A stretch of 64,000 bases of DNA from Nitrospirales bacterium LBB_01. GTDB taxonomy: Bacteria > Nitrospirota > Thermodesulfovibrionia > Thermodesulfovibrionales > Magnetobacteriaceae. Below are positions 1 to 64,000 of this stretch, in pieces (positions within the stretch are counted from its first letter, which is position 1; the number at the start of each line of letters is the position of its first letter). A program made the translations under genes and the position numbers. The notes beneath the pieces were generated by a model that was not told the DNA's origin, ran no database searches, and saw nothing but the letters and a program-made list of their open reading frames with translations. Location of the stretch: contig CP049016.1 in the NCBI GenBank assembly GCA_004376055.2, positions 2,542,001-2,606,000 on the forward strand, in the 5' to 3' direction.

Positions 1-1
1 A

Positions 2-778
2 CAAAATAACCCTGCAATTGCAATCATTGATCTATCCCGTAATTTTGGTAAAGAACTTGCTCTCACTGCAGGTCTCAACTACTCAAGAGGCAATGCTGTT
101 ATCCCCATAGACAGCGATTTACAAGACCCTCCAGAGTTAATCACCTCAATGATTGCAAAGTGGCGTGAGGGCTATGACGTCGTTTATGCAGTTAGAAGCT
201 CTCGCTCAGGGGAGTCTTTTATGAAACGCCTCACTGCCAAAATGTTTTACAAGACAATTAATTACATTACTGACATAGACATCCCCAGAGATACCGGTGA
301 TTTCAGACTTCTTGACAGGCGGGTTGTTGACGTGTTAAACAGAATCCCTGAAAACACCAGATTTATGAAAGGACTCTTTGCGTGGGTGGGTTTTAAGCAA
401 ACAGGGATATTTTTTGACAGAGACCCAAGATTTTCCGGCAAAACTAAATGGAGTTACTGGAAACTGTGGAATCTTGCTATAGATGGGATAACTCTTTTCA
501 GTGCAACTCCTTTAAAGGTATGGACTTATGCAGGGTTTTCCATCGCTTTATTCTCTTTAATGTTTGCAGTTTATATAATTATAAAAACACTGGTCAAAGG
601 TATTGATGTTCCCGGTTATGCCTCCATAATGGTTACTGTCCTGTTTATCGGTGGAATTCAGCTTTTAAGCGTGGGGATTATGGGTGAGTATATTGGGAGG
701 ATTTATACAGAAGCCAAAAGGCGGCCCCTCTACATAGTTAATAAGGTTTATGGTATAGACAAAGACAGTACATCCTAA
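2..778 (+). CDS. Polyprenyl-phosphate glycosyltransferase (GT2, GtrB/DPM1-like), 5' end missing
   Basis: The frame is open from base 2, so the gene starts upstream of the window. The visible part carries the GT2 nucleotide/metal site IDSDLQDPPEL (about residues 39-49 of the fragment) and the DTGDFRL acceptor-side motif. Two C-terminal membrane helices follow (around VWTYAGFSIALFSLMFAVY and IMVTVLFIGGIQLL), and it ends in the GEYIGRIYTE tail typical of GtrB/ArnC/DPM-like enzymes. The family moves a sugar from a nucleotide sugar to a polyprenyl phosphate on the cytoplasmic side of the inner membrane, feeding GT-C transferases such as those found later in this window. The acceptor and sugar cannot be read from sequence. 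Confidence 0.9.
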   Translation, partial: QNNPAIAIIDLSRNFGKELALTAGLNYSRGNAVIPIDSDLQDPPELITSMIAKWREGYDVVYAVRSSRSGESFMKRLTAKMFYKTINYITDIDIPRDTGDFRLLDRRVVDVLNRIPENTRFMKGLFAWVGFKQTGIFFDRDPRFSGKTKWSYWKLWNLAIDGITLFSATPLKVWTYAGFSIALFSLMFAVYIIIKTLVKGIDVPGYASIMVTVLFIGGIQLLSVGIMGEYIGRIYTEAKRRPLYIVNKVYGIDKDSTS

Positions 779-862
779 GTGCGGCAGTTAAGATGACAGA
801 AATGGTTGCCATACAAAAAATCTCCCACTAAACAAACTTCAAGAAAATATTCATCCTTAACA

Positions 863-891
863 TTGACAAAATCTCTGCAATATTTTACATT
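863..891 (+). promoter_or_regulatory. Sigma-70-type promoter of tig-clpP-clpX
   Basis: TTGACA at 863-868 and TACATT at 886-891 are separated by 17 bases. Transcription would begin near 898, leaving a leader of about 35 nt that contains AGGAGG at 922-927, just ahead of the tig ATG. Confidence 0.6.
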
Positions 892-932
892 AAATGCGTG
901 CATTCAGTCATAAGTTATTTCAGGAGGTTGTA

Positions 933-2180
933 ATGGAGAGCGTTGTAGAGAATATTTCAGTTACAAAAAAGAGGTTAACCATAGAGGCGGCGGCATCTGA
1001 GGTTGAGGGGGAGGTCGTAAAATCGCTAAATGAGGTCAGGATGAAGTCAAGGCTTCCCGGATTTCGCCCCGGCAAAGCGCCTCTTTCACTGATAGAAAAA
1101 AAGTACAGAAAAGACGTAGAAGCGGATGTTGTAGAAAGACTCGTGACACAGTACTATAACGATGCACTGAAGAGCGCTAATCTCAGAGCGCTGACACAAC
1201 CTGTCGTAGAAAGCCGCAACTATGAAAGCAGAGGCGGCATTAAACTTGTTGTGAGTTTTGAGGTGCGCCCGCCTATTGAAGGGCTTAGTTACGAAGGGCT
1301 GCCCCTAAAGGCGGTTAAGACAGAGATAACCGATGAGGAGATGGAAACTTACCTAAAGCGTATTGCGGTAAATAAGGCAACTTACGCTCCGGTTGACAGA
1401 CCCATAGAGCTTGAAGACCTTGTAGTAGCCGACTATGTTGTCGTTGACGATGGTAAAACCTACGACGACCAGTTTATAAAAATAGGCGCCGGGGTGTTTC
1501 CTGATGAGTTTTATAAAGCGTTGACAGGTAAGATTAAGGGAGACGCTGTAGAAGTTAAAGTTCCCTTTCCTGACACATATCCAAATCCGGAACTAAAGGG
1601 CAGAGAGGTTGACCTGAAAGTTACAATTAAAGAGGTAAAGGCTCTTTCCACGCCAGAGGTAGATGACGAGTTAGCTAAGGATTATGGGTTTGACGACCTG
1701 CAATCACTAAAAAAAGTGGCCGGCGAAAATCTGCTTGCCGCAAAAACTGACAGAGCTAAAAAAGAGGAAAAAGCGCAGCTGATTAAGGCTCTGATAGAAA
1801 AATATGATTTTGAGCTTCCTGAGACACTGTTGAAACAAGAGATTGACGCCATAATCAGACAGGCCAGAACTGTAGAAGCATACAAAGACGTCACGGACGA
1901 ACAACTTAAAGAGAAATTTGCATTCGATGCAAAAAATAATGTAAAAGTCATGGTACTCATGGACGCAATCGGAGAGCTTGAAGATATAAACGTATCAGAG
2001 GACGAAATGAGAGAGCGGATATTGATGCTTGGCGAGTCATCGTCAATGAGCCCCGAGGCGCTGATACAGTATTTCAATCATGTGGACGGCTCCCTTGACG
2101 GAATACGATACACCATATTCAGAGAAAAAGTTGTGGATGCCATCCACAAAAAGGCTAAAGTCACAGAGGAGGAAAGTTAA
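933..2180 (+). CDS. tig: Trigger factor (ribosome-associated peptidyl-prolyl isomerase/chaperone)
   Basis: This 415-residue protein has the trigger factor order: an N-terminal ribosome-binding domain with the signature [12 protein letters not shown] (about residues 40-51), a central FKBP-like domain (about 150-240) and a helical C-terminal chaperone domain. It binds beside the ribosomal exit tunnel and shields nascent chains. The frame is open upstream to 894, but the ATG at 933 is chosen because AGGAGG sits at 922-927 and the promoter predicts a transcription start near 898. The PPIase domain looks shortened, lacking a clear classical FKBP active-site stretch, so isomerase activity is uncertain. 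clpP follows one base after the stop, the classical tig-clpP-clpX order. Confidence 0.95.
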
Positions 2181-2181
2181 A

Positions 2182-2781
2182 ATGCCCTTTATCCCTATGG
2201 TAATAGAGCAGACAGGCCGGGGTGAGCGGGCTTACGATATATATTCAAGGCTGCTTAAGGACAGAATCATATTTCTTGGCACTGCGGTTGACGATAACGT
2301 AGCAAACGCCATAATAGCCCAGATGCTGTTTTTACAGACCGAGGATCCGGAAAAGGACATTCACCTGTATATAAACTCACCGGGCGGAGTGGTGACATCA
2401 GGGCTTGCAATATATGATACCATGCAGTACGTAAGACCGGACATTGCAACATACTGCACAGGGCAAGCTGCCAGCATGGGAGCGCTTTTGCTTGCTGCAG
2501 GAGCAAAGGGTAAGCGGTTTGCCCTTCCCAACTCACGAATACTCATACATCAGCCAATGGGCGGCTTTAGCGGTCAAGCCACTGACATTGAGATTCATGC
2601 ACGGGAGATTTTAAAAATACGAGAGAGCCTCAATCACATACTGGTTAACCACACAGGTCAGCCGCTGGAAAAAATCAGCAATGATACCGAGCGCGACTAC
2701 TTTATGTCGTCCGAAGAGGCTAAGGCGTATGGACTTGTTGATGAGGTAATAGTGTCCATAAAATCAAAAGAGAAGACTTAG
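2182..2781 (+). CDS. clpP: ATP-dependent Clp protease proteolytic subunit
   Basis: This is a 199-residue serine peptidase of normal ClpP length. The catalytic triad is visible as Ser98 (GQAASMG), His123 (ILIHQPMGG) and Asp172 (DTERDYF). It forms the tetradecameric chamber that degrades substrates unfolded by ClpX, encoded next. A longer open frame begins at 2080 inside tig. The ATG at 2182 is chosen because it has GAGGAGG just upstream and gives the usual N-terminus [10 protein letters not shown]. The gene starts immediately after the tig stop and is probably translationally coupled to it. Confidence 0.97.
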
Positions 2782-2830
2782 GCGATTCGCTTTAAATACA
2801 GGTACAATTTTGATAGACAAAGGGGATAAG

Positions 2831-4066
2831 ATGGGAAAGAAGAAAGAGGACCAGTTACGCTGTACTTTTTGCGGTAAACTCCAAAGTGAGGTTAAAAAGC
2901 TTATAGCTGGCCCCTCAGTTTATATATGTGATGAGTGTGTTGATTTGTGTAACGATATTATAGCAGAAGACCTAAAAGTGCATATCTCCCATAAAGGACA
3001 CACAGGTGTTCCAACCCCAAAGCGGATACATACATTTTTGAATGACTATGTTATAGGGCAGGAAAGGGCAAAAAGAATAATATCCGTTGCCGTACACAAT
3101 CACTACAAACGGATTTATAGGCAGTCAGAGTCAGAGGTGGAGCTGCAAAAAAGCAACATAATATTAATTGGCCCCACAGGCACAGGGAAAACTCTGTTGG
3201 CTCAGACACTTGCCAGATACCTTGACGTTCCGTTTACAATAGCTGACGCTACGACTCTAACCGAGGCCGGATATGTAGGAGAGGATGTGGAAAATATAAT
3301 CCTGAAACTTCTGCAATCAGCTAACGGCGACATTGAAAGAGCTCAGAAGGGGATTATCTATATTGATGAGATAGATAAAATCAGCAAAAAAACCGACAAT
3401 CCCTCTATTACCCGCGATGTCTCCGGAGAGGGCGTACAGCAGGCCCTTCTTAAGATAATTGAGGGAACAATAGCAAGCGTGCCGCCTCAGGGTGGGCGCA
3501 AGCATCCGCATCAGGAATACCTTCAGGTGGATACAACCAACATCCTGTTTATCTGCGGGGGCGCTTTTAACGGACTTGATGACGTTATCGAACACCGTGC
3601 AGGGAAAAGCACTGTCGGCTTTGGCGTTGAGCTTTATACAAAAAAGAAAAAGGAAAATATAATGAGTCAGGTTGCTACAGAGGATTTAACAAAGTACGGA
3701 CTCATTCCAGAACTTGTAGGGCGATTGCCTGTTATTGCAACCCTTGACGCCCTCAGTGAGGATGCTCTGGTGCAGATTCTTGTTGAGCCAAAAAATGCTC
3801 TTATTAAACAGTACGAGAAGCTCCTGTCGTTTGAAAACGTCAGGCTTAAGTTTACAGACGGAGCACTCAGAGCGATCGCTAAAAAAGCAATAATACGCAA
3901 GTCCGGCGCCCGCGGGTTAAGAGCTATTCTTGAAGAGGTTATGCTTGATGTGATGTATGAAATCCCGTCTCAAAACGGTATAAAGGAGTGCATAATCAAC
4001 GAGGAAACCATAACAAACAATATTAAGCCGCATCTCATATATGAGACACAGGTTGAACTGGCCTGA
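2831..4066 (+). CDS. clpX: ATP-dependent Clp protease ATP-binding subunit ClpX
   Basis: This 411-residue AAA+ unfoldase recognises tagged or misfolded substrates and feeds them to ClpP. The N-terminal C4 zinc-binding domain is seen as CTFCGK followed by CDECVDLC. The Walker A motif is GPTGTGKT, the Walker B region is [10 protein letters not shown], and the ClpX-specific stretch [17 protein letters not shown] is intact, as is the ClpP-contact IGF-type loop region (TVGFGVEL). The ATG at 2831 follows AGGGGAT and gives the standard [11 protein letters not shown] start; an upstream in-frame TTG/ATG region at 2810 is less likely. It is the last gene of the tig-clpP-clpX operon. Confidence 0.96.
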
Positions 4067-4092
4067 AAGTTTTGTATATGATTTTTTAAAAG

Positions 4093-4165
4093 AAAAAGAA
4101 CAATCCGCAGATGACACAGATAAACGCAGATAAAAAAAATGCAAATCTGCGAAAATCTGTGGATA
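4093..4165. repeat. Dispersed CAGAT/AATCTG repeat, copy 1
   Basis: This stretch contains CCGCAGATGACACAGAT, then CGCAGAT, then AATCTGCG and AATCTGTGG, an imperfect inverted arrangement. Related copies lie at 49857-49916 and 55034-55096. The annotated ATG of the following membrane protein (4111) lies inside it. Confidence 0.6.
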
Positions 4166-6312
4166 AAATCCTTGTTCCGTGTTCTCTGTTCATCATTATT
4201 TCCGTTGTGCTGTATCGTTGTTACAACGGAATAAACATGTCATATCCGTTTTACTTTATATGGGATATGGATCACCAGGTGCTGCTTGACCTTTTGCAAA
4301 TCAACAGCGGCTCGCTTCCCAGCAATCTCACCCACCCAGGCTTTGGCATTAAGCTCTTGCTGTACCTTACGCATAAAACAGCTTATGCACTAAAGTATAT
4401 ATCCATCTCCGGTTTCAATGATCTCTATAAATCAGTAAGTCCGCTTGCCTGTGTTGCCGAACTCACTGATTTTTACCGAAGACACTCCCCTGTGCTTGCC
4501 ATTTTGACTGTGTTATTTTTATGGTCTTCTCTTAACATTATTTTTAAACCAAAATGGTGGGTTAGTTTATTTGTACTTATTTTTCTTGGCTTTCAGGAAT
4601 CCCTGTTTTACCATAGCGCTATGATACGCTCTGAGCTTTACTGCGTCTTTTACTGGAGTTGTGCCGTATTTTTCTCCGCTTATGCCGCAAACGCAAGTAA
4701 CAGATCACTTAGAAACATATCTTTAGTGCTTGCCGGAATGTTTGCAGGGCTTTCATTGCTAACAAAGGTTCAGGCAGTTATGTACATTTTTTTTATAATG
4801 CCCTTTTTTGCGTTTAACATGCTTCAGGACAAAAACACTGAGGAGACCAATAGGCAGTCAACCCTCTATTTTTATCTGTGTGCTATAAATACCGCAGTGT
4901 TTTTTCTTCTTATGTTTATGGGCTTTATATTTAAAATGCCAGATGCTGTTGAAACCCTTAACCGGCAAGCATACGGCTTTACAAAAGTTTCCGTTATATT
5001 TTTTGTGGTATGGGGAATTTACTTACTTTATAATGTGTTAGCATTTTATACTCCAAAACTTAATATTCCTATGCGGAAACCCTTGCTTTTGATGAATCTC
5101 ATTGTGACCGGTTTTTTATTTTCTTTTTTGCTGCATTTTTTGATTTATTCAGACACAAGTATGTCGTTTAGTTATATGTTAAGCGATATTAAGGCGCTAT
5201 TCTTTAATCCAATGTTTACACATCTTCATACTTTCATGGAAAACATCAAAAAGCTGACAGAGCTAATCGTATATAACCCATTTCTTTTTGTTGTTAATGC
5301 TGCCGTTTTTGCCATAATGATTTTGGGGTACTTAATGAAATTTATTGAAATACAAAAACGTCAGATGGTTATGCTCGCTTTGCTTTTAGCGCTGACATAT
5401 ATGAACACGTTCTTTGCAACGCGTTTTGCGTTACGGGATTACCTGTGGGTAGAGATAATGGTTAATTTTGCAAGTCTCTATTTTGCCATGATAATTTTGT
5501 CAAATATAAGAAAGCATATGAAACCGGTATTATTTTTTATAGCCGTTATATTTTTGATTTTGTTTACAAAAAATATCAGCCAGTGTATGAAAGTTCCTGC
5601 AAGAGTAAACATTAATTATGGGCATTACGGTTGGAAAGTGATGTTTAGCCACATATATGGCCGTGGTGAAAAAAATTATTCAACTTTTATGAATTCCCGT
5701 TACATGGATAGGATAGAAAATGGTATGGTAAATGATGATATTCAATACGCCCGGAATTATGAGCAGAATAAGCGTACGTTATCTTTCATTTTTCCGTGTA
5801 CCGAGGGAAACACAAGATATATGGGGTATGTTGGAGGGGGTTCACCTGTGTGGGTAGATAGTAGTGACTATAAAATTATGGGGTTTCCCCCAGAGTTGAA
5901 AAATTCACTGACGGTAGACCCGTCTTATGTCCTGCTGCAAGCAGCCTGCAGGCTTAAACCAGAGTTTGTCTCGTTAGAGGAGTGGTCTAATTGGGAATAT
6001 ACTGAATACCAGGATAAGTTCAATAAGAAACCGAAGGCTGGGATTTTACCTGTCTATACAAGACTTGATTTATCTGTACTGCTGTTTGTCCACACAGAAG
6101 ACGAGGCGGCGGTTATCGGAGCAAATGCTGAGCCGACTAACCTTATGATAGAACTGTCAAACGGGGTTAATGTGCTCAAACTCCATGGGGTAAAAATCAA
6201 AAAATACGCAGAAATTGATATGAGTAAGCTAAAGTACAAATACTTCTTTGTTGCAAAAACGAATTACTACGTTAACTATTCAGTATCCCGGTCTACAGCG
6301 CCGGCCCCTTAA
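4111..6312 (+). CDS. Polytopic membrane protein, putative GT-C glycosyltransferase (paralog 1 of 3)
   Basis: I do not recognise a named family. The protein (733 aa from 4111) has one helix, then the block SYPFYFIWDMDHQ with a DxD (Asp52/Asp54) in the first loop, then LPSNLTHPGFGIKLLL, about ten further hydrophobic helices, and a soluble C-terminal third ending in KLKYKYFFV. An acidic DxD-type motif in the first extracytoplasmic loop after TM1 is the hallmark of GT-C transferases, so a lipid-sugar-dependent transferase is inferred. It is closely related to the next gene and to 30336-32513. The start is uncertain: ATG 4111 lies in a dispersed repeat, whereas GTG 4159 would give an N-terminus exactly as long as that of paralog 3. 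Confidence 0.75.
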   Translation: MTQINADKKNANLRKSVDKILVPCSLFIIISVVLYRCYNGINMSYPFYFIWDMDHQVLLDLLQINSGSLPSNLTHPGFGIKLLLYLTHKTAYALKYISISGFNDLYKSVSPLACVAELTDFYRRHSPVLAILTVLFLWSSLNIIFKPKWWVSLFVLIFLGFQESLFYHSAMIRSELYCVFYWSCAVFFSAYAANASNRSLRNISLVLAGMFAGLSLLTKVQAVMYIFFIMPFFAFNMLQDKNTEETNRQSTLYFYLCAINTAVFFLLMFMGFIFKMPDAVETLNRQAYGFTKVSVIFFVVWGIYLLYNVLAFYTPKLNIPMRKPLLLMNLIVTGFLFSFLLHFLIYSDTSMSFSYMLSDIKALFFNPMFTHLHTFMENIKKLTELIVYNPFLFVVNAAVFAIMILGYLMKFIEIQKRQMVMLALLLALTYMNTFFATRFALRDYLWVEIMVNFASLYFAMIILSNIRKHMKPVLFFIAVIFLILFTKNISQCMKVPARVNINYGHYGWKVMFSHIYGRGEKNYSTFMNSRYMDRIENGMVNDDIQYARNYEQNKRTLSFIFPCTEGNTRYMGYVGGGSPVWVDSSDYKIMGFPPELKNSLTVDPSYVLLQAACRLKPEFVSLEEWSNWEYTEYQDKFNKKPKAGILPVYTRLDLSVLLFVHTEDEAAVIGANAEPTNLMIELSNGVNVLKLHGVKIKKYAEIDMSKLKYKYFFVAKTNYYVNYSVSRSTAPAP

Positions 6313-6322
6313 GGAGTGTTAA

Positions 6323-8494
6323 ATGCCGAATAATTCAAACAATGCGCTTAGAATTGTACCTTTTGTTATTGTTTCCATTATACTTTTCTTTTGTTACTAC
6401 AGTATAAACAGATCGTATCCGTTTTATTTTATATGGGATATGGATCATCAGGTGCTGCTTGATCTCCTGCAAATCAATAGCGCCTCGCTTCCCAGCAATC
6501 TCACACATCCCGGCTTTGGCATTAAATTGCTCCTTTTCTTTACGCATAAAACAGCCTATGCACTAAAATATGTTTCCGTATCAGGTTTCAAAGATCTTTA
6601 TAAGTCTGTAAGTCCACTTGTATGTGTAGCCGAGCTAACCGATTTTTATCGAAGACACTCCCCTGTGCTTGCCTTTTTGACGGTTTTACTTTTATGGTCT
6701 TCTCTTAACATTCTTTTTAAACCAAAATGGTGGGTTAGTTTATTTGTTCTTATGTTTCTTGGATTTCAGGAATCCCTGTTGTACCATAGCACAATGATTC
6801 GCTCTGAGCTTTACTGCGTCTTTTACTGGAGTTGTGCCGTGTTTTTCACTTCTACTACTTTAAAGCACAAAAACAGGTTACTTAAAAACACTTCTTTGAT
6901 ACTTGCCGGAATTTCTGTCGGACTATCATTGCTTACAAAGGTTCAAGCCGTCATGTATATATTTTTTATAGCTCCATTTTTTGTGTCTAACTTGCTTTGC
7001 TCTGCCCAAAGCAACGACACTGATATGGCAAGTGAAAATGCTAAACCATCCGCACTGTATTTGTACTTATGCTCCGTTAATACTGCAGTGTTTTCACTCT
7101 TTCTTTATAACGGATTTATGTTTAAAATGCCTGAAACTGTAGAAACTCTTAACCTACAGTCCTATGGCTTTACAAAAGTCTCTGCTGTCTTTGCAGTATT
7201 ATGGGGAATTTACATACTGTATAATGTACTGTCTTTTTATATTCCAAAACTAAATACGTTGACTGAAAAATCCTTGCTTTTGATGAATCTCATAGTAACC
7301 GGATTTATACTGTCTTTTCTGCTTCATTTTTTAATTTATTCTGACACAAGTCTATCTATCAACTACATGCTAAGCGACATTAAGGCATTGTTTTTTAACC
7401 CTCAGCACATAACGGTTAACACTGCCGGTGATAATATCAAAAAGCTCACGGAGCAAATCATATATAACCCGTTTCTTTTTGCCGTTAATATTGCCGTTAC
7501 TCTACTGCTGACACTTGGGTACTTTATGAAGTTTATTGAAATTCAGAGACGACAGATGGTTGTACTGTTTTTAATTTTAGCGCTGACTTATATAAACACT
7601 TTTTTTGCAACGCGCTTTATGCTAAGAGATTACTTGTGGGTTGAGATAATGGTTAATTTTGTAAGCATCTATTTTGCACTTGTTATCTTGTCAAACATTA
7701 ACAAATATGTCAAACCAGTTTCTTTGTTTTTAATCATCATATTTTTTGCATTGTTTACCAAAAATATAAGCCAGTGTATGAAAGTTCCCGTCAGAGTAAA
7801 CGCCAACTACAATCAGTACGGTTGGAAAGTAATGCTTGGCTTCGTCTATGACCGTATTGGTGAGAAAAACTATGCTGCAACTATGGATTTACATTACTTA
7901 ATCAAGATTAAAAATACCCTTATGGCCGATGATATTCAAAATGCCCTCAATTATGAGGAAAACAAGAGAATTGCGTCATTCATTTTTCCCTGTGCGAAGG
8001 TAAACACAAGATATCTTGGGCTGGTCTCACAGGCAGAAGTTGTATGGCAGGATAAACTTGACTATTTAATTATAGGGTATCCAGAGCTGTTAAAGAATTC
8101 GCTTATTATAGACCCGTCATACGTTCTAACTCAGACAACCTGCCGGTTTAAGCCTGAGACTGTTTTGGCGGGAGAATTTGGTGGAGGGATTTATGAGCGT
8201 CAGGATAAGATTAATGACAAACCAAAGGCTGGAATTTTACCCGTTCTTACTAGAAGGGATATAAACATATTATTGTTTGTTCACAAAGAAGACGAGGCTG
8301 CAGTTGCACAAAAGAATATCGTGCCTATTAACATTATGATAGTACTGACAGACGGAAAAAATCAGTTGGAACTGCACGGGCTTGAAATTAAAAAATACTC
8401 AGAAATAGACGTAAGCAAGCTAAAATATAAATACTTCTTTGTTGTAATGAAGCGCTACCCCTATAATTATTCAACAATAAAAGGTATCCCCTAA
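6323..8494 (+). CDS. Polytopic membrane protein, putative GT-C glycosyltransferase (paralog 2 of 3)
   Basis: This 723-aa tandem copy of the preceding gene starts 10 bases after it, with AAGGAGTG ahead of the ATG. Long stretches are nearly identical in DNA and protein (the WDMDHQVLLDLL, LPSNLTHPGFGIKLL and KPKWWVSLFVL blocks), so the duplication is probably fairly recent. The DxD in loop 1 is Asp39/Asp41. The C-terminal soluble domain is more divergent than the membrane part, as expected if the two copies have different acceptors. Function as a GT-C-type transferase is inferred from topology and motif only. The stop overlaps the end of the convergent kinase gene by three to four bases. Confidence 0.75.
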   Translation: MPNNSNNALRIVPFVIVSIILFFCYYSINRSYPFYFIWDMDHQVLLDLLQINSASLPSNLTHPGFGIKLLLFFTHKTAYALKYVSVSGFKDLYKSVSPLVCVAELTDFYRRHSPVLAFLTVLLLWSSLNILFKPKWWVSLFVLMFLGFQESLLYHSTMIRSELYCVFYWSCAVFFTSTTLKHKNRLLKNTSLILAGISVGLSLLTKVQAVMYIFFIAPFFVSNLLCSAQSNDTDMASENAKPSALYLYLCSVNTAVFSLFLYNGFMFKMPETVETLNLQSYGFTKVSAVFAVLWGIYILYNVLSFYIPKLNTLTEKSLLLMNLIVTGFILSFLLHFLIYSDTSLSINYMLSDIKALFFNPQHITVNTAGDNIKKLTEQIIYNPFLFAVNIAVTLLLTLGYFMKFIEIQRRQMVVLFLILALTYINTFFATRFMLRDYLWVEIMVNFVSIYFALVILSNINKYVKPVSLFLIIIFFALFTKNISQCMKVPVRVNANYNQYGWKVMLGFVYDRIGEKNYAATMDLHYLIKIKNTLMADDIQNALNYEENKRIASFIFPCAKVNTRYLGLVSQAEVVWQDKLDYLIIGYPELLKNSLIIDPSYVLTQTTCRFKPETVLAGEFGGGIYERQDKINDKPKAGILPVLTRRDINILLFVHKEDEAAVAQKNIVPINIMIVLTDGKNQLELHGLEIKKYSEIDVSKLKYKYFFVVMKRYPYNYSTIKGIP

Positions 8495-9186
8495 GGCAGA
8501 TAAAGGCTGAAACAACCACCGCCTAAAGTGCAGCCATTACATAGACTTATATATCCTTTCTTGTTTTTGTTTGTGTGAAAGTCGGCGACAATTTCTGCAA
8601 AGTAAAGCCCCAACCCTGTGCTCCCCGAACAGAAGTCTATAGACTTATCCCTATGGTCACTTGTTGCATCTATGAGAGACTTCGGGTAACCACCGCCATC
8701 GTCCTCTATTGAAATTTTTAAGTACCCGTCTTCAACCTCCGCCACAAGTCTGAGCTTTGATTTTGTGTATCTGAAAGAATTGTTCATGGTGCTGTTTAAC
8801 ACCCCTGATATCATGTCAAGGTCGAAAAACCAAAACAAGTCATCTTCACACTCTGTCTCCACCGTTATGTTCTTATAGTCAAGCATAGTCTTATTCTGTA
8901 TAACCAGATCATTTAAAAGCTCGTTTACGGAATTATAAGTTACGTTAAGAGAGTACATGGACTTGTCCAGTCTGTAGAGGGAAAGAAGTTGAATGAGGTT
9001 ATTATTTACGCGTTTTGCCTCATAATGCAGATGCGTCAGCTGAACTGCCTCAGGAACATTAATTTCTTTAAAATAATCAACCACATCATCAAGGTAATTT
9101 AACAGCATACTAAGAGAATTCTTCATATCGTGAACGGCTGAAGCTATTATCGTTGCAAAGTCTATATTTCTTTGTTCATTTTCCAT
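8491..9186 (-). CDS. Small soluble sensor histidine kinase
   Basis: This 231-residue protein has a HisKA-like helix with the phospho-acceptor His19 in ASAVHDMKNSLSML. An HATPase_c domain follows, with N-box NSTMNNSFRYTKS, G1 box EDDGGGYP and G2 box GSTGLGLYFAEIV. There are no membrane segments and no recognisable sensor domain, so it must receive its signal from a partner. It lies 12 bases downstream of the receiver-TPR gene in the same operon, so the two probably form a phosphorelay pair. The phosphotransfer direction cannot be told from sequence. Confidence 0.88.
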   Translation of the reverse strand: MENEQRNIDFATIIASAVHDMKNSLSMLLNYLDDVVDYFKEINVPEAVQLTHLHYEAKRVNNNLIQLLSLYRLDKSMYSLNVTYNSVNELLNDLVIQNKTMLDYKNITVETECEDDLFWFFDLDMISGVLNSTMNNSFRYTKSKLRLVAEVEDGYLKISIEDDGGGYPKSLIDATSDHRDKSIDFCSGSTGLGLYFAEIVADFHTNKNKKGYISLCNGCTLGGGCFSLYLP

Positions 9187-9198
9187 TTTAGCTGTCTC

Positions 9199-10818
9199 CT
9201 ATGCCTCTGTAAGTTTTTTGTACACGACAACGAGTTCCTGGTACTTTTTATAAGTAGGATCTACCTTTCTTATCTGATCAAGATACCGCTGTACCTGATT
9301 TATATGTTTATCTGTTTTACCAAACTTCTGCATATACATCAGCAGTGCCTGAGCGGCATTAGCATTGATAATTTTATTTTCTGGTAGACCCACGGCAGCT
9401 TTTTCAAAGAAGTCAATTGCCTCAGCCAACTTCCCATTTTTAACCAACATAACGCCATCGTTATTGACCTTTATAATTTCCCGCTTTGTAGCGGCGATCA
9501 TCTTCTCGCCCTCTGTTGTCATATCGGCGCTGGTAAAGATATCCTGAGCTTTCTTTAGAACCTTTTCATTATCGTGGTTGTTTCTGATAACCTCCTGCAT
9601 TATTTGGCTGGCTTTGTCATTTTCCCCTAATTTAAAAAATGATCCAGCAATGTCAAGAGAAGCCTCAGAATTAATAGTTCCCTTCATGCCGCTAAATAAA
9701 GAATTAGCCTCCTCTATAGCGCCCTTTAGCTCAGTCTCATTGCCGAGGTCTTTGTGTGCAAGCCCTTGCATCAAGGTTGCCTGAAGGTTTGACTCTCTGT
9801 CATTTGTAAAGGTAGTTTTTGACTCCTGAAGAATTTTAAGCGCCTTATCAGGAGTTTTTTTGTCCAGCATTACTTGAGCCAGCCCCGTGTAATCCTTAGC
9901 GCTTTTGAAACAGGAGTTCTTACCGAGATCGACCGCTTGCTTGTATGAATTCTCAGCCGTAGCCAGATCATTGTTCTTATAAGCGATATCAGCTAACGCT
10001 TTCTGTCTTAGAATTGCTTTTGGAGACAGTTCTAAGGCACGCATCAACATGCGTTGTGCTTCTTTTGGATCCCCAAGTGCCTCCAGAACCTTTGCCAGCC
10101 AGTCGTATGCTTCTACAAATGACCTGTTCTCATCTATTATCTCAAGAAATATTTCCTTAGCCTCCATATACTTAGTGCTTAAAAACAGCGCCTTGCCAAG
10201 TCCCAACAGCGCCCATGGGAGTCTTCTTATGTTTACAATCTGATTATATATTGACTCAGCCTCAGCATAATCCCCTACAGTTATTGAAAGCTCCGCCTTT
10301 AGCTTCAACAATTCATACAGATTTTTGGGCTTGGTCTGAATCTTTTCATTACATAGTTTGAGAGCGCCGTGGTAGTCCTTGCGGGCAAGGGCCTTATCTA
10401 TGGTTGCAAAATCATTTTTCTTTTCCATGATTTTTTCAAGCCGTGCAAGCAACGCCTCTTTTGTAAAAGGCTTCGTTAGATAGTCATCAGGCTTATACTC
10501 CATAGCGCCCATGACCATTCTCATCGTATTCTCTGCCGTAATCATGATGAATATTGCTGAGTATTTAAGGATTTCCTTGTGTTTAGACTCCTCAAGTATC
10601 TGCTGTCCGTCTCGTTTGTTTTCGCCAAGGTTGTAATCACAAAGAATTAAATCGTATGCTTTTAAGGCTATCTTATCTATAGCCTCGTCTCCGTCTCCTG
10701 TGTCGTCCACATCGGTAGCGCCAAGAGATTGCAGCATTTTCTTTACAGAATACCGAAACTCGGAAAAATCATCTACCAGTAGACATCTCTTACCTTCTAA
10801 AATTAACTTAAATGCCAT
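9199..10818 (-). CDS. Response regulator receiver domain fused to TPR repeats
   Basis: This is a 539-residue cytoplasmic protein. The N-terminal CheY-like receiver (residues 1-130) keeps the acidic pair Asp16/Asp17, phospho-acceptor Asp61 (LILCDYNLG), Thr94 and Lys116 (YLTKPF), so it should be phosphorylatable. From about residue 135 onward the protein is a chain of TPR-like helical pairs with no DNA-binding or enzymatic output domain, implying output through protein-protein contacts. It is the first gene of a two-gene operon with the soluble kinase at 8491-9186, behind a consensus promoter at 10939-10967. Confidence 0.88.
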   Translation of the reverse strand: MAFKLILEGKRCLLVDDFSEFRYSVKKMLQSLGATDVDDTGDGDEAIDKIALKAYDLILCDYNLGENKRDGQQILEESKHKEILKYSAIFIMITAENTMRMVMGAMEYKPDDYLTKPFTKEALLARLEKIMEKKNDFATIDKALARKDYHGALKLCNEKIQTKPKNLYELLKLKAELSITVGDYAEAESIYNQIVNIRRLPWALLGLGKALFLSTKYMEAKEIFLEIIDENRSFVEAYDWLAKVLEALGDPKEAQRMLMRALELSPKAILRQKALADIAYKNNDLATAENSYKQAVDLGKNSCFKSAKDYTGLAQVMLDKKTPDKALKILQESKTTFTNDRESNLQATLMQGLAHKDLGNETELKGAIEEANSLFSGMKGTINSEASLDIAGSFFKLGENDKASQIMQEVIRNNHDNEKVLKKAQDIFTSADMTTEGEKMIAATKREIIKVNNDGVMLVKNGKLAEAIDFFEKAAVGLPENKIINANAAQALLMYMQKFGKTDKHINQVQRYLDQIRKVDPTYKKYQELVVVYKKLTEA

Positions 10819-10938
10819 ATTTACAATACTCCATTACAGGCCAACCACTTGAAACACAACAGCCGCCTTATTCTTATAGACACCCGATTCCCCTCAGCAC
10901 TATGCACTATCTCTGCGTGTTTCATCATTAACCTACAA

Positions 10939-10967
10939 ATTATACAAATAATAAATATATCTGTCAA
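10939..10967 (-). promoter_or_regulatory. Consensus sigma-70 promoter for the receiver-TPR/kinase operon
   Basis: Read on the minus strand, TTGACA (complement of 10962-10967) and TATAAT (complement of 10939-10944) are separated by exactly 17 bases. Start of transcription near 10932 gives a leader of roughly 115 nt. The rest of the 10819-11048 gap shows nothing else I can support. Confidence 0.7.
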
Positions 10968-11048
10968 CTGATATTATAATTAAAACAGTTGAAAAAAACT
11001 TGTCTATTCAAAATTTGCTGAATTTTAGATTTAAGAGGTCTGAATTCT

Positions 11049-12662
11049 CTATTTTCCCTCAGACATTTTCTCCTTTAACAAATAGGCACTATACAGATTT
11101 TTCCGTGCCATCTCCATATCCGGCGCAAGTTTCACGGCTTTTTGCAAAAGCTCAATTGCTTTGTCAACATCCCCCATGTAAGCATAAGCAACCCCAAGAC
11201 CGTTGAAAGCTGCAGCGTTTTCAGGACTGATTTGCAGCGCCCTGCTAAATTCGTCTTTAGCGCCGGCAACATCGTTTAACTGAAACAAGAGGATTGTTCC
11301 AAGGTTTATGTGAGCCTGTAAAAAACGGGGATTAATGGCAATAGCCTTTTTCAGTGCGGCAACCCCCTCTGTCACAGTGCCGGTTTCAGCCAGATAAACT
11401 CCCAGATTTACAAACATAACCTGATTATTTTCCGTCACACTTATAGCGCGGTCAAACAGTGCCTTGCTGTTTTTCCAATACCTGCTCTGATTTATAGTAA
11501 TAACACTTAAAAGCACTAAGACAACTGCAGTTATAACAGGATACAGTTTTCCTAAAAATTTTCTGGACGGCTCAACAGCAGGAAATGCCATAACAATTAT
11601 CAATAAAAGTCCGAGCTGTGGTATATAAGAGTACCTGTCAGCCATTGCCTGTACTCCGACTTGTACAAATCCTACTGCCGGAACCAGCGTTCCAACGTAC
11701 CAAAACCATCCGGTAAAGAAATATGGATGTGTTTTTATAAGTAAAACACAAATGACGCTAATAACAATCAACAGCGTCAAAGCTGCTGCAAAGACAGATG
11801 GATTTACCGCCTCAGGGAGCGGATACAGTGCGCACAAATTTATGGGTATAAACATTTTATAGATATATTTGACATAGGAGATTATCGCATTCATAAAAGC
11901 TGTGGAAACAGGCAAATGGGTTATGGAGCCGCCCTCTTTTTGGACATGTATGGTTATAACGCATGAAATAACAGAGAGCATCAGGAAAGGTAATTTCTCC
12001 ACCGTAAGAGAAATTAGTGATTTTGCAGAATTAGTAAATCTTCTCAAAGGCCAAAAATCCAAAAGCAACGCTAAAAAGGGTAAAGTTACCCCCATGGGTT
12101 TACAAGTCAGTGAAAGTGCAAAGGCAAAAAATGCAAAAAAGTAGTACAAGGCTCTCTTTGATGCGCTATAGCGAACATAGAAAAGTAAGGATAAAAAGAA
12201 GAAAAATGCGCTTAGTACATCTTTCCGCTCCGATATCCATGCCACAGACTCAACCCGCAGCGGATGAACTGCAAAGAGGGCTGCTATTACAAAAGCCTGT
12301 GGTGAGGATTTTGTAAGGCACAAAAACAGAAAAAACACTAAAATCGTATTAGCACAGTGGAGACACAGGCTTGTCAGATGATGTCTGCGAGGGTTAATGC
12401 CAAACATGGACACATCCAGCATGTGTGAAATTAAAGTCACGGGAAACCAGTTGGAATCAACATGAGCGGTAAGCGCCCACTTTACATTTTCCACAGTAAG
12501 CCCTTTTAGAACGTTTGGGTTACCGGTGACATACTTAGGGTCGTCGTATCTTACAAAATCGTTACCTAAAGATGGATAAAACACTGTAATTGTTAGTACA
12601 AGAAGACACATTGCCAAAAGAGCGTTAAAGTAATTTTTATGTATCGTTTTGATTGAAATCAT
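11049..12662 (-). CDS. TMTC-like membrane glycosyltransferase with C-terminal TPR repeats (copy 2)
   Basis: This 537-residue protein starts with a membrane helix, followed by a loop with the acidic pair Asp40/Asp41 (FVRYDDPKY). The block HPLRVESVAWISERKDVLSA and about nine more helices come next, then three or four TPR units over the last ~140 residues (FVNLGVYLAETGTVTEGVAALKKA onward in outline). This layout matches the TMTC-type GT-C family, whose eukaryotic members are O-mannosyltransferases. Bacterial members are widespread but mostly uncharacterised, so protein or glycan O-glycosylation is an inference. It is the last gene of a six-gene minus-strand operon, overlapping its paralog by four bases. 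Confidence 0.8.
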   Translation of the reverse strand: MISIKTIHKNYFNALLAMCLLVLTITVFYPSLGNDFVRYDDPKYVTGNPNVLKGLTVENVKWALTAHVDSNWFPVTLISHMLDVSMFGINPRRHHLTSLCLHCANTILVFFLFLCLTKSSPQAFVIAALFAVHPLRVESVAWISERKDVLSAFFFFLSLLFYVRYSASKRALYYFFAFFAFALSLTCKPMGVTLPFLALLLDFWPLRRFTNSAKSLISLTVEKLPFLMLSVISCVITIHVQKEGGSITHLPVSTAFMNAIISYVKYIYKMFIPINLCALYPLPEAVNPSVFAAALTLLIVISVICVLLIKTHPYFFTGWFWYVGTLVPAVGFVQVGVQAMADRYSYIPQLGLLLIIVMAFPAVEPSRKFLGKLYPVITAVVLVLLSVITINQSRYWKNSKALFDRAISVTENNQVMFVNLGVYLAETGTVTEGVAALKKAIAINPRFLQAHINLGTILLFQLNDVAGAKDEFSRALQISPENAAAFNGLGVAYAYMGDVDKAIELLQKAVKLAPDMEMARKNLYSAYLLKEKMSEGK

Positions 12663-14278
12663 TGATTAGCCTTAGCTTTCTTTGCTATAGATTTAAGAGC
12701 AATCATTTTGTTTTTTGCAGCGTCACTATGAGTTGGGTCAAGAGTAAGAGCTTTGTCAAAGAGCTCGATTGACTCCTTCTCCTTACCGCTTAAAGCCAGC
12801 ACAACGCCAAGACCGTTGTAATCGTCCGGGTTTTTTGGATTAATGCTTATAGCTTTTTTAAAACATCTTACAGCTTCTTTTGGTTTTCTCAGTTGAAATA
12901 AATAAACTGTACCGAGGTTTGTGTAAGAATCTGGAAACTGCGGATTGGCTGCTATGGCTTTCCTTAACGCCTCAGCGCCTCCCAGCGCATCTCCCCTTAA
13001 CGCCAGTGCAACACCAAGATTAGAGTACATCACGTAGTTATTTTCGGTGACTTCTACGGCATGTTTAAAAAGCGTTATACTGTCAGTCCAGTATTTCTGC
13101 TGTTTTAGAGTTAAAGATAGCATAGCGACGGTAAAAATCACAGTTGCTGCATAAAAAATCCACTTAAAGCGCTCATATTTGTCGTATAAATCAGCAGATA
13201 AATTTACTATAACCATAAACAACCCAATGTAAGGCATATAGGTGTATCTGTCTGCCATTTGTTGAAGCCCTACCTGTACAAGACCAATTACAGGTACAAG
13301 CATCCCCAAAAACCAAAACCATCCGATGAAAATATACGGTTTGCTTTTAATTTTTAATAAGGCAAGCGCTGAGGCTGTCACAACGAAAAGAAGTGAAACC
13401 AAAAGAGCAGACTTTGAGATTTCCTGCGGTAATGGATAAAAAACCGCTACGTTTACAGGAGCAAACAGTTTATACACGTATAGAGCATACGCAAGAAGCG
13501 CGTTTTCCACTCTGTAGTCTAATGGCAGTGCAGTCATAGCGCCGCTTATTTTCTGCACATTAAATGTTATAAAGCATGAAATCAATACGAGTAAGAAAAG
13601 AGGGATTTTCTCGGGTAAGAACCTAAATATGTCACCCGGAGTTTTAATCCTTTTAAGTGGCCAAAAATCAAACAACAACAGTAAACAAGGTAGAGTAACA
13701 GCCATAGGTTTTGACATAAGGGCAAGTGCAAACGAAAAGACAACTGTCAAATATCTTATAACGGCAGGCCTTCTGACATATCCGGCATACAAGTAAATTG
13801 TCAAAAAACAAAACAATGCACACAGAACGTCTTTTCTCTCTGCCACCCATGCCACAGACTCAACACGAGTCGGGTGTATTGCAAAAAGCAGAGCTATCAG
13901 CCCTCCTCTCCACACTGTCTGCCCTAAGGCGGTAAGAGCTATAAACAGCGCCACTGAGTTAAGCGCGTGAATCAGTACGTTGGTAAGATGGTGACCTGCC
14001 GGGTTTAACCCATAAAGAGAAATGTCTGCCATGTGAGATATAGCAGTAAGAGGAAACCAGTTACCGTCAACAATTCCCGTTGCCGCCCATTTGACATTTT
14101 CCACTGTAAGACCCCGTTGAATCTGATAATTTGCCGTAATATAATGCTGGTCGTCATATTTAACAAAATCATTGTGCCGCAAGGGTAGAAATATCAAAAT
14201 GCTGGCAGCAAAAAGAATAACCGCTGCCGCCGTGTTGGCGTTATTGCCGGCTATTTTTCTGAATGAGTTATATTGCAT
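12659..14278 (-). CDS. TMTC-like membrane glycosyltransferase with C-terminal TPR repeats (copy 1)
   Basis: This 539-residue paralog of the following gene has the same plan. TM1 is followed by Asp42/Asp43 in FVKYDDQHY, then HPTRVESVAWVAERKDVL, further helices, the shared block GWFWFLGMLVPVIGLVQVG, and C-terminal TPR units (YSNLGVALALRGDALGGAEALRKA in outline, then DYNGLGVVLALSGKEKESIELF). Residue conservation between the two copies is strong across both membrane and TPR parts, so they arose by tandem duplication and probably act on related acceptors. It sits nine bases after the upstream membrane protein in the operon. GT-C activity is inferred, not demonstrated. Confidence 0.8.
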   Translation of the reverse strand: MQYNSFRKIAGNNANTAAAVILFAASILIFLPLRHNDFVKYDDQHYITANYQIQRGLTVENVKWAATGIVDGNWFPLTAISHMADISLYGLNPAGHHLTNVLIHALNSVALFIALTALGQTVWRGGLIALLFAIHPTRVESVAWVAERKDVLCALFCFLTIYLYAGYVRRPAVIRYLTVVFSFALALMSKPMAVTLPCLLLLFDFWPLKRIKTPGDIFRFLPEKIPLFLLVLISCFITFNVQKISGAMTALPLDYRVENALLAYALYVYKLFAPVNVAVFYPLPQEISKSALLVSLLFVVTASALALLKIKSKPYIFIGWFWFLGMLVPVIGLVQVGLQQMADRYTYMPYIGLFMVIVNLSADLYDKYERFKWIFYAATVIFTVAMLSLTLKQQKYWTDSITLFKHAVEVTENNYVMYSNLGVALALRGDALGGAEALRKAIAANPQFPDSYTNLGTVYLFQLRKPKEAVRCFKKAISINPKNPDDYNGLGVVLALSGKEKESIELFDKALTLDPTHSDAAKNKMIALKSIAKKAKANQ

Positions 14279-14287
14279 GGATATAGT

Positions 14288-16033
14288 TCACTCAATAACG
14301 TGAAAATCAGGTAAAACGAGTATAGGTCTGGTAAATTTATTAGACTTCATAAACTTATCTAACTCTGCTTCACATGCGTTTTCATCTGCACAATGGAAAT
14401 AGACAATTCTATGTTTGTTTAAATCAGTCAAGTTCAACCTATCAAGGCTTTTGGGTACACGATAAGCATGGAAAGCGGCAAGTATGCTGCATCTTTCAGG
14501 CACTCCACTGTCATTACAAATAATATTTGCATTTGGATACTTATTTAAATGTTGATTTACTATATTATCAGCTTTAACATACTGAGCATGGGTTTCTGCA
14601 TTAAAAACATTTATATACTTTATATAGTCGTAAAAGGATAAAAAAGAAAGGACAAAAAGCAGAGAAATTATGAATTTATATCCGGTTGGCTTAATTTTAA
14701 ATAAATAATATACAAAAATCGGGATAATAAAAAGCATCGGCACATAATATCTGATCCAATTACCGTGTATTAATTTATTTCCTATCATGGTGACGTTCAT
14801 TGCAATAAGAATATTTAAGATAATAGTTGCAGCGACTACTAATTGAACAAAAACAGTCGTCTTATTAACTCTGTTTTGTTTTGATAACAATCTAATACCA
14901 AAAAATATTGCGTAAGATAATACCAAAAGAATTATCCAGTTCCACCACAACTGTTTAGCAAAATAAAATATATCCAATCGTCTTAAAACTTCAATAAAGG
15001 GAAGCCGAGGATCAGCCATACCTTTATACAGAAAAGCTTTTGAGGCACTTATTCCCCAGTATGGAATAAAAAAATTAGCGCCAGCTGCCCACCCTGTCAG
15101 TAAAGGCGTACTTACGTATTTAATTAAATTTGCAACAAGCGGTTTTCTTCTTTTTACATAATGCAATGATAACAAGCTAACAAGAGATAATAATATTATT
15201 ATCGAGGAAACTATAATTAAATGTTTTCCAAGAATTGAAAAAAGTGCAGGGTAATAAAAAATGGCTACAAATATGTCAACGATAAACGAAAAATGTAACA
15301 AATAAACGAAAACGGTTTTAATCTTGCTCTCTATGTCTGCGCTTATTAGAGGATTAAGGTTGCCACAAGATGTTACAGATATGCTTACAATCAGAGCAAC
15401 CGGAACTACCATTGTAAATAAAAGATTGGAGAAACAAAAACCAATAACGGCAAGAGCTGCAAAAAAACTTCTTAAATGGAAATTTCCTGTCTTGACTGCA
15501 TAAAGTATAGTTAAGGCAGGAGGTATTAATAATATACCGATTGTAAAATTTGGGGCATACCACGAGGTGACTATAATAGTGATAGCAGGCATTGACGCAA
15601 CTAACAATCCGCACGTGAAAACAGCAACAATATTTAATTCCAATAATATTGCAAAATAAGCAAACCATACTGCCGTTGCTATTAAAATCAAAACATTAAT
15701 AATTATTCCGATGTCGTTAAATGTCTGAAGGTACCCTGTGACTACAGAATCATCAGGTAATCCCATAAATTTAATAATAACAGCAAATAACTCCTGAAAT
15801 GAATACATTGGCAAATGAAAAATAGTTAACGGATTCAAAGTAAGCCAATTTAAACCCAAACCATAATTACCTGCGATACAATCACCTGGCGCTACGTACC
15901 AAAGACGTGACAGAATGAGTTTGTCGTATGCTATCACAAGAAAAAATGGAATCAGATACGTTAGAGCATAAAATAAAAGCTGCCTGCGATTAATACGCTC
16001 TGACATTTTCATCAATTTTAAAGATGTTGCCAT
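14288..16033 (-). CDS. Polytopic membrane protein of unknown family in glycan operon
   Basis: I do not recognise this 581-residue protein. It shows a short basic N-terminus (SERINRRQ), about eleven or twelve hydrophobic helices, and a soluble C-terminal domain of about 110 residues containing NIICNDSGVPERCSI. The first loop reads WYVAPGDCIAGNYGLGLNW, without the clear DxD or DD of GT-C enzymes in this window, so transfer activity is uncertain; the overall size and topology still resemble lipid-linked-sugar transferases. The first ATG overlaps the upstream methyltransferase by 16 bases. Alternative starts at Met7 or Met10 (MKMSERINRR) are possible, the latter giving an 11-base gap. It is the fourth gene of the operon. 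Confidence 0.65.
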   Translation of the reverse strand: MATSLKLMKMSERINRRQLLFYALTYLIPFFLVIAYDKLILSRLWYVAPGDCIAGNYGLGLNWLTLNPLTIFHLPMYSFQELFAVIIKFMGLPDDSVVTGYLQTFNDIGIIINVLILIATAVWFAYFAILLELNIVAVFTCGLLVASMPAITIIVTSWYAPNFTIGILLIPPALTILYAVKTGNFHLRSFFAALAVIGFCFSNLLFTMVVPVALIVSISVTSCGNLNPLISADIESKIKTVFVYLLHFSFIVDIFVAIFYYPALFSILGKHLIIVSSIIILLSLVSLLSLHYVKRRKPLVANLIKYVSTPLLTGWAAGANFFIPYWGISASKAFLYKGMADPRLPFIEVLRRLDIFYFAKQLWWNWIILLVLSYAIFFGIRLLSKQNRVNKTTVFVQLVVAATIILNILIAMNVTMIGNKLIHGNWIRYYVPMLFIIPIFVYYLFKIKPTGYKFIISLLFVLSFLSFYDYIKYINVFNAETHAQYVKADNIVNQHLNKYPNANIICNDSGVPERCSILAAFHAYRVPKSLDRLNLTDLNKHRIVYFHCADENACEAELDKFMKSNKFTRPILVLPDFHVIE

Positions 16034-16728
16034 ACGCCAAGAAGTGAGCGTCCAGCCATGTACTTAATCAGAGGATCAGTTATTTTAGATATAGGGATAA
16101 TGTACTTATCCCATCTATTTATCTGTTGCATTGACGGCAGCTCTTGTCTAAATAATAAGCGGTTAGCCATAGATGCAAGTAATCCAAGGGAATCAAGATA
16201 TAATATCTCTACAGGTTTAAAAGTTTCCGGTATAATTCGCTGTAGGGTTTTCTTGTTATACCTGCGATAATGCCCAACGTTACTGTCAAATTCCGAATAT
16301 AACATCATGTATGCCGGAACAAGTATAATTAAAAAACCGTTCCTTTTCAATAATCTCTTAACCATTTCTATTTCCTTAAAATCCTCTTCTATGTGCTCCA
16401 TAACGTCAATATAAATGATAGTATCATATGTCTCGGTTTCAGGCACATCAGATACAAACATGTTCACCACACTACAGTTAGACGGCAATAAACCATCGGA
16501 TATTTTTTGTTCAATTTGAGCAGCCAGTGTAGCATCCGGCTCAAGACAAACCCATTTATGACAGCGTCTGTGGCATAGAGCTTTAGTTGTCCCGCCTATC
16601 CCTGCACCCACCTCTAATACATTATTGCCAATAAAGGGTGCTATCTTTTCTGTAAAATATCTCTTCCAATTTACAGCTTTGTTAAAAAGTTCCAACTCTG
16701 TGCCGACATAAGAATAATGTAAACTCAT
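16018..16728 (-). CDS. Class I SAM-dependent methyltransferase
   Basis: This 236-residue protein has SAM motif I NVLEVGAGIGGTTKAL (about residues 35-50), an acidic residue after beta-2 (VCLEPD), and motif II IIYIDVMEHIEED. Its C-terminal half has the pattern VGHYRRYNKKTLQRI, seen in methyltransferases clustered with polysaccharide and lipid glycosyltransferase genes. The same pattern occurs in the methyltransferase at 34010-34714 (FHYRRYTKGSLKKI), so the two are relatives serving two glycan blocks. The substrate is unknown; a sugar or glycolipid is likely from context. It overlaps the upstream GT2 gene by four bases. Confidence 0.85.
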   Translation of the reverse strand: MSLHYSYVGTELELFNKAVNWKRYFTEKIAPFIGNNVLEVGAGIGGTTKALCHRRCHKWVCLEPDATLAAQIEQKISDGLLPSNCSVVNMFVSDVPETETYDTIIYIDVMEHIEEDFKEIEMVKRLLKRNGFLIILVPAYMMLYSEFDSNVGHYRRYNKKTLQRIIPETFKPVEILYLDSLGLLASMANRLLFRQELPSMQQINRWDKYIIPISKITDPLIKYMAGRSLLGVWQHL

Positions 16729-17702
16729 GTCAGATCAGTTACATTATCAACGAGATAGCTATATTCTTTCTCAATTGCAAAAGAAAGGTTATAGTCTATG
16801 TTTTGGAAAATTACAAAGATAAAAAATAAAATAAAGAGCATAGTTTGCAAAATGATGACAAATAATGTCATTACAACATTTGTTGCCCATCCTGGAATGG
16901 CCAATGCCGTAAAAAACCGGATAAATATTGTAACCAAGATTAGAACTGAACACGTCACAGCAACCACTAAAGAAAATAACAACAGCCTTACTCCCACTAC
17001 ACCTCCATAAACAGAAATTGCCCTTATCCCGTGCATTATAAGAGCAGTAAAATTCATCTTTGACTCCCCGCTTAACCTCTTTGCTCTATCAACGGCTATT
17101 TCTGTTTTGTCGATATGCGATTTCATAATCCCTGAAGCATAATGGAGCCATATGTCCGATAGTGCTATAACATCCCCTAACAACTGACCTGGAATAACAC
17201 TATAATTACCAATTCTTATACTTACGCCTGTTAAAAATCTGAAAATCAACTTATAGAAAAGATAAAAAAACCTAAAAACAATACCCTCCGATCTTTTCTT
17301 TCTACAAGCAAAGACTATCTTACTGAAGCTGCTTTCAGCACAAGTGTTTATTAGTCTTGGTAGATCACTCGGGGAATCCTCTCCATCTCCATCCATTATT
17401 ACCACCGCTTTGGGTGTTAAGTTTTGTCTTACATAATACAAACCAATTGCGATGGCTCTTTGGTGACCCATGTTTCTTTTTAATCTCAGTATTTTTATAG
17501 CCTTTATGTGTGCTAACTCCTCAACACGAAAGTCTCTCTTAAAGGCGATAGTGGAGGCGTCATCAACCAGCAAAACCTCGCAATTGCCGACGTCATTCAC
17601 TTCTATACTCAGAGCTGAACTGATAAGAGGCAGCAACAAACTGACATTATCCCAGTCATTAAATACAGGAATTACTATAACCATTTTATTATCGATAGTC
17701 AT
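16725..17702 (-). CDS. GT2 glycosyltransferase with two C-terminal membrane helices
   Basis: In this 325-residue protein the GT-A fold starts with VIVIPVFNDWDN. It contains LLVDDAST and the metal-binding MDGDGEDSPSDL at about residues 99-110, and the acceptor loop includes SGESKMNF. Two hydrophobic helices near the C-terminus (LLLFSLVVAVTCSVLILVTI and VMTLFVIILQTMLFILFF in outline) place it on the inner membrane. Such enzymes load a sugar onto polyprenyl phosphate for later use by GT-C transferases, and two TMTC-like candidates lie downstream in the same operon. Its stop abuts the methyltransferase start with a four-base overlap, and its start follows the radical SAM stop directly. Confidence 0.87.
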   Translation of the reverse strand: MTIDNKMVIVIPVFNDWDNVSLLLPLISSALSIEVNDVGNCEVLLVDDASTIAFKRDFRVEELAHIKAIKILRLKRNMGHQRAIAIGLYYVRQNLTPKAVVIMDGDGEDSPSDLPRLINTCAESSFSKIVFACRKKRSEGIVFRFFYLFYKLIFRFLTGVSIRIGNYSVIPGQLLGDVIALSDIWLHYASGIMKSHIDKTEIAVDRAKRLSGESKMNFTALIMHGIRAISVYGGVVGVRLLLFSLVVAVTCSVLILVTIFIRFFTALAIPGWATNVVMTLFVIILQTMLFILFFIFVIFQNIDYNLSFAIEKEYSYLVDNVTDLT

Positions 17703-19127
17703 TTAGAATTTGCTTAAGGTATTTTTAATTATATTTAAACCGCCCTCTACGTACCTTGTCACATCAGAAGCGCTTCTTATGGACAGCAAGTTTTTTAAGA
17801 CAACCCTTGGGCGAAGGTAGTAGCGGTTATATGCGCTGCGGTGTAATTTTAAAAGCTGCTCTGAAGTCATTCCCTCTGGAATATAGATGGCCTCATCAGG
17901 AAAATTAAACTCAGGGTAAACCTTTTTCAGATAATAATCGGGGTCAAATTGTCCTGATTTCTGAGCCCTTATATACTCAACTGTTCCAGGGAGCGGTACA
18001 AACAGCGTAAATGATGCCACATCTATATTTAACTCTATCGCAAATCTTATTGTTGCCTCTATATCCTCAACTGTTTCATTGGGTAAGCCCATCATAAGAT
18101 AGCCGCGAATTGGAATACCTATCTTTTGAGTGTCACGCACTACAGTTCTCACCATATCAAGAGTTATTTTTTTATTCATACTGTTTAAAACTTTCTGGCT
18201 GCCAGATTCTATCCCATAAGCTATAAAGTCACAACCGGCAGCTTTCATATGTGTAAGAAGCTCTTTATTCACTGTATCAATCCTCGCCTCAGCAGACCAT
18301 GTTGTATTAAAATTCCTCCTGATTAGCTCATCACATACGGTATGAACAGTGTCATGGTTACTTAGAAAATTATCGTCCCAAATAGCAATATCCTTTGCTT
18401 TATACTTATCTCTGAGGAGGAAAAACTCTTCAACTATCCTTTCAACCCCAAAATACCGTATATTGGTGCCAAATAACTTTTTGTTACAAAAAGTGCATGT
18501 GCCGGGACAGCCCCTTGAGGTAAAAACTGAATGAGATGGCTGCTTTTTAGATCTTGCGCCGCTGCATTTGTATAGGTGCATAGGCAAGAGGTCTCTTGCC
18601 GGAAGTGGGATACTATCCATATCTGCAATTGCGGCTTGTCGTGCTGTCTTAAAGATTTCACCGTCTTTTAAAAACGCTATACTATTTACCTTTTCGACAT
18701 CTTTTTTATTTTCCAGAGCTGAAACCAGTTCAAGCATAGTGAACTCACCCTCACCCAAAACGACGTAGTCTGCGCCTTGATTTAATACTGACTCAGGCAG
18801 CACATTTGCGTGCGGTCCTCCGACAACAATCGGAATTGACTTTGACTTACTTCTGAGCATTTCTATAATTTGCTTAACACGCAAAGCATAAGTGCTCACA
18901 GACGTTATTCCGACTATGTCATAAGACAGGGCTTTTTTACACAGATCGTCCAAAGAAATCTGAGAGGCAATTCCATCAACTATTTCGCACTTGTGTCCGT
19001 TTTTTAATAAAACTGCTGCGATATAAGCAAGTCCTAAAGGGGGTAGAAGACTCAATGTGTGCTCAGAACCTCTGCTGCAATATTCATTTTTATAAAGCGG
19101 TGGTTGTATTAATAAAATGTTTGCCAT
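17703..19127 (-). CDS. B12-binding radical SAM protein (BchE/HpnP-like class)
   Basis: This 474-residue protein has an N-terminal cobalamin-binding Rossmann domain starting ILLIQPPLYK and continuing through VVGGPHANVLPE. The radical SAM core has the cluster ligands Cys207, Cys211 and Cys214 in GCPGTCTFC, and a C-terminal region ends in YYLRPRVVLKNL. Enzymes of this class methylate unactivated carbons or perform other radical chemistry; many cannot be assigned a substrate. As the first gene of the operon with GT2, methyltransferase and GT-C genes, it may modify the glycan or its lipid carrier (inference). A ribosome site AGAGGAAAG precedes the ATG. Confidence 0.87.
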   Translation of the reverse strand: MANILLIQPPLYKNEYCSRGSEHTLSLLPPLGLAYIAAVLLKNGHKCEIVDGIASQISLDDLCKKALSYDIVGITSVSTYALRVKQIIEMLRSKSKSIPIVVGGPHANVLPESVLNQGADYVVLGEGEFTMLELVSALENKKDVEKVNSIAFLKDGEIFKTARQAAIADMDSIPLPARDLLPMHLYKCSGARSKKQPSHSVFTSRGCPGTCTFCNKKLFGTNIRYFGVERIVEEFFLLRDKYKAKDIAIWDDNFLSNHDTVHTVCDELIRRNFNTTWSAEARIDTVNKELLTHMKAAGCDFIAYGIESGSQKVLNSMNKKITLDMVRTVVRDTQKIGIPIRGYLMMGLPNETVEDIEATIRFAIELNIDVASFTLFVPLPGTVEYIRAQKSGQFDPDYYLKKVYPEFNFPDEAIYIPEGMTSEQLLKLHRSAYNRYYLRPRVVLKNLLSIRSASDVTRYVEGGLNIIKNTLSKF

Positions 19128-19191
19128 CTTTCCTCTTGTACTAATTCTTTCTGTTTTTAGTAGGTTTCAATTGCAAATTGTAACATTTTGC

Positions 19192-19220
19192 TTAACAATT
19201 ATGTCAAGATGATGTATAAT
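19192..19220 (+). promoter_or_regulatory. Sigma-70 promoter of nadE, placing transcription start at the ATG
   Basis: TTAACA (19192-19197) and TATAAT (19215-19220) have a 17-base spacer. The expected start, six to seven bases past the -10 box, is 19226-19227, the A of the nadE ATG. No Shine-Dalgarno sequence is visible upstream. Confidence 0.6.
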
Positions 19221-19226
19221 TAACAC

Positions 19227-20957
19227 ATGAAAACGCTCAGGGTTGCCCTTGCCCAGATTAATCCCACAGTGGGGGACATTAAGGGAAATACGGGAAAAAT
19301 CATTGATTACATTGAGAGGTCTAAAACACTCTGTGCTGATATTGTTGCTTTTCCTGAGCTATCCATAACCGGCTATCCCCCCGAGGATTTGCTTTTAAAG
19401 CCTGGCTTTATCAGAGATAACGTAAAGGCGCTTAAGGAAATCCAAAAACACACGCAGGGAATTACCGCCATTATCGGGTTTGTTGATATGAAAGAGGATA
19501 TTTATAATGCCGCCGCCGTTTTCTATAATTACAACCTATGCGACGTTTACCATAAACTATATCTGCCCAACTACGGAGTTTTTGACGAAATCCGATACTT
19601 TAAACAGGGCAATGGGCTGCCTATTTATGAGGTGGCAGGGTGTAAGGTAGGGGTCAGCATTTGCGAGGATATATGGTATCCTGAGGGTCCTCCCTACACA
19701 CAAGCCCTGCACGGAGCCGAGGTCATAATCAATATAAATGCCTCACCGTATGGCTTAAACAAGTTTAAAATGAAAGAGGCCATGCTAAAGACCCGCGCAT
19801 TTGACTGTCGCTCATTTGTCGCTTACTTAAACATGACAGGCGGGCAGGATGAGCTTGTCTTTGACGGACGAAGCCTCATTATAAGCCCAAAAGGCGAAAT
19901 TCTTACAACCGGAGCAGCGTTTTCTGAGGAGTTGATTGTGGCCGACCTTGATATAGAAAGCGTCTTTCACCTAAGGCTTCAGGACCCAAGAAACAGGCAA
20001 AAAACCACGCATTCTTCAAATAATTTTGAAATCAGACATGTTTTTATATCAGATGCTGCAACTACTTCTAAACCGGCTCTGTCTAATAGTCAAAAGTTGC
20101 CTATGGACACGGAAGAGGCGGCGGAGGTTTATAGCGCCCTTGTCATGGGCACACGTGACTATGTGCAAAAAAACGGGTTTCGATCCGTTGTTATAGGCTT
20201 AAGCGGAGGAATTGATTCTTCACTGGTTGCCGCAATTGCAGTGGATGCCCTTGGGAAAGAAAACGTGCGAGGGATTTTTATGCCCTCAATGTTTACATCG
20301 GAGGAGTCAAGAACTGACGTATATGATTTGGCACGGCGGCTTGATATAGCTGTTGATGAGATTCCGATAGAGAACATATTTAATTCATATCTCAATTCAC
20401 TTAGCGGTTTTTTTAAAGATAAACCACGTGACATAACAGAGGAAAATTTGCAGGCAAGAGTGCGCGGAAATCTGCTTATGGCGTTTTCTAATAAATTTGG
20501 CAGCATGGTTCTAACAACCGGCAATAAGTCCGAAATGTCGGTGGGTTATGCCACTTTGTATGGAGATATGGCAGGCGGGTTTGCCGTTATCAAAGACGTG
20601 CCAAAGGTGATGGTCTATAGGCTCTGTAACTGGAGAAACAGAGACACTGCAGTAATTCCTGAGTCAGTCTTAACCAAAGCTCCGACAGCGGAGCTAAGAG
20701 AAAATCAAAAAGACACCGACAGCCTCCCTCCTTATGAAATGCTTGACCCCATCATAGAGGCATACATAGAAAACGATATGAGTTTTGAGGAGATGACAGC
20801 CCTTAGGTTAGATGCCAGCTCAATAAAAAGAGCTGTCAGTCTCATTGATAGAAGCGAATACAAGCGGAGACAGTCGCCCCCTGGAGTAAAGATAACCGGA
20901 CGCGCCTTTGGTAAAGACAGACGTTTTCCCATCACTAACGGCTATCGTGGTGTGTGA
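19227..20957 (+). CDS. nadE: Glutamine-dependent NAD+ synthetase
   Basis: This 576-residue two-domain enzyme makes NAD+ from nicotinic acid adenine dinucleotide, ATP and glutamine. The N-terminal nitrilase-type glutaminase domain shows the triad Glu44 (FPELSITGY), Lys110 (HKLYLPNYG) and Cys146 (GVSICEDIW). The C-terminal synthetase domain shows the pyrophosphatase P-loop GLSGGIDSSLVAAI and LTTGNKSEMSVGYATLYGD. It heads a five-gene cluster with a lipoprotein, ferritin-like protein, rsmI and purN. The promoter directly abuts the start codon, so the message is probably leaderless. Confidence 0.96.
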   Translation: MKTLRVALAQINPTVGDIKGNTGKIIDYIERSKTLCADIVAFPELSITGYPPEDLLLKPGFIRDNVKALKEIQKHTQGITAIIGFVDMKEDIYNAAAVFYNYNLCDVYHKLYLPNYGVFDEIRYFKQGNGLPIYEVAGCKVGVSICEDIWYPEGPPYTQALHGAEVIININASPYGLNKFKMKEAMLKTRAFDCRSFVAYLNMTGGQDELVFDGRSLIISPKGEILTTGAAFSEELIVADLDIESVFHLRLQDPRNRQKTTHSSNNFEIRHVFISDAATTSKPALSNSQKLPMDTEEAAEVYSALVMGTRDYVQKNGFRSVVIGLSGGIDSSLVAAIAVDALGKENVRGIFMPSMFTSEESRTDVYDLARRLDIAVDEIPIENIFNSYLNSLSGFFKDKPRDITEENLQARVRGNLLMAFSNKFGSMVLTTGNKSEMSVGYATLYGDMAGGFAVIKDVPKVMVYRLCNWRNRDTAVIPESVLTKAPTAELRENQKDTDSLPPYEMLDPIIEAYIENDMSFEEMTALRLDASSIKRAVSLIDRSEYKRRQSPPGVKITGRAFGKDRRFPITNGYRGV

Positions 20958-20968
20958 GGGGGTTATAC

Positions 20969-21364
20969 ATGACACGGTTTTTAATTATATGGCTCTGCGG
21001 CTTTTTTATAACTATGACCTCCTGCAGCAAAGGAGGAGGCAGCGCCGCATCATCGGTTAATTTTGACAACAGAAGCACTGAGGTAAAGGCAGCATCAGAC
21101 AATGCAACTGCACACAGCATTCCGTTTGAAATTAGGAAGGACGCTCAGTTGACTGCGATACCGCCTCAGAAAAAGTTGACGCACTTAAAGGTCAGAAAGG
21201 ACGCCAAGGGCTCTTACACATGGGAACTCAGCGGTGATGACATAAGGGAAATAATAAAGCTCGACAGAGAGATGCGAAAGGCATTTCCTGAAGCCATGAT
21301 AAAAGGAGGTAAGGATGGAAAGTTATTCGATAAGAGAAGTGCTGGAGATGGCAGTGAGGACTGA
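20969..21364 (+). CDS. Small putative lipoprotein, unknown function
   Basis: I do not recognise a family. The 131-residue product begins with a hydrophobic signal (MTRFLIIWLCGFFITM) and a lipobox-like MTSC, followed by a Gly/Ser-rich linker and a charged domain with DIREIIKLDREMRKAFPE. The ATG at 20969 is preferred over 20954 because it lies after GAGGGGGT and starts the signal sequence directly. The 3' end overlaps the next gene by 50 bases in another frame, and the overlap carries the AAAGGAGGT ribosome site for that gene. Export as a membrane-anchored lipoprotein is a moderate-confidence inference. Confidence 0.6.
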   Translation: MTRFLIIWLCGFFITMTSCSKGGGSAASSVNFDNRSTEVKAASDNATAHSIPFEIRKDAQLTAIPPQKKLTHLKVRKDAKGSYTWELSGDDIREIIKLDREMRKAFPEAMIKGGKDGKLFDKRSAGDGSED

Positions 21365-21788
21365 AATGCTCGGGAATTCGTACTACACAGAGTTAGCCGC
21401 TAAATTTAAAAACGATTCTGAATTTAACACCCTTTTTACAAAACTTGCAGAGGCTGAGAAGTCTCACATAGTGGCATTTACAGCGCTAAGGGAAAAACTA
21501 GGACATACGGAACCAGAGGGCTGGCAGGAGGTCTCAGAGTATATGCGTGCCTTTGTAGAGTCAGCGTTTTTTCTTGGCAAAGACAAGGCAATGCTTCATA
21601 TGACTAACGCTACCGAACCTATGGGCGCTGTGTTGCTTGCTATGGGATTTGAAAAGGAAACCCTGCTTTTTTTCCATGCTCTCAGAGATGCTGTTGCTCA
21701 AAAGGACATCATGGATGAGGTTATAAATGAAGAGAAAAAACACATCCTGTGGTTGTCTAAACTTAAAGAGCACTATGCTGCGAGGTAA
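21315..21788 (+). CDS. Ferritin-like/rubrerythrin-family protein
   Basis: This 157-residue helical protein has the pattern of a ferritin-like diiron four-helix bundle. Carboxylate and His ligands appear in a first pair (RTEMLGNSYYTELAA, LAEAEKSHIVAF) and a second pair (GFEKETLLFFHALRD, VINEEKKHILWL). It lacks a C-terminal rubredoxin domain, so it is not a full rubrerythrin. Known relatives act in iron handling or peroxide reduction, with partners often unknown. The start is fixed by AAAGGAGGT at 21302-21310. It sits between a lipoprotein and rsmI in a nadE-led operon, an unusual neighbourhood with no obvious functional reason. Confidence 0.8.
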   Translation: MESYSIREVLEMAVRTEMLGNSYYTELAAKFKNDSEFNTLFTKLAEAEKSHIVAFTALREKLGHTEPEGWQEVSEYMRAFVESAFFLGKDKAMLHMTNATEPMGAVLLAMGFEKETLLFFHALRDAVAQKDIMDEVINEEKKHILWLSKLKEHYAAR

Positions 21789-21798
21789 GTGTTAAACT

Positions 21799-22623
21799 AT
21801 GAAAGGCGATCTTTATGTGGTATCCACACCAATTGGAAACCTTGAGGATATTACCCTCAGAGCGCTGAGGGTGTTGAAAGAGGTGGACATCATTGCGGTT
21901 GAGGATACAAGACGTACTATAAAACTCTTAAACCACTTTGACATCTCTAAACCTATGATAAGCTACTACAGGGAAAAGGAGCGGATACGGTCAAAGGAGC
22001 TGATAGATAAGATAAACGACGGCTTTAGCGCAGCTCTTGTGACCGATGCCGGAACTCCGGGAATATCTGACCCCGGCGAGGTGCTTGTAAAAGACGCTAT
22101 AGCAGCCGGAATTAACGTTATAGCTATACCCGGGGCCACAGCCCTCACGGCAGCTCTTTCCATATCAGGCCTACCCACAGGCAGATTTATGTTTGCCGGA
22201 TTTCTTTCCAGCAAACCCTCTCACAGGAAAAAGCAGCTTATCGAGCTTAGGGGAGTTGACCACACATTGGTGTTTTATGAAGCTCCGCACAGAATCATGG
22301 AGTTCCTTGAGGATTTGCTTGACGTCTTTGGCGACCGGGAAATGTCCCTTTCCAGAGAAATCACAAAAATGTACGAAGAGACGCTAAGGGGTACTGTTGC
22401 AAACGTGCTTGAGGAGATTAAGGAGCGCACAATAGCGGGTGAATATGTAGCGGTGGTAGCTGGCATAGAGCCGGTAAGCGTTTCATTTGCTGATGCGCTA
22501 AAAGAGGTCAAGGGGCTAATCAGTGCCGGAGCAAAACGAAAACAGGCGGTTGAAGAGGTCTCTCTTGCAACCGGTATAAGCAAAAAACTCTTATACAAGG
22601 AAAGTTTGGAAACTGCGGAGTGA
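21799..22623 (+). CDS. rsmI: 16S rRNA (cytidine(1402)-2'-O)-methyltransferase
   Basis: This 274-residue tetrapyrrole-methylase-fold enzyme carries the RsmI signatures LYVVSTPIGNLEDITLRAL at the N-terminus, EDTRRTIKLLNHF, and VTDAGTPGISDPGE. It contributes the 2'-O-methyl group on C1402 in the decoding centre of the small ribosomal subunit. Length and motif order are normal for the family, and the C-terminal helical region (AKRKQAVEEVSLATGISKK) is present. It starts 10 bases after the ferritin-like gene, with an AGGTAAG ribosome site, and is followed by purN after seven bases. Confidence 0.95.
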   Translation: MKGDLYVVSTPIGNLEDITLRALRVLKEVDIIAVEDTRRTIKLLNHFDISKPMISYYREKERIRSKELIDKINDGFSAALVTDAGTPGISDPGEVLVKDAIAAGINVIAIPGATALTAALSISGLPTGRFMFAGFLSSKPSHRKKQLIELRGVDHTLVFYEAPHRIMEFLEDLLDVFGDREMSLSREITKMYEETLRGTVANVLEEIKERTIAGEYVAVVAGIEPVSVSFADALKEVKGLISAGAKRKQAVEEVSLATGISKKLLYKESLETAE

Positions 22624-22630
22624 GTATAGT

Positions 22631-23239
22631 ATGACAAAAATTGGAGTGCTGGCCTCAGGGCGCGGCTCAAATTTTCAATCCATAATAGACGCCGTAGAAA
22701 GCGGACGTCTAAACGTTTCAATAGAGTGTCTGATTACAAATAACCCAAATGCCTTTGCCATAGAAAGAGCAAAAGCACACGGCATTACCTATATGGTTAT
22801 TCTACAAAAGGATTTCCCAACTAAAGACGATTACTATAAAAAAATCGTATCTGAGCTTCAAACCTTAGAGGTTAATCTTGTCGTATTAGCTGGGTTCATG
22901 AAACTTGTCGGCAAGCCTCTGATTGATGCCTATCCCATGAGGATTATGAACATTCACCCTGCCCTCTTGCCGTCCTTTAAAGGACTCCACGCTCAGAGAC
23001 AAGCCATTGAGTACGGAGTGAAAATATCGGGCTCTACTGTGCATTTTGTAGATGAGGGTCTGGATTCCGGGCCAATAATAATTCAAGCGGCAGTGCCAGT
23101 ATTCTCTGATGACACAGAGGATACTCTGTCAGAGCGGATACTTAAATCTGAACATGAAATATACCCGCAAGCAATTAAGCTCTTTGCCGATGGCGCACTG
23201 TCTTTTGAGGGCAGAGTGGTTAAATTTCCTGTCAGATAG
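22631..23239 (+). CDS. purN: Phosphoribosylglycinamide formyltransferase
   Basis: This 202-residue enzyme transfers a formyl group from 10-formyl-THF to GAR in purine synthesis. The GAR-binding loop LASGRGSNFQ is at residues 7-16. The catalytic residues are visible as Asn107 and His109 (MNIHPALLPSF) and Asp145 (VDEGLDSGPII). Length and all motifs are normal, so it should be active. It is the last gene of the nadE-rsmI-purN group. No strong terminator hairpin is visible in the roughly 90 bases before the next gene. Confidence 0.95.
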   Translation: MTKIGVLASGRGSNFQSIIDAVESGRLNVSIECLITNNPNAFAIERAKAHGITYMVILQKDFPTKDDYYKKIVSELQTLEVNLVVLAGFMKLVGKPLIDAYPMRIMNIHPALLPSFKGLHAQRQAIEYGVKISGSTVHFVDEGLDSGPIIIQAAVPVFSDDTEDTLSERILKSEHEIYPQAIKLFADGALSFEGRVVKFPVR

Positions 23240-23332
23240 CTTAAAAACCTGATTTTGAGTTAACTTTGCAGGGACTACACATGTCCTGAAAAAACACTTG
23301 ACTTTTAATTATCAATCGTATTAAGCTCCATT

Positions 23333-23617
23333 ATGAAACTAACGGGAGTTGTTCTACTTACAGCTTTTACCTTGTCACTGGTAGCGATGCCGGGTATGGC
23401 TGCTCTTGTGCACTCTGCGGAGAAACCTGTAATTTTAACTCTTGATGTGTGTAACACAGCAGCCAGCGGAGTTCCGTTTACCGATATGCCGGTTATCTTC
23501 GTGCAAAATTCTGAAATTCTTTTATTTGATATATCCCTACCAAAAAGTTTTCAAAGTTTTACCTCCCATAAACCAGTTCTTTTAACCGTAATAAGTCATC
23601 CTCCTCAGTCCGTATAA
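23333..23617 (+). CDS. Small exported protein upstream of TonB receptor, unknown function
   Basis: I do not recognise a family. The 94-residue product begins with a signal-like hydrophobic stretch (KLTGVVLLTAFTLSLVAM, possible cleavage after GMAALVHSA). The remaining ~64 residues contain one cysteine (LDVCNTAASG) and a hydrophobic segment, FVQNSEILLFDISLP. A TTGACT box at 23298 suggests a promoter close to the start, but the -10 is weak. It lies 83 bases ahead of the TonB-dependent receptor in the same direction, separated by an imperfect inverted repeat. It may belong to that transport locus. Codon use and the signal sequence make it look real rather than chance. Confidence 0.55.
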   Translation: MKLTGVVLLTAFTLSLVAMPGMAALVHSAEKPVILTLDVCNTAASGVPFTDMPVIFVQNSEILLFDISLPKSFQSFTSHKPVLLTVISHPPQSV

Positions 23618-23673
23618 AAATCCACAAATCTTTTTAAACCAATAACTTTGTATCGTTGGTTTCGTGGTTTTTA
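23615..23673. repeat. Nested imperfect inverted repeat between exported peptide and TonB receptor
   Basis: The outer arms TAAAAATCCAC (23615-23625) and GTGGTTTTTA (23664-23673) and the inner arms AAACCAA (23636-23642) and TTGGTTT (23656-23662) can pair. It could be a weak terminator, an attenuator or an operator for the receptor gene. It is AT-rich, so significance is uncertain. Confidence 0.35.
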
Positions 23674-23700
23674 TGAAAAAAATATCGGAGGATAGTTTTA

Positions 23701-25785
23701 ATGAAAAGAGTTTTTCTATTTATTACATTATTTTTTATTTTTCCATGTTATGGTTACACCTCAGACAACACAACCCGTCTTGATGAGATAGTCATATCGG
23801 CAACACGTGAGGCAGAGCTGCAAAAAGACGTTCCTCAGACTATAAATGTAGTAAAAGAGGGTGAAATAAAAAGTGTTAAACCGTCTCATCCACAGGAAAT
23901 AATGGACAGAATTCCCGGCGTATGGGTTGGTGTAACTGCTGGTGAGGGGCACATGACTGCCATAAGACAGCCGCTAACGACAAATCCGGTGTATTTATAC
24001 TTGGAGGATGGAATTCCGATTAGATCAACCGGCTTTTTTAACCATAATGCCCTCTATGAGATGAACATCCCACAGGCTGAGCGTATAGAGGTCATGAAGG
24101 GCCCGGCAACAGCGCTTTATGGCAGTGACGCCATTGGCGGTACCATTAACGTAATAACTAAAAGACCGTCCCTCACTCCCGACGTTGAGCTAAACACAGA
24201 GGCAGGCAGCTTTGGATGGTACCGATTTCTTGGCAGCGCTTCAAACACCTTTGGCACAGACGGCCTGCGGTTTGACCTAAATATCTCCCATAAGGACGGT
24301 TTTAGAGATAGAACAGGGTACGACCGTCAAAGCGCTTCTCTAAGATATGATAAAACCATTGGGGCCTCTGTGTCATTAAAGACCGTTATCTCGTTTCACG
24401 ATATAGACCAAAAAACAGGCGGCACAAGCACCCTGACTAAAACCGATTACGAAAACAGACCCTCTTATAATTACCAGACATTTGACTTCAGAAAGGTTAA
24501 AGCCTTCAGGTACTCAACTGACATTGGGATAGAGCTAAACAAAGACTCTGTTTTAAGTTTCATACCCTATGTTAGATATAACAGGATGGACTTGCTGCCC
24601 GGTTGGGGTATTTTTAAATCCGGCACTAAGTATTACGGTTATGACTCAACGACAGAGTTTTACTCACTCGGTCTTATGTCAAAATACAGAGTGGATTTGC
24701 CGACGTTAAAAACCAGACTGATAACCGGAGTGGACATTGACTACTCTCCGGGGTCTTACTATGAAAGGCGTATTCAGGCATTTAAAACCGGAGATCAATA
24801 CACATCATACACATACGTTACCGATACGACCAATAATTATGACTTTAATGCGATATTTACAGGAGTTTCTCCTTACATTCAGACAGAAACCACTCCGGTA
24901 GAAAAACTTAAAATAACCGCAGGAGCAAGATATGATATCCTCTCTTATGACTACACAACAAACCTTGCTGCCAACGCTAACCGCCCTGATGACACAGACA
25001 GGAGTTTTTCACACCTTAGCCCTAAAATTGGACTGACATACGATTTCCTTAAAGAACTCAATGCGTTTGTCTCCTACAAAAACACCTTTAGAGCGCCATC
25101 GGCTACTGATTTATTTAAAGGCTCATCGGGAACCGCCTCCACTGCCGTTTCACTTAAACCAATTAAGGCTGACAGTTTTGAAGCCGGTCTAAGAGGAAAT
25201 GCTGGAGACATTTTTACCTACGACGCAACCCTCTACTACATGGAAAAACGGGATGACATAGTTAATTACTCGCCGATTACAAACGTAACTTTAAGGCAAA
25301 ATGCCGGCAAAACCACCCATGAGGGCGTTGAGATTGGATTTGGCGTCAAACCACTTAGAGAGCTTGAGCTAAGCACCTCGTATTCCTACGCTGAGCACAA
25401 ATACGATGAGTACGTAGTGTCAAAAACCCTGAACTATAATGGAAATGAGATTCCACTTGCGCCAAGAACGATTGTAAACACAAGACTGATGTATCGCCCC
25501 TGCTTTTTAAACGGCGGAGGGTTTGAACTTGAATGGGTAAAACTTGGCGATTATTGGATGGATAATGAAAACACCGCAAAGTATTCCGGACATGATCTTT
25601 TTAATTTCAGAGCAAACTATAAAATCAACAAAAACTGGACACTGTATGCACGAGTGCTGAACATATTTGATAAACTCTACGCTGAACAGGCGTCAAAAAG
25701 TGGAACCGATCAGCCCTACTATGCCCCCGGTGAGCCAAGAACATTCTTTGCAGGGCTTACGTACAATTTTGGAGGCGGAAAATGA
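23701..25785 (+). CDS. TonB-dependent outer membrane receptor
   Basis: This 694-residue protein has a signal peptide (KRVFLFITLFFIFPCYGYTS), a TonB-box-like LDEIVISATR at about residue 24, a plug domain with the characteristic ERIEVMKGPATALYGSDAIGG, and a long beta-barrel ending GLTYNFGGG. Such receptors import scarce ligands (siderophores, cobalamin, metal chelates) using energy from TonB, which is encoded in the same cluster at 27271. The ligand cannot be read directly. The neighbouring polyferredoxin and DUF2318-like genes point to a metal. The ATG follows GGAGGATAG. The next gene overlaps its end by four bases. Confidence 0.93.
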   Translation: MKRVFLFITLFFIFPCYGYTSDNTTRLDEIVISATREAELQKDVPQTINVVKEGEIKSVKPSHPQEIMDRIPGVWVGVTAGEGHMTAIRQPLTTNPVYLYLEDGIPIRSTGFFNHNALYEMNIPQAERIEVMKGPATALYGSDAIGGTINVITKRPSLTPDVELNTEAGSFGWYRFLGSASNTFGTDGLRFDLNISHKDGFRDRTGYDRQSASLRYDKTIGASVSLKTVISFHDIDQKTGGTSTLTKTDYENRPSYNYQTFDFRKVKAFRYSTDIGIELNKDSVLSFIPYVRYNRMDLLPGWGIFKSGTKYYGYDSTTEFYSLGLMSKYRVDLPTLKTRLITGVDIDYSPGSYYERRIQAFKTGDQYTSYTYVTDTTNNYDFNAIFTGVSPYIQTETTPVEKLKITAGARYDILSYDYTTNLAANANRPDDTDRSFSHLSPKIGLTYDFLKELNAFVSYKNTFRAPSATDLFKGSSGTASTAVSLKPIKADSFEAGLRGNAGDIFTYDATLYYMEKRDDIVNYSPITNVTLRQNAGKTTHEGVEIGFGVKPLRELELSTSYSYAEHKYDEYVVSKTLNYNGNEIPLAPRTIVNTRLMYRPCFLNGGGFELEWVKLGDYWMDNENTAKYSGHDLFNFRANYKINKNWTLYARVLNIFDKLYAEQASKSGTDQPYYAPGEPRTFFAGLTYNFGGGK

Positions 25786-26246
25786 AACTCAGGGCAGCTT
25801 TATACGCTTTAGTGTTACTTGTGTCGGGAGTGTCGGCAGGTGTGGCTGTAGCTAAATGGAGCCCCACTGATTATTATCACCGAATGTTGGTTTTAACTAA
25901 CGATGCTAAAGCTGCCCCTGTTTATGTGAAGGAGCTTTCAGGCAAAACAATTTTGAATCTAAGCATAAAAAACATGCAGGAGGCGGAAAACATCGTTGTT
26001 GATGTAACAGGGGGCAGTTTCTACTGTCCCTTGCCGCCTTCTGTAACGATTTTGCCTAAGCGATGGGTTTATTTCTCTGACAGGTATTTTTGGAAACTTA
26101 AGCACGGCATGAAAATTCCGGCTTATGTCGTTTTAAACGGTCATGAGGACTCCTTTGAGATTACATTTACAAGGCTTTCTGACGGAACCGTAATAAAGAG
26201 ATTCCCTATAGTTAAAGGAGAGGGTCATGAAAAACATGGGCATTAG
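25782..26246 (+). CDS. Exported protein with His-rich tail in TonB/polyferredoxin locus
   Basis: I do not recognise a family. The 154-residue product has an N-terminal hydrophobic signal or anchor (AALYALVLLVSGVSAGVAVA), then a predicted beta-rich domain with GGSFYCPLPPSVTILPKRW, and ends in GHEKHGH, a short histidine cluster that could bind metal. It overlaps the receptor gene by four bases (ATGA) and the polyferredoxin gene by 20 bases, so translation is tightly coupled. A periplasmic role handing a metal ligand between the receptor and the inner membrane is an inference from location. Confidence 0.65.
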   Translation: MKLRAALYALVLLVSGVSAGVAVAKWSPTDYYHRMLVLTNDAKAAPVYVKELSGKTILNLSIKNMQEAENIVVDVTGGSFYCPLPPSVTILPKRWVYFSDRYFWKLKHGMKIPAYVVLNGHEDSFEITFTRLSDGTVIKRFPIVKGEGHEKHGH

Positions 26247-27072
26247 CTGCTTAACCCTGAATAAGCGATACTTTATAATATTTATCAGCGCAGTGCTGTT
26301 TTTACCTCCTGTAAGCTTAATCCCACAGCTTGCCATGGAGCCAAACATGTGCGGGCAGGTGTGCCCTAAACTTTTCCTCATAATTCCAAAAGGCGGTGAT
26401 ATTTTAGGGAAAATGTGGGCAAATGTTAAAGCAATGTGGTTTGGAGCATCTTTGGTTGCATCAATTTTAACGGTAACGTTTTTCTTTGGACGGTTGTGGT
26501 GTGGTCATATTTGTCCTGTTGGCGGTCTTCCTGAGCTAACAGGACGATTTATACCCAGATGGCTAAAAATCAATTTCTCATGGATGAACGCTCCGGCTTT
26601 CAGATATGGGTATTTTGCTATTTTCATACTGGCCTCAGTGCTTGGTGTTGGCTCAATTGCCTGTAAACTTTGTAATTTCCGGGTGATTCCATTTTTAACC
26701 GGAGCGCCGTTTGAGGGAGCTTATGTAGCGTATCTTAGCAGCTCTATGGGAATAGCGGGCATCGCTACAGTGTTGGTTACCGGGGTTTTAGCTAAGGGAG
26801 GCAGAGCGTATTGCAATTTACTGTGTCCTGTGGGAGCAGTGGATGGTTTCATTAATCTTATTGGGACAAGGTTTGGATTTAACAAAAAAATCATAACAGA
26901 CAAAAGTCAGTGTAACGGCTGCGGGAACTGTGTGAAAGCCTGTATCGTGTGGGCAAGAAAACTTGACGAACAGGGTAAGGCAGAGACCAACAGGTTATCC
27001 TGTATGACATGCCTTAAGTGCACTTATGTATGTTCTGAGGGAGCAATCCGGTATGGGAGAGACAATGTTTAA
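26227..27072 (+). CDS. Membrane polyferredoxin (NapH/FtrD-like 4Fe-4S protein)
   Basis: This 281-residue protein has about five membrane helices. Two CxxxCP-type sites face the cytoplasm (CGHICPVGG and CNLLCPVGA), and a C-terminal ferredoxin domain binds two 4Fe-4S clusters (CNGCGNCVKAC and CMTCLKCTYVC). NapH, NosR and FtrD share this layout and pass electrons from quinol or cytoplasmic donors towards periplasmic partners; FtrD does so in ferrous iron uptake. The lead context here is a TonB receptor, TonB and a DUF2318-like protein, so a reductive metal-import role is inferred. A GGAG site at 26218 precedes the ATG. Confidence 0.87.
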   Translation: MKNMGISCLTLNKRYFIIFISAVLFLPPVSLIPQLAMEPNMCGQVCPKLFLIIPKGGDILGKMWANVKAMWFGASLVASILTVTFFFGRLWCGHICPVGGLPELTGRFIPRWLKINFSWMNAPAFRYGYFAIFILASVLGVGSIACKLCNFRVIPFLTGAPFEGAYVAYLSSSMGIAGIATVLVTGVLAKGGRAYCNLLCPVGAVDGFINLIGTRFGFNKKIITDKSQCNGCGNCVKACIVWARKLDEQGKAETNRLSCMTCLKCTYVCSEGAIRYGRDNV

Positions 27073-27268
27073 TAAAACTGTGTGTTCAGTAATAGGCGGA
27101 GTATCGGCATTGGCCGGCTCTGGGGTGCTCTCACTGTGCAGCCAGCGCAGCTGCAGCTCATGTTTTGGATGCGTTGGAGTTTTAGCTTCTTTGGGTGTCG
27201 CGTTATTAGCAAAAAAAATTATAGATAAAGGGCAGGTTAAATCAGAAACTGGTAATTTGGAGGTATAG
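27065..27268 (+). CDS. Small Cys-rich membrane peptide
   Basis: This 67-residue product has two hydrophobic segments flanking a cysteine cluster (CSQRSCSSCFGC) and a short charged tail. I do not recognise a named family. The cysteines could bind a metal or an Fe-S cluster at the membrane. The ATG at 27065 has GGGAG five bases upstream; an in-frame ATG at 27053 is possible. It overlaps the polyferredoxin gene by eight bases, which supports a real, coupled gene, and is followed after two bases by the tonB-like gene. Confidence 0.6.
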   Translation: MFNKTVCSVIGGVSALAGSGVLSLCSQRSCSSCFGCVGVLASLGVALLAKKIIDKGQVKSETGNLEV

Positions 27269-27270
27269 CT

Positions 27271-27948
27271 TTGAACAGTAAATATCTAAAGATAGGAATA
27301 ACTGCCTCAGTGCTTTTTCATTTTGTAGCATTTCTGATTTTTGCTAAAGTTACGACTGTAAAGCTAAAAAACAGCCCTAAACTTGTCATTAACTTTGATA
27401 TTATCTCAAAACCAATAACCAAACCCATGATGGAAAGCGCTCAGAACTTACAACAGAACACTGCCAAATCGACGACGCAAAAAGCCGTTAAGAAAACTGT
27501 TCAAACGACAGAGAAATCTAAAAAAGAAGTTCATGCAGAAAAAATCTCTCCGCTGGATGTTACATCCTATACAGATGCACAGCAAAGTACCGCGCCGGTA
27601 GCATCCGGGCATACGGAAAGCTCCGCAACAGAGGTGCTGCCCGCTCAGAAAGTATCCCATGAGGAGACATACGTAAAAGAAAACTTCACATACATCAGAG
27701 ACATGGTAATGAAACGGGTATCGTATCCGTTTTCAGCAAAAAAGATGGGAATATCCGGCAAGGTTACAGTTTCATTTGTAGTAGCAGAAAGTGGATGCGT
27801 GGAGGAGTTGAAGGTAGAGGAAAGCTCCGGTCACGGCGTTTTAGATGACAGCGCCATAAGTGCCGTAAAGCAGGCAGCGCCTTTTCCTAAACCCGTGTTA
27901 TCTGTTAAAATTGTCTTACCTATAACCTATAGGCTTGAAAACGGATGA
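27271..27948 (+). CDS. tonB: TonB family energy-transducing protein
   Basis: This 225-residue protein has an N-terminal membrane anchor (GITASVLFHFVAFLIFAKV), a low-complexity periplasmic spacer rich in Lys, Thr and Gln rather than Pro, and a C-terminal TonB domain with YPFSAKKMGISGKVTVSFVV and SSGHGVLDDSAI. It couples the inner-membrane proton gradient to the receptor at 23701. The start codon is TTG at 27271, behind GGAGGTATAGC; no better ATG is near. No exbB/exbD genes are present in this cluster, so the motor must be encoded elsewhere (motA at 38101 is a flagellar type). Confidence 0.88.
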   Translation: MNSKYLKIGITASVLFHFVAFLIFAKVTTVKLKNSPKLVINFDIISKPITKPMMESAQNLQQNTAKSTTQKAVKKTVQTTEKSKKEVHAEKISPLDVTSYTDAQQSTAPVASGHTESSATEVLPAQKVSHEETYVKENFTYIRDMVMKRVSYPFSAKKMGISGKVTVSFVVAESGCVEELKVEESSGHGVLDDSAISAVKQAAPFPKPVLSVKIVLPITYRLENG

Positions 27949-28408
27949 TTTTATTAAATGTAGCAGGGGTGAACTTATCAAACTAAATATCTTCATTGCG
28001 CTTATTTTTTCTTTTTTGACGTTATTTGGTTGTAAAGAAAAACAGAAATTTTTACTGGCTACTCTGACTAATGGCGTTTTAGAAATAAATGAGGGGTATA
28101 TCAAAGAGAAAACTCCCCTTTTTTACGCTTATAACGACAATGGAAAAACTATAAAGTTTTTTATAGTCAGAGTAAATGGCAAGGTGCGCTCCTACTTTGA
28201 CGTTTGCAACTCCTGCAAGATTAAAAATCTTGGATACCGAACTTATGAAGCAGGAATTGAGTGCCGTGCCTGCTCAATCACAATACCCTACGAAGAACTT
28301 GAAACAGGAATTGGCAGCTGCTACCCATTCCACCTTAAAGGAGAGGAAAAGGACGGCAAATATACTATCTCAAAAGAAGAAATACTCCGACTAAAAGAAT
28401 ATCTGTAA
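27935..28408 (+). CDS. DUF2318-like metal/Fe-S-binding lipoprotein
   Basis: This protein of about 157 residues has an N-terminal signal ending in the lipobox TLFGC, so it should be a lipoprotein. The mature domain matches the DUF2318 pattern: FFIVRVNGKVRSYFDVCNSC, then GIECRACSITIP and GIGSCYP, giving five to six cysteines for a metal site. Such domains occur next to polyferredoxins and iron-uptake genes. The likely start is TTG at 27935, overlapping tonB by 14 bases with a weak ribosome site; no good ATG exists in frame before the signal. It closes the TonB/polyferredoxin operon. Confidence 0.75.
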   Translation: MKTDDFIKCSRGELIKLNIFIALIFSFLTLFGCKEKQKFLLATLTNGVLEINEGYIKEKTPLFYAYNDNGKTIKFFIVRVNGKVRSYFDVCNSCKIKNLGYRTYEAGIECRACSITIPYEELETGIGSCYPFHLKGEEKDGKYTISKEEILRLKEYL

Positions 28409-28526
28409 GATTGACAAGTTTAGTATAAAACTTATAAACTCCAGCAACAGTTTGTACAGAGGCCTCAGTTGTTTCATATTACGATATATGGTGGCAGCTG
28501 AGAATGAAAAAATATGGGGGGTATTT

Positions 28527-29213
28527 ATGAAAAAGTTTTTGTTTTGTCTACTGGTAGTCACATTATTGTCGTTATCGTTTGGAATACTTGCCGCAACTGC
28601 AGAAGAAGCTATAGCATACAAACCTCCAAAGCTTGGAAAGCCAACTGTACGTGTTGGGGCAGGGACGCGGAGTATTGATGCCGATGTTTTATTGGCTCTT
28701 GTACCGGAACATGCGGGTTTAACCACAAAAGCACAGCCAGCCGTTTGCTGGTATATGTCCAAACCTGGAAAGGCAAAATTAGAAATTGCAGCACTTGCAT
28801 CTGAGGCAGCAGGCCCTCTGTTAGACAAAGAGATTGCAAAACCAGACAAGGGTGGAATTTACTGCGCTAAGTTGAAACACTACGGGGTCAGCCTTGAAAA
28901 GGGGGCACAATATAAGTGGATGATATCGGCAGTTGATGAGAAGGGGCAGATTTTAAAAAGCATGGCTGGTGGTGGCAATATAGTTGTAACTGAACCATCA
29001 GATGAGTTTCTAAAGAAAGTATCCACTGCAAAGGATACACAAGTACCCTCTATAAATGCCAGCGAGGGATATTGGTATGATGCACTGGAAAGTATTTCAG
29101 ATTTAATAACAAAACACCCTAAAGACATGAATTTACGGGGTATCAGAGCATCTCTCTTACACCAGGTTGGACTGGAACAAGCAGCTGATTTTGATAAAAA
29201 AGCTTCAGAATGA
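28527..29213 (+). CDS. DUF928-like exported protein
   Basis: This 228-residue protein has a signal peptide (FLFCLLVVTLLSLSFGILAAT). A beta-rich domain follows that resembles DUF928: it has RVGAGTR, LALVPEHAGLTTKAQPAVCWYM, then YGVSLEKGAQYKWMIS, and ends with a helical segment containing YWYDALESISDLITKHP. DUF928 proteins are known mainly from cyanobacteria and some Gram-negatives, often near CHASE2 or TPR-CHAT genes; function is unknown. The ATG at 28527 is chosen because GGGGGG precedes it and the signal peptide begins there, although the frame is open from 28452. It appears to be a single-gene unit. Confidence 0.7.
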   Translation: MKKFLFCLLVVTLLSLSFGILAATAEEAIAYKPPKLGKPTVRVGAGTRSIDADVLLALVPEHAGLTTKAQPAVCWYMSKPGKAKLEIAALASEAAGPLLDKEIAKPDKGGIYCAKLKHYGVSLEKGAQYKWMISAVDEKGQILKSMAGGGNIVVTEPSDEFLKKVSTAKDTQVPSINASEGYWYDALESISDLITKHPKDMNLRGIRASLLHQVGLEQAADFDKKASE

Positions 29214-29265
29214 AAAAGAACCAAAATAAATTTAAAATTATTTTTTAAAAACGTATATTTTTTAC

Positions 29266-29294
29266 TTGACATTTCCAAAATTGTGTGCTACGAT
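29266..29294 (+). promoter_or_regulatory. Sigma-70 promoter of NlpC/P60 gene with structured leader
   Basis: TTGACA (29266-29271) and TACGAT (29289-29294) have a 17-base spacer. A GTGC...GCAC dyad (29285-29300) overlaps the -10. The ~105-nt leader contains CCTCTGA paired with TCAGAGG, a candidate hairpin; it does not match a riboswitch class I know. Confidence 0.55.
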
Positions 29295-29403
29295 ACGCAC
29301 GTGCTCAGCTTAAGCCTCTGATGTAAGCTTTGGGAGTTGCTTCAGAGGTAGTAAAAATCTAATTTTAGATTTGATATTATAGCTTTTTAATAAGGAATTT
29401 AAT

Positions 29404-30213
29404 ATGGAAAAGATGATGATAAGACTTTTCGTTCTGAGCGTACTTTTTGTATTTCTGTACGGATGCGCAGAACATCAGGTAAACAAAGGAGATTTTCACT
29501 ATGCTGATGGGAAATCGTGGAAAGATGACGAACTAAAAACAAAATTGCTCGACAGCAAAATACAAAACGACTCTGCAACGGATGAATTCTCCTCCGCCAA
29601 TACTGCCGATCACTACTATAACAGACTCACAACTGAACCAGAAGAGGACGTTCATGTCTCAAAAAGGGCAGTGCTTGAGGTCAATGTCCCTAAGGTGTCG
29701 CTCCATTACCTTGGGCTGCGTTACAGACGCGGTTCAGACCCTGACAGATCCCCGTATTCCGACTGTTCTCATCTTGTATGTGCTATAACGAAAAGAAGCC
29801 TGACCGATTCCGGCTACACTTTTATGCCTAATTATATCCCGTCTCAGTCAATTCAAGCCAATTACACCTTTACGATACAGAAAGAAGATGTCAGACCCGG
29901 AGATCTTGTCTTCTTTAAGAAAGCAATCTATGCTAAACAACGTAAAGGTAAAGGAAAGAAGTATTCCAAAGCAAAACATCCAGCCGGTTCAAGAATATAC
30001 CACGTTGCAATAGTCACTAAAGTCAAAGGCGACACAATATACTTTACACACGCCTCATCCGACTACGGGGTTGTAGAGACTTCTACCGACTCCAGAGACT
30101 GGCAGTCTTATTGGGGAAAACATTTTCATTCCTTCGGCAGATGGCGCCAGGATGTTTTTGCAAAAACCGATAATATTGCTAAGCACGGCGAAAGCTCTGC
30201 AAATATAAATTGA
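29404..30213 (+). CDS. NlpC/P60 family lipoprotein peptidase
   Basis: This 269-residue protein has a signal peptide ending in the lipobox LYGC (lipid-attached Cys21). The C-terminal NlpC/P60 domain has catalytic Cys121 (YSDCSHLV), His200 (RIYHVAIV) and a third polar residue His216 (YFTHASS), with PGDLVFF between them. These enzymes cleave peptidoglycan stem peptides or related amide bonds. A lysine-rich insertion (AKQRKGKGKKYSKAKH) lies between the two catalytic halves and is longer than usual. It would act at the outer membrane's periplasmic face. It is expressed from its own promoter at 29266. Confidence 0.87.
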   Translation: MEKMMIRLFVLSVLFVFLYGCAEHQVNKGDFHYADGKSWKDDELKTKLLDSKIQNDSATDEFSSANTADHYYNRLTTEPEEDVHVSKRAVLEVNVPKVSLHYLGLRYRRGSDPDRSPYSDCSHLVCAITKRSLTDSGYTFMPNYIPSQSIQANYTFTIQKEDVRPGDLVFFKKAIYAKQRKGKGKKYSKAKHPAGSRIYHVAIVTKVKGDTIYFTHASSDYGVVETSTDSRDWQSYWGKHFHSFGRWRQDVFAKTDNIAKHGESSANIN

Positions 30214-30256
30214 AAAGCGGCATAAGTGCATTAAGTGGTTTTCTTTTTAATTGGAT

Positions 30257-30293
30257 ACCTGACGACTTGTATAATTTAAACAAACTGTCAGGT
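30257..30293 (+). promoter_or_regulatory. Possible promoter with flanking dyad ahead of membrane paralog 3
   Basis: TATAAT at 30270-30275 is flanked by ACCTGAC (30257-30263) and GTCAGGT (30287-30293), a perfect 7-base inverted repeat. There is no good -35 box. The arrangement could be an operator over a promoter or a coincidence. Confidence 0.35.
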
Positions 30294-30335
30294 TCATCGT
30301 TTTAGAGCCATAAGCAGCTTACAACGATTTAAATT

Positions 30336-32513
30336 ATGAACAGTGCTTTTGTAAAAAACATACTATTTGCAACAGTAGTCGTCTTCTTAGCCTTTATTTA
30401 TGTAGGAGTTAGCCGGAGTTATCCTTTTTATTTCATCTGGGACATGGACCATTCGGTTACTGTGGATTTGCTTTTTTTGCAGAGCGGTCGTTTGCCAAGC
30501 AACTTGACGCATCCTGGGTATGGTTTGAAGTTTCTGCTGTTTTTTATACAAAAAATCGGTTATCTTACCGGCGCCATTTCTGTAAGTGATTTATCCAGTC
30601 TGAATTTTTCCCTGAATCCGATTATATGTATAGCAGAATTAACAGATTTCAATCGTCTGGTATCTCCGTTTTTAGCCCTTTCCATCGTGGTTTTTTTGTG
30701 GGCGTCACTTGAGGTTTATTTTAAGCCTGATTTTAAACTTAGTATTTTTATGCTGCTTTTTTTGGGTCTTGAGGAGTCGCTCATTTACCACAGCAGTATG
30801 ATAAGAAGCGAGCTTTACAGTGTTTTTTATATATGTGCTGAGGTGTTTTTTGTATTGCTTGCAGCTAAGACTCAAAAGCGAAGTGTAAAAACCATTAGCC
30901 TGATAATTGCTGGAATGCTCTCAGGGCTTGCATTTCTAACAAAAGTACAGGCATTTGTATTAACTGCTTTTCTCCTCCCATTGCTCACATGTCTTGTATT
31001 ATATGCCAGCGAATCTGGGGAAAATGATACCGCACATCAGAGGATGCCGCTTTGGTTGTTTATCGTTAGTGTTTTTAATACAGTTACTATGGGAATATTA
31101 CTTTTTAACGCCTATAATTTCATCATGCCTGATGAGCTTACACTTCTATTCACAGGTGTGTATGGGTTTACCAAATTTTCGCTCTCATTTACAGTAATGC
31201 TGGGGAGTTTATTTATTTTTACTACAGTTGTGTATTTTGTGAAAAAATTTTATGGAAATATCGGGAAAACTGTTGTGTTTGTAAATCTCATGATACTTGG
31301 ATTTATTTTGTCTGTGTTTTCACATTATCTACTTCTAAAAAGCACATCGTCGTGTTATGTGTATCTTTTAGCTGATCTTAAGGCAGTGTTTTTTAATCCT
31401 TTATATACAGGGACAGGAGGTTTTATGAGCTATTTTGATAAAACCTCGCACCAATTTATGTATAATCCAACTCTTTTTATTACTAATTTGCTGTTAATTG
31501 CTTTTTTGATTTCAGGGTACTTTCTAAAACTGATACGAGCGTTATGGATAGAAATTGTAATACTTACAGCAGTCTGCTTTTTTTGCTTTCTGAACATTTT
31601 TATTGGCACACGTTTTATTTTAAGAGATGTTCTATGGGCAGAGATTTTTACTAATTTTTTAAGCCTTTTTATTTTTCTTTTTATAATGTTGAGGCTTGTA
31701 AAATTTAGGAGGGTGTTTTCAACTGCGTTTATCGGTCTTTTTATTTTTTTGTTTTATATAAACGCTCTGCACTCAAAGGAAATGCCTATAAGAATTAATG
31801 CCAACTATAACACCTATGGATGGAAAATCCTTCTTACGCAAGTATATTGTAATAGTCCGTATGAGTACTATTTCAGTGAACCAATGGTAAACAGCTACAG
31901 GATGAACCTAACCGAGGATGCTCTTAGGGAGGCTGCTAAAAGCACAGAAAATTATAAGCGGAAAAAATATGCGGCTGCTTTTGTATTTCCAGGAGTTAAT
32001 CTAAACTTGCGGCATATCGGCTATGTAGCTAAAACCAGACCAGTATGGACAGATTTACTCTATGTGAGAATTGCCGATTTCCCCGACATACTAAAAGACG
32101 CAATGGTAATAGATGTTTTAAGTGCATTAGGGGATAAAAATGCCACGCTGCCCTTCTATTTTGACCCTCAGTCAGTCACCTCAACTGATAAGGAGTTATT
32201 TTACCAATCAGAGAATCAGGATAAGCTCAGAAAGGGGAAAAAGAGCGGAGTTTTGCCTGTTCTAACACGACAGGATTTAGATATCTATTTATTTGTAGAT
32301 AAAGCAGATTTCCAAAAACTTACTAAGACAGCTGACGCTAAACCTTTAACAATTAAACTTTTTGCTCAAAACGCTTACTATGAATACAGCGGCATTAAAA
32401 TTGACAAATATACCGAACTAGAGCTTAATAAATTTACCAAGAGATATTTTTTTGTTATTAAAAACAATTACCATAATTTTTACTGTATTCCCTCAAACAG
32501 GGCAGATTACTAA
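30336..32513 (+). CDS. Polytopic membrane protein, putative GT-C glycosyltransferase (paralog 3 of 3)
   Basis: This 725-residue relative of the pair at 4111-8494 shares SYPFYFIWDMDHS with Asp36/Asp38, LPSNLTHPGYGLKFLLFF, the block FLTKVQAF, and the C-terminal pattern GVLPVLTRQDLDIYLFV through KRYFFVI. It is clearly more divergent than the other two are from each other. It sits at the head of a second glycan block with methyltransferases and GT2/GT-C genes, which supports a role in glycan assembly. The N-terminus from this ATG is a natural length reference for the uncertain start of paralog 1. Enzymatic function remains inferred. Confidence 0.75.
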   Translation: MNSAFVKNILFATVVVFLAFIYVGVSRSYPFYFIWDMDHSVTVDLLFLQSGRLPSNLTHPGYGLKFLLFFIQKIGYLTGAISVSDLSSLNFSLNPIICIAELTDFNRLVSPFLALSIVVFLWASLEVYFKPDFKLSIFMLLFLGLEESLIYHSSMIRSELYSVFYICAEVFFVLLAAKTQKRSVKTISLIIAGMLSGLAFLTKVQAFVLTAFLLPLLTCLVLYASESGENDTAHQRMPLWLFIVSVFNTVTMGILLFNAYNFIMPDELTLLFTGVYGFTKFSLSFTVMLGSLFIFTTVVYFVKKFYGNIGKTVVFVNLMILGFILSVFSHYLLLKSTSSCYVYLLADLKAVFFNPLYTGTGGFMSYFDKTSHQFMYNPTLFITNLLLIAFLISGYFLKLIRALWIEIVILTAVCFFCFLNIFIGTRFILRDVLWAEIFTNFLSLFIFLFIMLRLVKFRRVFSTAFIGLFIFLFYINALHSKEMPIRINANYNTYGWKILLTQVYCNSPYEYYFSEPMVNSYRMNLTEDALREAAKSTENYKRKKYAAAFVFPGVNLNLRHIGYVAKTRPVWTDLLYVRIADFPDILKDAMVIDVLSALGDKNATLPFYFDPQSVTSTDKELFYQSENQDKLRKGKKSGVLPVLTRQDLDIYLFVDKADFQKLTKTADAKPLTIKLFAQNAYYEYSGIKIDKYTELELNKFTKRYFFVIKNNYHNFYCIPSNRADY

Positions 32514-32566
32514 AAAGTTTTACCCTTGTTTCCATTCTCCACATTTGCTATACTTAAGAGACCGCA

Positions 32567-33295
32567 ATGTCAGAACTAAGTGCAAAAGACAAGGTTTTTT
32601 ATGATGAGCTCTGGAAAGAGTGGGATGACATGCATTATCACTCTCCGGCTCCGCGGATAAGACGCGAGAGAATTATCTCTATGCTTAAAAAAGCCCCGTT
32701 TAAATCCTTGCTGGATGTTGGCTGTGGAAACGGTGAGTTTTTAAAAGAAGTAAGAGATAATATACGTAATATATCGCTTGCCGGAGCTGATATTTCTCAG
32801 CTTGCTATAGAGAGTAACTGCAAGAGATTTAACGATATGAGGTTTTATCAGCTTAACCTAAATGAGGAGACACTGCCGGAGAAATTTGACGTTGTAACCA
32901 GCATGGAGGTCATAGAACACTGCAGCGATTATACAGAGTCCATAAAAAGATTGTCAGAGATGACAAGAGGACGGCTCATTATCACAGTTCCATGCGGCCC
33001 TGTGTTTCCGATAGACCGTATTGTTGGGCACACTAAGCATTTCACCGTTAAAGAAATCCAACACGCAATTGAAAAAGCCGGCTTAAGGGTCATCAGTATT
33101 CAGCGTTGGGGATTTCCGTTTTTTAACCTCTATAAGCACGCTATCAACGTTTCTCCTGAGAAAACGATGGAATCGTTTATGTCTGAAAAGCCCTATACAT
33201 GGAAACATAAGCTGCTTTCCCATGCTGTTCACGCAGCGTTTAAACTCTGTCTGCCGCAGGGAGGGTATCAGTTGTTTGCCGAGGCTCATCGATAA
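32567..33295 (+). CDS. Class I SAM-dependent methyltransferase
   Basis: This 242-residue protein has motif I SLLDVGCGNGEFLKEV, an acidic residue in LAGADIS, and the post-motif region DVVTSMEVIEHC. The block GHTKHFTVKEIQHAIEKAG is typical of methyltransferases in polysaccharide clusters. The substrate is unknown. A promoter-like TTGTTT (32526) and TATACT (32549) with a 17-base spacer would start transcription near 32561, leaving only about six bases before the ATG. It follows the third membrane paralog by 53 bases and precedes a dead toxin-antitoxin pair. Confidence 0.85.
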   Translation: MSELSAKDKVFYDELWKEWDDMHYHSPAPRIRRERIISMLKKAPFKSLLDVGCGNGEFLKEVRDNIRNISLAGADISQLAIESNCKRFNDMRFYQLNLNEETLPEKFDVVTSMEVIEHCSDYTESIKRLSEMTRGRLIITVPCGPVFPIDRIVGHTKHFTVKEIQHAIEKAGLRVISIQRWGFPFFNLYKHAINVSPEKTMESFMSEKPYTWKHKLLSHAVHAAFKLCLPQGGYQLFAEAHR

Positions 33296-33395
33296 CCGTT
33301 TAAGAGATAAACATAGTGGAATCCCAAATTCTTAAGATAATCATCTGTCAAAACGTGATTGGTTGTAATCACGAGAAGTAATAAGGAGATGCGAT

Positions 33396-33581
33396 ATGGA
33401 CAATGTAAAGGATATAATGACAAAAATTATTCAGCAACAGCCTGATGACACATCATATGACGAAATAATGCGTGAGCTTGCATTTGAGAGAATGATTGAG
33501 CGAGGCTTAGATGATACACGCAAGGGTAGAGTGGTCGGCAATGAAGAGATGGAGCACCGCATCCGTTCATGGCAAGGATAA
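33396..33581 (+). CDS. Antitoxin-like small protein (ParD type, partner inactivated)
   Basis: This 61-residue acidic protein (DNVKDIMTKIIQQQPDDTSYDEIMRELAFERMIERGLDD in outline) lacks a large DNA-binding domain but has the helical pattern of short ParD/RHH-type or addiction-module antitoxins. The evidence for the call is mainly the next frame, a recognisable ParE/RelE-type toxin that overlaps its last 13 bases. AAGGAGATG lies before the ATG. Since the toxin is broken, this antitoxin is probably an orphan and may decay or act on other toxins. Confidence 0.6.
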   Translation: MDNVKDIMTKIIQQQPDDTSYDEIMRELAFERMIERGLDDTRKGRVVGNEEMEHRIRSWQG

Positions 33582-33744
33582 GATGGACAGCGGAAGCTGA
33601 AAAATGGATGAGAGAGATTTATAGCTATATTGCACAGGATAATTAAGGAGCGGCACAAAGGGTTATTACTGGGATTTATAATAAAGTGCAAATTCTGAAA
33701 GATTATTTTGAAATCGGTCATAAATACAGGTTGGAGTTAGCTCC
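33569..33744 (+). pseudogene. Broken ParE/RelE-type toxin
   Basis: From ATG 33569, the frame reads MARIRWTAEAEKWMREIYSY then IAQDN, then TAA at 33638-33640, then continues in the same frame as GAAQRVITGIYNKVQILKDY followed by FEIGHKYR. This is the familiar ParE pattern split by a single nonsense codon. The 3' end runs into an inverted-repeat element at 33735, which removes the C-terminus. The gene is therefore doubly inactivated. Confidence 0.8.
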
Positions 33745-33904
33745 GCAAACAAAAAAATGGATTCCTGCTTTCGCAGGAATGACAAGAAAAAAAGGAGTGA
33801 CAAAAAAAAGAAATGGCCCCCTTTGTCATTCCCGCCTACGAGCGGGAATCCAGTCTTTTTAACTGTATCATTTGCTGACTGAAAAAAATTTACAGGAGTT
33901 AACT
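33735..33904. mobile_element. MITE-like element, copy 1 (terminal repeats AGTTAGCTCC/GGAGTTAACT)
   Basis: This 170-bp element is bounded by AGTTAGCTCC (33735-33744) and GGAGTTAACT (33895-33904), inverted with one mismatch. Internal inverted arms TGGATTCCTGCTTTCGCAGG and CGGGAATCCA surround GTCATTC/GAATGAC motifs. A second copy lies at 49683-49833 with nearly the same sequence. No coding capacity is visible. Confidence 0.8.
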
Positions 33905-34009
33905 CAATAAGCATTTACTTAATAATTCTATCATAATACTAGTTCAAATGTCTTTTCCCTTGATTTTTTGGAATCGTTAAGCTTATAATGTGTGTGCGGA
34001 AAGTAAGAC

Positions 34010-34714
34010 ATGAACGAGACTCATAATGATTTCTACAAGCGATGGAATGCTCTTGCTAAACCATATTTTGGATTTCAATTAAGACAATTTAGCGGTTTTG
34101 TAGGTAAGCGTGTTGGCGATATAGGCTGTGGCTACGGTAACTTTACTGACCTGTTACAAGACAGAGACCTGTATGTCGGAGTTGACAGCAATTTAGAGTT
34201 TATCAAAGAGTTAAAATTAAAGTACATGGATAGGTCTAACATAAAATTCCTCCACCATGACATAGCAGATGAGGCTGCGGTTAATGAGTTAAGAGCGCTT
34301 GAGCTGGATACTGTAATGTGTCTGAATCTTCTTGAACATGTTGAAAATGACGATGAGGTCATAGAAAACATTTGTGCCGTGCTTCCTAAAGGCGGAACAA
34401 TATGTATTTTAGTGCCGGCGTTTCAGTTTCTTTTTGGCACGCTTGATACTTTTGGATTTCACTATAGAAGATATACAAAAGGCTCTCTCAAGAAAATACT
34501 TTCAAATCAGCCGCTTGAAATACTCAAGATGCACTATTTCAATTTCCCGGGGGCTTTAGGCTGGTTTATAAAGGGGCGAATTCTTAGACACAGCACGCAT
34601 ACCAACGATAACTTTTACATGATGAACGCTCTTATACCTTTGGTAGAAAAAATAGAAGGACTCATAAAACCCCCTGTGGGACAGTCACTGGTCGCAATTG
34701 CGAGGCGCACGTGA
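34010..34714 (+). CDS. Class I SAM-dependent methyltransferase
   Basis: This 234-residue protein has motif I RVGDIGCGYGNFTDLL, an acidic residue in YVGVDSN, and VMCLNLLEHVENDD after it. The C-terminal half has FHYRRYTKGSLKKIL, matching the methyltransferase at 16018-16728. The substrate is unknown; a sugar or lipid-linked intermediate is likely from its direct coupling to a GT2 gene, whose GTG start overlaps its stop by four bases. A TATAAT at 33984-33989 with TTGATT at 33960 (18-base spacer) and GGAAAG ahead of the ATG provide likely signals. Confidence 0.87.
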   Translation: MNETHNDFYKRWNALAKPYFGFQLRQFSGFVGKRVGDIGCGYGNFTDLLQDRDLYVGVDSNLEFIKELKLKYMDRSNIKFLHHDIADEAAVNELRALELDTVMCLNLLEHVENDDEVIENICAVLPKGGTICILVPAFQFLFGTLDTFGFHYRRYTKGSLKKILSNQPLEILKMHYFNFPGALGWFIKGRILRHSTHTNDNFYMMNALIPLVEKIEGLIKPPVGQSLVAIARRT

Positions 34715-35904
34715 ACGCTCCAGTAGAGCTTACAATACTAATGCCATGTCTAAACGAGGCAGAGACTCTGGGAATCTGTGTGGAAAAAGCTGTAGGATTT
34801 CTAAAAAGAACGGGAATTACAGGCGAGGTTCTGGTTTCAGATAACGGCAGCACGGATGGTTCTAAGGAGATAGCCATAAGTCATGGAGCTACAGTAGTTG
34901 ATGTAAAAGAGCGCGGCTACGGGGCAGCTCTTATGGGCGGTATTGCAGCGGCAAACGGAAAATACGTGATAATGGGCGATTGTGACGACAGTTACGATTT
35001 TACGAATCTGGAGCCATTTGTTGAAAAGCTTCGTGAGGGCTACGAACTGGTGATGGGTAACAGGTTCAAGGGTGGAATAAAAAAAGGCGCCATGCCTCCG
35101 CTTCACAGATACTTCGGGAATCCGTTTCTTAGCGGCATAGGACGGTTGTTTTTCAGAAGTCCTGTCAGAGATTTCCAATGCGGCCTCCGCGGTTTTAACA
35201 AAGAATCCATAGAAAAGATAAATCTTCAAACACCGGGGATGGAGTTTGCTAGCGAAATGGTTGTCAAGGCGACACTGTTTAAGCTTAAACTCACTGAGGT
35301 GCCGACAACTCTTTCCCCTGATGGCAGATCACGGGCGCCGCATCTGAGGAGTTTTCGCGACGGCTGGCGTTATCTCAGATTTCTGCTGATTTTTAGCCCC
35401 AGGTGGCTTTTTTTGTACCCGGGAATCATTATGATTTTTCTTGGCACACTCTTAAACGCACTGATTATGCGCGGGCCAATGCCGTTTTTTGGCGCCTATC
35501 TTGATATACACACCATGCTTTACGCATCAGCCGCCATTGTCATAGGTGTGCAGTCTGTTGTTTTTGCGCTATTTTCTAAAGTATTTGCAATTAATTCTAA
35601 GCTTGTTCCAGATAACGATCGTTTTATAGAAATTGTTAAATCCTTCACGCTTGAAAAAGGCATAATGTTTGGGATGTTTTTCACTTTAATAGGGCTTACA
35701 AGCTCTGTGTATGCAGTTGCGCTTTGGAGCAGGACGGACTTCGGACGATTAGACGCCGCCATGATGATGCGTATAACTATACCTGCCGTAACCACTCTCA
35801 CTGTAGGCATTCTGATTATCATTTCAAGTTTTTACCTGAGTATTCTTGGACTAAAATCCGATATAGAAAGGCAGCAGTCACTTAAGAAAAGGACAAAACA
35901 GTGA
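34711..35904 (+). CDS. GT2 polyprenyl-phosphate glycosyltransferase with four membrane helices
   Basis: This 397-residue protein begins LTILMPCLNEAET, with the GT-A motifs VLVSDNGSTDGS and MGDCDDSYDF, the acceptor block FQCGLRGFNKES, and the typical GRSRAPHLRSFRDGWRYLRF element. It then has four C-terminal helices. This layout matches dolichol-phosphate-sugar synthase-like enzymes that make a lipid-linked sugar donor. The start is GTG at 34711, overlapping the methyltransferase stop (GTGA). The donor product may serve the GT-C-like genes at 35965 and 30336 (inference). Confidence 0.87.
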   Translation: MNAPVELTILMPCLNEAETLGICVEKAVGFLKRTGITGEVLVSDNGSTDGSKEIAISHGATVVDVKERGYGAALMGGIAAANGKYVIMGDCDDSYDFTNLEPFVEKLREGYELVMGNRFKGGIKKGAMPPLHRYFGNPFLSGIGRLFFRSPVRDFQCGLRGFNKESIEKINLQTPGMEFASEMVVKATLFKLKLTEVPTTLSPDGRSRAPHLRSFRDGWRYLRFLLIFSPRWLFLYPGIIMIFLGTLLNALIMRGPMPFFGAYLDIHTMLYASAAIVIGVQSVVFALFSKVFAINSKLVPDNDRFIEIVKSFTLEKGIMFGMFFTLIGLTSSVYAVALWSRTDFGRLDAAMMMRITIPAVTTLTVGILIIISSFYLSILGLKSDIERQQSLKKRTKQ

Positions 35905-35964
35905 TAGTGCATTGTTTTGGATAATTTTCAGTTTTGATTTAGTACGACATTAAGATTCATCCCA

Positions 35965-37896
35965 ATGAAAAGAACACAGAAATATCTCATAATTGCCCTG
36001 TTAATCATTGCCTCTATCAGGCTGTTTATAGTCTCTAACATGGCAGTCATTGCCTTTGGCATTAACAACATAGACGATGCCCTGTTTGTCAGGCTTGCCG
36101 CAAACATTTTGGGTGGGCATTGGCTTGGTCCTTATAATGAGCTTACACTTATTAAAGGCGTGTTCTTTCCATTATTTATTGCCATAAACTACTTAGTTGG
36201 CTTACCTCTTCTTTTGACTCAACATCTTTTTTATATTTTTGCAGGGCTGTTTTTTTTGTACATTGTTTATGATATTACAAAAAGCACGGTTATATCAGCC
36301 GCTATTTTTGCCTTTTACACATTCCTTCCGTTTCTTACCTACTTTGAGTTTACTAGAGTCATAAGGGATGGCATTTATGTGTCTGAGGTAGTTTTATTGT
36401 TTTGCTCTTTGTTTGGAATGATTCTTTATAGAAATTATAAGTGGGCTGTTTTAGCAGGACTTTCTCTGTCAATGCTCTGGTTTACACGAGAAGAGGGGGT
36501 TTGGGTGCTGCCATCAGTTGCAGTTGCCTATCTTGTTATCTTTTTTAAACCGAGAATTAACAGCAGAGACACAATCGTCAAAACTTTGACAATGTTGAGT
36601 CTGCCCATTGTAATACTGTTACTTTTTTCAGGTTTAATCTCACACATTAATAAGGCACACTATGGTACCGATACAATAAACGACTTGAAAGAGAAATCCT
36701 TCTTAAAGGCTTACGGAGCAATAACGAGGGTAAAACCAAAAACGTGGAAACCGCAAGTGCCTCTTCAGTTATCCACTATGGAGGAAATAGCAAAACATAG
36801 TCCTCTATTTGCAAAAATAAAAGCTAATATCAATCAGGGATGGCCTAACGAAAATGGAGATATTTACGGCGGATGGTTTCTTTGGGCTTTCAGAGGGGCG
36901 GTTGCAGCTTCAGGGTACTATACTTCAGCTAAGAGTGCGTCTGATTTCTATGAACTTCTGGCCGCTGAAGTTAATGGTTTGTGTGATAGAAAAATTCTGG
37001 ATTGCGATAAAAGCAGCGAGACTCTCACGCCTCCAATATCGAAATATAAGCTAAGTGACTTTATAAAAACGTTTCTCACAGCCGGAACCGCTGCTGTTAC
37101 CAATATGTCTAAGATTACGCCTGATGACTTTGAAAACTCCTATGGTGATGCAAAATTGCTTAATATCTTTCAAGCCATCACAAACAGCAGAATCTACCCA
37201 AACACCGGCACTGTCAGAATCAGAGCTTGGGCTTTTAAGAAGGACTCTCCACCGCTTCAGGTGAAACTAAAATCAATAGCCGCAAACCCTTATGCCTTCC
37301 CCTGTGACTTTCAACCGATTAGTTCTAAGAGATTAAACAGCTCTGATGTTGTAGCCACACTTAATGAGCCCTCAGCTGAAGGGTCAAGATTTGAGATTTA
37401 TACACAGTTCCATAACTACTGTGCCTTAGCTTTTTATGATAACTCATCCGTTTTGATTGCAGAGTCTCCAATCATCAATCTGGAGGACAGAATACAAAAG
37501 TTTAGTGATAACGTGAAGGTCAATTTTGACGTAGTGACTTTTGACTCTGACGCTTATGATATGATTAATGATATACCTTCACAAAAGTATAACGCGCTTA
37601 ATCTTATTGCTAAAATATACCACATCATTTTCCCATATCTTTGTGTTATAGCTTTTTTGTGCTACTTTATGAACTGCGTTGTATTTAGGAAACACACACC
37701 ATTGTTCTGGTTTAATACAATAGTCATAGTTGGAATTATATGCCGACTCACTCTTATCTCGTTAATACATGTGATGTCCTTTCCTGCAATTGATAATATT
37801 TACTTATCCCCGGTTATAGTGCTGCTTTGTCTGTTTGTTCCACTTAGTATAATTGATATTTTTTTCAAAAAACCCTTCGTTAATAACACACTCTAA
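35965..37896 (+). CDS. Polytopic membrane protein, putative GT-C glycosyltransferase (distinct family)
   Basis: This 643-residue protein has TM1, then a loop with NNIDDALFVRLA, an acidic pair in the position used by GT-C enzymes. TLIKGVFFPLFIA and about eight more helices follow. A long periplasmic-type soluble region spans about residues 230-540, and two or three C-terminal helices close the protein. The family is not one I can name, and it is not a member of the three-paralog set. A role in sugar transfer from a lipid carrier is inferred from the motif and the adjacent GT2 gene. Confidence 0.7.
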   Translation: MKRTQKYLIIALLIIASIRLFIVSNMAVIAFGINNIDDALFVRLAANILGGHWLGPYNELTLIKGVFFPLFIAINYLVGLPLLLTQHLFYIFAGLFFLYIVYDITKSTVISAAIFAFYTFLPFLTYFEFTRVIRDGIYVSEVVLLFCSLFGMILYRNYKWAVLAGLSLSMLWFTREEGVWVLPSVAVAYLVIFFKPRINSRDTIVKTLTMLSLPIVILLLFSGLISHINKAHYGTDTINDLKEKSFLKAYGAITRVKPKTWKPQVPLQLSTMEEIAKHSPLFAKIKANINQGWPNENGDIYGGWFLWAFRGAVAASGYYTSAKSASDFYELLAAEVNGLCDRKILDCDKSSETLTPPISKYKLSDFIKTFLTAGTAAVTNMSKITPDDFENSYGDAKLLNIFQAITNSRIYPNTGTVRIRAWAFKKDSPPLQVKLKSIAANPYAFPCDFQPISSKRLNSSDVVATLNEPSAEGSRFEIYTQFHNYCALAFYDNSSVLIAESPIINLEDRIQKFSDNVKVNFDVVTFDSDAYDMINDIPSQKYNALNLIAKIYHIIFPYLCVIAFLCYFMNCVVFRKHTPLFWFNTIVIVGIICRLTLISLIHVMSFPAIDNIYLSPVIVLLCLFVPLSIIDIFFKKPFVNNTL

Positions 37897-38051
37897 ACCC
37901 AAAAAAGTACTGATTGACAGTTTTTTTGACACCTAACGTTTTTTTGACCCCCGTATAAACGCAAGAATTTCACGCATAGCGGGAAAAATCTTCCTGGAGG
38001 TTTCAACCCATTTTTGTGGTCATCTGGCTAAATTGCTTGTATTTAAACCTT

Positions 38052-38067
38052 TGGCATAATATTTGCT
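38052..38067 (+). promoter_or_regulatory. Sigma-54 (-24/-12) promoter of motAB
   Basis: TGGCATAATATTTGCT fits the consensus TGGCAYNNNNNTTGCW with correct GG-GC spacing. Transcription would start near 38078, leaving a 22-nt leader with GAGGAGG before motA. Upstream, 37897-38051 shows two TTTTTTTGAC repeats but no clear activator site. Confidence 0.7.
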
Positions 38068-38100
38068 ATTATACGGGTAAGAAAAGCAGAGGAGGTTTAC

Positions 38101-38910
38101 ATGAAAGCAATGAACTATTTGTCAATTACAGTAATTTTAGGTGTGCTTGCAGCAGTGGTGTTTTCAGTGTTTAAGGGGATGGGGCTTAACGTATTCCTTA
38201 ACGCTGATGCCCTTGTCATTGTTTTTGGCGGCACAATTGTAGGGATGTTTCTTGCCTTTCCTGTCGATAGGGTTAAAAATACACTTAAGGATATAGCAGC
38301 CTCATTTAAGGGCAACGATAACAGGGATTTGCTTGTGCAGGAAATTATAGCGTGTGCCTCAGCTAACCGCACAATGGGAATTCGTGAGCTTGAGGATATG
38401 ACAGCAGATATTAAGGACGATTTCTTGCGCTTTGGTCTCACACTTGTCGTCAATAATCACAGTGAAAAGGCAATCTGCGAAATCATGGAGCGGGAAATGA
38501 CCGACAGAATGATTAATTTGAATTTTAGTCAGAACGTGCTTAAAACCATAGCGAGACTTACCCCGTCGCTTGGCTTGACCGGTACGGTTATTAGTCTTAT
38601 AAAGTTATTCAGGAATTTTGACTCCATAGACACCCTTGCTCCTCTTATGGGTGTGGCACTTATGGCCACATTTTATGGAGTCGTTGTATCTAACCTGATA
38701 GCGCTGCCATTGAGTGCAAAGTTAAAAGACTATGCTATGACCTCAGAGAGTCTTATGAATGTCACAATGGAGGGTGTAGTGGCAATATCGGCCCTTGAGC
38801 ATCCAGCTAAGATAGAGGAGCGGTTAAGCAGGTACGAGGACATTGATGAGGTTATCTACTCTAAGAACAGCTACGGCAAAGCCTTTGCGTATGGAAACAC
38901 TTCAAGGTAA
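38101..38910 (+). CDS. motA: Flagellar motor stator protein MotA
   Basis: This 269-residue inner-membrane protein belongs to the MotA/TolQ/ExbB superfamily. It has four helices (the first pair near residues 5-50, the second pair in SLGLTGTVISLIKLF and MGVALMATFYGVVVSNLIALP) and a large cytoplasmic loop. It forms the proton or sodium channel with MotB to drive rotation. A strong ribosome site, GAGGAGG, lies before the ATG, and a sigma-54-type promoter lies at 38052. The motAB pair is separate from other flagellar genes in this window. Confidence 0.9.
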   Translation: MKAMNYLSITVILGVLAAVVFSVFKGMGLNVFLNADALVIVFGGTIVGMFLAFPVDRVKNTLKDIAASFKGNDNRDLLVQEIIACASANRTMGIRELEDMTADIKDDFLRFGLTLVVNNHSEKAICEIMEREMTDRMINLNFSQNVLKTIARLTPSLGLTGTVISLIKLFRNFDSIDTLAPLMGVALMATFYGVVVSNLIALPLSAKLKDYAMTSESLMNVTMEGVVAISALEHPAKIEERLSRYEDIDEVIYSKNSYGKAFAYGNTSR

Positions 38911-38914
38911 GACC

Positions 38915-39655
38915 ATGACTTTTAGAAAATTTAAAGGAAATTCAAAGTCATCAGGGGATGAAAATCTCTGGCTCATCACGATGACCGATTTGATGTCATT
39001 ACTTTTGGTGTGCTTTGTGATGTTTTTCATTATCACACGAAATAAGGAAAAGGCATTAGAGAAAGCAGCCGCACAGATGACTCTAAAAACAGCTCAGAGT
39101 GAAGAAAAGGCAGTCCATGCTGAGGCTGGTGCTTTGAAACACTCTGAGAGTAAGTTATCAAATACAGTGCAAACTGTTGTGAACTCACAAGAGTCTGAAC
39201 AGAGTAAAGCGGCCTCACAAACGCTTAACGCTGTCATAAAGGAACTGAATCTTGAAAAAAACATGACCGCAGAGTTAAAAAACCGCGAGGTAATGCTTAC
39301 TATTAGAGATAGTGTGATGTTTGAGCCGTCAAAGGCGGAGATATTACAACAATCTGCGTCTATGCTTGACTCAGTGGCTGAAATCATTAAAAAATATCCG
39401 TCTCTAACAGTAGAAATAGACGGGCACACTGATAACGTTCCAATAAAGAACTCCCGTTATCCGTCCAACTGGGAACTCTCCACAGCCAGGGCAACAAGCG
39501 TGCTGAGGTACTTTACAAACGTACATTTAATAGAAGCGGCACGGTTTTATGTAAAGGGCAGCGGAGCGGAACGTCCTGTTGTCTCTAACGATACTGCAGA
39601 GCACAAAGCACTTAACAGAAGAGTGGAAATACGACTGAGAGACCTACGGTCATAA
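38915..39655 (+). CDS. motB: Flagellar motor stator protein MotB (OmpA-like)
   Basis: This 246-residue protein has a cytoplasmic tail, one membrane helix starting at ITMTDLMSLLLVCFVMFF with the conserved ion-carrying Asp25, a periplasmic linker, and a C-terminal OmpA-like peptidoglycan-binding domain (VEIDGHTDNVPIKNS, NWELSTARATSVLRYF). It anchors the stator to the cell wall. The ATG at 38915 is chosen; the frame is open back into motA from 38843 but that start would be 72 bases inside motA. The gap to motA is four bases, with AAGGTAAG as the ribosome site. Confidence 0.9.
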   Translation: MTFRKFKGNSKSSGDENLWLITMTDLMSLLLVCFVMFFIITRNKEKALEKAAAQMTLKTAQSEEKAVHAEAGALKHSESKLSNTVQTVVNSQESEQSKAASQTLNAVIKELNLEKNMTAELKNREVMLTIRDSVMFEPSKAEILQQSASMLDSVAEIIKKYPSLTVEIDGHTDNVPIKNSRYPSNWELSTARATSVLRYFTNVHLIEAARFYVKGSGAERPVVSNDTAEHKALNRRVEIRLRDLRS

Positions 39656-39718
39656 GCTTTTAAACGATAGAATAAATCCAGTTATTATAAAAAAAATTAT
39701 ATAAGGAGAGACATTAAT

Positions 39719-40453
39719 ATGGCAGTAAAAATTGAAAAAATATCGGCTAAGTCGGCATTAAAGAAAAGTCAGGTAAAAGGGGTTGATTACGTTTTAGATC
39801 CATACAGCGCTTGTACTAATGGCTGCAGGTACTGTGACACAAACAGCAGTGGTTACGGGGATATGTGGGGAGACGCTGTTAACCTGATTAAGGTAAACTG
39901 TGCAGAGGTGTTAAAGCGGGAGCTGCCTAATGCTGAGCGCGGTGTTGTCAGGATAAGCTCACATGCTGACCCGTATCAGCCAGCGGAGGGCAGATATAAA
40001 ATCACAAGGAATTGTATGGAGGCACTTGTGCCGTATCAGTTCCCTGTTGAATTATTCACCAAATCTCCTCTGATATTAAGAGACATTGACGTGCTTAGTC
40101 AGTTAGAGACACTGGAGGTTGGAATAACTATTACAACTGACAGCGACCTGGTACGGAGAGCATTTGAACCTCAAGCGTCTCCCATAGCTGTACGTATAAA
40201 TATTCTTAAAGCGCTTCATGAGGTTGGAATTAACACCTGCGTTAAGATAGACCCTGTGCTGCCGATGAATCCGGAGAGACTGGCCGAAAAAGTGCGTTTA
40301 TACACGGATAAGGTAATTATAAACTATAGTAACTCCGTGTCTAATAAGACGCTGCGCTTGTATAAAGAACTAGGCTACACACAGTGGGCAGACAAAAACT
40401 TTGTTAAAGATGTATTGGAGAGGTTAAAAGAGAGTCTGCAAGGCCTTATCTAA
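39719..40453 (+). CDS. Radical SAM protein of the SPL (spore photoproduct lyase)-like COG1533 group
   Basis: This 244-residue protein has the radical SAM cluster motif Cys32, Cys36, Cys39 (ACTNGCRYCD), followed by RISSHADPYQPAE and ITRNCMEAL, typical of the 'DNA repair photolyase' COG1533 family. Members include true spore photoproduct lyases, but most are uncharacterised, so a lyase call is not safe. It lies 63 bases after motB, with AAGGAGAG ahead of the ATG, and ends at an intrinsic terminator at 40488. No partner gene gives a function. Confidence 0.8.
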   Translation: MAVKIEKISAKSALKKSQVKGVDYVLDPYSACTNGCRYCDTNSSGYGDMWGDAVNLIKVNCAEVLKRELPNAERGVVRISSHADPYQPAEGRYKITRNCMEALVPYQFPVELFTKSPLILRDIDVLSQLETLEVGITITTDSDLVRRAFEPQASPIAVRINILKALHEVGINTCVKIDPVLPMNPERLAEKVRLYTDKVIINYSNSVSNKTLRLYKELGYTQWADKNFVKDVLERLKESLQGLI

Positions 40454-40487
40454 CATGTTTACCTCCTAATAGTTATACCCCCTTATT

Positions 40488-40521
40488 GGCGGTAAGTTTA
40501 ACTTACCGCCTTCTTTTTTTT
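40488..40521 (+). terminator. Rho-independent terminator after radical SAM gene
   Basis: GGCGGTAAG, a TTTAA loop and CTTACCGCC form a perfect 9-base stem (40488-40510), followed by TTCTTTTTTTT. Confidence 0.9.
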
Positions 40522-40584
40522 GACTTCTCAGTTGCTAAATACTATATCAAATGTAGTATTATATAAGCCTGTTACGGGAATGTT

Positions 40585-40671
40585 GGAGAGGTTGCCGAGC
40601 GGTTTAAGGCGACGGTCTTGAAAATCGTTGTGGGGGTAACTCCACCGTGGGTTCGAATCCCACCCTCTCCG
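40585..40671 (+). tRNA. tRNA-Ser (UGA anticodon)
   Basis: The 87-nt gene has acceptor arms GGAGAGG/CCTCTCC, anticodon loop CTTGAAA giving UGA, a long variable arm (TTGTGGGGGTAACTCCACC in outline) as expected for class II tRNA-Ser, and the T-loop GGTTCGAATCC. The discriminator base is G. Confidence 0.95.
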
Positions 40672-40740
40672 CTTAAGTAGCCAGTCTATAGAGATTCTCC
40701 GATAAGATTTTAAAAAGAGTGACCATTGTTGACTATGAAG

Positions 40741-41189
40741 TTATCCTTTAGTCACACCAACCGCTATCTTATACTGCCAATATGTATCACTCACATTCAA
40801 ATCACTATTGCTGTCATGCATTGTTATTGTGTTAAGCGGGTTTCTGGTTTGGGTTTTAATGTATTCCTGTTTTGTGGCATCCCATTTTTGGGATTCGCTT
40901 TCAGAATAGTCCTGACCCCATTTAATCTGCTTAACACACTCAGAGATGCAATTTGCATCTGCAAAAGACTCAGGTAACGCAGGTACAGAAACAGCGGTAT
41001 CCGTTTGAGTTTCAATCTCTCCGCAGGCCGCCTCAATATCACCTCGTCAACACGGGCGGCATATCTTGTATCATAAACAACCGATATATCAGAACTGGTT
41101 ACTGAGTTAAGGCATGGAGAGGGATTGCAGATGCCTACATATTCAAACTTCTTTTTTTCGATGTGGGTTGTGATGTTATAACCGCTCAT
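40741..41189 (-). pseudogene. Frameshifted phage-remnant protein
   Basis: The intact N-terminal frame (from 41189) reads MSGYNITTHIEKKKFEYVG and onward to YAARVDE. After about 41045 the sensible reading shifts frame, giving GDIEAACGEIETQTDT then WGQDYSESESQKWD and ending at TAA 40741-40743 (ITMHDSN, YWQYKIAVGVTKG). The shifted frame has protein-like composition while the unshifted one is odd, so one indel is inferred. Its ATGA overlaps the preceding gene's stop at 41186, as in a phage tail operon. Confidence 0.6.
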
Positions 41190-42078
41190 GAGGTTGTTTT
41201 TGAATGAGCGGAACTTTCGGACATATTCTTTCTTTGCAACTCATTGATTTTTGCCTGTGTGGACTCCTTGATACTGATTAGCTCATCCTGATAACCCTTA
41301 ACCTTTTGAGCGTACTCCTGCTCTTTTTGCAAAGCGTTGTTAAGCTCGTTTATAATTGCCTCATGCCTTTGGGCTGCATTTTTGACCGTTGCTGACAACA
41401 AATCAGACATCGCCGTTTTGGTTGTATTAACCGCCTGCTCAATATTAGCTGTGTCGTATAGCTTGCTATTTCCGGTCTCTTTGAGTTTTGCTTGATATTC
41501 CTTTAGGGTTGCCGAGATTTTAGTGTAATGATCCTGAAGAGCATCCGCTTTTTTTAGTGATTCTGAAATCTCTTTGGTGTTTGTCTCCGTCACTGTCTGC
41601 TGCATCCGTTTGTAAACAGACTGAGTGTTAGCCAGCAATGCCTCATTAACAGCTTTAACCTTTGCAGGCCCCTCTTCCATATCTATAAATTTGAGTTTGA
41701 TTTCTATTTCAGACGACTTTTGAGATTCTTTGATTGCCTTGATTTTGTCTTCAAGAATTTTCGCAGAGGCTTCATAATCTTTAATATTAACTTCTACTTT
41801 AGGTTTAAGAGCCTCGATGTCTTTGGCTTGCCATGTAGCTTTTATCTTTTCTTTTGCCTGCCAGACCTCATAAGAGGTGTTTTGCATCTCTTCTTTCATC
41901 ATTTTTGATGGGTTGTCCTTCCACTGCCAATTTTCCAAATGAGCGGCGGAATTCCAAATATCAGTTACATATTTGATTGCTGAAACTATAGGGCCTGTCC
42001 CCTCAAGTAATGTCATACCTACGTCTTTAAAATTGTTACCTATCGCTTTCATTTTGTTTTCTGTAGTATCTTTGAATC
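41186..42078 (-). pseudogene. Phage tail tape-measure-like fragment, 5'-truncated
   Basis: The open frame codes for 288 residues from ATG 42052, but the reading is continuous upstream as FKDTTENK before the ATG up to a stop near 42076, close to the left end of the IS200 element. The protein is dominated by alpha-helical coiled coil (long runs of Lys, Glu and Ala, for example NNALQKEQEYAQKVKGYQDE) after a short hydrophobic-amphipathic start, a pattern of tape-measure or minor tail proteins. The phage assignment is inferred from composition and the adjacent integrase remnant. Confidence 0.5.
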
Positions 42079-42084
42079 ACTTGG

Positions 42085-42600
42085 GGATTTATTCCCTGCC
42101 GCTTGCGGCGTACAATATGTGAGTGAGCGAATATGTCCACAAGAGTCATAATGTAACAGTACTGCTATATCATCTAGTTTTTCCGGCAAAGTATAGACGT
42201 GCAGTATTTGATGAACAAGTGGATGATGTTTTGAGAGAAGTATGTTTGGAAATCGAGAAGCGATATCAGGTTAAGTTTTTAGAGATAGGTACAGACAATG
42301 ACCATGTACATTTCTTAGTGCAATCAGTTCCAGCGTATAGCGTGACTAAAGTAGTAACTGTAATAAAAAGTTTGACAGCGAGGGAGATATTGAAGCGTTG
42401 TCCACAAGTGAAACGTCAACTAAGGGGTGGAGAGTTTTGGACGGATGGGTATTTTGCTAGCACGGTGGGAAAACACGGTAATGAGGATACAGTTTTGAGT
42501 TATGTGAAAAAGCAAGGAAAGGAATATCGTAAAATTTATGAAGATCGCCAGTTGGCTCTCTTCTAACAGATACCCCGCTGCTTGCGGCGGGGAACTTCAT
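42085..42600 (+). mobile_element. IS200/IS605-family element (tnpA only)
   Basis: The element has subterminal hairpins: GCCGCTTGCGGC at 42098-42109 on the left and CCCCGCTGCTTGCGGCGGGG at 42573-42592 on the right, flanking an intact tnpA. There is no tnpB. The exact cleavage sites are not certain, so the ends are approximate. It lies between a tape-measure fragment and an integrase fragment. Confidence 0.8.
42123..42566 (+). CDS. tnpA: IS200-type Y1-HuH transposase TnpA
   Basis: This 147-residue single-domain transposase belongs to the IS200/IS605 family. The metal-binding HuH motif is DHVHFLVQ, and the catalytic tyrosine helix lies near DTVLSYVKKQG. These enzymes cut and rejoin single-stranded DNA at hairpin ends. 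The length is normal and there is no frame damage, so it should be active. The start at 42123 gives a short N-terminus (MSEYVHKSHNVTVLLYHLVF) typical of the family. It is embedded in degraded prophage sequence on the opposite strand. Confidence 0.93.
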   Translation: MSEYVHKSHNVTVLLYHLVFPAKYRRAVFDEQVDDVLREVCLEIEKRYQVKFLEIGTDNDHVHFLVQSVPAYSVTKVVTVIKSLTAREILKRCPQVKRQLRGGEFWTDGYFASTVGKHGNEDTVLSYVKKQGKEYRKIYEDRQLALF

Positions 42601-43053
42601 TGGGGTATTAAAATCCATGACCTTGATATGCGGAATCCGGCGCATGGACTTGGCCTGTATCCGATAGAGCAGAAGCTAAAGTACATCCCGACAGATGCAG
42701 AAATCGAAGAGGTCAATAACAAATTAACTCCGGCACGCAAAGTTCTTTTTGAGTTCGTTGCTGAAACTGGATGCCGCATCAACGAAGCCGTCCGGTTTTT
42801 CAATAATCCTGAAATTGTCGGTACGCAAATAGTTCTCTGGACAAGGAAGTCAAGAACTCAACACTAACCCCTCGTTACGTGCCAAAACCGGCATGTATAG
42901 GCACAGCTTCAAAGGCTTAATTGAGGCTTGCAGCGAGCCTCTATATGGGCTAATAGCGGAATGAGTACCTTAGAGATTATGCAGAGACTTGGTCACAGCA
43001 ATATTTCCACAACGATGGGATACCTAAGATTGTTGGGGTTGACGCGGGTCTGA
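42601..43053 (+). pseudogene. Tyrosine recombinase/integrase remnant
   Basis: Fragments of one integrase can be followed in order. They are NPAHGLGLYPIEQKLKYIPT and KVLFEFVAETGCRINEAVRF (frame ending at 42867), then LTPRYVPKPAC in another frame, then YRHSFKGLIEA, then MSTLEIMQRLGHSNISTTMG followed by YLRL (from 42961). The catalytic box RH..H..Y can be recognised, but at least two frameshifts and a stop break it. The IS200 copy borders its 5' side. Confidence 0.8.
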
Positions 43054-43087
43054 CTTTCTCTATTCTTTCCCCAGAATTGGCATGTAA

Positions 43088-43117
43088 AAGGGGTTGACGA
43101 AAACCGTCTAACCCCTT
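43088..43117. terminator. Hairpin terminator downstream of tRNA-Leu
   Basis: AAGGGGTT-GACG-loop-CGTC-AACCCCTT forms a strong stem with a T-rich run on both sides (GTTTTT on plus, CTTTTAC on minus). It is positioned to end minus-strand transcription of tRNA-Leu, and may act in both directions. Confidence 0.7.
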
Positions 43118-43129
43118 GTTTTTATTAAA

Positions 43130-43213
43130 TGCCGGTGGGGGGAGTCGAACCCCCACCTGGTTGCCCAGAACGAATTTTGAGTCCGTCGCGTCTGCCTGTT
43201 CCACCACACCGGC
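43130..43213 (-). tRNA. tRNA-Leu (CAA anticodon)
   Basis: The 84-nt gene on the minus strand has acceptor arms GCCGGTG/CACCGGC with discriminator A, D-arm GGTGGAACAGGCAGAC, anticodon loop CTCAAAA giving CAA, a class II variable arm, and T-loop GGTTCGACTCC. Confidence 0.92.
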
Positions 43214-43392
43214 CTACATAATGCACAGCTAATAATCTATCATATAAAATTGACGTGTGTCAATCGGTACTTAAAATAACAATTGCAAAGACGAGTGTTG
43301 TTAATTGAGTTATTGTGTCGTTTGTAACACAATAATCTCGTTTTTTATACATATTTCTGTGAAGAAATGCCGATTTTTAAGGGTTTTCATTG

Positions 43393-43408
43393 TGGCATAT
43401 AATTTGCA
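43393..43408 (+). promoter_or_regulatory. Promoter region of lpxC: TATAAT inside a sigma-54-like element
   Basis: TGGCATATAATTTGCA matches the -24/-12 pattern with correct spacing, but would start transcription only about six bases before the ATG. The internal TATAAT (43398-43403) would start near 43410, keeping the AAAGGG ribosome site, so a sigma-70 role is more likely. Confidence 0.4.
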
Positions 43409-43424
43409 TATTTTGTAAAGGGTT

Positions 43425-44318
43425 ATGAGATATCAGACGACGATAAAGAGGGATGTTACGTTTGAAGGAATAGGTCTGCACACTGGGATATATTGCAGGG
43501 TGAATGTCTATCCTGCCCCTGTGGATCATGGAATAGTTTTTCACCGCCCTTGTAAAAATGCCTCCTTCTTTGCAAATGTGGGAACGGTAACTGATACTGT
43601 GTTTGCCACAACCATAGGCAACGAAAGGGCTAAAATCAGTACGGTTGAGCATATACTTGCCGTGCTTTCGGCTCTTTCCATAGATAATGTAACGATAGAG
43701 GTGGAGGGGCCTGAGATACCTATATTAGATGGAAGTGCCATTGAGCTTGTTAACCTTCTTATGGATGCAGGGATTAAAAAACAAAAAAGAAAAATGCCAT
43801 ATATTAGAGTACTTAAGCCTGTCGTTTTTGAGGACAAAAACACCTCAGTCACCGTGTATCCGTACAACGGCAGAAAAATATCCTTCAGGTTGTTTTTCCC
43901 GAATCATTTTCTGGGCGAGCAGTTTTTCTCTGTAGATATCAATGAGGATACCTTCATAAGGGATATAGCACCAGCAAGAACGTTTGGTTTTCTGAAAGAT
44001 GAGGAATATTTCAGACAGCATGGTCTTGCAAAGGGTGTGTCTCTGCAAAATGCTGTGATTTTTAGCGACAGTGACGTCATTAATGAGACAGGCCTGAGAT
44101 TTACCAATGAATGTGTAAGACACAAGATACTTGACAGCATCGGAGATTTTGCTCTTTCCGGTTTTCCCATTATGGGACATATTGTTGCTGATAAATCTGG
44201 TCATACGTCAAATATAAAATTCCTCAACACGTTGCTTTCCTCTACAGACTGTTGGGAGGTTGTAACCGGTCAGGTTGAAAAATCAGCATATCCTGTATTT
44301 AGCTTAAGTTATACATAA
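43425..44318 (+). CDS. lpxC: UDP-3-O-acyl-N-acetylglucosamine deacetylase
   Basis: This 297-residue zinc enzyme catalyses the committed step of lipid A synthesis in the cytoplasm. The N-terminal signature TFEGIGLHTG, zinc ligand His76 (STVEHILAVLSAL), and the second half with HKILDSIGDFALSG and GHIVADKSGH are all present. Length is normal for stand-alone LpxC. Its presence, with kdsB and kdsD, shows the host makes LPS or a related outer-membrane glycolipid. The stop lies five bases before the end of the convergent kinase gene. Confidence 0.95.
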   Translation: MRYQTTIKRDVTFEGIGLHTGIYCRVNVYPAPVDHGIVFHRPCKNASFFANVGTVTDTVFATTIGNERAKISTVEHILAVLSALSIDNVTIEVEGPEIPILDGSAIELVNLLMDAGIKKQKRKMPYIRVLKPVVFEDKNTSVTVYPYNGRKISFRLFFPNHFLGEQFFSVDINEDTFIRDIAPARTFGFLKDEEYFRQHGLAKGVSLQNAVIFSDSDVINETGLRFTNECVRHKILDSIGDFALSGFPIMGHIVADKSGHTSNIKFLNTLLSSTDCWEVVTGQVEKSAYPVFSLSYT

Positions 44319-44322
44319 AACT

Positions 44323-47300
44323 TTACTGTATTGCACCCACAGGCTTTGCAAGCTGTATGTTAATGTCATTAAGAGCCATATTGAGCTCAAACTGTAAACT
44401 CTCTATAAAACTCACAATAGCAGCCCGTCCGCCATTGTCCAGTTCTTTATTTAATTTTCTGAGAGCCAGTTCCATTCTGAAAGATTCGCTTTTTAGCGCA
44501 ACCGCCCCGATATTTGCCGACATCCCTTTAATCGTATGGGCTTGTTTTTGAAGTCCGTCCACATCTCCGGCATCTAACAACTTTCTAAGAAGCTCTACCT
44601 GCTGCGGGGCATCGTCCTTAAAAGCCATCCACATGTCTCTTAGAATTTCCTCATCATTGTCAAGCCGCTGTAGAGTGTCTTTTATATCCAATGCCTTTGC
44701 TGAGGTTCTTGTCGAGGGCTGCTGGGCAACCATCGGCTGCTGCAAGGAGATGTGAAGTTTTTCCTGCCCGGTATCTTGCTTTGAAACTGGTGCTATCTGT
44801 TCTGATTGTTCCTCTTGTGGCATTTCACCTGCCTCCTTTGGCCTTAAGGTCGTGTATTTATCTATTAGTTTATATAAATCCTCCGCTCTTAGCGGTTTTG
44901 AAATGTAGTCATCCATGCCCGCCGCAAGACAAAGCTCCATGTCTCCCTTCAGAGCATGTGCTGTCATGGCGATTATTGGAATCCCTGCATTTATCTTAGC
45001 GTCCTTTAGGCCCCTTAAATATCGTGTTGCCTCAAGGCCATCCATCTCCGGCATCTGTACATCCATAAGGACAACGTCAAAAACAGTCTTAGCCAGTATT
45101 TCTACAGCCTCACGCCCGCTCCCTACCACTACGGATGAATATCCGCGCTTTTGCAGCAGTTTGACTGCAAGCATTTGGTTTACATTGTTGTCCTCGGCCA
45201 CCAAAATATTAACAGGTACTCGTGTCTCCCGCACCGTGTGACGGGTCAAAAGCGGTGCATCGGGGTCGTCGTCTCTCTCAAGCGCCATATTAATTAACTC
45301 TATCAGGTCTGATTTATAAACCGGAGTAAGCATATAGCCTGTAATACCATATTCACGGCATATGGCCGCATCACCTTTCAAACCTGCCGAAACGAGCATT
45401 ATGACTTTAATTGGAGGCAGTCCGGCACGCTGTGATTTTATTCTCTGTGCAAATTCAAATCCGTCCATGTCGGTAAGCTGAAAATCATAAACAATAGCAT
45501 CAAAAGCGGTCTCCGATGGTTTAAGCTTGCTGAGTGCAACTTCGCCGTTTTGTGCCGTATCAACAATAAATCCCTCGCTTTTTATCATCTCTGCAACACT
45601 GCTTAGCGTAGAAGGGTTGCTGTCTGCTAACAGTATGCGCCTGCTTTTGACCTCTTTCGGTTGAGCCTGTATGACTGCCTGTGCCGGTGTTTGCTGAAGT
45701 AGAAACTTAGCGGTAAAGTAAAACGTGCTGCCTTTCCCTATCTCACTCTCTACCCATATGTCGCCACCCATCACATTGAGAACTTTTTTTACTATTGCAA
45801 GCCCTAACCCCGTGCCCTCATACCGCTTTGTCATAAAAACCTCACCCTGTGTGAAGCTCTCAAAAATCACGTCAAATTTTTCCTTTGGAATTCCTATTCC
45901 GGTATCAGACACAGAAAACAGGATGCGGGTCTCCTTATCAGACAGCGGCGGTAATGGTTTGTTGTTTAAAGCGGCAGGCGCCACAGCTGCCTTTAACTCT
46001 ATTTTACCGGTCTCTATAAACTTCAGAGCGTTACCAATTAGATTCACTATAACCTGTCTTAATCGTCCCACATCGCCTCTTAAGAATGATGATACATTAG
46101 GTGATATGTCAGCACTTAGCTTAATCCCTCTATTCATAGCCTGAACTATAAACGGCTCCAGTGTAACATTTATTGTAGAAAGCAGGTCAAAATCAACCTC
46201 ATCCACGTCCATCTTGCCAGCTTCTATTTTGGAAAAATCCAGGATACCGTTTAGCAGACCGAGCAAATGGTGAGATGAGTTTTTAACCATCATCAGATAC
46301 TCTCTCTGTTCGGAGTCCAGAGTGGTGTCCAGAACAAGCTCAGTCATCCCAATAATACCGTTCATCGGAGTGCGGAGTTCGTGACTCATGTTGGCTAAGA
46401 AAGCACTTTTTGCCCTATTTGCGCCCTCCGCCGAGTTTTTAGACTTGATTAACTCCTCCTCAGCCTTTATGCGTTGTGCTATCTCAAGCATAAGTTTTTC
46501 ATTAGAGGCGGTAAGTTCAAGAGTTCGTTCAGATACAAGCACTTCAAGATGATTCCTGTATTTGATCAGCTCCTCCTCCTTTTGCTTACGTTGGATAGCA
46601 TTTACAAATATCTCAGCCGCTATTCTAATAAGCGATATAACATCTGAAGCAAAGGCTCTCTCAGCCGTTATGGAGTCAAAACCAAGAAGCCCAATCAAAG
46701 TCTCACCATAAACCATCGGCAACGCCAAGAGGGTTTTAATGGAACCGGCTTCTAAAAACTCCCGCTCCGGCAATGTATCCTCGGGAAGTTCGTCGGCTGA
46801 GGCGATATATATATTTTCAAAAACATTTAGCTTTGCAAACCATCTATCAGGCAAAAGACTGTTTGGACGAAGCTGTCCATCAGTATCTGTGAGCTGACTT
46901 TCATGTCCCATATATTTAGGCAGTATATCCTCAGCGCACCACTCAAAAACCTCAACGGCAGTTCTGTCTGTTCCTGTAAACACGACTAGATAGCCCCTCT
47001 CCATGCCGATAAAATCAGCGATTGTCTGAAGGGCATGATTAAGCCAGTTTTTGACGTCTTCTGAGGGGATTGTTATAAATGTGGAGGAAATATTTGTTAT
47101 CAGTTTGATAAGCTCAACTATGTATTGGAGTTTTTTCTCAGCGCGCTTTCTTTCTACAATTTCTATGAGCATCTGCTTGTTGATTTCCGCAAGCTCACTT
47201 GACTGTTCCTCCATCTGCTCCTTGTAATCGCTGAAATTGGTAAATAAACGATTGAACACTGAAGAGGCCTCTAAATCATCGTTTGCATCAGAGTCTGCTA

Positions 47301-47541
47301 TCGGCTGATTAAATGTCTCCTTAGAAAACCTCCTTGCTTTATCTATGAGTTTACTAATTGAGGAGTCTGTATCATCTGTTTCTTTGCATTCAGTTTTAAT
47401 ATTATCGCTTTCAGGCTGCACAATGTATGACTTAAGGAGCTTCTCAAGCCTTGCAATGTCGGCCTTAAACACCCCCTCAAGCCGTGCTAAATCTTCTTTT
47501 GTTACAAGTCCTTTATTTAATTCCGAATCTGTCAGTGCCAT
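44323..47541 (-). CDS. Hybrid sensor histidine kinase (GAF-HisKA-HATPase-REC-REC-HPt)
   Basis: This 1072-residue cytoplasmic protein has a coiled-coil N-terminus (about 1-140), a GAF-like sensor (about 140-320), HisKA with His387 ([13 protein letters not shown]), HATPase_c (about 490-615: [21 protein letters not shown]), two receivers (about 635-755 and 800-920) and a C-terminal HPt with [14 protein letters not shown]. The second receiver is complete ([13 protein letters not shown]). The first keeps its Asp ([12 protein letters not shown]) but lacks the conserved Lys (GYMLTPV), so it may be a weak or pseudo-receiver. There are no membrane segments. The output partner is not encoded nearby. 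Confidence 0.93.
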
Positions 47542-47612
47542 AGTGTGTATTATATCAAAAGCAACATAAAAACACTACAGATATTTCTCTTAGGCAGTCT
47601 GCCTGGTATAAG

Positions 47613-48671
47613 TCATATTAAAACATCGGCTGTATAAAAATACCTCTTTTTAAAATATAGAGCGACTTTTACAAGCGAAATCAACACAGGCACCTCGGCA
47701 AGAGGCCCGATAACCGCTGCAAATGCCGCCCCCGACTCTATTCCAAACAGGGCGATTGTTACCGCTATTGCAAGCTCAAAGTTGTTGCTTGCCGCCGTAA
47801 ATGACAACGTTGTAGTCTTTTCGTAATCAAACTTAAAGCGCCAGCCCATGTAAAAAGATACTAAAAACATGATAACAAAATAAATAACAAGAGGAACAAA
47901 TATTCTTACAACGTCAAAAGGCAGCTGCACTATATATCGTCCTTTCAGCGTAAACATGACAACTACTGTAAAAAGCAGCGCTATTAACGTCATAGGACTT
48001 ATCGCAGGGATAAATACGTTTTCATACCAGTCTGCACCCTTTTTCCTAATCAGAATAAATCTGCTTAAAACACCTGCTATGAAGGGAACTCCTAAATAAA
48101 CAAATACACTTTTTGATATCTGTACTATTGTGATAGAAACCATCGTGCCCTGTAACCCAAACAAGGGGAGAAGAAATGTTATAAAGAAATACCCATACAT
48201 TGAATAAAAAACAAGCTGGAAAAACGAATTAAACGCTACCAGTCCTGCGGCATATTCCCTGTTGCCCCCTGCCAGATCGTTCCACACCACAACCATCGCA
48301 ATGCAGCGTGCAATCCCTGTAAGAATCAACCCGTACATATACTGCGGATGATCTCTGAGAAACACGATGGCAAGAAAAAACATCAAAAACGGGCCGATTA
48401 GCCAGTTCTGTAAAAGTGAAAACGCAAGAACCTTCTTGTTTTTAAAAACCTCGTGAAGTTTTTCGTATTTTACCTTAGCAAGCGACGGATACATCATAAG
48501 AATCAACCCAATAGCAATTGGCACATTTGTAGTGCCCGCCTGAAACATATTTAGGAGGTTCTGTGAATGCGGAAAGAAATATCCGATACCAATTCCTGCA
48601 AACATAGCGCTGAATATCCACAACGTGAGAAATCTGTCAATGAAGGATAATCTTTTAGAATTATTAGCCAT
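47613..48671 (-). CDS. acr3: Arsenite efflux permease, ACR3 family
   Basis: This 352-residue protein with about ten helices starts with [25 protein letters not shown], a typical ACR3 N-terminus. It contains the signature [16 protein letters not shown] with the Cys thought to interact with arsenite, and a conserved [16 protein letters not shown] block. It exports arsenite across the inner membrane after ArsC reduces arsenate. It follows arsC with two bases between and closes the minus-strand arm of the arsenic locus. Length is normal for the family. Confidence 0.93.
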
Positions 48672-48673
48672 AT

Positions 48674-49108
48674 TTACTCCCCCTCCATCTCCTTAATCCA
48701 GTGCTGGATTTTTTGTTTAATTTCTTCTTTAATGAGCCGTATCCTGACTATTTTTTCCTCTTCGGTTCCCTCAAGTGAGGACGGATCATCAAATCCCCAA
48801 TGCAACCGTTTGTTCACTCCGGGAAATATCGGACATTTCTCAGCTTTTGTTGCATCACAGACCGTTATGACATACTTAAACAGCTCGCCGTTTTTAAACA
48901 TTTCAAATACGCTTTTTGTACCGTTACCTGATATATCAATACCCTCTTCTTTCATAACCCGTACGACAAGAGGGTTCAGCACACCGGGTTCAAGACCGGC
49001 GCTCTTTACATCAAATTTTTCCCCTCCGTATTTTTTGAGAAACGCCTCCGCCATCTGGCTTCTGGCGCTGTTATGAATACACACAAACAGAACTTTTAGT
49101 TTTTTCAT
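48674..49108 (-). CDS. arsC: Arsenate reductase (thioredoxin-coupled, LMW-PTP type)
   Basis: This 144-residue protein has the LMW phosphatase-type loop VCIHNSARS with nucleophile Cys10, and resolving cysteines Cys84 and Cys92 ([16 protein letters not shown]). The three-cysteine relay is that of thioredoxin-linked ArsC, reducing arsenate to arsenite. A ribosome site AGGAGGAG precedes the ATG on the minus strand. It pairs with acr3 downstream and with the divergent arsR; the intervening region holds an inverted-repeat element and a candidate operator. Confidence 0.93.
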
Positions 49109-49143
49109 TTTAAAACTCCTCCTATTTTGTTAATTTAAAGGCT

Positions 49144-49243
49144 GAGATTGCCACGTCGCTATCGCTCCTCGCAATGACAGATTGTGATGCAATTCACAGC
49201 TCCACGCCGTCATTGCGAACCCCCGCAGGGGTGTGGCAATCTC
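49144..49243. mobile_element. MITE-like GAGATTGCCAC inverted repeat
   Basis: Terminal arms GAGATTGCCAC (49144-49154) and GTGGCAATCTC (49233-49243) are perfect inverted repeats. The inner CTCGCAATGACAG and CGTCATTGCGAAC continue the pairing. It is a 100-bp non-coding element between arsC and arsR. Confidence 0.75.
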
Positions 49244-49301
49244 GTCTCTAATAAGTTCAATTTTTTATAATTTAAATATATTATACAGCAAGATAAACAA
49301 A

Positions 49302-49313
49302 ATATCAAGATAT
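49302..49313. promoter_or_regulatory. Candidate ArsR operator
   Basis: ATATCAAGATAT is a short dyad (ATATC/GATAT) 45 bases before arsR, in an AT-rich promoter region with TACAAT at 49344-49349. ArsR/SmtB regulators bind such dyads, so control of arsR and perhaps arsC is inferred. Confidence 0.4.
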
Positions 49314-49357
49314 GTAGATACATTAATTTTATTAAATTTGTGTTACAATGTATATCA

Positions 49358-49660
49358 ATGGATGATTTTATAAAAATCGTATCTGCTGTAAAAGACGAAA
49401 CGCGTGTTATGATACTGCGGTTTCTCTACACGTATGGGGAGACGTGTGTTTGTGAGCTTGTGGCCTCTTTTAATATGATTCAATCGCGTCTTTCCCGGCA
49501 TTTACTGATACTAAAAGACGCAGGTTTCTTAAAAGTGCGCCGTGAGGGACAGTGGAGCTACTACTCTATAAATTCGCCTTTGGACGTCTTTAGAGAAGCC
49601 GTAATAAGAAAAATCGTAAACCTAAATGTTTCTATTCCTGAAAAAACAAGCCGCTGCTAA
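49358..49660 (+). CDS. arsR: ArsR/SmtB family transcriptional repressor
   Basis: This 100-residue winged-helix protein has the arsenite-binding ETCVCELVASF motif (Cys30, Cys32) at the start of the recognition region, and the helix-turn-helix MIQSRLSRHLLILKDAGF followed by the wing VRREGQWSYYSI. A repressor released by arsenite is expected, controlling the divergent arsC-acr3 pair and itself. The ATG at 49358 is preferred to an in-frame GTG at 49340. The TACAAT at 49344 would place transcription start within a few bases of that ATG. Confidence 0.93.
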   Translation: MDDFIKIVSAVKDETRVMILRFLYTYGETCVCELVASFNMIQSRLSRHLLILKDAGFLKVRREGQWSYYSINSPLDVFREAVIRKIVNLNVSIPEKTSRC

Positions 49661-49682
49661 GAATAAAGATTATTGCCTATGC

Positions 49683-49833
49683 AGTTAGCTCCGCAAACAA
49701 AAAACTGGATTCCTGCTTTCGCAGGAATGACAAAAAAAGAAATGCCCCCCTTTGTCATTCCCGCCTACGAGCGGGAATCCAGTCCTTTTAACTGTATCAT
49801 TTGCTGACTGAAAAAAATCTACAGGAGTTAACT
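49683..49833. mobile_element. MITE-like element, copy 2
   Basis: This 151-bp copy has AGTTAGCTCC (49683-49692) and GGAGTTAACT (49824-49833) and the same internal arms as the element at 33735-33904. A further TCAATAAGCATTTA after the right end is shared by both copies, so the true right boundary may lie there. Confidence 0.8.
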
Positions 49834-49856
49834 CAATAAGCATTTAAAGATTTTTT

Positions 49857-49916
49857 CCGCAGATGACGCAGATGAACACAGATAAAAAAATTACTAATCT
49901 GCGGATTAATTCTTCT
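49857..49916. repeat. Dispersed CAGAT/AATCTG repeat, copy 2
   Basis: CCGCAGATGACGCAGATG, ACACAGAT and AATCTGCGG recur here, as at 4093-4165 and 55034-55096. It directly abuts the MITE copy and the parA promoter region. Confidence 0.6.
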
Positions 49917-49945
49917 CGGTATTTTATCCATTCCTCGTCCATCGT

Positions 49946-49974
49946 TTGACAAAGAGCCTAAATAGTGCTATAAT
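49946..49974 (+). promoter_or_regulatory. Perfect consensus sigma-70 promoter of the parA operon
   Basis: TTGACA (49946-49951), a 17-base spacer and TATAAT (49969-49974) are all consensus. Transcription should start near 49981, which is downstream of the first base of the in-frame ATG at 49979. Confidence 0.8.
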
Positions 49975-49993
49975 CTTCATGTCGGAAAAAATC

Positions 49994-50779
49994 GTGGGTA
50001 AAGTAATATCAATATCAAATCAGAAGGGCGGGGTGGGTAAAACTACGACCGCAATCAACCTGGCAGCTTCTATGGGGTTGGCAGGTAAAGATATTTTGAT
50101 TGTCGATACCGACCCGCAGTGCAACTCTACAAGCGGTCTTGGCGTTGACAGAAAAAATCTCGTTAAAACGCTCTATGATGTTTATACGTCAAAGCATAAA
50201 ATTGAGGATGTTATCATCTCTACCCCTTACGACCATCTGTTTTTGGCGCCATCATCTATCGATCTCCTTGCAGTGGAGCTTGAAATGGTAAGCAGAGACC
50301 GCCGCGAGTGGCTGCTTTCTGATGCGCTCAAGCCTCTCAAAGATAAATACCAGTACATTTTTATTGACTGTCCGCCATCGCTGGGGCTTATTACTCTTAA
50401 CTCCCTCGTTGCCGCCGACTCTGTTATCGTGCCGGTTCAGTGCGAGTACTATGCTCTTGAGGGCCTTACCATGCTTATGAGAACCATTAATCTTGTTAAA
50501 CGCTCGTTTAATCCGACACTTTCCATAGAGGGGATTTTGCTGACCATGTTTGATGCCAGAAACTCACTGTCCTCGGCGGTAGCTAAAGAGGTGAAATCTC
50601 ATTTTGGACAGAAAGTGTATTCAACTATAATTCCACGCAATGTGACTCTTGGCGAGTCCCCAGGGCATGGCAAACCTGCCCTATACTATGATGTCCGCTC
50701 AAAAGGCGCACAGACTTATTTAACCCTTGCACGGGAGATTCTGGGTGACATTGCGCTTCAGAATAAGGCAGCATCGTGA
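49994..50779 (+). CDS. parA: Chromosome partitioning ATPase ParA (Soj)
   Basis: This is a Walker-type ATPase with the deviant P-loop QKGGVGKTTTAINLAASM near the N-terminus, then IDCPPSLGLITLNSL and VPVQCEYYALEGL. It drives movement of ParB-bound origin regions. An ATG at 49979 is in frame, but the consensus promoter predicts that the mRNA starts at about 49981. GTG at 49994 (GKVISISNQKGG, the usual Soj N-terminus) is therefore chosen, with a weak GGA ahead. The gene overlaps parB by four bases (GTGA). Confidence 0.93.
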   Translation: MGKVISISNQKGGVGKTTTAINLAASMGLAGKDILIVDTDPQCNSTSGLGVDRKNLVKTLYDVYTSKHKIEDVIISTPYDHLFLAPSSIDLLAVELEMVSRDRREWLLSDALKPLKDKYQYIFIDCPPSLGLITLNSLVAADSVIVPVQCEYYALEGLTMLMRTINLVKRSFNPTLSIEGILLTMFDARNSLSSAVAKEVKSHFGQKVYSTIIPRNVTLGESPGHGKPALYYDVRSKGAQTYLTLAREILGDIALQNKAAS

Positions 50780-51603
50780 AAAAAGCGCTAGGCCGCGGAC
50801 TTGATGCCCTAATTCCCACTGAGGGCGAGGAAATTCACCAAATTGAGATTGAAAAAATATTTCCAAACCCTGCTCAACCCCGTAAACATTTCTCCGAGGA
50901 GGCGCTAAACCAGCTTGCCGAATCCATTAGCCAACAGGGCGTCATTCAACCCATTATTGTTGCCAGAGCCGGGGATGGCACTTTCACAATCGTTGCCGGA
51001 GAGAGGCGCTGGAGGGCGGCTGGAATTTCAGGCTCTCAGAAAATCCCATGTATTATTCGTGATGAGAGTGCTGAGGAGTCTTTTGAAATCTCACTGATTG
51101 AAAACATCCAGCGTGAGGAGCTTAACCCGATTGAGACCGCCGCTGCATTTCTGCGGATTATGGAGGAACAGGGGATAACGCAAGAGGAACTTTCTCAGAA
51201 AATCGGCAAACAGCGAGCCACTGTCGCTAACTATGTGCGGCTGCTTACTTTGCCTGAGCAAATAAAAACTTTTGTAATTTCAGGAGCGCTTTCTATGGGG
51301 CACGCTAAAGCAATCCTCTCTCTAAAAGACCAATCAGAGCAGCTTGAGGCGGCTCATATTGTTGTGAAAAATGCTCTCAGCGTGCGAGAAACCGAAGCCC
51401 TCTGTAAAAAGCTCGCCGCATCCCCTCTAACTAAAAAACCTGAACCTCCCAAAGACCCGCATATAGCCGGAGTTGAGGATGAGCTTACCCGAAATCTTGG
51501 AACGAAGGTCAGAATTCATCATAAAGGTAACACTGGGCGTATTGAGATAGACTATTATTCTATGGATGATCTTAACAGAATTATTGATATATTAAAGATA
51601 TGA
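50776..51603 (+). CDS. parB: Chromosome partitioning protein ParB (Spo0J)
   Basis: This 275-residue protein has the N-terminal MKKALGRGLDALIP tag common to chromosomal ParB, the CTP-binding box GERRWRAA and ENIQREELNPIE, a helix-turn-helix for parS binding (ITQEELSQKIGKQRATVANYVRLL) and a C-terminal dimerisation region. ParB loads on parS and slides as a CTP-dependent clamp. The start is GTG at 50776, overlapping parA. I see no obvious parS site in the window, though I did not search both strands exhaustively. Confidence 0.94.
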   Translation: MKKALGRGLDALIPTEGEEIHQIEIEKIFPNPAQPRKHFSEEALNQLAESISQQGVIQPIIVARAGDGTFTIVAGERRWRAAGISGSQKIPCIIRDESAEESFEISLIENIQREELNPIETAAAFLRIMEEQGITQEELSQKIGKQRATVANYVRLLTLPEQIKTFVISGALSMGHAKAILSLKDQSEQLEAAHIVVKNALSVRETEALCKKLAASPLTKKPEPPKDPHIAGVEDELTRNLGTKVRIHHKGNTGRIEIDYYSMDDLNRIIDILKI

Positions 51604-52373
51604 CAAAAGCAGCAGTTATTATACCGGCACGGCACGGAGCTACCAGGTTTCCAGGGAAACCGCTGGCTTTGATTGCCGGTAAACCAATGATACAGCATGT
51701 TTATGAGCGCTCAAAAAAAGCCCGTTTGGCAGGTGAGGTTTTTGTGGCAACCGACAATGCCGAAATCTTCAACACTGTGGTTGCCCTTGGAGGCGCTGCC
51801 ATTATGACCAAAGAGACCCACCTCACAGGCACCGACAGAATAGCCGAGGCTGCGAGGGATTTGCCATTTACCGTGATAGTCAATGTACAGGGGGATGAGC
51901 CACTTATAGAGCCAGATATGATTGATGCGGTCATTGAACTTATGCAAGACGATAGAGCGTCTATGGGAACGCTTAAAAAGAAAATAACAACCCCCTGTGA
52001 CATCTTTGATCCAAACATAGTTAAAGTTGTCACAGACGCTGAAGGGTTTGCTCTTTATTTTTCAAGATCAACAATTCCATATTTAAGGGATGTTTTTGAT
52101 GGAAAATCAACACTGACCAGTATGGATACCATGAACTCGTCAGGGATACTGTATTATAAACACATTGGGATTTATGGTTACAGAAAAGAAGTGCTTTTAA
52201 GGCTTTCACAATTGCCGGAGAGTGAGTTAGAGAGAGCGGAAAAACTTGAGCAATTGCGGACGCTGACAAATGGTTATAAAATTAAAGTCGCTGAAACCGA
52301 CTTTGACACCATAGCTGTGGACAGGCCTGAAGATATTGGAAAGGTGGAGAGATGGCTAAATACATATTCCTGA
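51600..52373 (+). CDS. kdsB: 3-deoxy-manno-octulosonate cytidylyltransferase
   Basis: This 257-residue enzyme couples Kdo to CMP using CTP, supplying CMP-Kdo for the LPS core. The N-terminal nucleotide loop [26 protein letters not shown], and [12 protein letters not shown] (VNVQGDEP) are family signatures. It begins within the parB stop (ATGA overlap) and overlaps pyrG by 22 bases, so all three are tightly coupled. Length is normal. Together with kdsD two genes later, it confirms Kdo biosynthesis; kdsA and kdsC are not in the window. Confidence 0.95.
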
Positions 52374-54028
52374 CAGGCGGCGTTGTGTCATCATTGGGTA
52401 AGGGGATAGCAGCATCGGCAATAGGGGCGCTGCTTGAAGCAAGAGGTCTTAAGGTAACCCTCCAAAAACTTGACCCCTACATTAACCTTGACCCGGGCAC
52501 GTTAAGCCCGTTCCAACACGGTGAGGTATATGTCACAGAGGATGGAACCGAGACAGACCTTGACTTAGGTCACTACGAGCGGTTCACTCACGTTCAGAGC
52601 ACTCAAAAGAATAACTACACCACAGGGAAAATCTACTTCAATGTCATTAAAAAAGAACGGCTTGGTCACTACCTTGGTCAAACCGTGCAGGTGGTGCCGC
52701 ACATTACGGATGAAATCAAATCTGCAATACGTTCCCTTGACTGTGACGGCGTAGATGTGGTGATTGTTGAGATTGGGGGCACAATCGGCGACATTGAAAG
52801 TCTGCCCTTTCTTGAGGCCATAAGACAGATTCCTTACGATGTAGGCAGAGAAAACGCGATGTATTTTCATTTGACCTTGGTTCCCTACATTGGAAGCGCC
52901 GGAGAGCTAAAGTCAAAACCAACTCAGCACAGCGTAAAGGAACTCCGTGAGATAGGAATTCAGCCGGACGCTTTGCTTTGCCGCTCAGACAGGGAAATTC
53001 CTCAGGAGATGAAAAAGAAGATAGCTCTCCACTGTAACATCGAGGAGGAATCTGTAATCGGAGCCATAGATGTGGAGACGATTTATGAGGTTCCCCTTGT
53101 GCTTCACAGAGAGGGACTTGATACTTTGATTGCTAAAAAGTTTAAATTTAACACCGACCCTCCGAAACTTGATGTGTGGCACAATGTGGTAAAAACTATT
53201 AAAAACCCCTCCAACGAGGTGACAATAGCGATGGTGGGAAAGTACATCGGTCTAAGGGACGCCTACAAAAGCCTGATAGAGTCGCTAATTCATGGCGGGA
53301 TTGCAAACGATGCAAGTGTTAATTTTAAATGGCTTGACTCAGAGGAATTGGAAAAGCACGAAATAGATGAATATATGTCTGATGTGGATGGGATACTGGT
53401 ACCGGGCGGGTTTGGAATTCGCGGAATAGAGGGTAAAATAAGAGCTGTTCAATATGCAAGGGAAAAGAAGATTCCTTATTTTGGAATATGCCTTGGAATG
53501 CAGTGCGCTGTGATAGAGTTTGCAAGAAATGTGTGCGGAATAACTGGAGCAAACAGTTCCGAGTTTGACACAGAGTGTACAGAGCCTATAATTTATCTCA
53601 TGGAGCAGTGGTTTGACTTTAAAACTAACACTGTACAAAAACGGAGTATGGAAAGCGAAAAAGGCGGCACTATGCGTCTTGGCGGCTATCCTTGTCTGCT
53701 TCAGGAGAGCAGTAACGCTAAGGATGCCTACAAAAAAGCAGAAATCACAGAGCGGCATCGTCATAGATATGAGTTTAACAACAACTACAGGGAAATTTTA
53801 CAATCCAAAGGAATGCGTTTTAGCGGACTTAGTCCTGACGGTAAGCTGGTTGAAATAGTGGAACTAACTGGACATCCGTGGTTTCTTGGCTGTCAGTTTC
53901 ATCCGGAGTTTAAATCAAGACCAACCGAGCCTCATCCGCTCTTTAAGGCATTCATATCCAGTGCAATACGAGAAAAACGTTCCCTTTTTCCAACTCACGG
54001 AATGACCGCACTGGAACAGAGGAGATAG
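52352..54028 (+). CDS. pyrG: CTP synthase
   Basis: This 558-residue enzyme makes CTP from UTP, ATP and glutamine. The N-terminal synthetase domain has [19 protein letters not shown] and [14 protein letters not shown], and the C-terminal class I glutaminase has the nucleophile Cys in [13 protein letters not shown] and the His-Glu in [11 protein letters not shown]. Length is a little above the typical 535-545. It lies in one transcription unit with kdsB and parB, both CTP users. The ATG has AAGGTGGAGAG ahead, inside kdsB. It is followed directly by kdsD with no gap. Confidence 0.96.
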
Positions 54029-55006
54029 ATGATTTCAGAAAGTAAGATAATAGAAACAGCCCGCAGTGTGCTGCAAGAAGAGGCGCAAGCGATATTGGGT
54101 TTAATTGACAGACTTGACAGCCGTTTTATTGCCGCTGTGGATTTGATATTTGACAGCCGTGGCAAGGCAGTTCTTACGGGAATGGGGAAATCAGGGTTGA
54201 TAGCTAAAAAGATTGCGGCAACTCTTGCCTCAACCGGCACACCCTCTTTCTTTATGCATCCTGCTGATGCGGGACACGGCGACCTCGGTATGGTGACAAG
54301 CGACGATGTGGTTATAGCTGTCTCTAACAGCGGAGAGACTGAGGAGATACTCCGGTTAATACCGTTTTTTAAGCGTTTTAATATTAATCTAATAAGTATG
54401 ACAGGCAATATGAACTCAACTCTTTCCAGAGAGTCTGTGGTAAGTATTGATATAACAGTTAAAGAGGAGGCATGTCCTATGGGATTTGTGCCGACCTCAT
54501 CAACAACCGCAACCCTTGCAATGGGGGATGCCCTTGCGGTAGTGCTGCTGCTTAAGCGTGGATTTAAAAAAGAGGATTTTGCCTTCTTTCATCCTAACGG
54601 AGCAATAGGTAAAAAACTCTTCTTAAAGGTAAGTGATCTTATGCACAGCGGTGATTCCCTTCCCTACGTAACATCCGATGCTAAGATGACTGATGCTGTG
54701 ATGGAAATATCCTCCAAGCGGCTCGGAGTAACAATTGTTGCCGACAGCAATAAAAAAATACTTGGAATAATAACAGACGGAGATTTAAGGCGCGGGATAG
54801 CGCAATGGGGACGCAGCTTCTTTGATATGGAGGCCTCTGCGGTTATGACTAAAAACCCGCGTTCTATCGACGAAGACGAGCTTGCCGCAAAGGCTCTCTC
54901 AGTTATGGAGACACACACCATCACATCCCTGATTGTGCCAGATACCGAGGGTTACGCTGTAGGCATAATACACCTGCACGACATCTTACGAAAAGGCATC
55001 GTCTAA
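54029..55006 (+). CDS. kdsD: Arabinose-5-phosphate isomerase (KdsD/KpsF)
   Basis: This 325-residue protein has an N-terminal SIS sugar-isomerase domain (GMGKSGLIAKKIAATLASTG, PADAGHGDLGM) and two C-terminal CBS domains (about 205-325; VSDLMHSGDSLPYV, SAVMTKNPRSIDEDE). It converts ribulose-5-phosphate to arabinose-5-phosphate, the first precursor of Kdo. It starts at the base after the pyrG stop, with GAGGAGATAG as the ribosome site overlapping pyrG, and ends the parA-parB-kdsB-pyrG-kdsD unit. All family motifs are intact. Confidence 0.94.
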   Translation: MISESKIIETARSVLQEEAQAILGLIDRLDSRFIAAVDLIFDSRGKAVLTGMGKSGLIAKKIAATLASTGTPSFFMHPADAGHGDLGMVTSDDVVIAVSNSGETEEILRLIPFFKRFNINLISMTGNMNSTLSRESVVSIDITVKEEACPMGFVPTSSTTATLAMGDALAVVLLLKRGFKKEDFAFFHPNGAIGKKLFLKVSDLMHSGDSLPYVTSDAKMTDAVMEISSKRLGVTIVADSNKKILGIITDGDLRRGIAQWGRSFFDMEASAVMTKNPRSIDEDELAAKALSVMETHTITSLIVPDTEGYAVGIIHLHDILRKGIV

Positions 55007-55033
55007 GACTGGTTAGATGTAAGATTAAAATAC

Positions 55034-55096
55034 TGATGAACACAGATTAAGATTATTCAATCTATCTGTATGTATCTGTGTCCATCTGTGTTTAAA
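55034..55096. repeat. Dispersed CAGAT/ATCTGTG repeat, copy 3
   Basis: GATGAACACAGATT and the partly repeated ATCTGTGTCCATCTGTGTTT form a loose inverted arrangement related to the copies at 4093 and 49857. It lies between kdsD and a convergent secreted-protein gene and may serve as a bidirectional stop (inference). Confidence 0.5.
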
Positions 55097-55106
55097 AATC
55101 CCTAAT

Positions 55107-55925
55107 TTAATATGTGTAGCCGGTAGCGTTGTCCATATAAATAGGATTGTTTTCAAGAGTGTATTTGATCTCATTAATCCAACCAAACGCCCACGGGTCT
55201 ATATCATATGGCCTCAGACCTGCTATATTATTATTGCCCATGACGTACCCTGCCTCGCAGTTGTATCCTGTAAGAACACGAGCCGGAGATGTCGTTCCCT
55301 GATAGCAGGACATAACTATATTTTTACAATTAAGGTGGCTGTCACGTACTGATGCCTGCCTTGTAGTGCCGTAAAGGTCTGTATAAGAAGATGTCCCATC
55401 GCTCATTTTTATGGAGGATATGAATGTCAGCTTGGCCCCGTATGCTTCAGATGTGCCTACATAGCTGGACAAAGACGATGCTAGATTGTCCGTACTTGTG
55501 CCTATATACATGCCCTGACCATTAAAAGTTATTCGTACCGATTTTTGAAACGCAGTGCTTGTATTAATATTAGATGTACCTATCGAGGTTCTGTCCGTAC
55601 CGCCGGCAAAGTTAGACATAACAGTAAAAAGCACTCTCGTAACATTGTCTGAGGCCGTACCAAAGTTGGAAACTATGCAGGTTATTGCACCATCCGGATG
55701 AGTATGCATATACGGCAAATTATATGTTACGTATGTCCCATTATCAAAACATGTTATATTATCTACGGTACTGTTAGCATAACTTTCGCTGCCTGTACTA
55801 CCACAAGCACCTGTACCAGCACCCGACGCAGTTGGGACATTCCCATTTACGCCCCAAAAAAACAAGGCCGCCACCATTAGCAGCCCAACTAAAAACAACA
55901 TATTATTTGAAGTATATTTATTCAC
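55107..55925 (-). CDS. Secreted Asn/Ser/Thr-rich protein, unknown family (paralog A)
   Basis: I do not recognise a family. The 272-residue product starts at a GTG (55925), chosen because AGGAGG lies six bases upstream on the minus strand; the frame stays open further upstream. It has an N-terminal hydrophobic anchor or signal (LFLVGLLMVAALFFW), then a domain shared with the next gene. The shared blocks are YVTYNLPYMHT, CIVSNFG, MYIGTSTDN, EAYGAKLTF, SHLNCKNIVMSCYQGT and GYNCEAGY, and both proteins end in DNATGY plus two residues. Paired cysteines and many N-x-S/T sites suggest an extracytoplasmic beta-rich protein. Confidence 0.7.
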   Translation of the reverse strand: MNKYTSNNMLFLVGLLMVAALFFWGVNGNVPTASGAGTGACGSTGSESYANSTVDNITCFDNGTYVTYNLPYMHTHPDGAITCIVSNFGTASDNVTRVLFTVMSNFAGGTDRTSIGTSNINTSTAFQKSVRITFNGQGMYIGTSTDNLASSLSSYVGTSEAYGAKLTFISSIKMSDGTSSYTDLYGTTRQASVRDSHLNCKNIVMSCYQGTTSPARVLTGYNCEAGYVMGNNNIAGLRPYDIDPWAFGWINEIKYTLENNPIYMDNATGYTY

Positions 55926-56020
55926 AATAAACCTCCTTTTAGCACTATATAAAAAGGTAAAGCACTTACGCTTCCCCTCTGACGGCAATAAAACCATCAT
56001 CTCTATAAGAAATCACCTTA

Positions 56021-56659
56021 TTAAAATGAATACCCAGTGGCATTGTCTGCCGTGGTCTCATCCGAGAAGTTGTAGTATTTTATATTATAGGGGTCGAAAG
56101 TGGTTGTATCATCAGAGTTACGAGCATAGCCCGCTTCACAGGAGTAGCCCACAAGATTTCTCTTCGGGTTCGATGTTCCCTGAAAACAAGCCATGACGAT
56201 GTTTTTACAGTTAAGATGACTGTTTCGCAGCGCATTTGTACCTGCCAGAATTGTTGACACAAAGGACAGCTTAGCTCCGTATGACTCAGAGACGCCAAGA
56301 ATTGATGACATACCGGTATATTGATTATCGGTGCTAGTACCTATGTAGATAGCCTGACCGCTAAAAGTCAACATGACCGTTTTTCTGGAGGCGAAATAAC
56401 CCAAAGTAGTCAGCTGAGCAGTAGCTCGGGTAGTAGTACCGCTTTCGTTGCCCATTATGTTGAAATTAACATGTGTTATATTATCAGCCCCAATACCAAA
56501 GTTGGAAACAACGCAATAGATAACACCACTTGTATTTGTGTGCAAATAGGGCAAATAGTACGTCACATAGGTACCACTTGTACCAGCACTGACCTCAGAA
56601 ACACTGCCAACCAAAAGCAGCGATACTAACACTAATATCAGACATACAATATTCCTCAT
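56021..56659 (-). CDS. Secreted Asn/Ser/Thr-rich protein, unknown family (paralog B)
   Basis: This 212-residue paralog of the adjacent gene has a clear signal peptide (MRNIVCLILVLVSLLLVGSV with likely cleavage after VSAG) and the shared domain YVTYYLPYLHT, CVVSNFGIG, IYIGTSTDN, ESYGAKLSF, SHLNCKNIVMACFQGT, GYSCEAGY and the C-terminal DNATGYSF. It lacks the N-terminal Cys/Gly-rich insert of paralog A. GGAGGA precedes the ATG on the minus strand. It is transcribed before paralog A with 95 bases between them. A surface-exposed or secreted role is inferred; no enzymatic motif is visible. Confidence 0.72.
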   Translation of the reverse strand: MRNIVCLILVLVSLLLVGSVSEVSAGTSGTYVTYYLPYLHTNTSGVIYCVVSNFGIGADNITHVNFNIMGNESGTTTRATAQLTTLGYFASRKTVMLTFSGQAIYIGTSTDNQYTGMSSILGVSESYGAKLSFVSTILAGTNALRNSHLNCKNIVMACFQGTSNPKRNLVGYSCEAGYARNSDDTTTFDPYNIKYYNFSDETTADNATGYSF

Positions 56660-56878
56660 AAAATCCTCCTTATTAAAAATATTTAAGTTCTTCTATTCTA
56701 ACATCAACTTAGGTTAGAAAATAGCCGTTGTCAAAGTCGCCACATTCTGTATATCCTGCACTGTCTTTCCTCACTTTTGGTCTATGATAATCATAACTTT
56801 GCTGTTTTGTCAATGCACCCTTAATGAATTTTTAAACAAAACAAAAAATCTGGTTCTTTTCGTATAAGCATATAATAT

Positions 56879-58216
56879 TTATATTTTCCAGCAAACAGAG
56901 TCTTTCAGCATCTTTTCTATCTGCTCATTACGGGTTTGAAACCCTGGCTTGCCCAGAGCGCCGTATAGGTTATTTTTACCGGTCTCCACCCACGGCTGAT
57001 TAAAAGGATTAACACCAAATAAAAAGCCAAGAAAAGCAGTTGCTATCTCAAAAAACTGAAATAACTGACCAACGTGATAAGCATCCAGGATAGGTATGGC
57101 TATTGTGACGTTGGGTTTGGAAGCATTTGAGAGCGAATGCTCGGTGGATTGCAAAGCGGTACTCATAAGCTCATTAAGGGAGCGCCCCGCCAAACAGTTA
57201 AAACCTTCTTTGTCGCTAAGAACCATTGGTATCATAATGTCTCTGCCATAATCTTTTATCTTTATAAATATGACGACCTTATCCTCCGGCCCCTCCATCC
57301 ACAGTTGAAGCTGCGAGTGCTGGTCTGTGGTTCCAACAGACGGATACGGTGTGATACCAAAGCCAAGCTTTCCAAGACTCTCTGCCCACAACTGGCAAAA
57401 CCAGTCTGAAAACGCTTTAAGGCCATCGGCATAAGGCATTATTACGTTAATGTTCCTTCCCTCCTCAGTGCTCATAAGATATAACAGGGATGAAAATATA
57501 TAGGCCGGATTTTCCCATAACTCTCCTGACTTACACTTTTCAGTAATCTCATAGGCCCCCCTTAGCAGCTCATCGGAGCTAATGCCCGCTACCTCGGCAA
57601 GAAGAAGCCCAGTGGTCAAGACAGAATACCTGCCGACTATCGTTGTGGGGATTTCAAGGTTTTTTATGTTATATTCTTTAATTAGACTGCGGATTATGCC
57701 TTTTTCCGGGTTTGTTGTCAATATAAACCTGTTGACTACATCGCTGCCTACGGCTTTTTCTATCTTATCCCACAGGAGCATAAAGGTGGCTATGGTTTCG
57801 GCGGTGTTCCCGGATTTTGTAACGACGTTAACAGTGGTCTTTGCTGGATCAATTACTTCAAGCATAGTGGCTATGGTTCTGGGGTCAATGTTGTCAAAGA
57901 TATGAATTTTTGGTTTTCCCCTGTAGTTATGAAGAGGGCTGAGGGACTCCAGTATTGCTCGTGGACCGATAGCTGAGCCGCCAATGCCAAGAATCACAAA
58001 ATGTTCCGATGTTTCTCTGATGTTGCGTGCGATTTTCTTTATTTCTGTTGTTTTTTGGCTGCCAAGGTCTAAAAAGGCAAGCTCTTTCCACTTTCTTTCC
58101 TCTATTTGTTTATGAGCGCTTAATACTTTCTCTCTTATCCCCTCTATCTGGCTGAGAGAAAGTCCCTTTTCCCCTATTACCTCCTCCAGCATATTGCCAA
58201 AGTAAACTTCTAACAT
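56879..58216 (-). CDS. pgi: Glucose-6-phosphate isomerase
   Basis: This 445-residue enzyme interconverts glucose-6-phosphate and fructose-6-phosphate. Signature blocks are VILGIGGSAIGPRAILESL, NVVTKSGNTAETIATF, GRYSVLTTGLLLAEVAG, and the C-terminal GVNPFNQPWVETGKNN. The length matches the short bacterial/archaeal-like PGI form rather than the 550-residue one. AGGAGAGG precedes the ATG on the minus strand. It is divergent from hemB, with about 158 bases between them. Confidence 0.94.
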   Translation of the reverse strand: MLEVYFGNMLEEVIGEKGLSLSQIEGIREKVLSAHKQIEERKWKELAFLDLGSQKTTEIKKIARNIRETSEHFVILGIGGSAIGPRAILESLSPLHNYRGKPKIHIFDNIDPRTIATMLEVIDPAKTTVNVVTKSGNTAETIATFMLLWDKIEKAVGSDVVNRFILTTNPEKGIIRSLIKEYNIKNLEIPTTIVGRYSVLTTGLLLAEVAGISSDELLRGAYEITEKCKSGELWENPAYIFSSLLYLMSTEEGRNINVIMPYADGLKAFSDWFCQLWAESLGKLGFGITPYPSVGTTDQHSQLQLWMEGPEDKVVIFIKIKDYGRDIMIPMVLSDKEGFNCLAGRSLNELMSTALQSTEHSLSNASKPNVTIAIPILDAYHVGQLFQFFEIATAFLGFLFGVNPFNQPWVETGKNNLYGALGKPGFQTRNEQIEKMLKDSVCWKI

Positions 58217-58339
58217 TAAGCCTCTCCTGTGCTATTTTATTTAGCAAGCCCGGGTGTTCTGCTTTTAAGTATCCACACTGGTAGTTTATAAATTTACGTC
58301 AAAAATGGCAATAGCATAATTTATTTAATTTTTCTTTTC

Positions 58340-58368
58340 TTGATTTTTCTTGATTTTTTCTTTATCAT
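58340..58368 (+). promoter_or_regulatory. Promoter of hemB placing transcription start at the ATG
   Basis: TTGATT (58340-58345) and TATCAT (58363-58368) have a 17-base spacer. The predicted start, 58374-58375, coincides with the hemB ATG, and no Shine-Dalgarno is visible. Confidence 0.5.
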
Positions 58369-58374
58369 AGCTGT

Positions 58375-59349
58375 ATGTTTCCAGTGATAAGACCTCGCAG
58401 ATTAAGGAAAAGTAGTGGGATAAGAGATATGCTCAGGGAGACCTCTGTCTCTGTAAATGATTTTATATATCCGGTGTTTACCGTTAGTGGAAAAAATATA
58501 AATATACCGATTACATCAATGCCCGGGTGTTTTCAAAAGTCTCGTGAGGAATTAGTTAAAACCGCCCGTGAGGTACGCTCACTGGGAATACCTGCCATTA
58601 TAATATTTGGAATACCTGAGCATAAGGATGAGCTTGGCTCCCATGCCTACAAAGACGACGGGGTTGTACAGGAGGCCGTTAAAGCGGTAAAAGATGCAGT
58701 CCCTGAGCTTGTTGTAATAACCGACGTTTGTCTTTGCGAATATACCAGTCATGGTCACTGCGGAGTGGTAAAAGACGGCAGGATTGTTAATGACGCTACG
58801 TTAGAGTTATTGGCAATGGAGGCTGTTTCACATGCTAAGGCAGGAGCCGATATGGTAGCCCCCTCAGACATGATGGACGGGCGGGTGGCGGCAATCAGAG
58901 GCGCACTGGACAAGGATGGTTTTACAGAAATTCCGATAATGAGTTACGCTGCAAAGTATGGCTCAGCTTTTTACGGACCCTTTAGAGAGGCAGCAGAGTC
59001 AACCCCGCAATTTGGCGACAGAAAGACGCATCAGATGGACCCGGCAAACAGACGGGAGGCTCTCAGAGAGGTGTTGCTTGACATAGAGGAGGGGGCGGAC
59101 ATCGTGATGGTAAAGCCAGCCCTTTCCTATTTAGATATTATTGCAGACGTTAAGAAAAACACATTGATACCTGTTGCCGCTTATAACGTCTCCGGTGAAT
59201 ATTCTATGGTACATGCCGCTGCCGAAAAGGGCTGGATTGATTATGAAAGTGTAATGATGGAAATCCTTATTTCCATAAAACGAGCTGGTGCTGATTTAAT
59301 CCTGACTTATTTTGCAATGGATGCAGCAAGGGTTCTTTCAAGTAAGTAG
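58375..59349 (+). CDS. hemB: Porphobilinogen synthase (delta-aminolevulinic acid dehydratase)
   Basis: This 324-residue enzyme condenses two ALA molecules to porphobilinogen in haem, sirohaem and cobalamin synthesis. The catalytic lysines are in [18 protein letters not shown] and VMVKPALSY. The metal-binding loop [14 protein letters not shown] has three cysteines, indicating a zinc-type active site. The N-terminus [15 protein letters not shown] is typical. It begins without a ribosome site directly after its promoter and is followed by a small zinc-ribbon gene after 12 bases. Confidence 0.95.
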
Positions 59350-59361
59350 TTACAGTGGTTT

Positions 59362-59544
59362 ATGAAGCAGTTTGATAAATTTATAGCTAAAGCTCTTTAC
59401 TGTAACAGTTGTAAGCAAGCGGTAGCCGTGACGGAAAGAATGATCTCAGCAGAGCCTGAGTGTTTGGTCTATGATTATCGGTGTGAAATTTGTGGCAGCT
59501 CACTGGGTTCAAAGACTGAAAAACCGCTTGATCTCGAGAAATAA
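59362..59544 (+). CDS. Small zinc-ribbon protein, unknown function
   Basis: This 60-residue product has two CxxC pairs (LYCNSCKQA and YRCEICGSS), suggesting one structural zinc. I do not recognise a family. Its position 12 bases after hemB and before a terminator suggests co-transcription. The upstream stretch GTGGTTT is a weak ribosome site. It could be a regulatory or scaffold peptide; nothing in the sequence tells its partner. Confidence 0.6.
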   Translation: MKQFDKFIAKALYCNSCKQAVAVTERMISAEPECLVYDYRCEICGSSLGSKTEKPLDLEK

Positions 59545-59547
59545 AAT

Positions 59548-59570
59548 ACTGCTGCTGAAATGCAGTTTTT
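59548..59570 (+). terminator. Rho-independent terminator after hemB unit
   Basis: ACTGC (59548-59552) pairs with GCAGT (59562-59566) across a nine-base loop, followed by a T run to 59570. The stem is short but well placed. Confidence 0.5.
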
Positions 59571-59656
59571 AAGTTTGCACTTGCATAAATTCTCATAAAA
59601 ACTGATAATATTTCCTCATGAAGTATTAAATGAGAGATGACAGGGAGAGAGATAAT

Positions 59657-61126
59657 ATGGAAAGCAAAAACATACTTGTAATTGATGACGATAAAACCAA
59701 TGTGCAGCAAATCAGCGAGATGTTGAGAATTGAGGGGTTTACAGTCTATACAGCGTCAAGCAAGGCAGAGGCTGTGGAGTTGGCGCTTAAGACTTTGCCT
59801 GCGCTTGTGTTTGTCAAGTCTATGCTTATGGATGCAAGCGGATACGAAATCATAAGGGATATAAGAAGTGAAGAGCTGGTTAAGGATACCCGGTTTATAG
59901 TGCTGACAGAAATTGATAAGACGTACGATGACAGGTACCGCTCCATTTATAAAATAGTGGATTCGGTAAAGCTCCCTGTGGACAGACATGAGCTGATTGC
60001 AAAGGCTTCAAAGTATGTTGAGATAGACATGGTTAGTGAGGACTCGGGAGGCGGCCCCGGTTCTTATCAGTATGAGGAGAAAACACAAGAAGGAATACAG
60101 TTAGATAAACCTGTCAACTTCAAAGATACTGACCGTTTGAGATATGCCAAAGACGACTATGAGATAAAAACCAGCAAGGAGCACTTGTCAGAGGATAGTT
60201 TTTCTAAAGAAAGAGACGACATAGTTAAGTTTAACCGCCATCGTGAAGAAGAAACAGAGATTGAAGAAACAGAGTTTGAGGAAATCCGTGAGGAAAAAGA
60301 GCAGGACAAGACAAAGGAGTTAGAAGATACCATGTATATACACGATATGGAGCCAGATGATGACTCTGTAGATAGTGATAAGACCGATGAAGCTGTAGAT
60401 ATAACAGCCATAGACGCCGATGACGCAGAGGAGTACTTGCAAAAATTAAACGAGGATCGTGCAAAGAAAAAGAGGATGTTAATTATAGGGGTATCTGCAG
60501 TATTTGTGCTGATTTTGGTTACAGTGTATTTGTTTTCCAGAGGTGGCAAGGTTTCGCATAAAAAACAGGAGGTAGCAACTGTTGTTGAACCAAGAGTGCT
60601 GGATAAAGCGTTGGAGGAGCCGCAACAAACATCTGAACCTGCTCCACCTATAGAGCCCGAACCTGTTCCAGCACCGGTAAAGGCTGCGGCAGAAAAACCT
60701 GTGGCAAAACCAACTCCGGTAACGGCACAGCATAAGCCCTCACCAGGCATAGAAAAACCATCTGTAACGCCTGCGGCTAAGGCAGAGTCAACCACTGGCC
60801 CTGTACACCAAAATAAGGATAAGCAGAGCAAAAAGCCTGTAGCTGCTGAGGATAAGCCAAAGGTGGAGAAACCAGTTAAACAAGAGAAGTCAGAGGGTAT
60901 CTATTCGATTCAGTTAGGGTCGTTCAAAGACCCTGCCAATGCCAAAAAATTTGTTGAAAACCTGAAAAAAGAGGGCTACTCAGCATTTATAAAAGACAGT
61001 ATGGGCAAAGATGTTCTTTGGCATAAGGTATATGTTGGGAAATACAAGAAAAAAGAAGATGCCGCAGCGGTAATAAATAAACTTAAAGCTGGGGGAAAGC
61101 TGGAGGTTATTTTAAAGAAAATATAG
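59657..61126 (+). CDS. Pseudo-receiver / transmembrane / SPOR-domain protein
   Basis: This 489-residue protein joins an N-terminal CheY-like receiver (1-125), an acidic charged linker (about 130-270), one membrane helix (MLIIGVSAVFVLILVTVYLF, about 275-295), a Pro/Ala/Lys-rich periplasmic region, and a C-terminal SPOR domain (about 415-489: IYSIQLGSFKDPANAKKF, VYVGKYKKKEDAAAVI). The receiver keeps Asp10-12 and the Lys-Pro region, but the phospho-acceptor position is Lys54 (LVFVKSMLMDASG), so phosphorylation is not expected. SPOR domains bind denuded septal glycan strands. The start at 59657 follows GGGAGAGAGA. Confidence 0.88.
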   Translation: MESKNILVIDDDKTNVQQISEMLRIEGFTVYTASSKAEAVELALKTLPALVFVKSMLMDASGYEIIRDIRSEELVKDTRFIVLTEIDKTYDDRYRSIYKIVDSVKLPVDRHELIAKASKYVEIDMVSEDSGGGPGSYQYEEKTQEGIQLDKPVNFKDTDRLRYAKDDYEIKTSKEHLSEDSFSKERDDIVKFNRHREEETEIEETEFEEIREEKEQDKTKELEDTMYIHDMEPDDDSVDSDKTDEAVDITAIDADDAEEYLQKLNEDRAKKKRMLIIGVSAVFVLILVTVYLFSRGGKVSHKKQEVATVVEPRVLDKALEEPQQTSEPAPPIEPEPVPAPVKAAAEKPVAKPTPVTAQHKPSPGIEKPSVTPAAKAESTTGPVHQNKDKQSKKPVAAEDKPKVEKPVKQEKSEGIYSIQLGSFKDPANAKKFVENLKKEGYSAFIKDSMGKDVLWHKVYVGKYKKKEDAAAVINKLKAGGKLEVILKKI

Positions 61127-61167
61127 GGCGGTAATGACATAATCTCAGCACACGGCAAGTGGCATAA

Positions 61168-61249
61168 GCGAAAGTGGCGGAACTGGCAGACGCGCTGGAC
61201 TTAGGATCCAGTGGGTAACACCGTAGGGGTTCGACTCCCCTCTTTCGCA
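61168..61249 (+). tRNA. tRNA-Leu (UAG anticodon)
   Basis: The 82-nt gene has acceptor arms GCGAAAG/CTTTCGC with discriminator A, anticodon loop CTTAGGA giving UAG, variable arm GGGTAACACCGT and T-loop GGTTCGACTCC. Confidence 0.94.
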
Positions 61250-61459
61250 TTTCCTAATAAATTCAAGGGTTTACAGTCGTCTTATTACTCCCCAAAACAC
61301 CCCATTTTACCCCCAAAAACCGCCATGGTGCCCATAAAGGTGCCCGTCTCAATCCAACAATGAGATTTTTTAAGGATGAGTTGGAATACGTCTAATTTTA
61401 CCCCATATAAGTGTACAACCTGATAAGCTAGAGTAAGTGATAACAAAGGTGGGTAAGTC

Positions 61460-61515
61460 CATGGTAAGGCGTAAGTATGACGAGGAGTTCAGCAAACTGT
61501 GTCATGAGCTTTGAA
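61460..61515 (+). pseudogene. Possible IS3-type OrfA N-terminal relic
   Basis: From ATG 61460, MVRRKYDEEFSKLCHEL then a stop resembles the start of IS3-family OrfA proteins (MRRKYDEEFK pattern). It is only 17 codons long, so the call is weak. The flanking 61250-61460 shows no gene. Confidence 0.35.
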
Positions 61516-61552
61516 TTATAATATAAGAAAAGCTAACATGAGGGATGACACA

Positions 61553-61929
61553 ATGAGTAAGGAAGAGCCGACACAATTAAAGGGATTTGATTTTAAATCT
61601 GGGACAAGAAATACCCAATTGTCATAAAGTCATGGAAGGGTAACTGGGACAATCTCTCTAACTATTTCAAGTATCCTCATGAAATCCGGAGTCTTATCTA
61701 TACGACAAACGCAATTGAGGGATTCCATCGCCAGATTCGCAAGGTTACAACGGGGCTTTCTCAAGTGAAACCGCCCTTTTAAAACTGCTGTATTTGGCAG
61801 TTCAAAACCTCCCCAGAGGGGATGCCCCTGTTCAGAAAAGTGGAACCAGCCTTTAAAAACTGGAGCCAGACTATTTCTCAACTTGCTTTATTTTTTGAGG
61901 GTAGGCTAAAATTGGATATTACCGTTTAA
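61553..61929 (+). pseudogene. IS256-family (mutator) transposase remnant
   Basis: A short N-terminal piece (MSKEEPTQLKGFDFKS) is joined, with a frame change, to the C-terminal third of an IS256 transposase. That part reads WDKKYPIVIKSWKGNWDNLS, NYFKYPHEIRSLIYTTNAIE and GFHRQIRKVTTG, then after another frameshift FSSETALLKLLYLAVQ, and NWSQTISQLALFFEGRL to a TAA at 61927-61929. An internal deletion plus at least one frameshift make it inactive. The catalytic core is missing. Confidence 0.75.
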
Positions 61930-62000
61930 GGTGATTTCAGACTTGACACAGTTTATTGATTATAGCCGAAAAATACAATAAATCAGAGGGAAGGTTAAAT

Positions 62001-62906
62001 ATGTCATCAGAAGCAGAGTCCGCAGGGTTTCGTTTTGGGTTTGTATCAATAATTGGTAAGCCTAATGTTGGTAAGTCAACTCTGCTTAACAAAATTATCG
62101 GGCACAAGCTGGCTATCGTTACCTCAAGGCCCCAGACGACAAGAAATCGGATTATGGGAATTAAAAACCTTGTGGGCGGGCAGATTGTCTTTTACGATAC
62201 GCCAGGAATTCATGACGCCAAACATAAACTCGGTGAGTTTTTGGTTAAAACCGCAGTCGCTGCCGTTAAGGAAACCGAGCTGACATATTTTGTAACTGAC
62301 CCAACACCTGCAGATGATACTGATATAGGAATCATAAAAACTCTCAAGGAACAAAGTAAACCCTCATTCCTCTTAATCAATAAGACCGATACCGTATCCG
62401 ATAAAAGCCGACTATTGCGAGTAATTGATGAGTACAGAGACTTATATGACTTTAGCGAAATAATCCCCATATCGGCTAAAACCGGTGACGGCATTGATAT
62501 TTTGTTAGAGAAAACACTCCGGTTGCTGCCAGAGGGGCCTGCCGGTTTTTCCACAGATGTGCTGACTGATAAGTTTGAACGCTTCATGGCGGCTGAGATT
62601 ATACGGGAAAAGGCTATGGAGCTGACATACGAGGAACTGCCACATGCGCTTGCTGTGGAAATCGTCACATGGAAAGAAAAATCAAAGAACCTCGTCTCAA
62701 TATCGGCAAACATATATGTTGAAAAAGACTCCCAAAAAGGTATAATAATAGGTAAGCGCGGAGCGCTGCTAAAAGAGACCGGCAGCAGAGCACGGCTTGA
62801 AATTGAGAGGCTGCTTGGCGCTAAGGTCTATCTCGAGCTGTTTGTGAAGGTCAGGGATAAGTGGCGAAAGGATGCAAATACATTAAAAGAGTTGGGTTAC
62901 AGCTAA
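62001..62906 (+). CDS. era: GTPase Era
   Basis: This 301-residue GTPase assists 16S rRNA maturation and 30S assembly. It has the P-loop GKPNVGKST (19-27), the switch region TSRPQTTRNRIMGI, G3 DTPGIH, and G4 NKTD. A C-terminal KH domain follows (IIIGKRGALLKETGSRARLEIE), with LFVKVRDKWRKD at the end. The ATG at 62001 is chosen because AGGGAAGG lies just upstream and it gives the usual short N-terminal extension; the frame is open from 61956. DUF151 and recO follow closely, so the three genes form a unit. Confidence 0.95.
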   Translation: MSSEAESAGFRFGFVSIIGKPNVGKSTLLNKIIGHKLAIVTSRPQTTRNRIMGIKNLVGGQIVFYDTPGIHDAKHKLGEFLVKTAVAAVKETELTYFVTDPTPADDTDIGIIKTLKEQSKPSFLLINKTDTVSDKSRLLRVIDEYRDLYDFSEIIPISAKTGDGIDILLEKTLRLLPEGPAGFSTDVLTDKFERFMAAEIIREKAMELTYEELPHALAVEIVTWKEKSKNLVSISANIYVEKDSQKGIIIGKRGALLKETGSRARLEIERLLGAKVYLELFVKVRDKWRKDANTLKELGYS

Positions 62907-62907
62907 A

Positions 62908-63360
62908 GTGGTAATCAGAATGAAAGTTGATGGGTTACTGTTTGACCCCAGAAGCGGAATGTACATCATGTTACTAAAAGCGCTTGAAGGCGAGGAAACT
63001 CTTCCCATCTGGATAGGAAAACCGGAGGCTGACTCTATTGCCCTCGCTCTTGGAAGAGTTGCTACGCCAAGACCACTGACCCACGACTTGTTAAAAAACA
63101 TCATTGAGGAGTTAAAACTTACGGTTGCAAGGGTTGTGGTGCGGGAAATCGTAGATAACACCTACTATGCAACACTTTACGTGACAGACGGCGAAAACGA
63201 AAGACCAATAGACTCCAGACCCTCCGATGCTGTGGCCGTTGCGCTTAGAACAAATTCACCGATATTTGTTGACGAAACAGTTATAGAAAAGCGTAACGCT
63301 GATGAGCTTGAGGAGTGGCTCCGAAACCTTAAGCCTGAGGACTTTGGAAACATCATGTAA
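62908..63360 (+). CDS. Bifunctional nuclease family protein (DUF151)
   Basis: This protein of about 150 residues matches the DUF151 pattern: VDGLLFDPRSGMYIMLLK, then LPIWIGKPEADSIAL, then DSRPSDAVAVALRTNSPIFVDE, and a short C-terminal helix. Members have been reported as DNase/RNase-like, but the bacterial function is not well defined. The first start, GTG at 62908, lies one base after the era stop; ATG at 62920 (MKVDGLLFDP) is a reasonable alternative. The last base of its stop is the first base of the recO start (TAATG), so they are coupled. Confidence 0.88.
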   Translation: MVIRMKVDGLLFDPRSGMYIMLLKALEGEETLPIWIGKPEADSIALALGRVATPRPLTHDLLKNIIEELKLTVARVVVREIVDNTYYATLYVTDGENERPIDSRPSDAVAVALRTNSPIFVDETVIEKRNADELEEWLRNLKPEDFGNIM

Positions 63361-64000
63361 TGCTTCTAAGGACTGAGGGCATTGTCTTTAAGAGCTTTCC
63401 GCTGGGAGAGGCCGATTTAATCCTTACAGTGTTGTCTTGTGACGGAGGGTTTCTAAGAGCTTTTGCAAAAAGCCCAAGAACTACCAAAAGCCGCTTTGGA
63501 AGCGCTCTTGAGCCGCTTTCTCATCTGCGGATTTCTCTTATGGGTAAAGAACATGCTGACCTTCCGCGTCTTACTCAGGCCGATATAATTCACTCATACC
63601 AAAAACTCAGAGAGCAATTTGACTGTTTCCTGAGAATTAGCGAACTGCTTGAAATCACATTGTCACTGTTTGGTGAAAAGGAACATCACGAGGGACTGTT
63701 TGAACTTCTGGTGGATACGTTAAACGCTATTGAAACAGAGAAGGAAAATGTAGCATTGCGGAGGTTTTTGTTTTATAAGGTCAGGGTGCTTGAAAAAGCA
63801 GGGTTATCGCCACGACTTCATGGCTGTGTCCGATGCGGCGTATCCGTAGGCACTTTCTATTTTAGCGAGGGCGCTGTTATCTGCGGCAAGTGTAAAGATA
63901 AAACTACAGATGAGACCCGCTCAGCAAGCGCACGGTTAATCAGCATGGGGGCTGTAAACCTCTATGAAACCATTCGCACATGGAGTTGGGATAAACTTAA
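63360..64000 (+). CDS. recO: DNA repair protein RecO, 3' end beyond window
   Basis: The frame from ATG 63360 starts MLLRTEGIVFKSFPLGEAD, the usual RecO N-terminal OB-fold. It continues through SPRTTKSRFGSALEPL and a helical region, with the zinc-binding CVRCGV and CGKCK pair. It is open to the end of the window (about 213 codons of an expected 240-250). RecO helps load RecA with RecR in recombinational repair. The start overlaps the DUF151 stop by one base. Confidence 0.9.
   Translation, partial: MLLRTEGIVFKSFPLGEADLILTVLSCDGGFLRAFAKSPRTTKSRFGSALEPLSHLRISLMGKEHADLPRLTQADIIHSYQKLREQFDCFLRISELLEITLSLFGEKEHHEGLFELLVDTLNAIETEKENVALRRFLFYKVRVLEKAGLSPRLHGCVRCGVSVGTFYFSEGAVICGKCKDKTTDETRSASARLISMGAVNLYETIRTWSWDKL

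Follow-up and report, generated by a model that had tools for sequence, protein, structure and literature searches.

Seven open reading frames at positions 23333 to 28408 on the + strand of the window, that is, the whole 64,000-nt stretch of DNA analysed here, form a conserved cassette that we read, with moderate confidence, as a copper (or copper-chelate) acquisition operon under the control of a nascent-chain sensor. Much less is known about the import of copper than about that of iron; to our knowledge, studies so far have covered only a few TonB receptors specific for copper and just two copper sensors of the nascent-chain type, CruR and CutF.

The string encodes a leader peptide, a TonB-dependent receptor, a 154-aa protein, a polyferredoxin, a Cys peptide, TonB and a DUF2318 lipoprotein. 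Neighbouring genes overlap by 4 nt (receptor/154-aa protein), 20 nt (154-aa protein/polyferredoxin), 8 nt (polyferredoxin/Cys peptide) and 14 nt (TonB/lipoprotein), with a 2-nt gap between the Cys peptide and tonB. An earlier note had described the genes from the receptor to the lipoprotein, including a protein ending in GHEKHGH, as one string, and family matches confirmed all of them. It started the string at 23333 but left the 94-aa frame at that position, which is part of the system, undescribed, and with it the best clue to the ligand and the regulation. The polyferredoxin and the 154-aa protein are found in an identical set of 16 of 395 Nitrospirota genomes and are adjacent in 16/16, meaning that the layout lies far beyond chance. 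When complete, the cassette runs leader, receptor, 154-aa protein, polyferredoxin, Cys peptide, (ExbB, ExbD), TonB and DUF2318 lipoprotein. In relatives, the ExbB/ExbD genes sit directly before tonB; they are absent from the window cassette, and the only ExbD found in the genome is at position 3064979 (statements on this 3.27-Mb genome are based on family searches). The same note had envisaged that the two small proteins might occur apart from the receptor in relatives. The 154-aa protein never does so (16/16 genomes), and the 67-aa Cys peptide does so in only two genomes and one borderline match; in both of the two genomes it adjoins TonB, and these loci look like operon stubs. A cobalamin riboswitch, which would have pointed to another ligand, was not found either, since Rfam at gathering thresholds returned only three tRNAs within the window; other riboswitch classes were rejected on the same grounds.

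The leader (23333..23617, +) starts with Lys and a hydrophobic stretch that, by eye, is signal-peptide-like, carries the motif LTLDVC with Cys40 encoded at 23450-23452, and ends in SHPPQSV, the Pro-Pro being residues 90-91 of 94. Members of its family occur in 95 of the 395 Nitrospirota genomes, with up to five copies per genome; the family is a previously unnamed one, and neither Pfam nor NCBIfam has an entry that matches the window leader. It is recognised by L-D-V-C, 49-52 further residues and then PP, two residues ahead of the stop. The Cys-to-PP distance is 49-52 in all 56 aligned leaders and 51 in 46 of them, and exactly two residues follow PP in 44/56. The core is mostly [E/D][R/H/Q]PP, with E/D at -2 in 47/56 and R ahead of PP in 37/56, and the LDVC cysteine is the single invariant one; in the window's genus, the mature leader keeps only one Cys, a point against the reading that we favour. 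The dN/dS of the leader is 0.25-0.38. The leader is probably an arrest peptide that would halt the ribosome to control copper uptake. We consider it improbable that it acts instead as a small secreted metal binder, or as the precursor of a metallophore, whose product the receptor takes up again in the manner of MbnA/MbnT. Such a role would agree with the signal-peptide-like N-terminus, the conserved Cys and the position immediately upstream of the receptor, but the 45 residues after the Cys share only 23% pairwise identity among the 56 aligned members while the Cys-to-PP number is kept, LDVC and the last residues are the most conserved parts, the choice of Pro codons is biased, and the same family also heads operons without a receptor.

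A sigma-70-like promoter, TTGACT-N18-TAAGCT (23298..23327, +), places the leader start codon 5 nt past the -10 box; it was read from the sequence and assigned by the pattern of congeners, the automatic promoter scan having picked a different site in the window. Among the 56 leaders, about 42 have a strong promoter, TTGACA-N16-18-TATxxT, located 4-10 nt ahead of the ATG. With the start codon so close to the -10 box, the mRNA is probably leaderless or near-leaderless. The Pro-Pro codons CCTCCT (23600..23605, +), the putative arrest site, are complementary to the receptor Shine-Dalgarno sequence GGAGG (23687..23691, +), which lies in the 83-nt spacer between leader and receptor. The two are predicted to pair in the MFE and centroid folds and in the ensemble, with a predicted probability of 1.00 against 0.67 for a synonymous control. 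For the six closest operons (window, G001, LBB02, GWB2, Ru_enrich_NS and G352), the predicted pairing is 0.96-1.00 throughout, and over 44 loci a Wilcoxon test gives p=0.015; among distant leaders whose spacers are longer, many show weak pairing, and the intergenic fold of the window is overall not unusually stable (z -1.2). The Pro codons favour CCT-CCN (34/56 leaders versus 53/186 background PP pairs, p=2.6e-5) and disfavour CCG (p=5e-7), although these counts are not independent, because the leaders are related to one another. Intrinsic terminators in the interval that follows the leader were too few (8/56 versus 9/168 shuffles) and were rejected as a general switch.

The genes that the leaders head bear on the metal. 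Leaders precede receptors in many loci, some of which encode true members of the OprC/NosA-type copper receptors TIGR01778 (717.5 bits for the receptor behind leader L086 and 706 bits for that behind L087, cut-off 472.45); L086 is the second leader of a congener and is 73% identical to that congener's operon leader. NosL makes up 12 of the 87 proteins downstream of leaders, CopC genes are headed by leaders as well, and in the window genome itself a second leader stands before genes for a multiheme cytochrome and a NosL protein. Because the same leader family heads TIGR01778 receptors, NosL and CopC, the metal is probably copper rather than iron; the genome also encodes heme-copper oxidases and, in FeoB, a separate route for iron. 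The earlier proposal of a ferric or cupric ligand thus narrows towards copper, and its coupling of TonB import to a periplasm-facing redox protein is supported as an inference. The commonest product headed by leaders is a split-Soret/C_GCAxxG_C_C cytochrome-like protein (21/87 downstream proteins); as any link of this protein to copper would be conjectural, it counts against the copper reading.

Reductive iron uptake appears unlikely, though it deserves more weight than the other alternatives. A ferric chelate would be imported and reduced by the polyferredoxin and the DUF2318 lipoprotein, Fe(II) would enter through FeoB, and the leader would sense iron or redox. The lipoprotein does match PF10080, and FetA, from an iron system of Campylobacter, combines DUF2318 with YHS (PMC10783030), an architecture that counts against copper. 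The genome carries a magnetochrome domain, which implies a high iron demand. The receptor (694 aa; 23701..25785, +; PF07715 and PF00593), the sole PF00593 receptor that the searches gave for this genome, has the siderophore-type TIGR01783 as its best family (3.3e-60), but its 204.4 bits are below the cut-off of 223.5. Against iron also stand the copper receptors and NosL/CopC genes headed by the leader family, a Fur-box search upstream of 16 leaders that gave nothing better than shuffles, and a Pfam profile search of the cassette, in which neither FTR1 nor P19 came up. The window receptor itself reaches only 39.5 bits with TIGR01778, and its position outside this equivalog counts against the copper reading. 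Its nearest solved relatives are PqqU/YncD (3e-38), which would suit the import of a redox cofactor that is not a metal, for instance PQQ, to be reduced by the polyferredoxin. This seems very improbable, as the score with the PqqU equivalog is 146.8 for a cut-off of 1200, no PQQ gene is among the cassette genes, and the partners elsewhere are metal-related.

The remaining proteins are those that would handle the imported copper. The 154-aa protein (25782..26246, +), a membrane-anchored beta-sandwich ending in GEGHEKHGH, has an invariant His33 and C-terminal His154, and its distant homologues contain an inserted YHS domain, which we count towards copper. Its top Foldseek matches are cupredoxins, at TM 0.3-0.46 only, and its VIA Z of ~7 is a level common to unrelated beta-sandwiches; these matches support a generic beta-sandwich and fall short of a clear cupredoxin. 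The NapH-like membrane polyferredoxin (281 aa; 26227..27072, +) contains two Fer4_5 domains and 2[4Fe-4S], together with two additional conserved Cys pairs, Cys42/46 and Cys146/149, whose loops are predicted by hydropathy and the positive-inside rule to face the periplasm. The alignment excludes L010, in which the frame runs into ExbD, probably through an assembly join, and a predicted structure was set aside (mean pLDDT 34.5). No relatives were found in viral contigs, and plasmid-borne ones are only distant Bacteroidota 4Fe-4S proteins (30-33% identity). The 67-aa Cys peptide (27065..27268, +), present in 18/395 Nitrospirota genomes, is a two-helix peptide with an invariant C-x4-C-x2-C-x2-C in an alignment of 11. 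It is followed by the TonB energy transducer (225 aa; 27271..27948, +; PF03544, 4.2e-17) and by the DUF2318/FtrD-like lipoprotein (157 aa; 27935..28408, +; PF10080, 5.3e-15, 55.8 bits, cut-off 26.3), whose sequence shows a lipobox-like LFGC as well as two Cys pairs, CNSC and CRAC.

In the copper model that we favour, the near-leaderless mRNA would first encode the exported leader. Under copper scarcity, the ribosome would pause at the PP codons just ahead of the leader stop and cover CCUCC, otherwise the partner of the receptor GGAGG, so that the receptor and the downstream genes would be translated. Copper bound to the LDVC cysteine, about 50 residues from PP and just outside the exit tunnel, would relieve the pause; the ribosome would depart and the Shine-Dalgarno sequence would be sequestered. 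Copper starvation would be expected to induce the operon. The receptor, driven by the operon TonB and the ExbBD encoded elsewhere, would bring complexed Cu(II) to the periplasm and pass it to the His-tailed 154-aa protein. The polyferredoxin, with the Cys peptide and the lipoprotein, may then reduce Cu(II) to Cu(I) or keep acceptor thiols reduced, and the copper would be delivered to periplasmic copper enzymes.

A broader reading is more tentative: Nitrospirota may hold a large unnamed family of nascent-chain copper sensors on leaderless mRNAs, the PP arrest codons being the anti-Shine-Dalgarno that closes the next gene. The switch of the window would drive a new TonB-polyferredoxin copper importer carrying cytoplasmic electrons to Cu(II) at the periplasmic face, and a sister operon would add an ATP-driven double-cubane electron donor. 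Found in about a quarter of the sampled Nitrospirota genomes, where it heads copper receptors, NosL, CopC and redox proteins yet to be explained, the leader family would carry nascent-chain control to another phylum and flag copper genes that have no assignment so far. The locus also gives membrane polyferredoxins and DUF2318 a candidate function and hints at what a magnetosome-lineage bacterium may use its single TonB receptor for.

Among known systems, CruR-CrtA(BfrG)-CrpH of Bordetella pertussis resembles the locus in its small exported uORF with a metal-binding Cys and a C-terminal Pro-Pro at fixed spacing, which heads a TonB-receptor gene after a spacer, in the membrane metal-reductase candidate that follows and in the link to copper. 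In CruR, 45 residues, constant within 1-2, lie between the metal motif and Pro-Pro, and CruR works via Rho (PMC9426467, PMC12914433, PMC13038864), whereas the switch of the window is a predicted Shine-Dalgarno pairing. The window leader lacks DUF2946, CXXC and RAPP and has an RPP or HPP core, a further point against our reading; its reductase candidate is a polyferredoxin and not PepSY_TM, and its operon adds the genes for the 154-aa protein, the Cys peptide, TonB and DUF2318. As DUF2946 (PF11162) matched none of 14 leaders at E 0.1, and was not found in 100 Nitrospirota genomes including this one, we rejected the leader as a DUF2946 homologue. CutF-like proteins, which fall in 29 sequence clusters, are defined by a length of fewer than 150 aa, PP among the 15 C-terminal residues, a signal peptide and a same-strand gene within 1000 nt (PMC9973294). 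The window leader agrees with these rules in its length, its PP position and the same-strand receptor 83 nt downstream, and by eye its start resembles a signal peptide. In Rhodobacter cutFOG, CutF has a CxxxC, controls a multicopper oxidase and uses Shine-Dalgarno shielding as the switch (PMC9973294); shielding is predicted here too, but the window family has the one LDVC cysteine in place of CxxxC. Like the cupric reductase CcoG and NapH/MauN, the polyferredoxin is a membrane protein with CxxxCP motifs and two [4Fe-4S] ferredoxin motifs, but it matches NapH/MauN TIGR02163 (E=8.7e-18, 64.7 bits) well under the cut-off of 213, FixG_C gave no match in it or in the 154-aa protein at E 0.1, and it has the two extra Cys pairs. 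Finally, Campylobacter FetMP-FetABCDEF (PMC10783030) shares DUF2318 and, through distant cassette relatives, the YHS domain, whereas the cassette has a TonB receptor and, among its genes, no FTR1-type permease, P19 or ABC transporter.

Seven ORFs, all on the plus strand, span window 23333-28408, which confirms the gene string described in the earlier note. A 94-aa leader with a signal-peptide-like N-terminus (23333..23617) is followed, after an 83-nt spacer, by a TonB-dependent receptor (23701..25785), a 154-aa His-tailed protein (25782..26246), a NapH-like polyferredoxin (26227..27072), a 67-aa Cys peptide (27065..27268), TonB (27271..27948) and a DUF2318 lipoprotein (27935..28408), the six ORFs from the receptor onwards overlapping or almost touching. 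The genome, a single contig of 3.27 Mb with 99.87% completeness, is marked by a magnetochrome-domain match as belonging to a magnetosome lineage, and its family also includes Candidatus Magnetominusculus sp. LBB02. It encodes heme-copper oxidases, and family searches found one PF00593 receptor, that of the window, and one ExbD, outside the cassette. Immediately 3' of the operon lies a DUF928 gene (28452-29213) with a good promoter-like site of its own (28411-28440); it is not a cassette member in relatives. Elsewhere in the window, three large paralogous membrane proteins of ~723-733 aa (4111-6312, 6323-8494 and 30336-32513), two of them in tandem, all share the SYPFYFIWDMDH motif.

Judged from sequence comparison, the string is a conserved cassette. 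The polyferredoxin was found in 16 of 395 Nitrospirota genomes (E<1e-50) and the 154-aa family in exactly the same 16, the two genes being neighbours in 16/16. The Cys peptide is present in 15 of these 16, in two other genomes as stubs, and as one borderline match. Relatives give the full gene order as leader, receptor, 154/210-aa protein, polyferredoxin, Cys peptide, ExbB, ExbD, TonB and DUF2318 lipoprotein; the copies of the window, its congener G001 and LBB02 are without ExbB and ExbD. In both operon stubs (L144/L145) the Cys peptide stands beside TonB: genome G040 carries Cys peptide-ExbB-ExbD-TonB-DUF2318 without receptor or polyferredoxin, and G154 carries Cys peptide-TonB only, at the site that holds the whole operon in a congener. 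At another locus (L010:5152-5868), the polyferredoxin ORF passes into ExbD sequence mid-gene, probably an assembly join in a metagenome-assembled genome.

The leader matched no Pfam or NCBIfam family. An HMM built from 14 leaders heading operons detected relatives in 95/395 Nitrospirota genomes, with a maximum of five in one genome. In 56 leaders examined, the distance from the invariant Cys of L-D/N-V-C to Pro-Pro is 49-52 residues (51 in 46 of them), exactly two residues follow the PP in 44, and an acidic-Arg pair directly precedes it in most. Pairwise identity is 23% over the 45 residues after the Cys, against 64% at the end of the PP core. Within the window's genus, orthologues and paralogues have SHKPVLLTxISHPP in common, and dN/dS of the leader is 0.25-0.38. 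In about 42/56 leaders a sigma-70 promoter close to consensus is found 4-10 nt 5' of the start codon, so that transcription should start at that codon or no more than a few bases away. In genome G065 (L032:3406-3927, locus reverse-complemented), an exported His-/Cys-rich ORF of 173 aa takes the place of the usual leader; its C-terminus likewise holds PP (EKPPTFA), and a CNC motif lies 54-56 residues ahead of that pair.

The earlier note had read the locus as TonB-dependent import of a ferric or cupric ligand followed by periplasmic reduction. The analysis supports this reading in part: copper is likelier than iron as the metal, and the putative regulatory leader is added as a key part. Leaders are associated with copper genes: a second leader of G001, 73% identical to that genome's own operon leader, heads a TonB-dependent copper receptor (TIGR01778, 717.5 bits; cut-off 472 bits), another heads a second such receptor (L087, 706 bits), NosL makes up 12/87 of the proteins downstream of leaders, and CopC occurs in one leader-headed operon. 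In the window genome itself, a second leader stands before genes for a multiheme cytochrome and a NosL protein. Distant relatives of the 154-aa protein carry a YHS domain, iron has a route of its own through FeoB in this genome, and no Fur box was found upstream of 16 leaders. We infer, with good confidence, that the operon's metal is copper. Iron is less favoured. Speaking against copper, DUF2318 and YHS are combined in FetA, an iron protein of Campylobacter (PMC10783030), and 21/87 downstream proteins are of the split-Soret/C_GCAxxG_C_C type, which has no known link to a metal.

This Tat-signal split-Soret cytochrome c-like protein (up to 1.5e-49 to NF047622; for example L091:1635-2447, with about 20 similar loci) is the commonest gene behind these putative copper leaders. 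The second leader of the window genome (L120:12242-15405; G000:C1 about 3137241-3140404, minus strand), with its CxxCH cytochrome and 474-aa NosL protein, stands ahead of quinol-cytochrome complex genes. Locus L103 (748-6367) is a copper-type operon of a different kind from the window's: its leader is followed by three NosL-like proteins, a TlpA-like thioredoxin lying between the second and the third, and then by genes for an FtsX-type permease and an ABC ATPase.

With copper as the metal, the receptor would import a Cu(II) chelate and the polyferredoxin would supply electrons for a putative reduction step, the Cys peptide (C-x4-C-x2-C-x2-C) and the DUF2318 lipoprotein acting as its partners. 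On the basis of hydropathy and the positive-inside rule, the conserved pairs Cys42/46 and Cys146/149 of the polyferredoxin are predicted to lie on the periplasmic side. The 154-aa protein, with an invariant His33, a terminal His and only a generic beta-sandwich fold, may hold the metal. Since the cassette has no inner-membrane metal transporter, the simplest destination for the metal would be periplasmic enzymes. In other Nitrospirota, sister operons (L079:1001-8290; L081:1226-10501; L093, reverse strand) combine a leader, a receptor and a polyferredoxin of a second type with a double-cubane reductase (NF040772, 3.4e-109), a BcrA/BadF-type ATPase and a ~325-aa protein, ExbD and TonB lying further along in L081 and L093. 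The reductase and ATPase could supply ATP-driven low-potential electrons, possibly feeding periplasmic metal reduction.

The Pro-Pro codons (CCTCCT at 23600..23605 in the window) may themselves take part in a switch: CCUCC is complementary to GGAGG, the Shine-Dalgarno (SD) sequence at 23687..23691 before the receptor. They are CCT-CCN in 34/56 leaders vs 53/186 background Pro-Pro pairs (p=2.6e-5) and CCG is depleted as first codon (p=5e-7), counts that are not independent as the leaders are related to each other. Pairing between these codons and the receptor SD is predicted with a probability of 0.96-1.00 in the window operon and its closest relatives (six operons in all), and is reduced by synonymous Pro codons. 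The effect is modest across 44 loci (Wilcoxon p=0.015), and as a whole the window's intergenic fold is of ordinary stability (z -1.2). Where distant leaders have longer spacers, pairing is often not predicted; the switch there may instead be read out through Rho or through terminators (the latter present in 8/56 leader loci). With the leader as a putative metal sensor, a ribosome paused at the PP would keep the receptor SD open, and one completing the leader would let it close. SecM works by the same principle, a paused ribosome exposing a downstream SD.

Among studied systems, a copper-regulated Bordetella pertussis operon comes closest: in it, the DUF2946 uORF CruR stalls at RAPP until copper bound to CXXC lifts the arrest (PMC9426467), CrtA is a TonB copper receptor (PMC12914433) and CrpH is a PepSY_TM protein thought to reduce periplasmic copper (PMC13038864). 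The leader falls outside the CruR family definition; in its length, PP position and distance to the next gene it agrees with the working rules published for CutF-like proteins, and its N-terminus is signal-peptide-like. The switch model, too, agrees with the CutF principle (PMC9973294). The wide occurrence of RAPP-type uORFs before TonB and copper genes has been reported already (PMC12992588), whereas the core of the present family is RPP/HPP. The window operon would follow the same logic as CruR-CrtA-CrpH, but with another leader family and another membrane redox protein.
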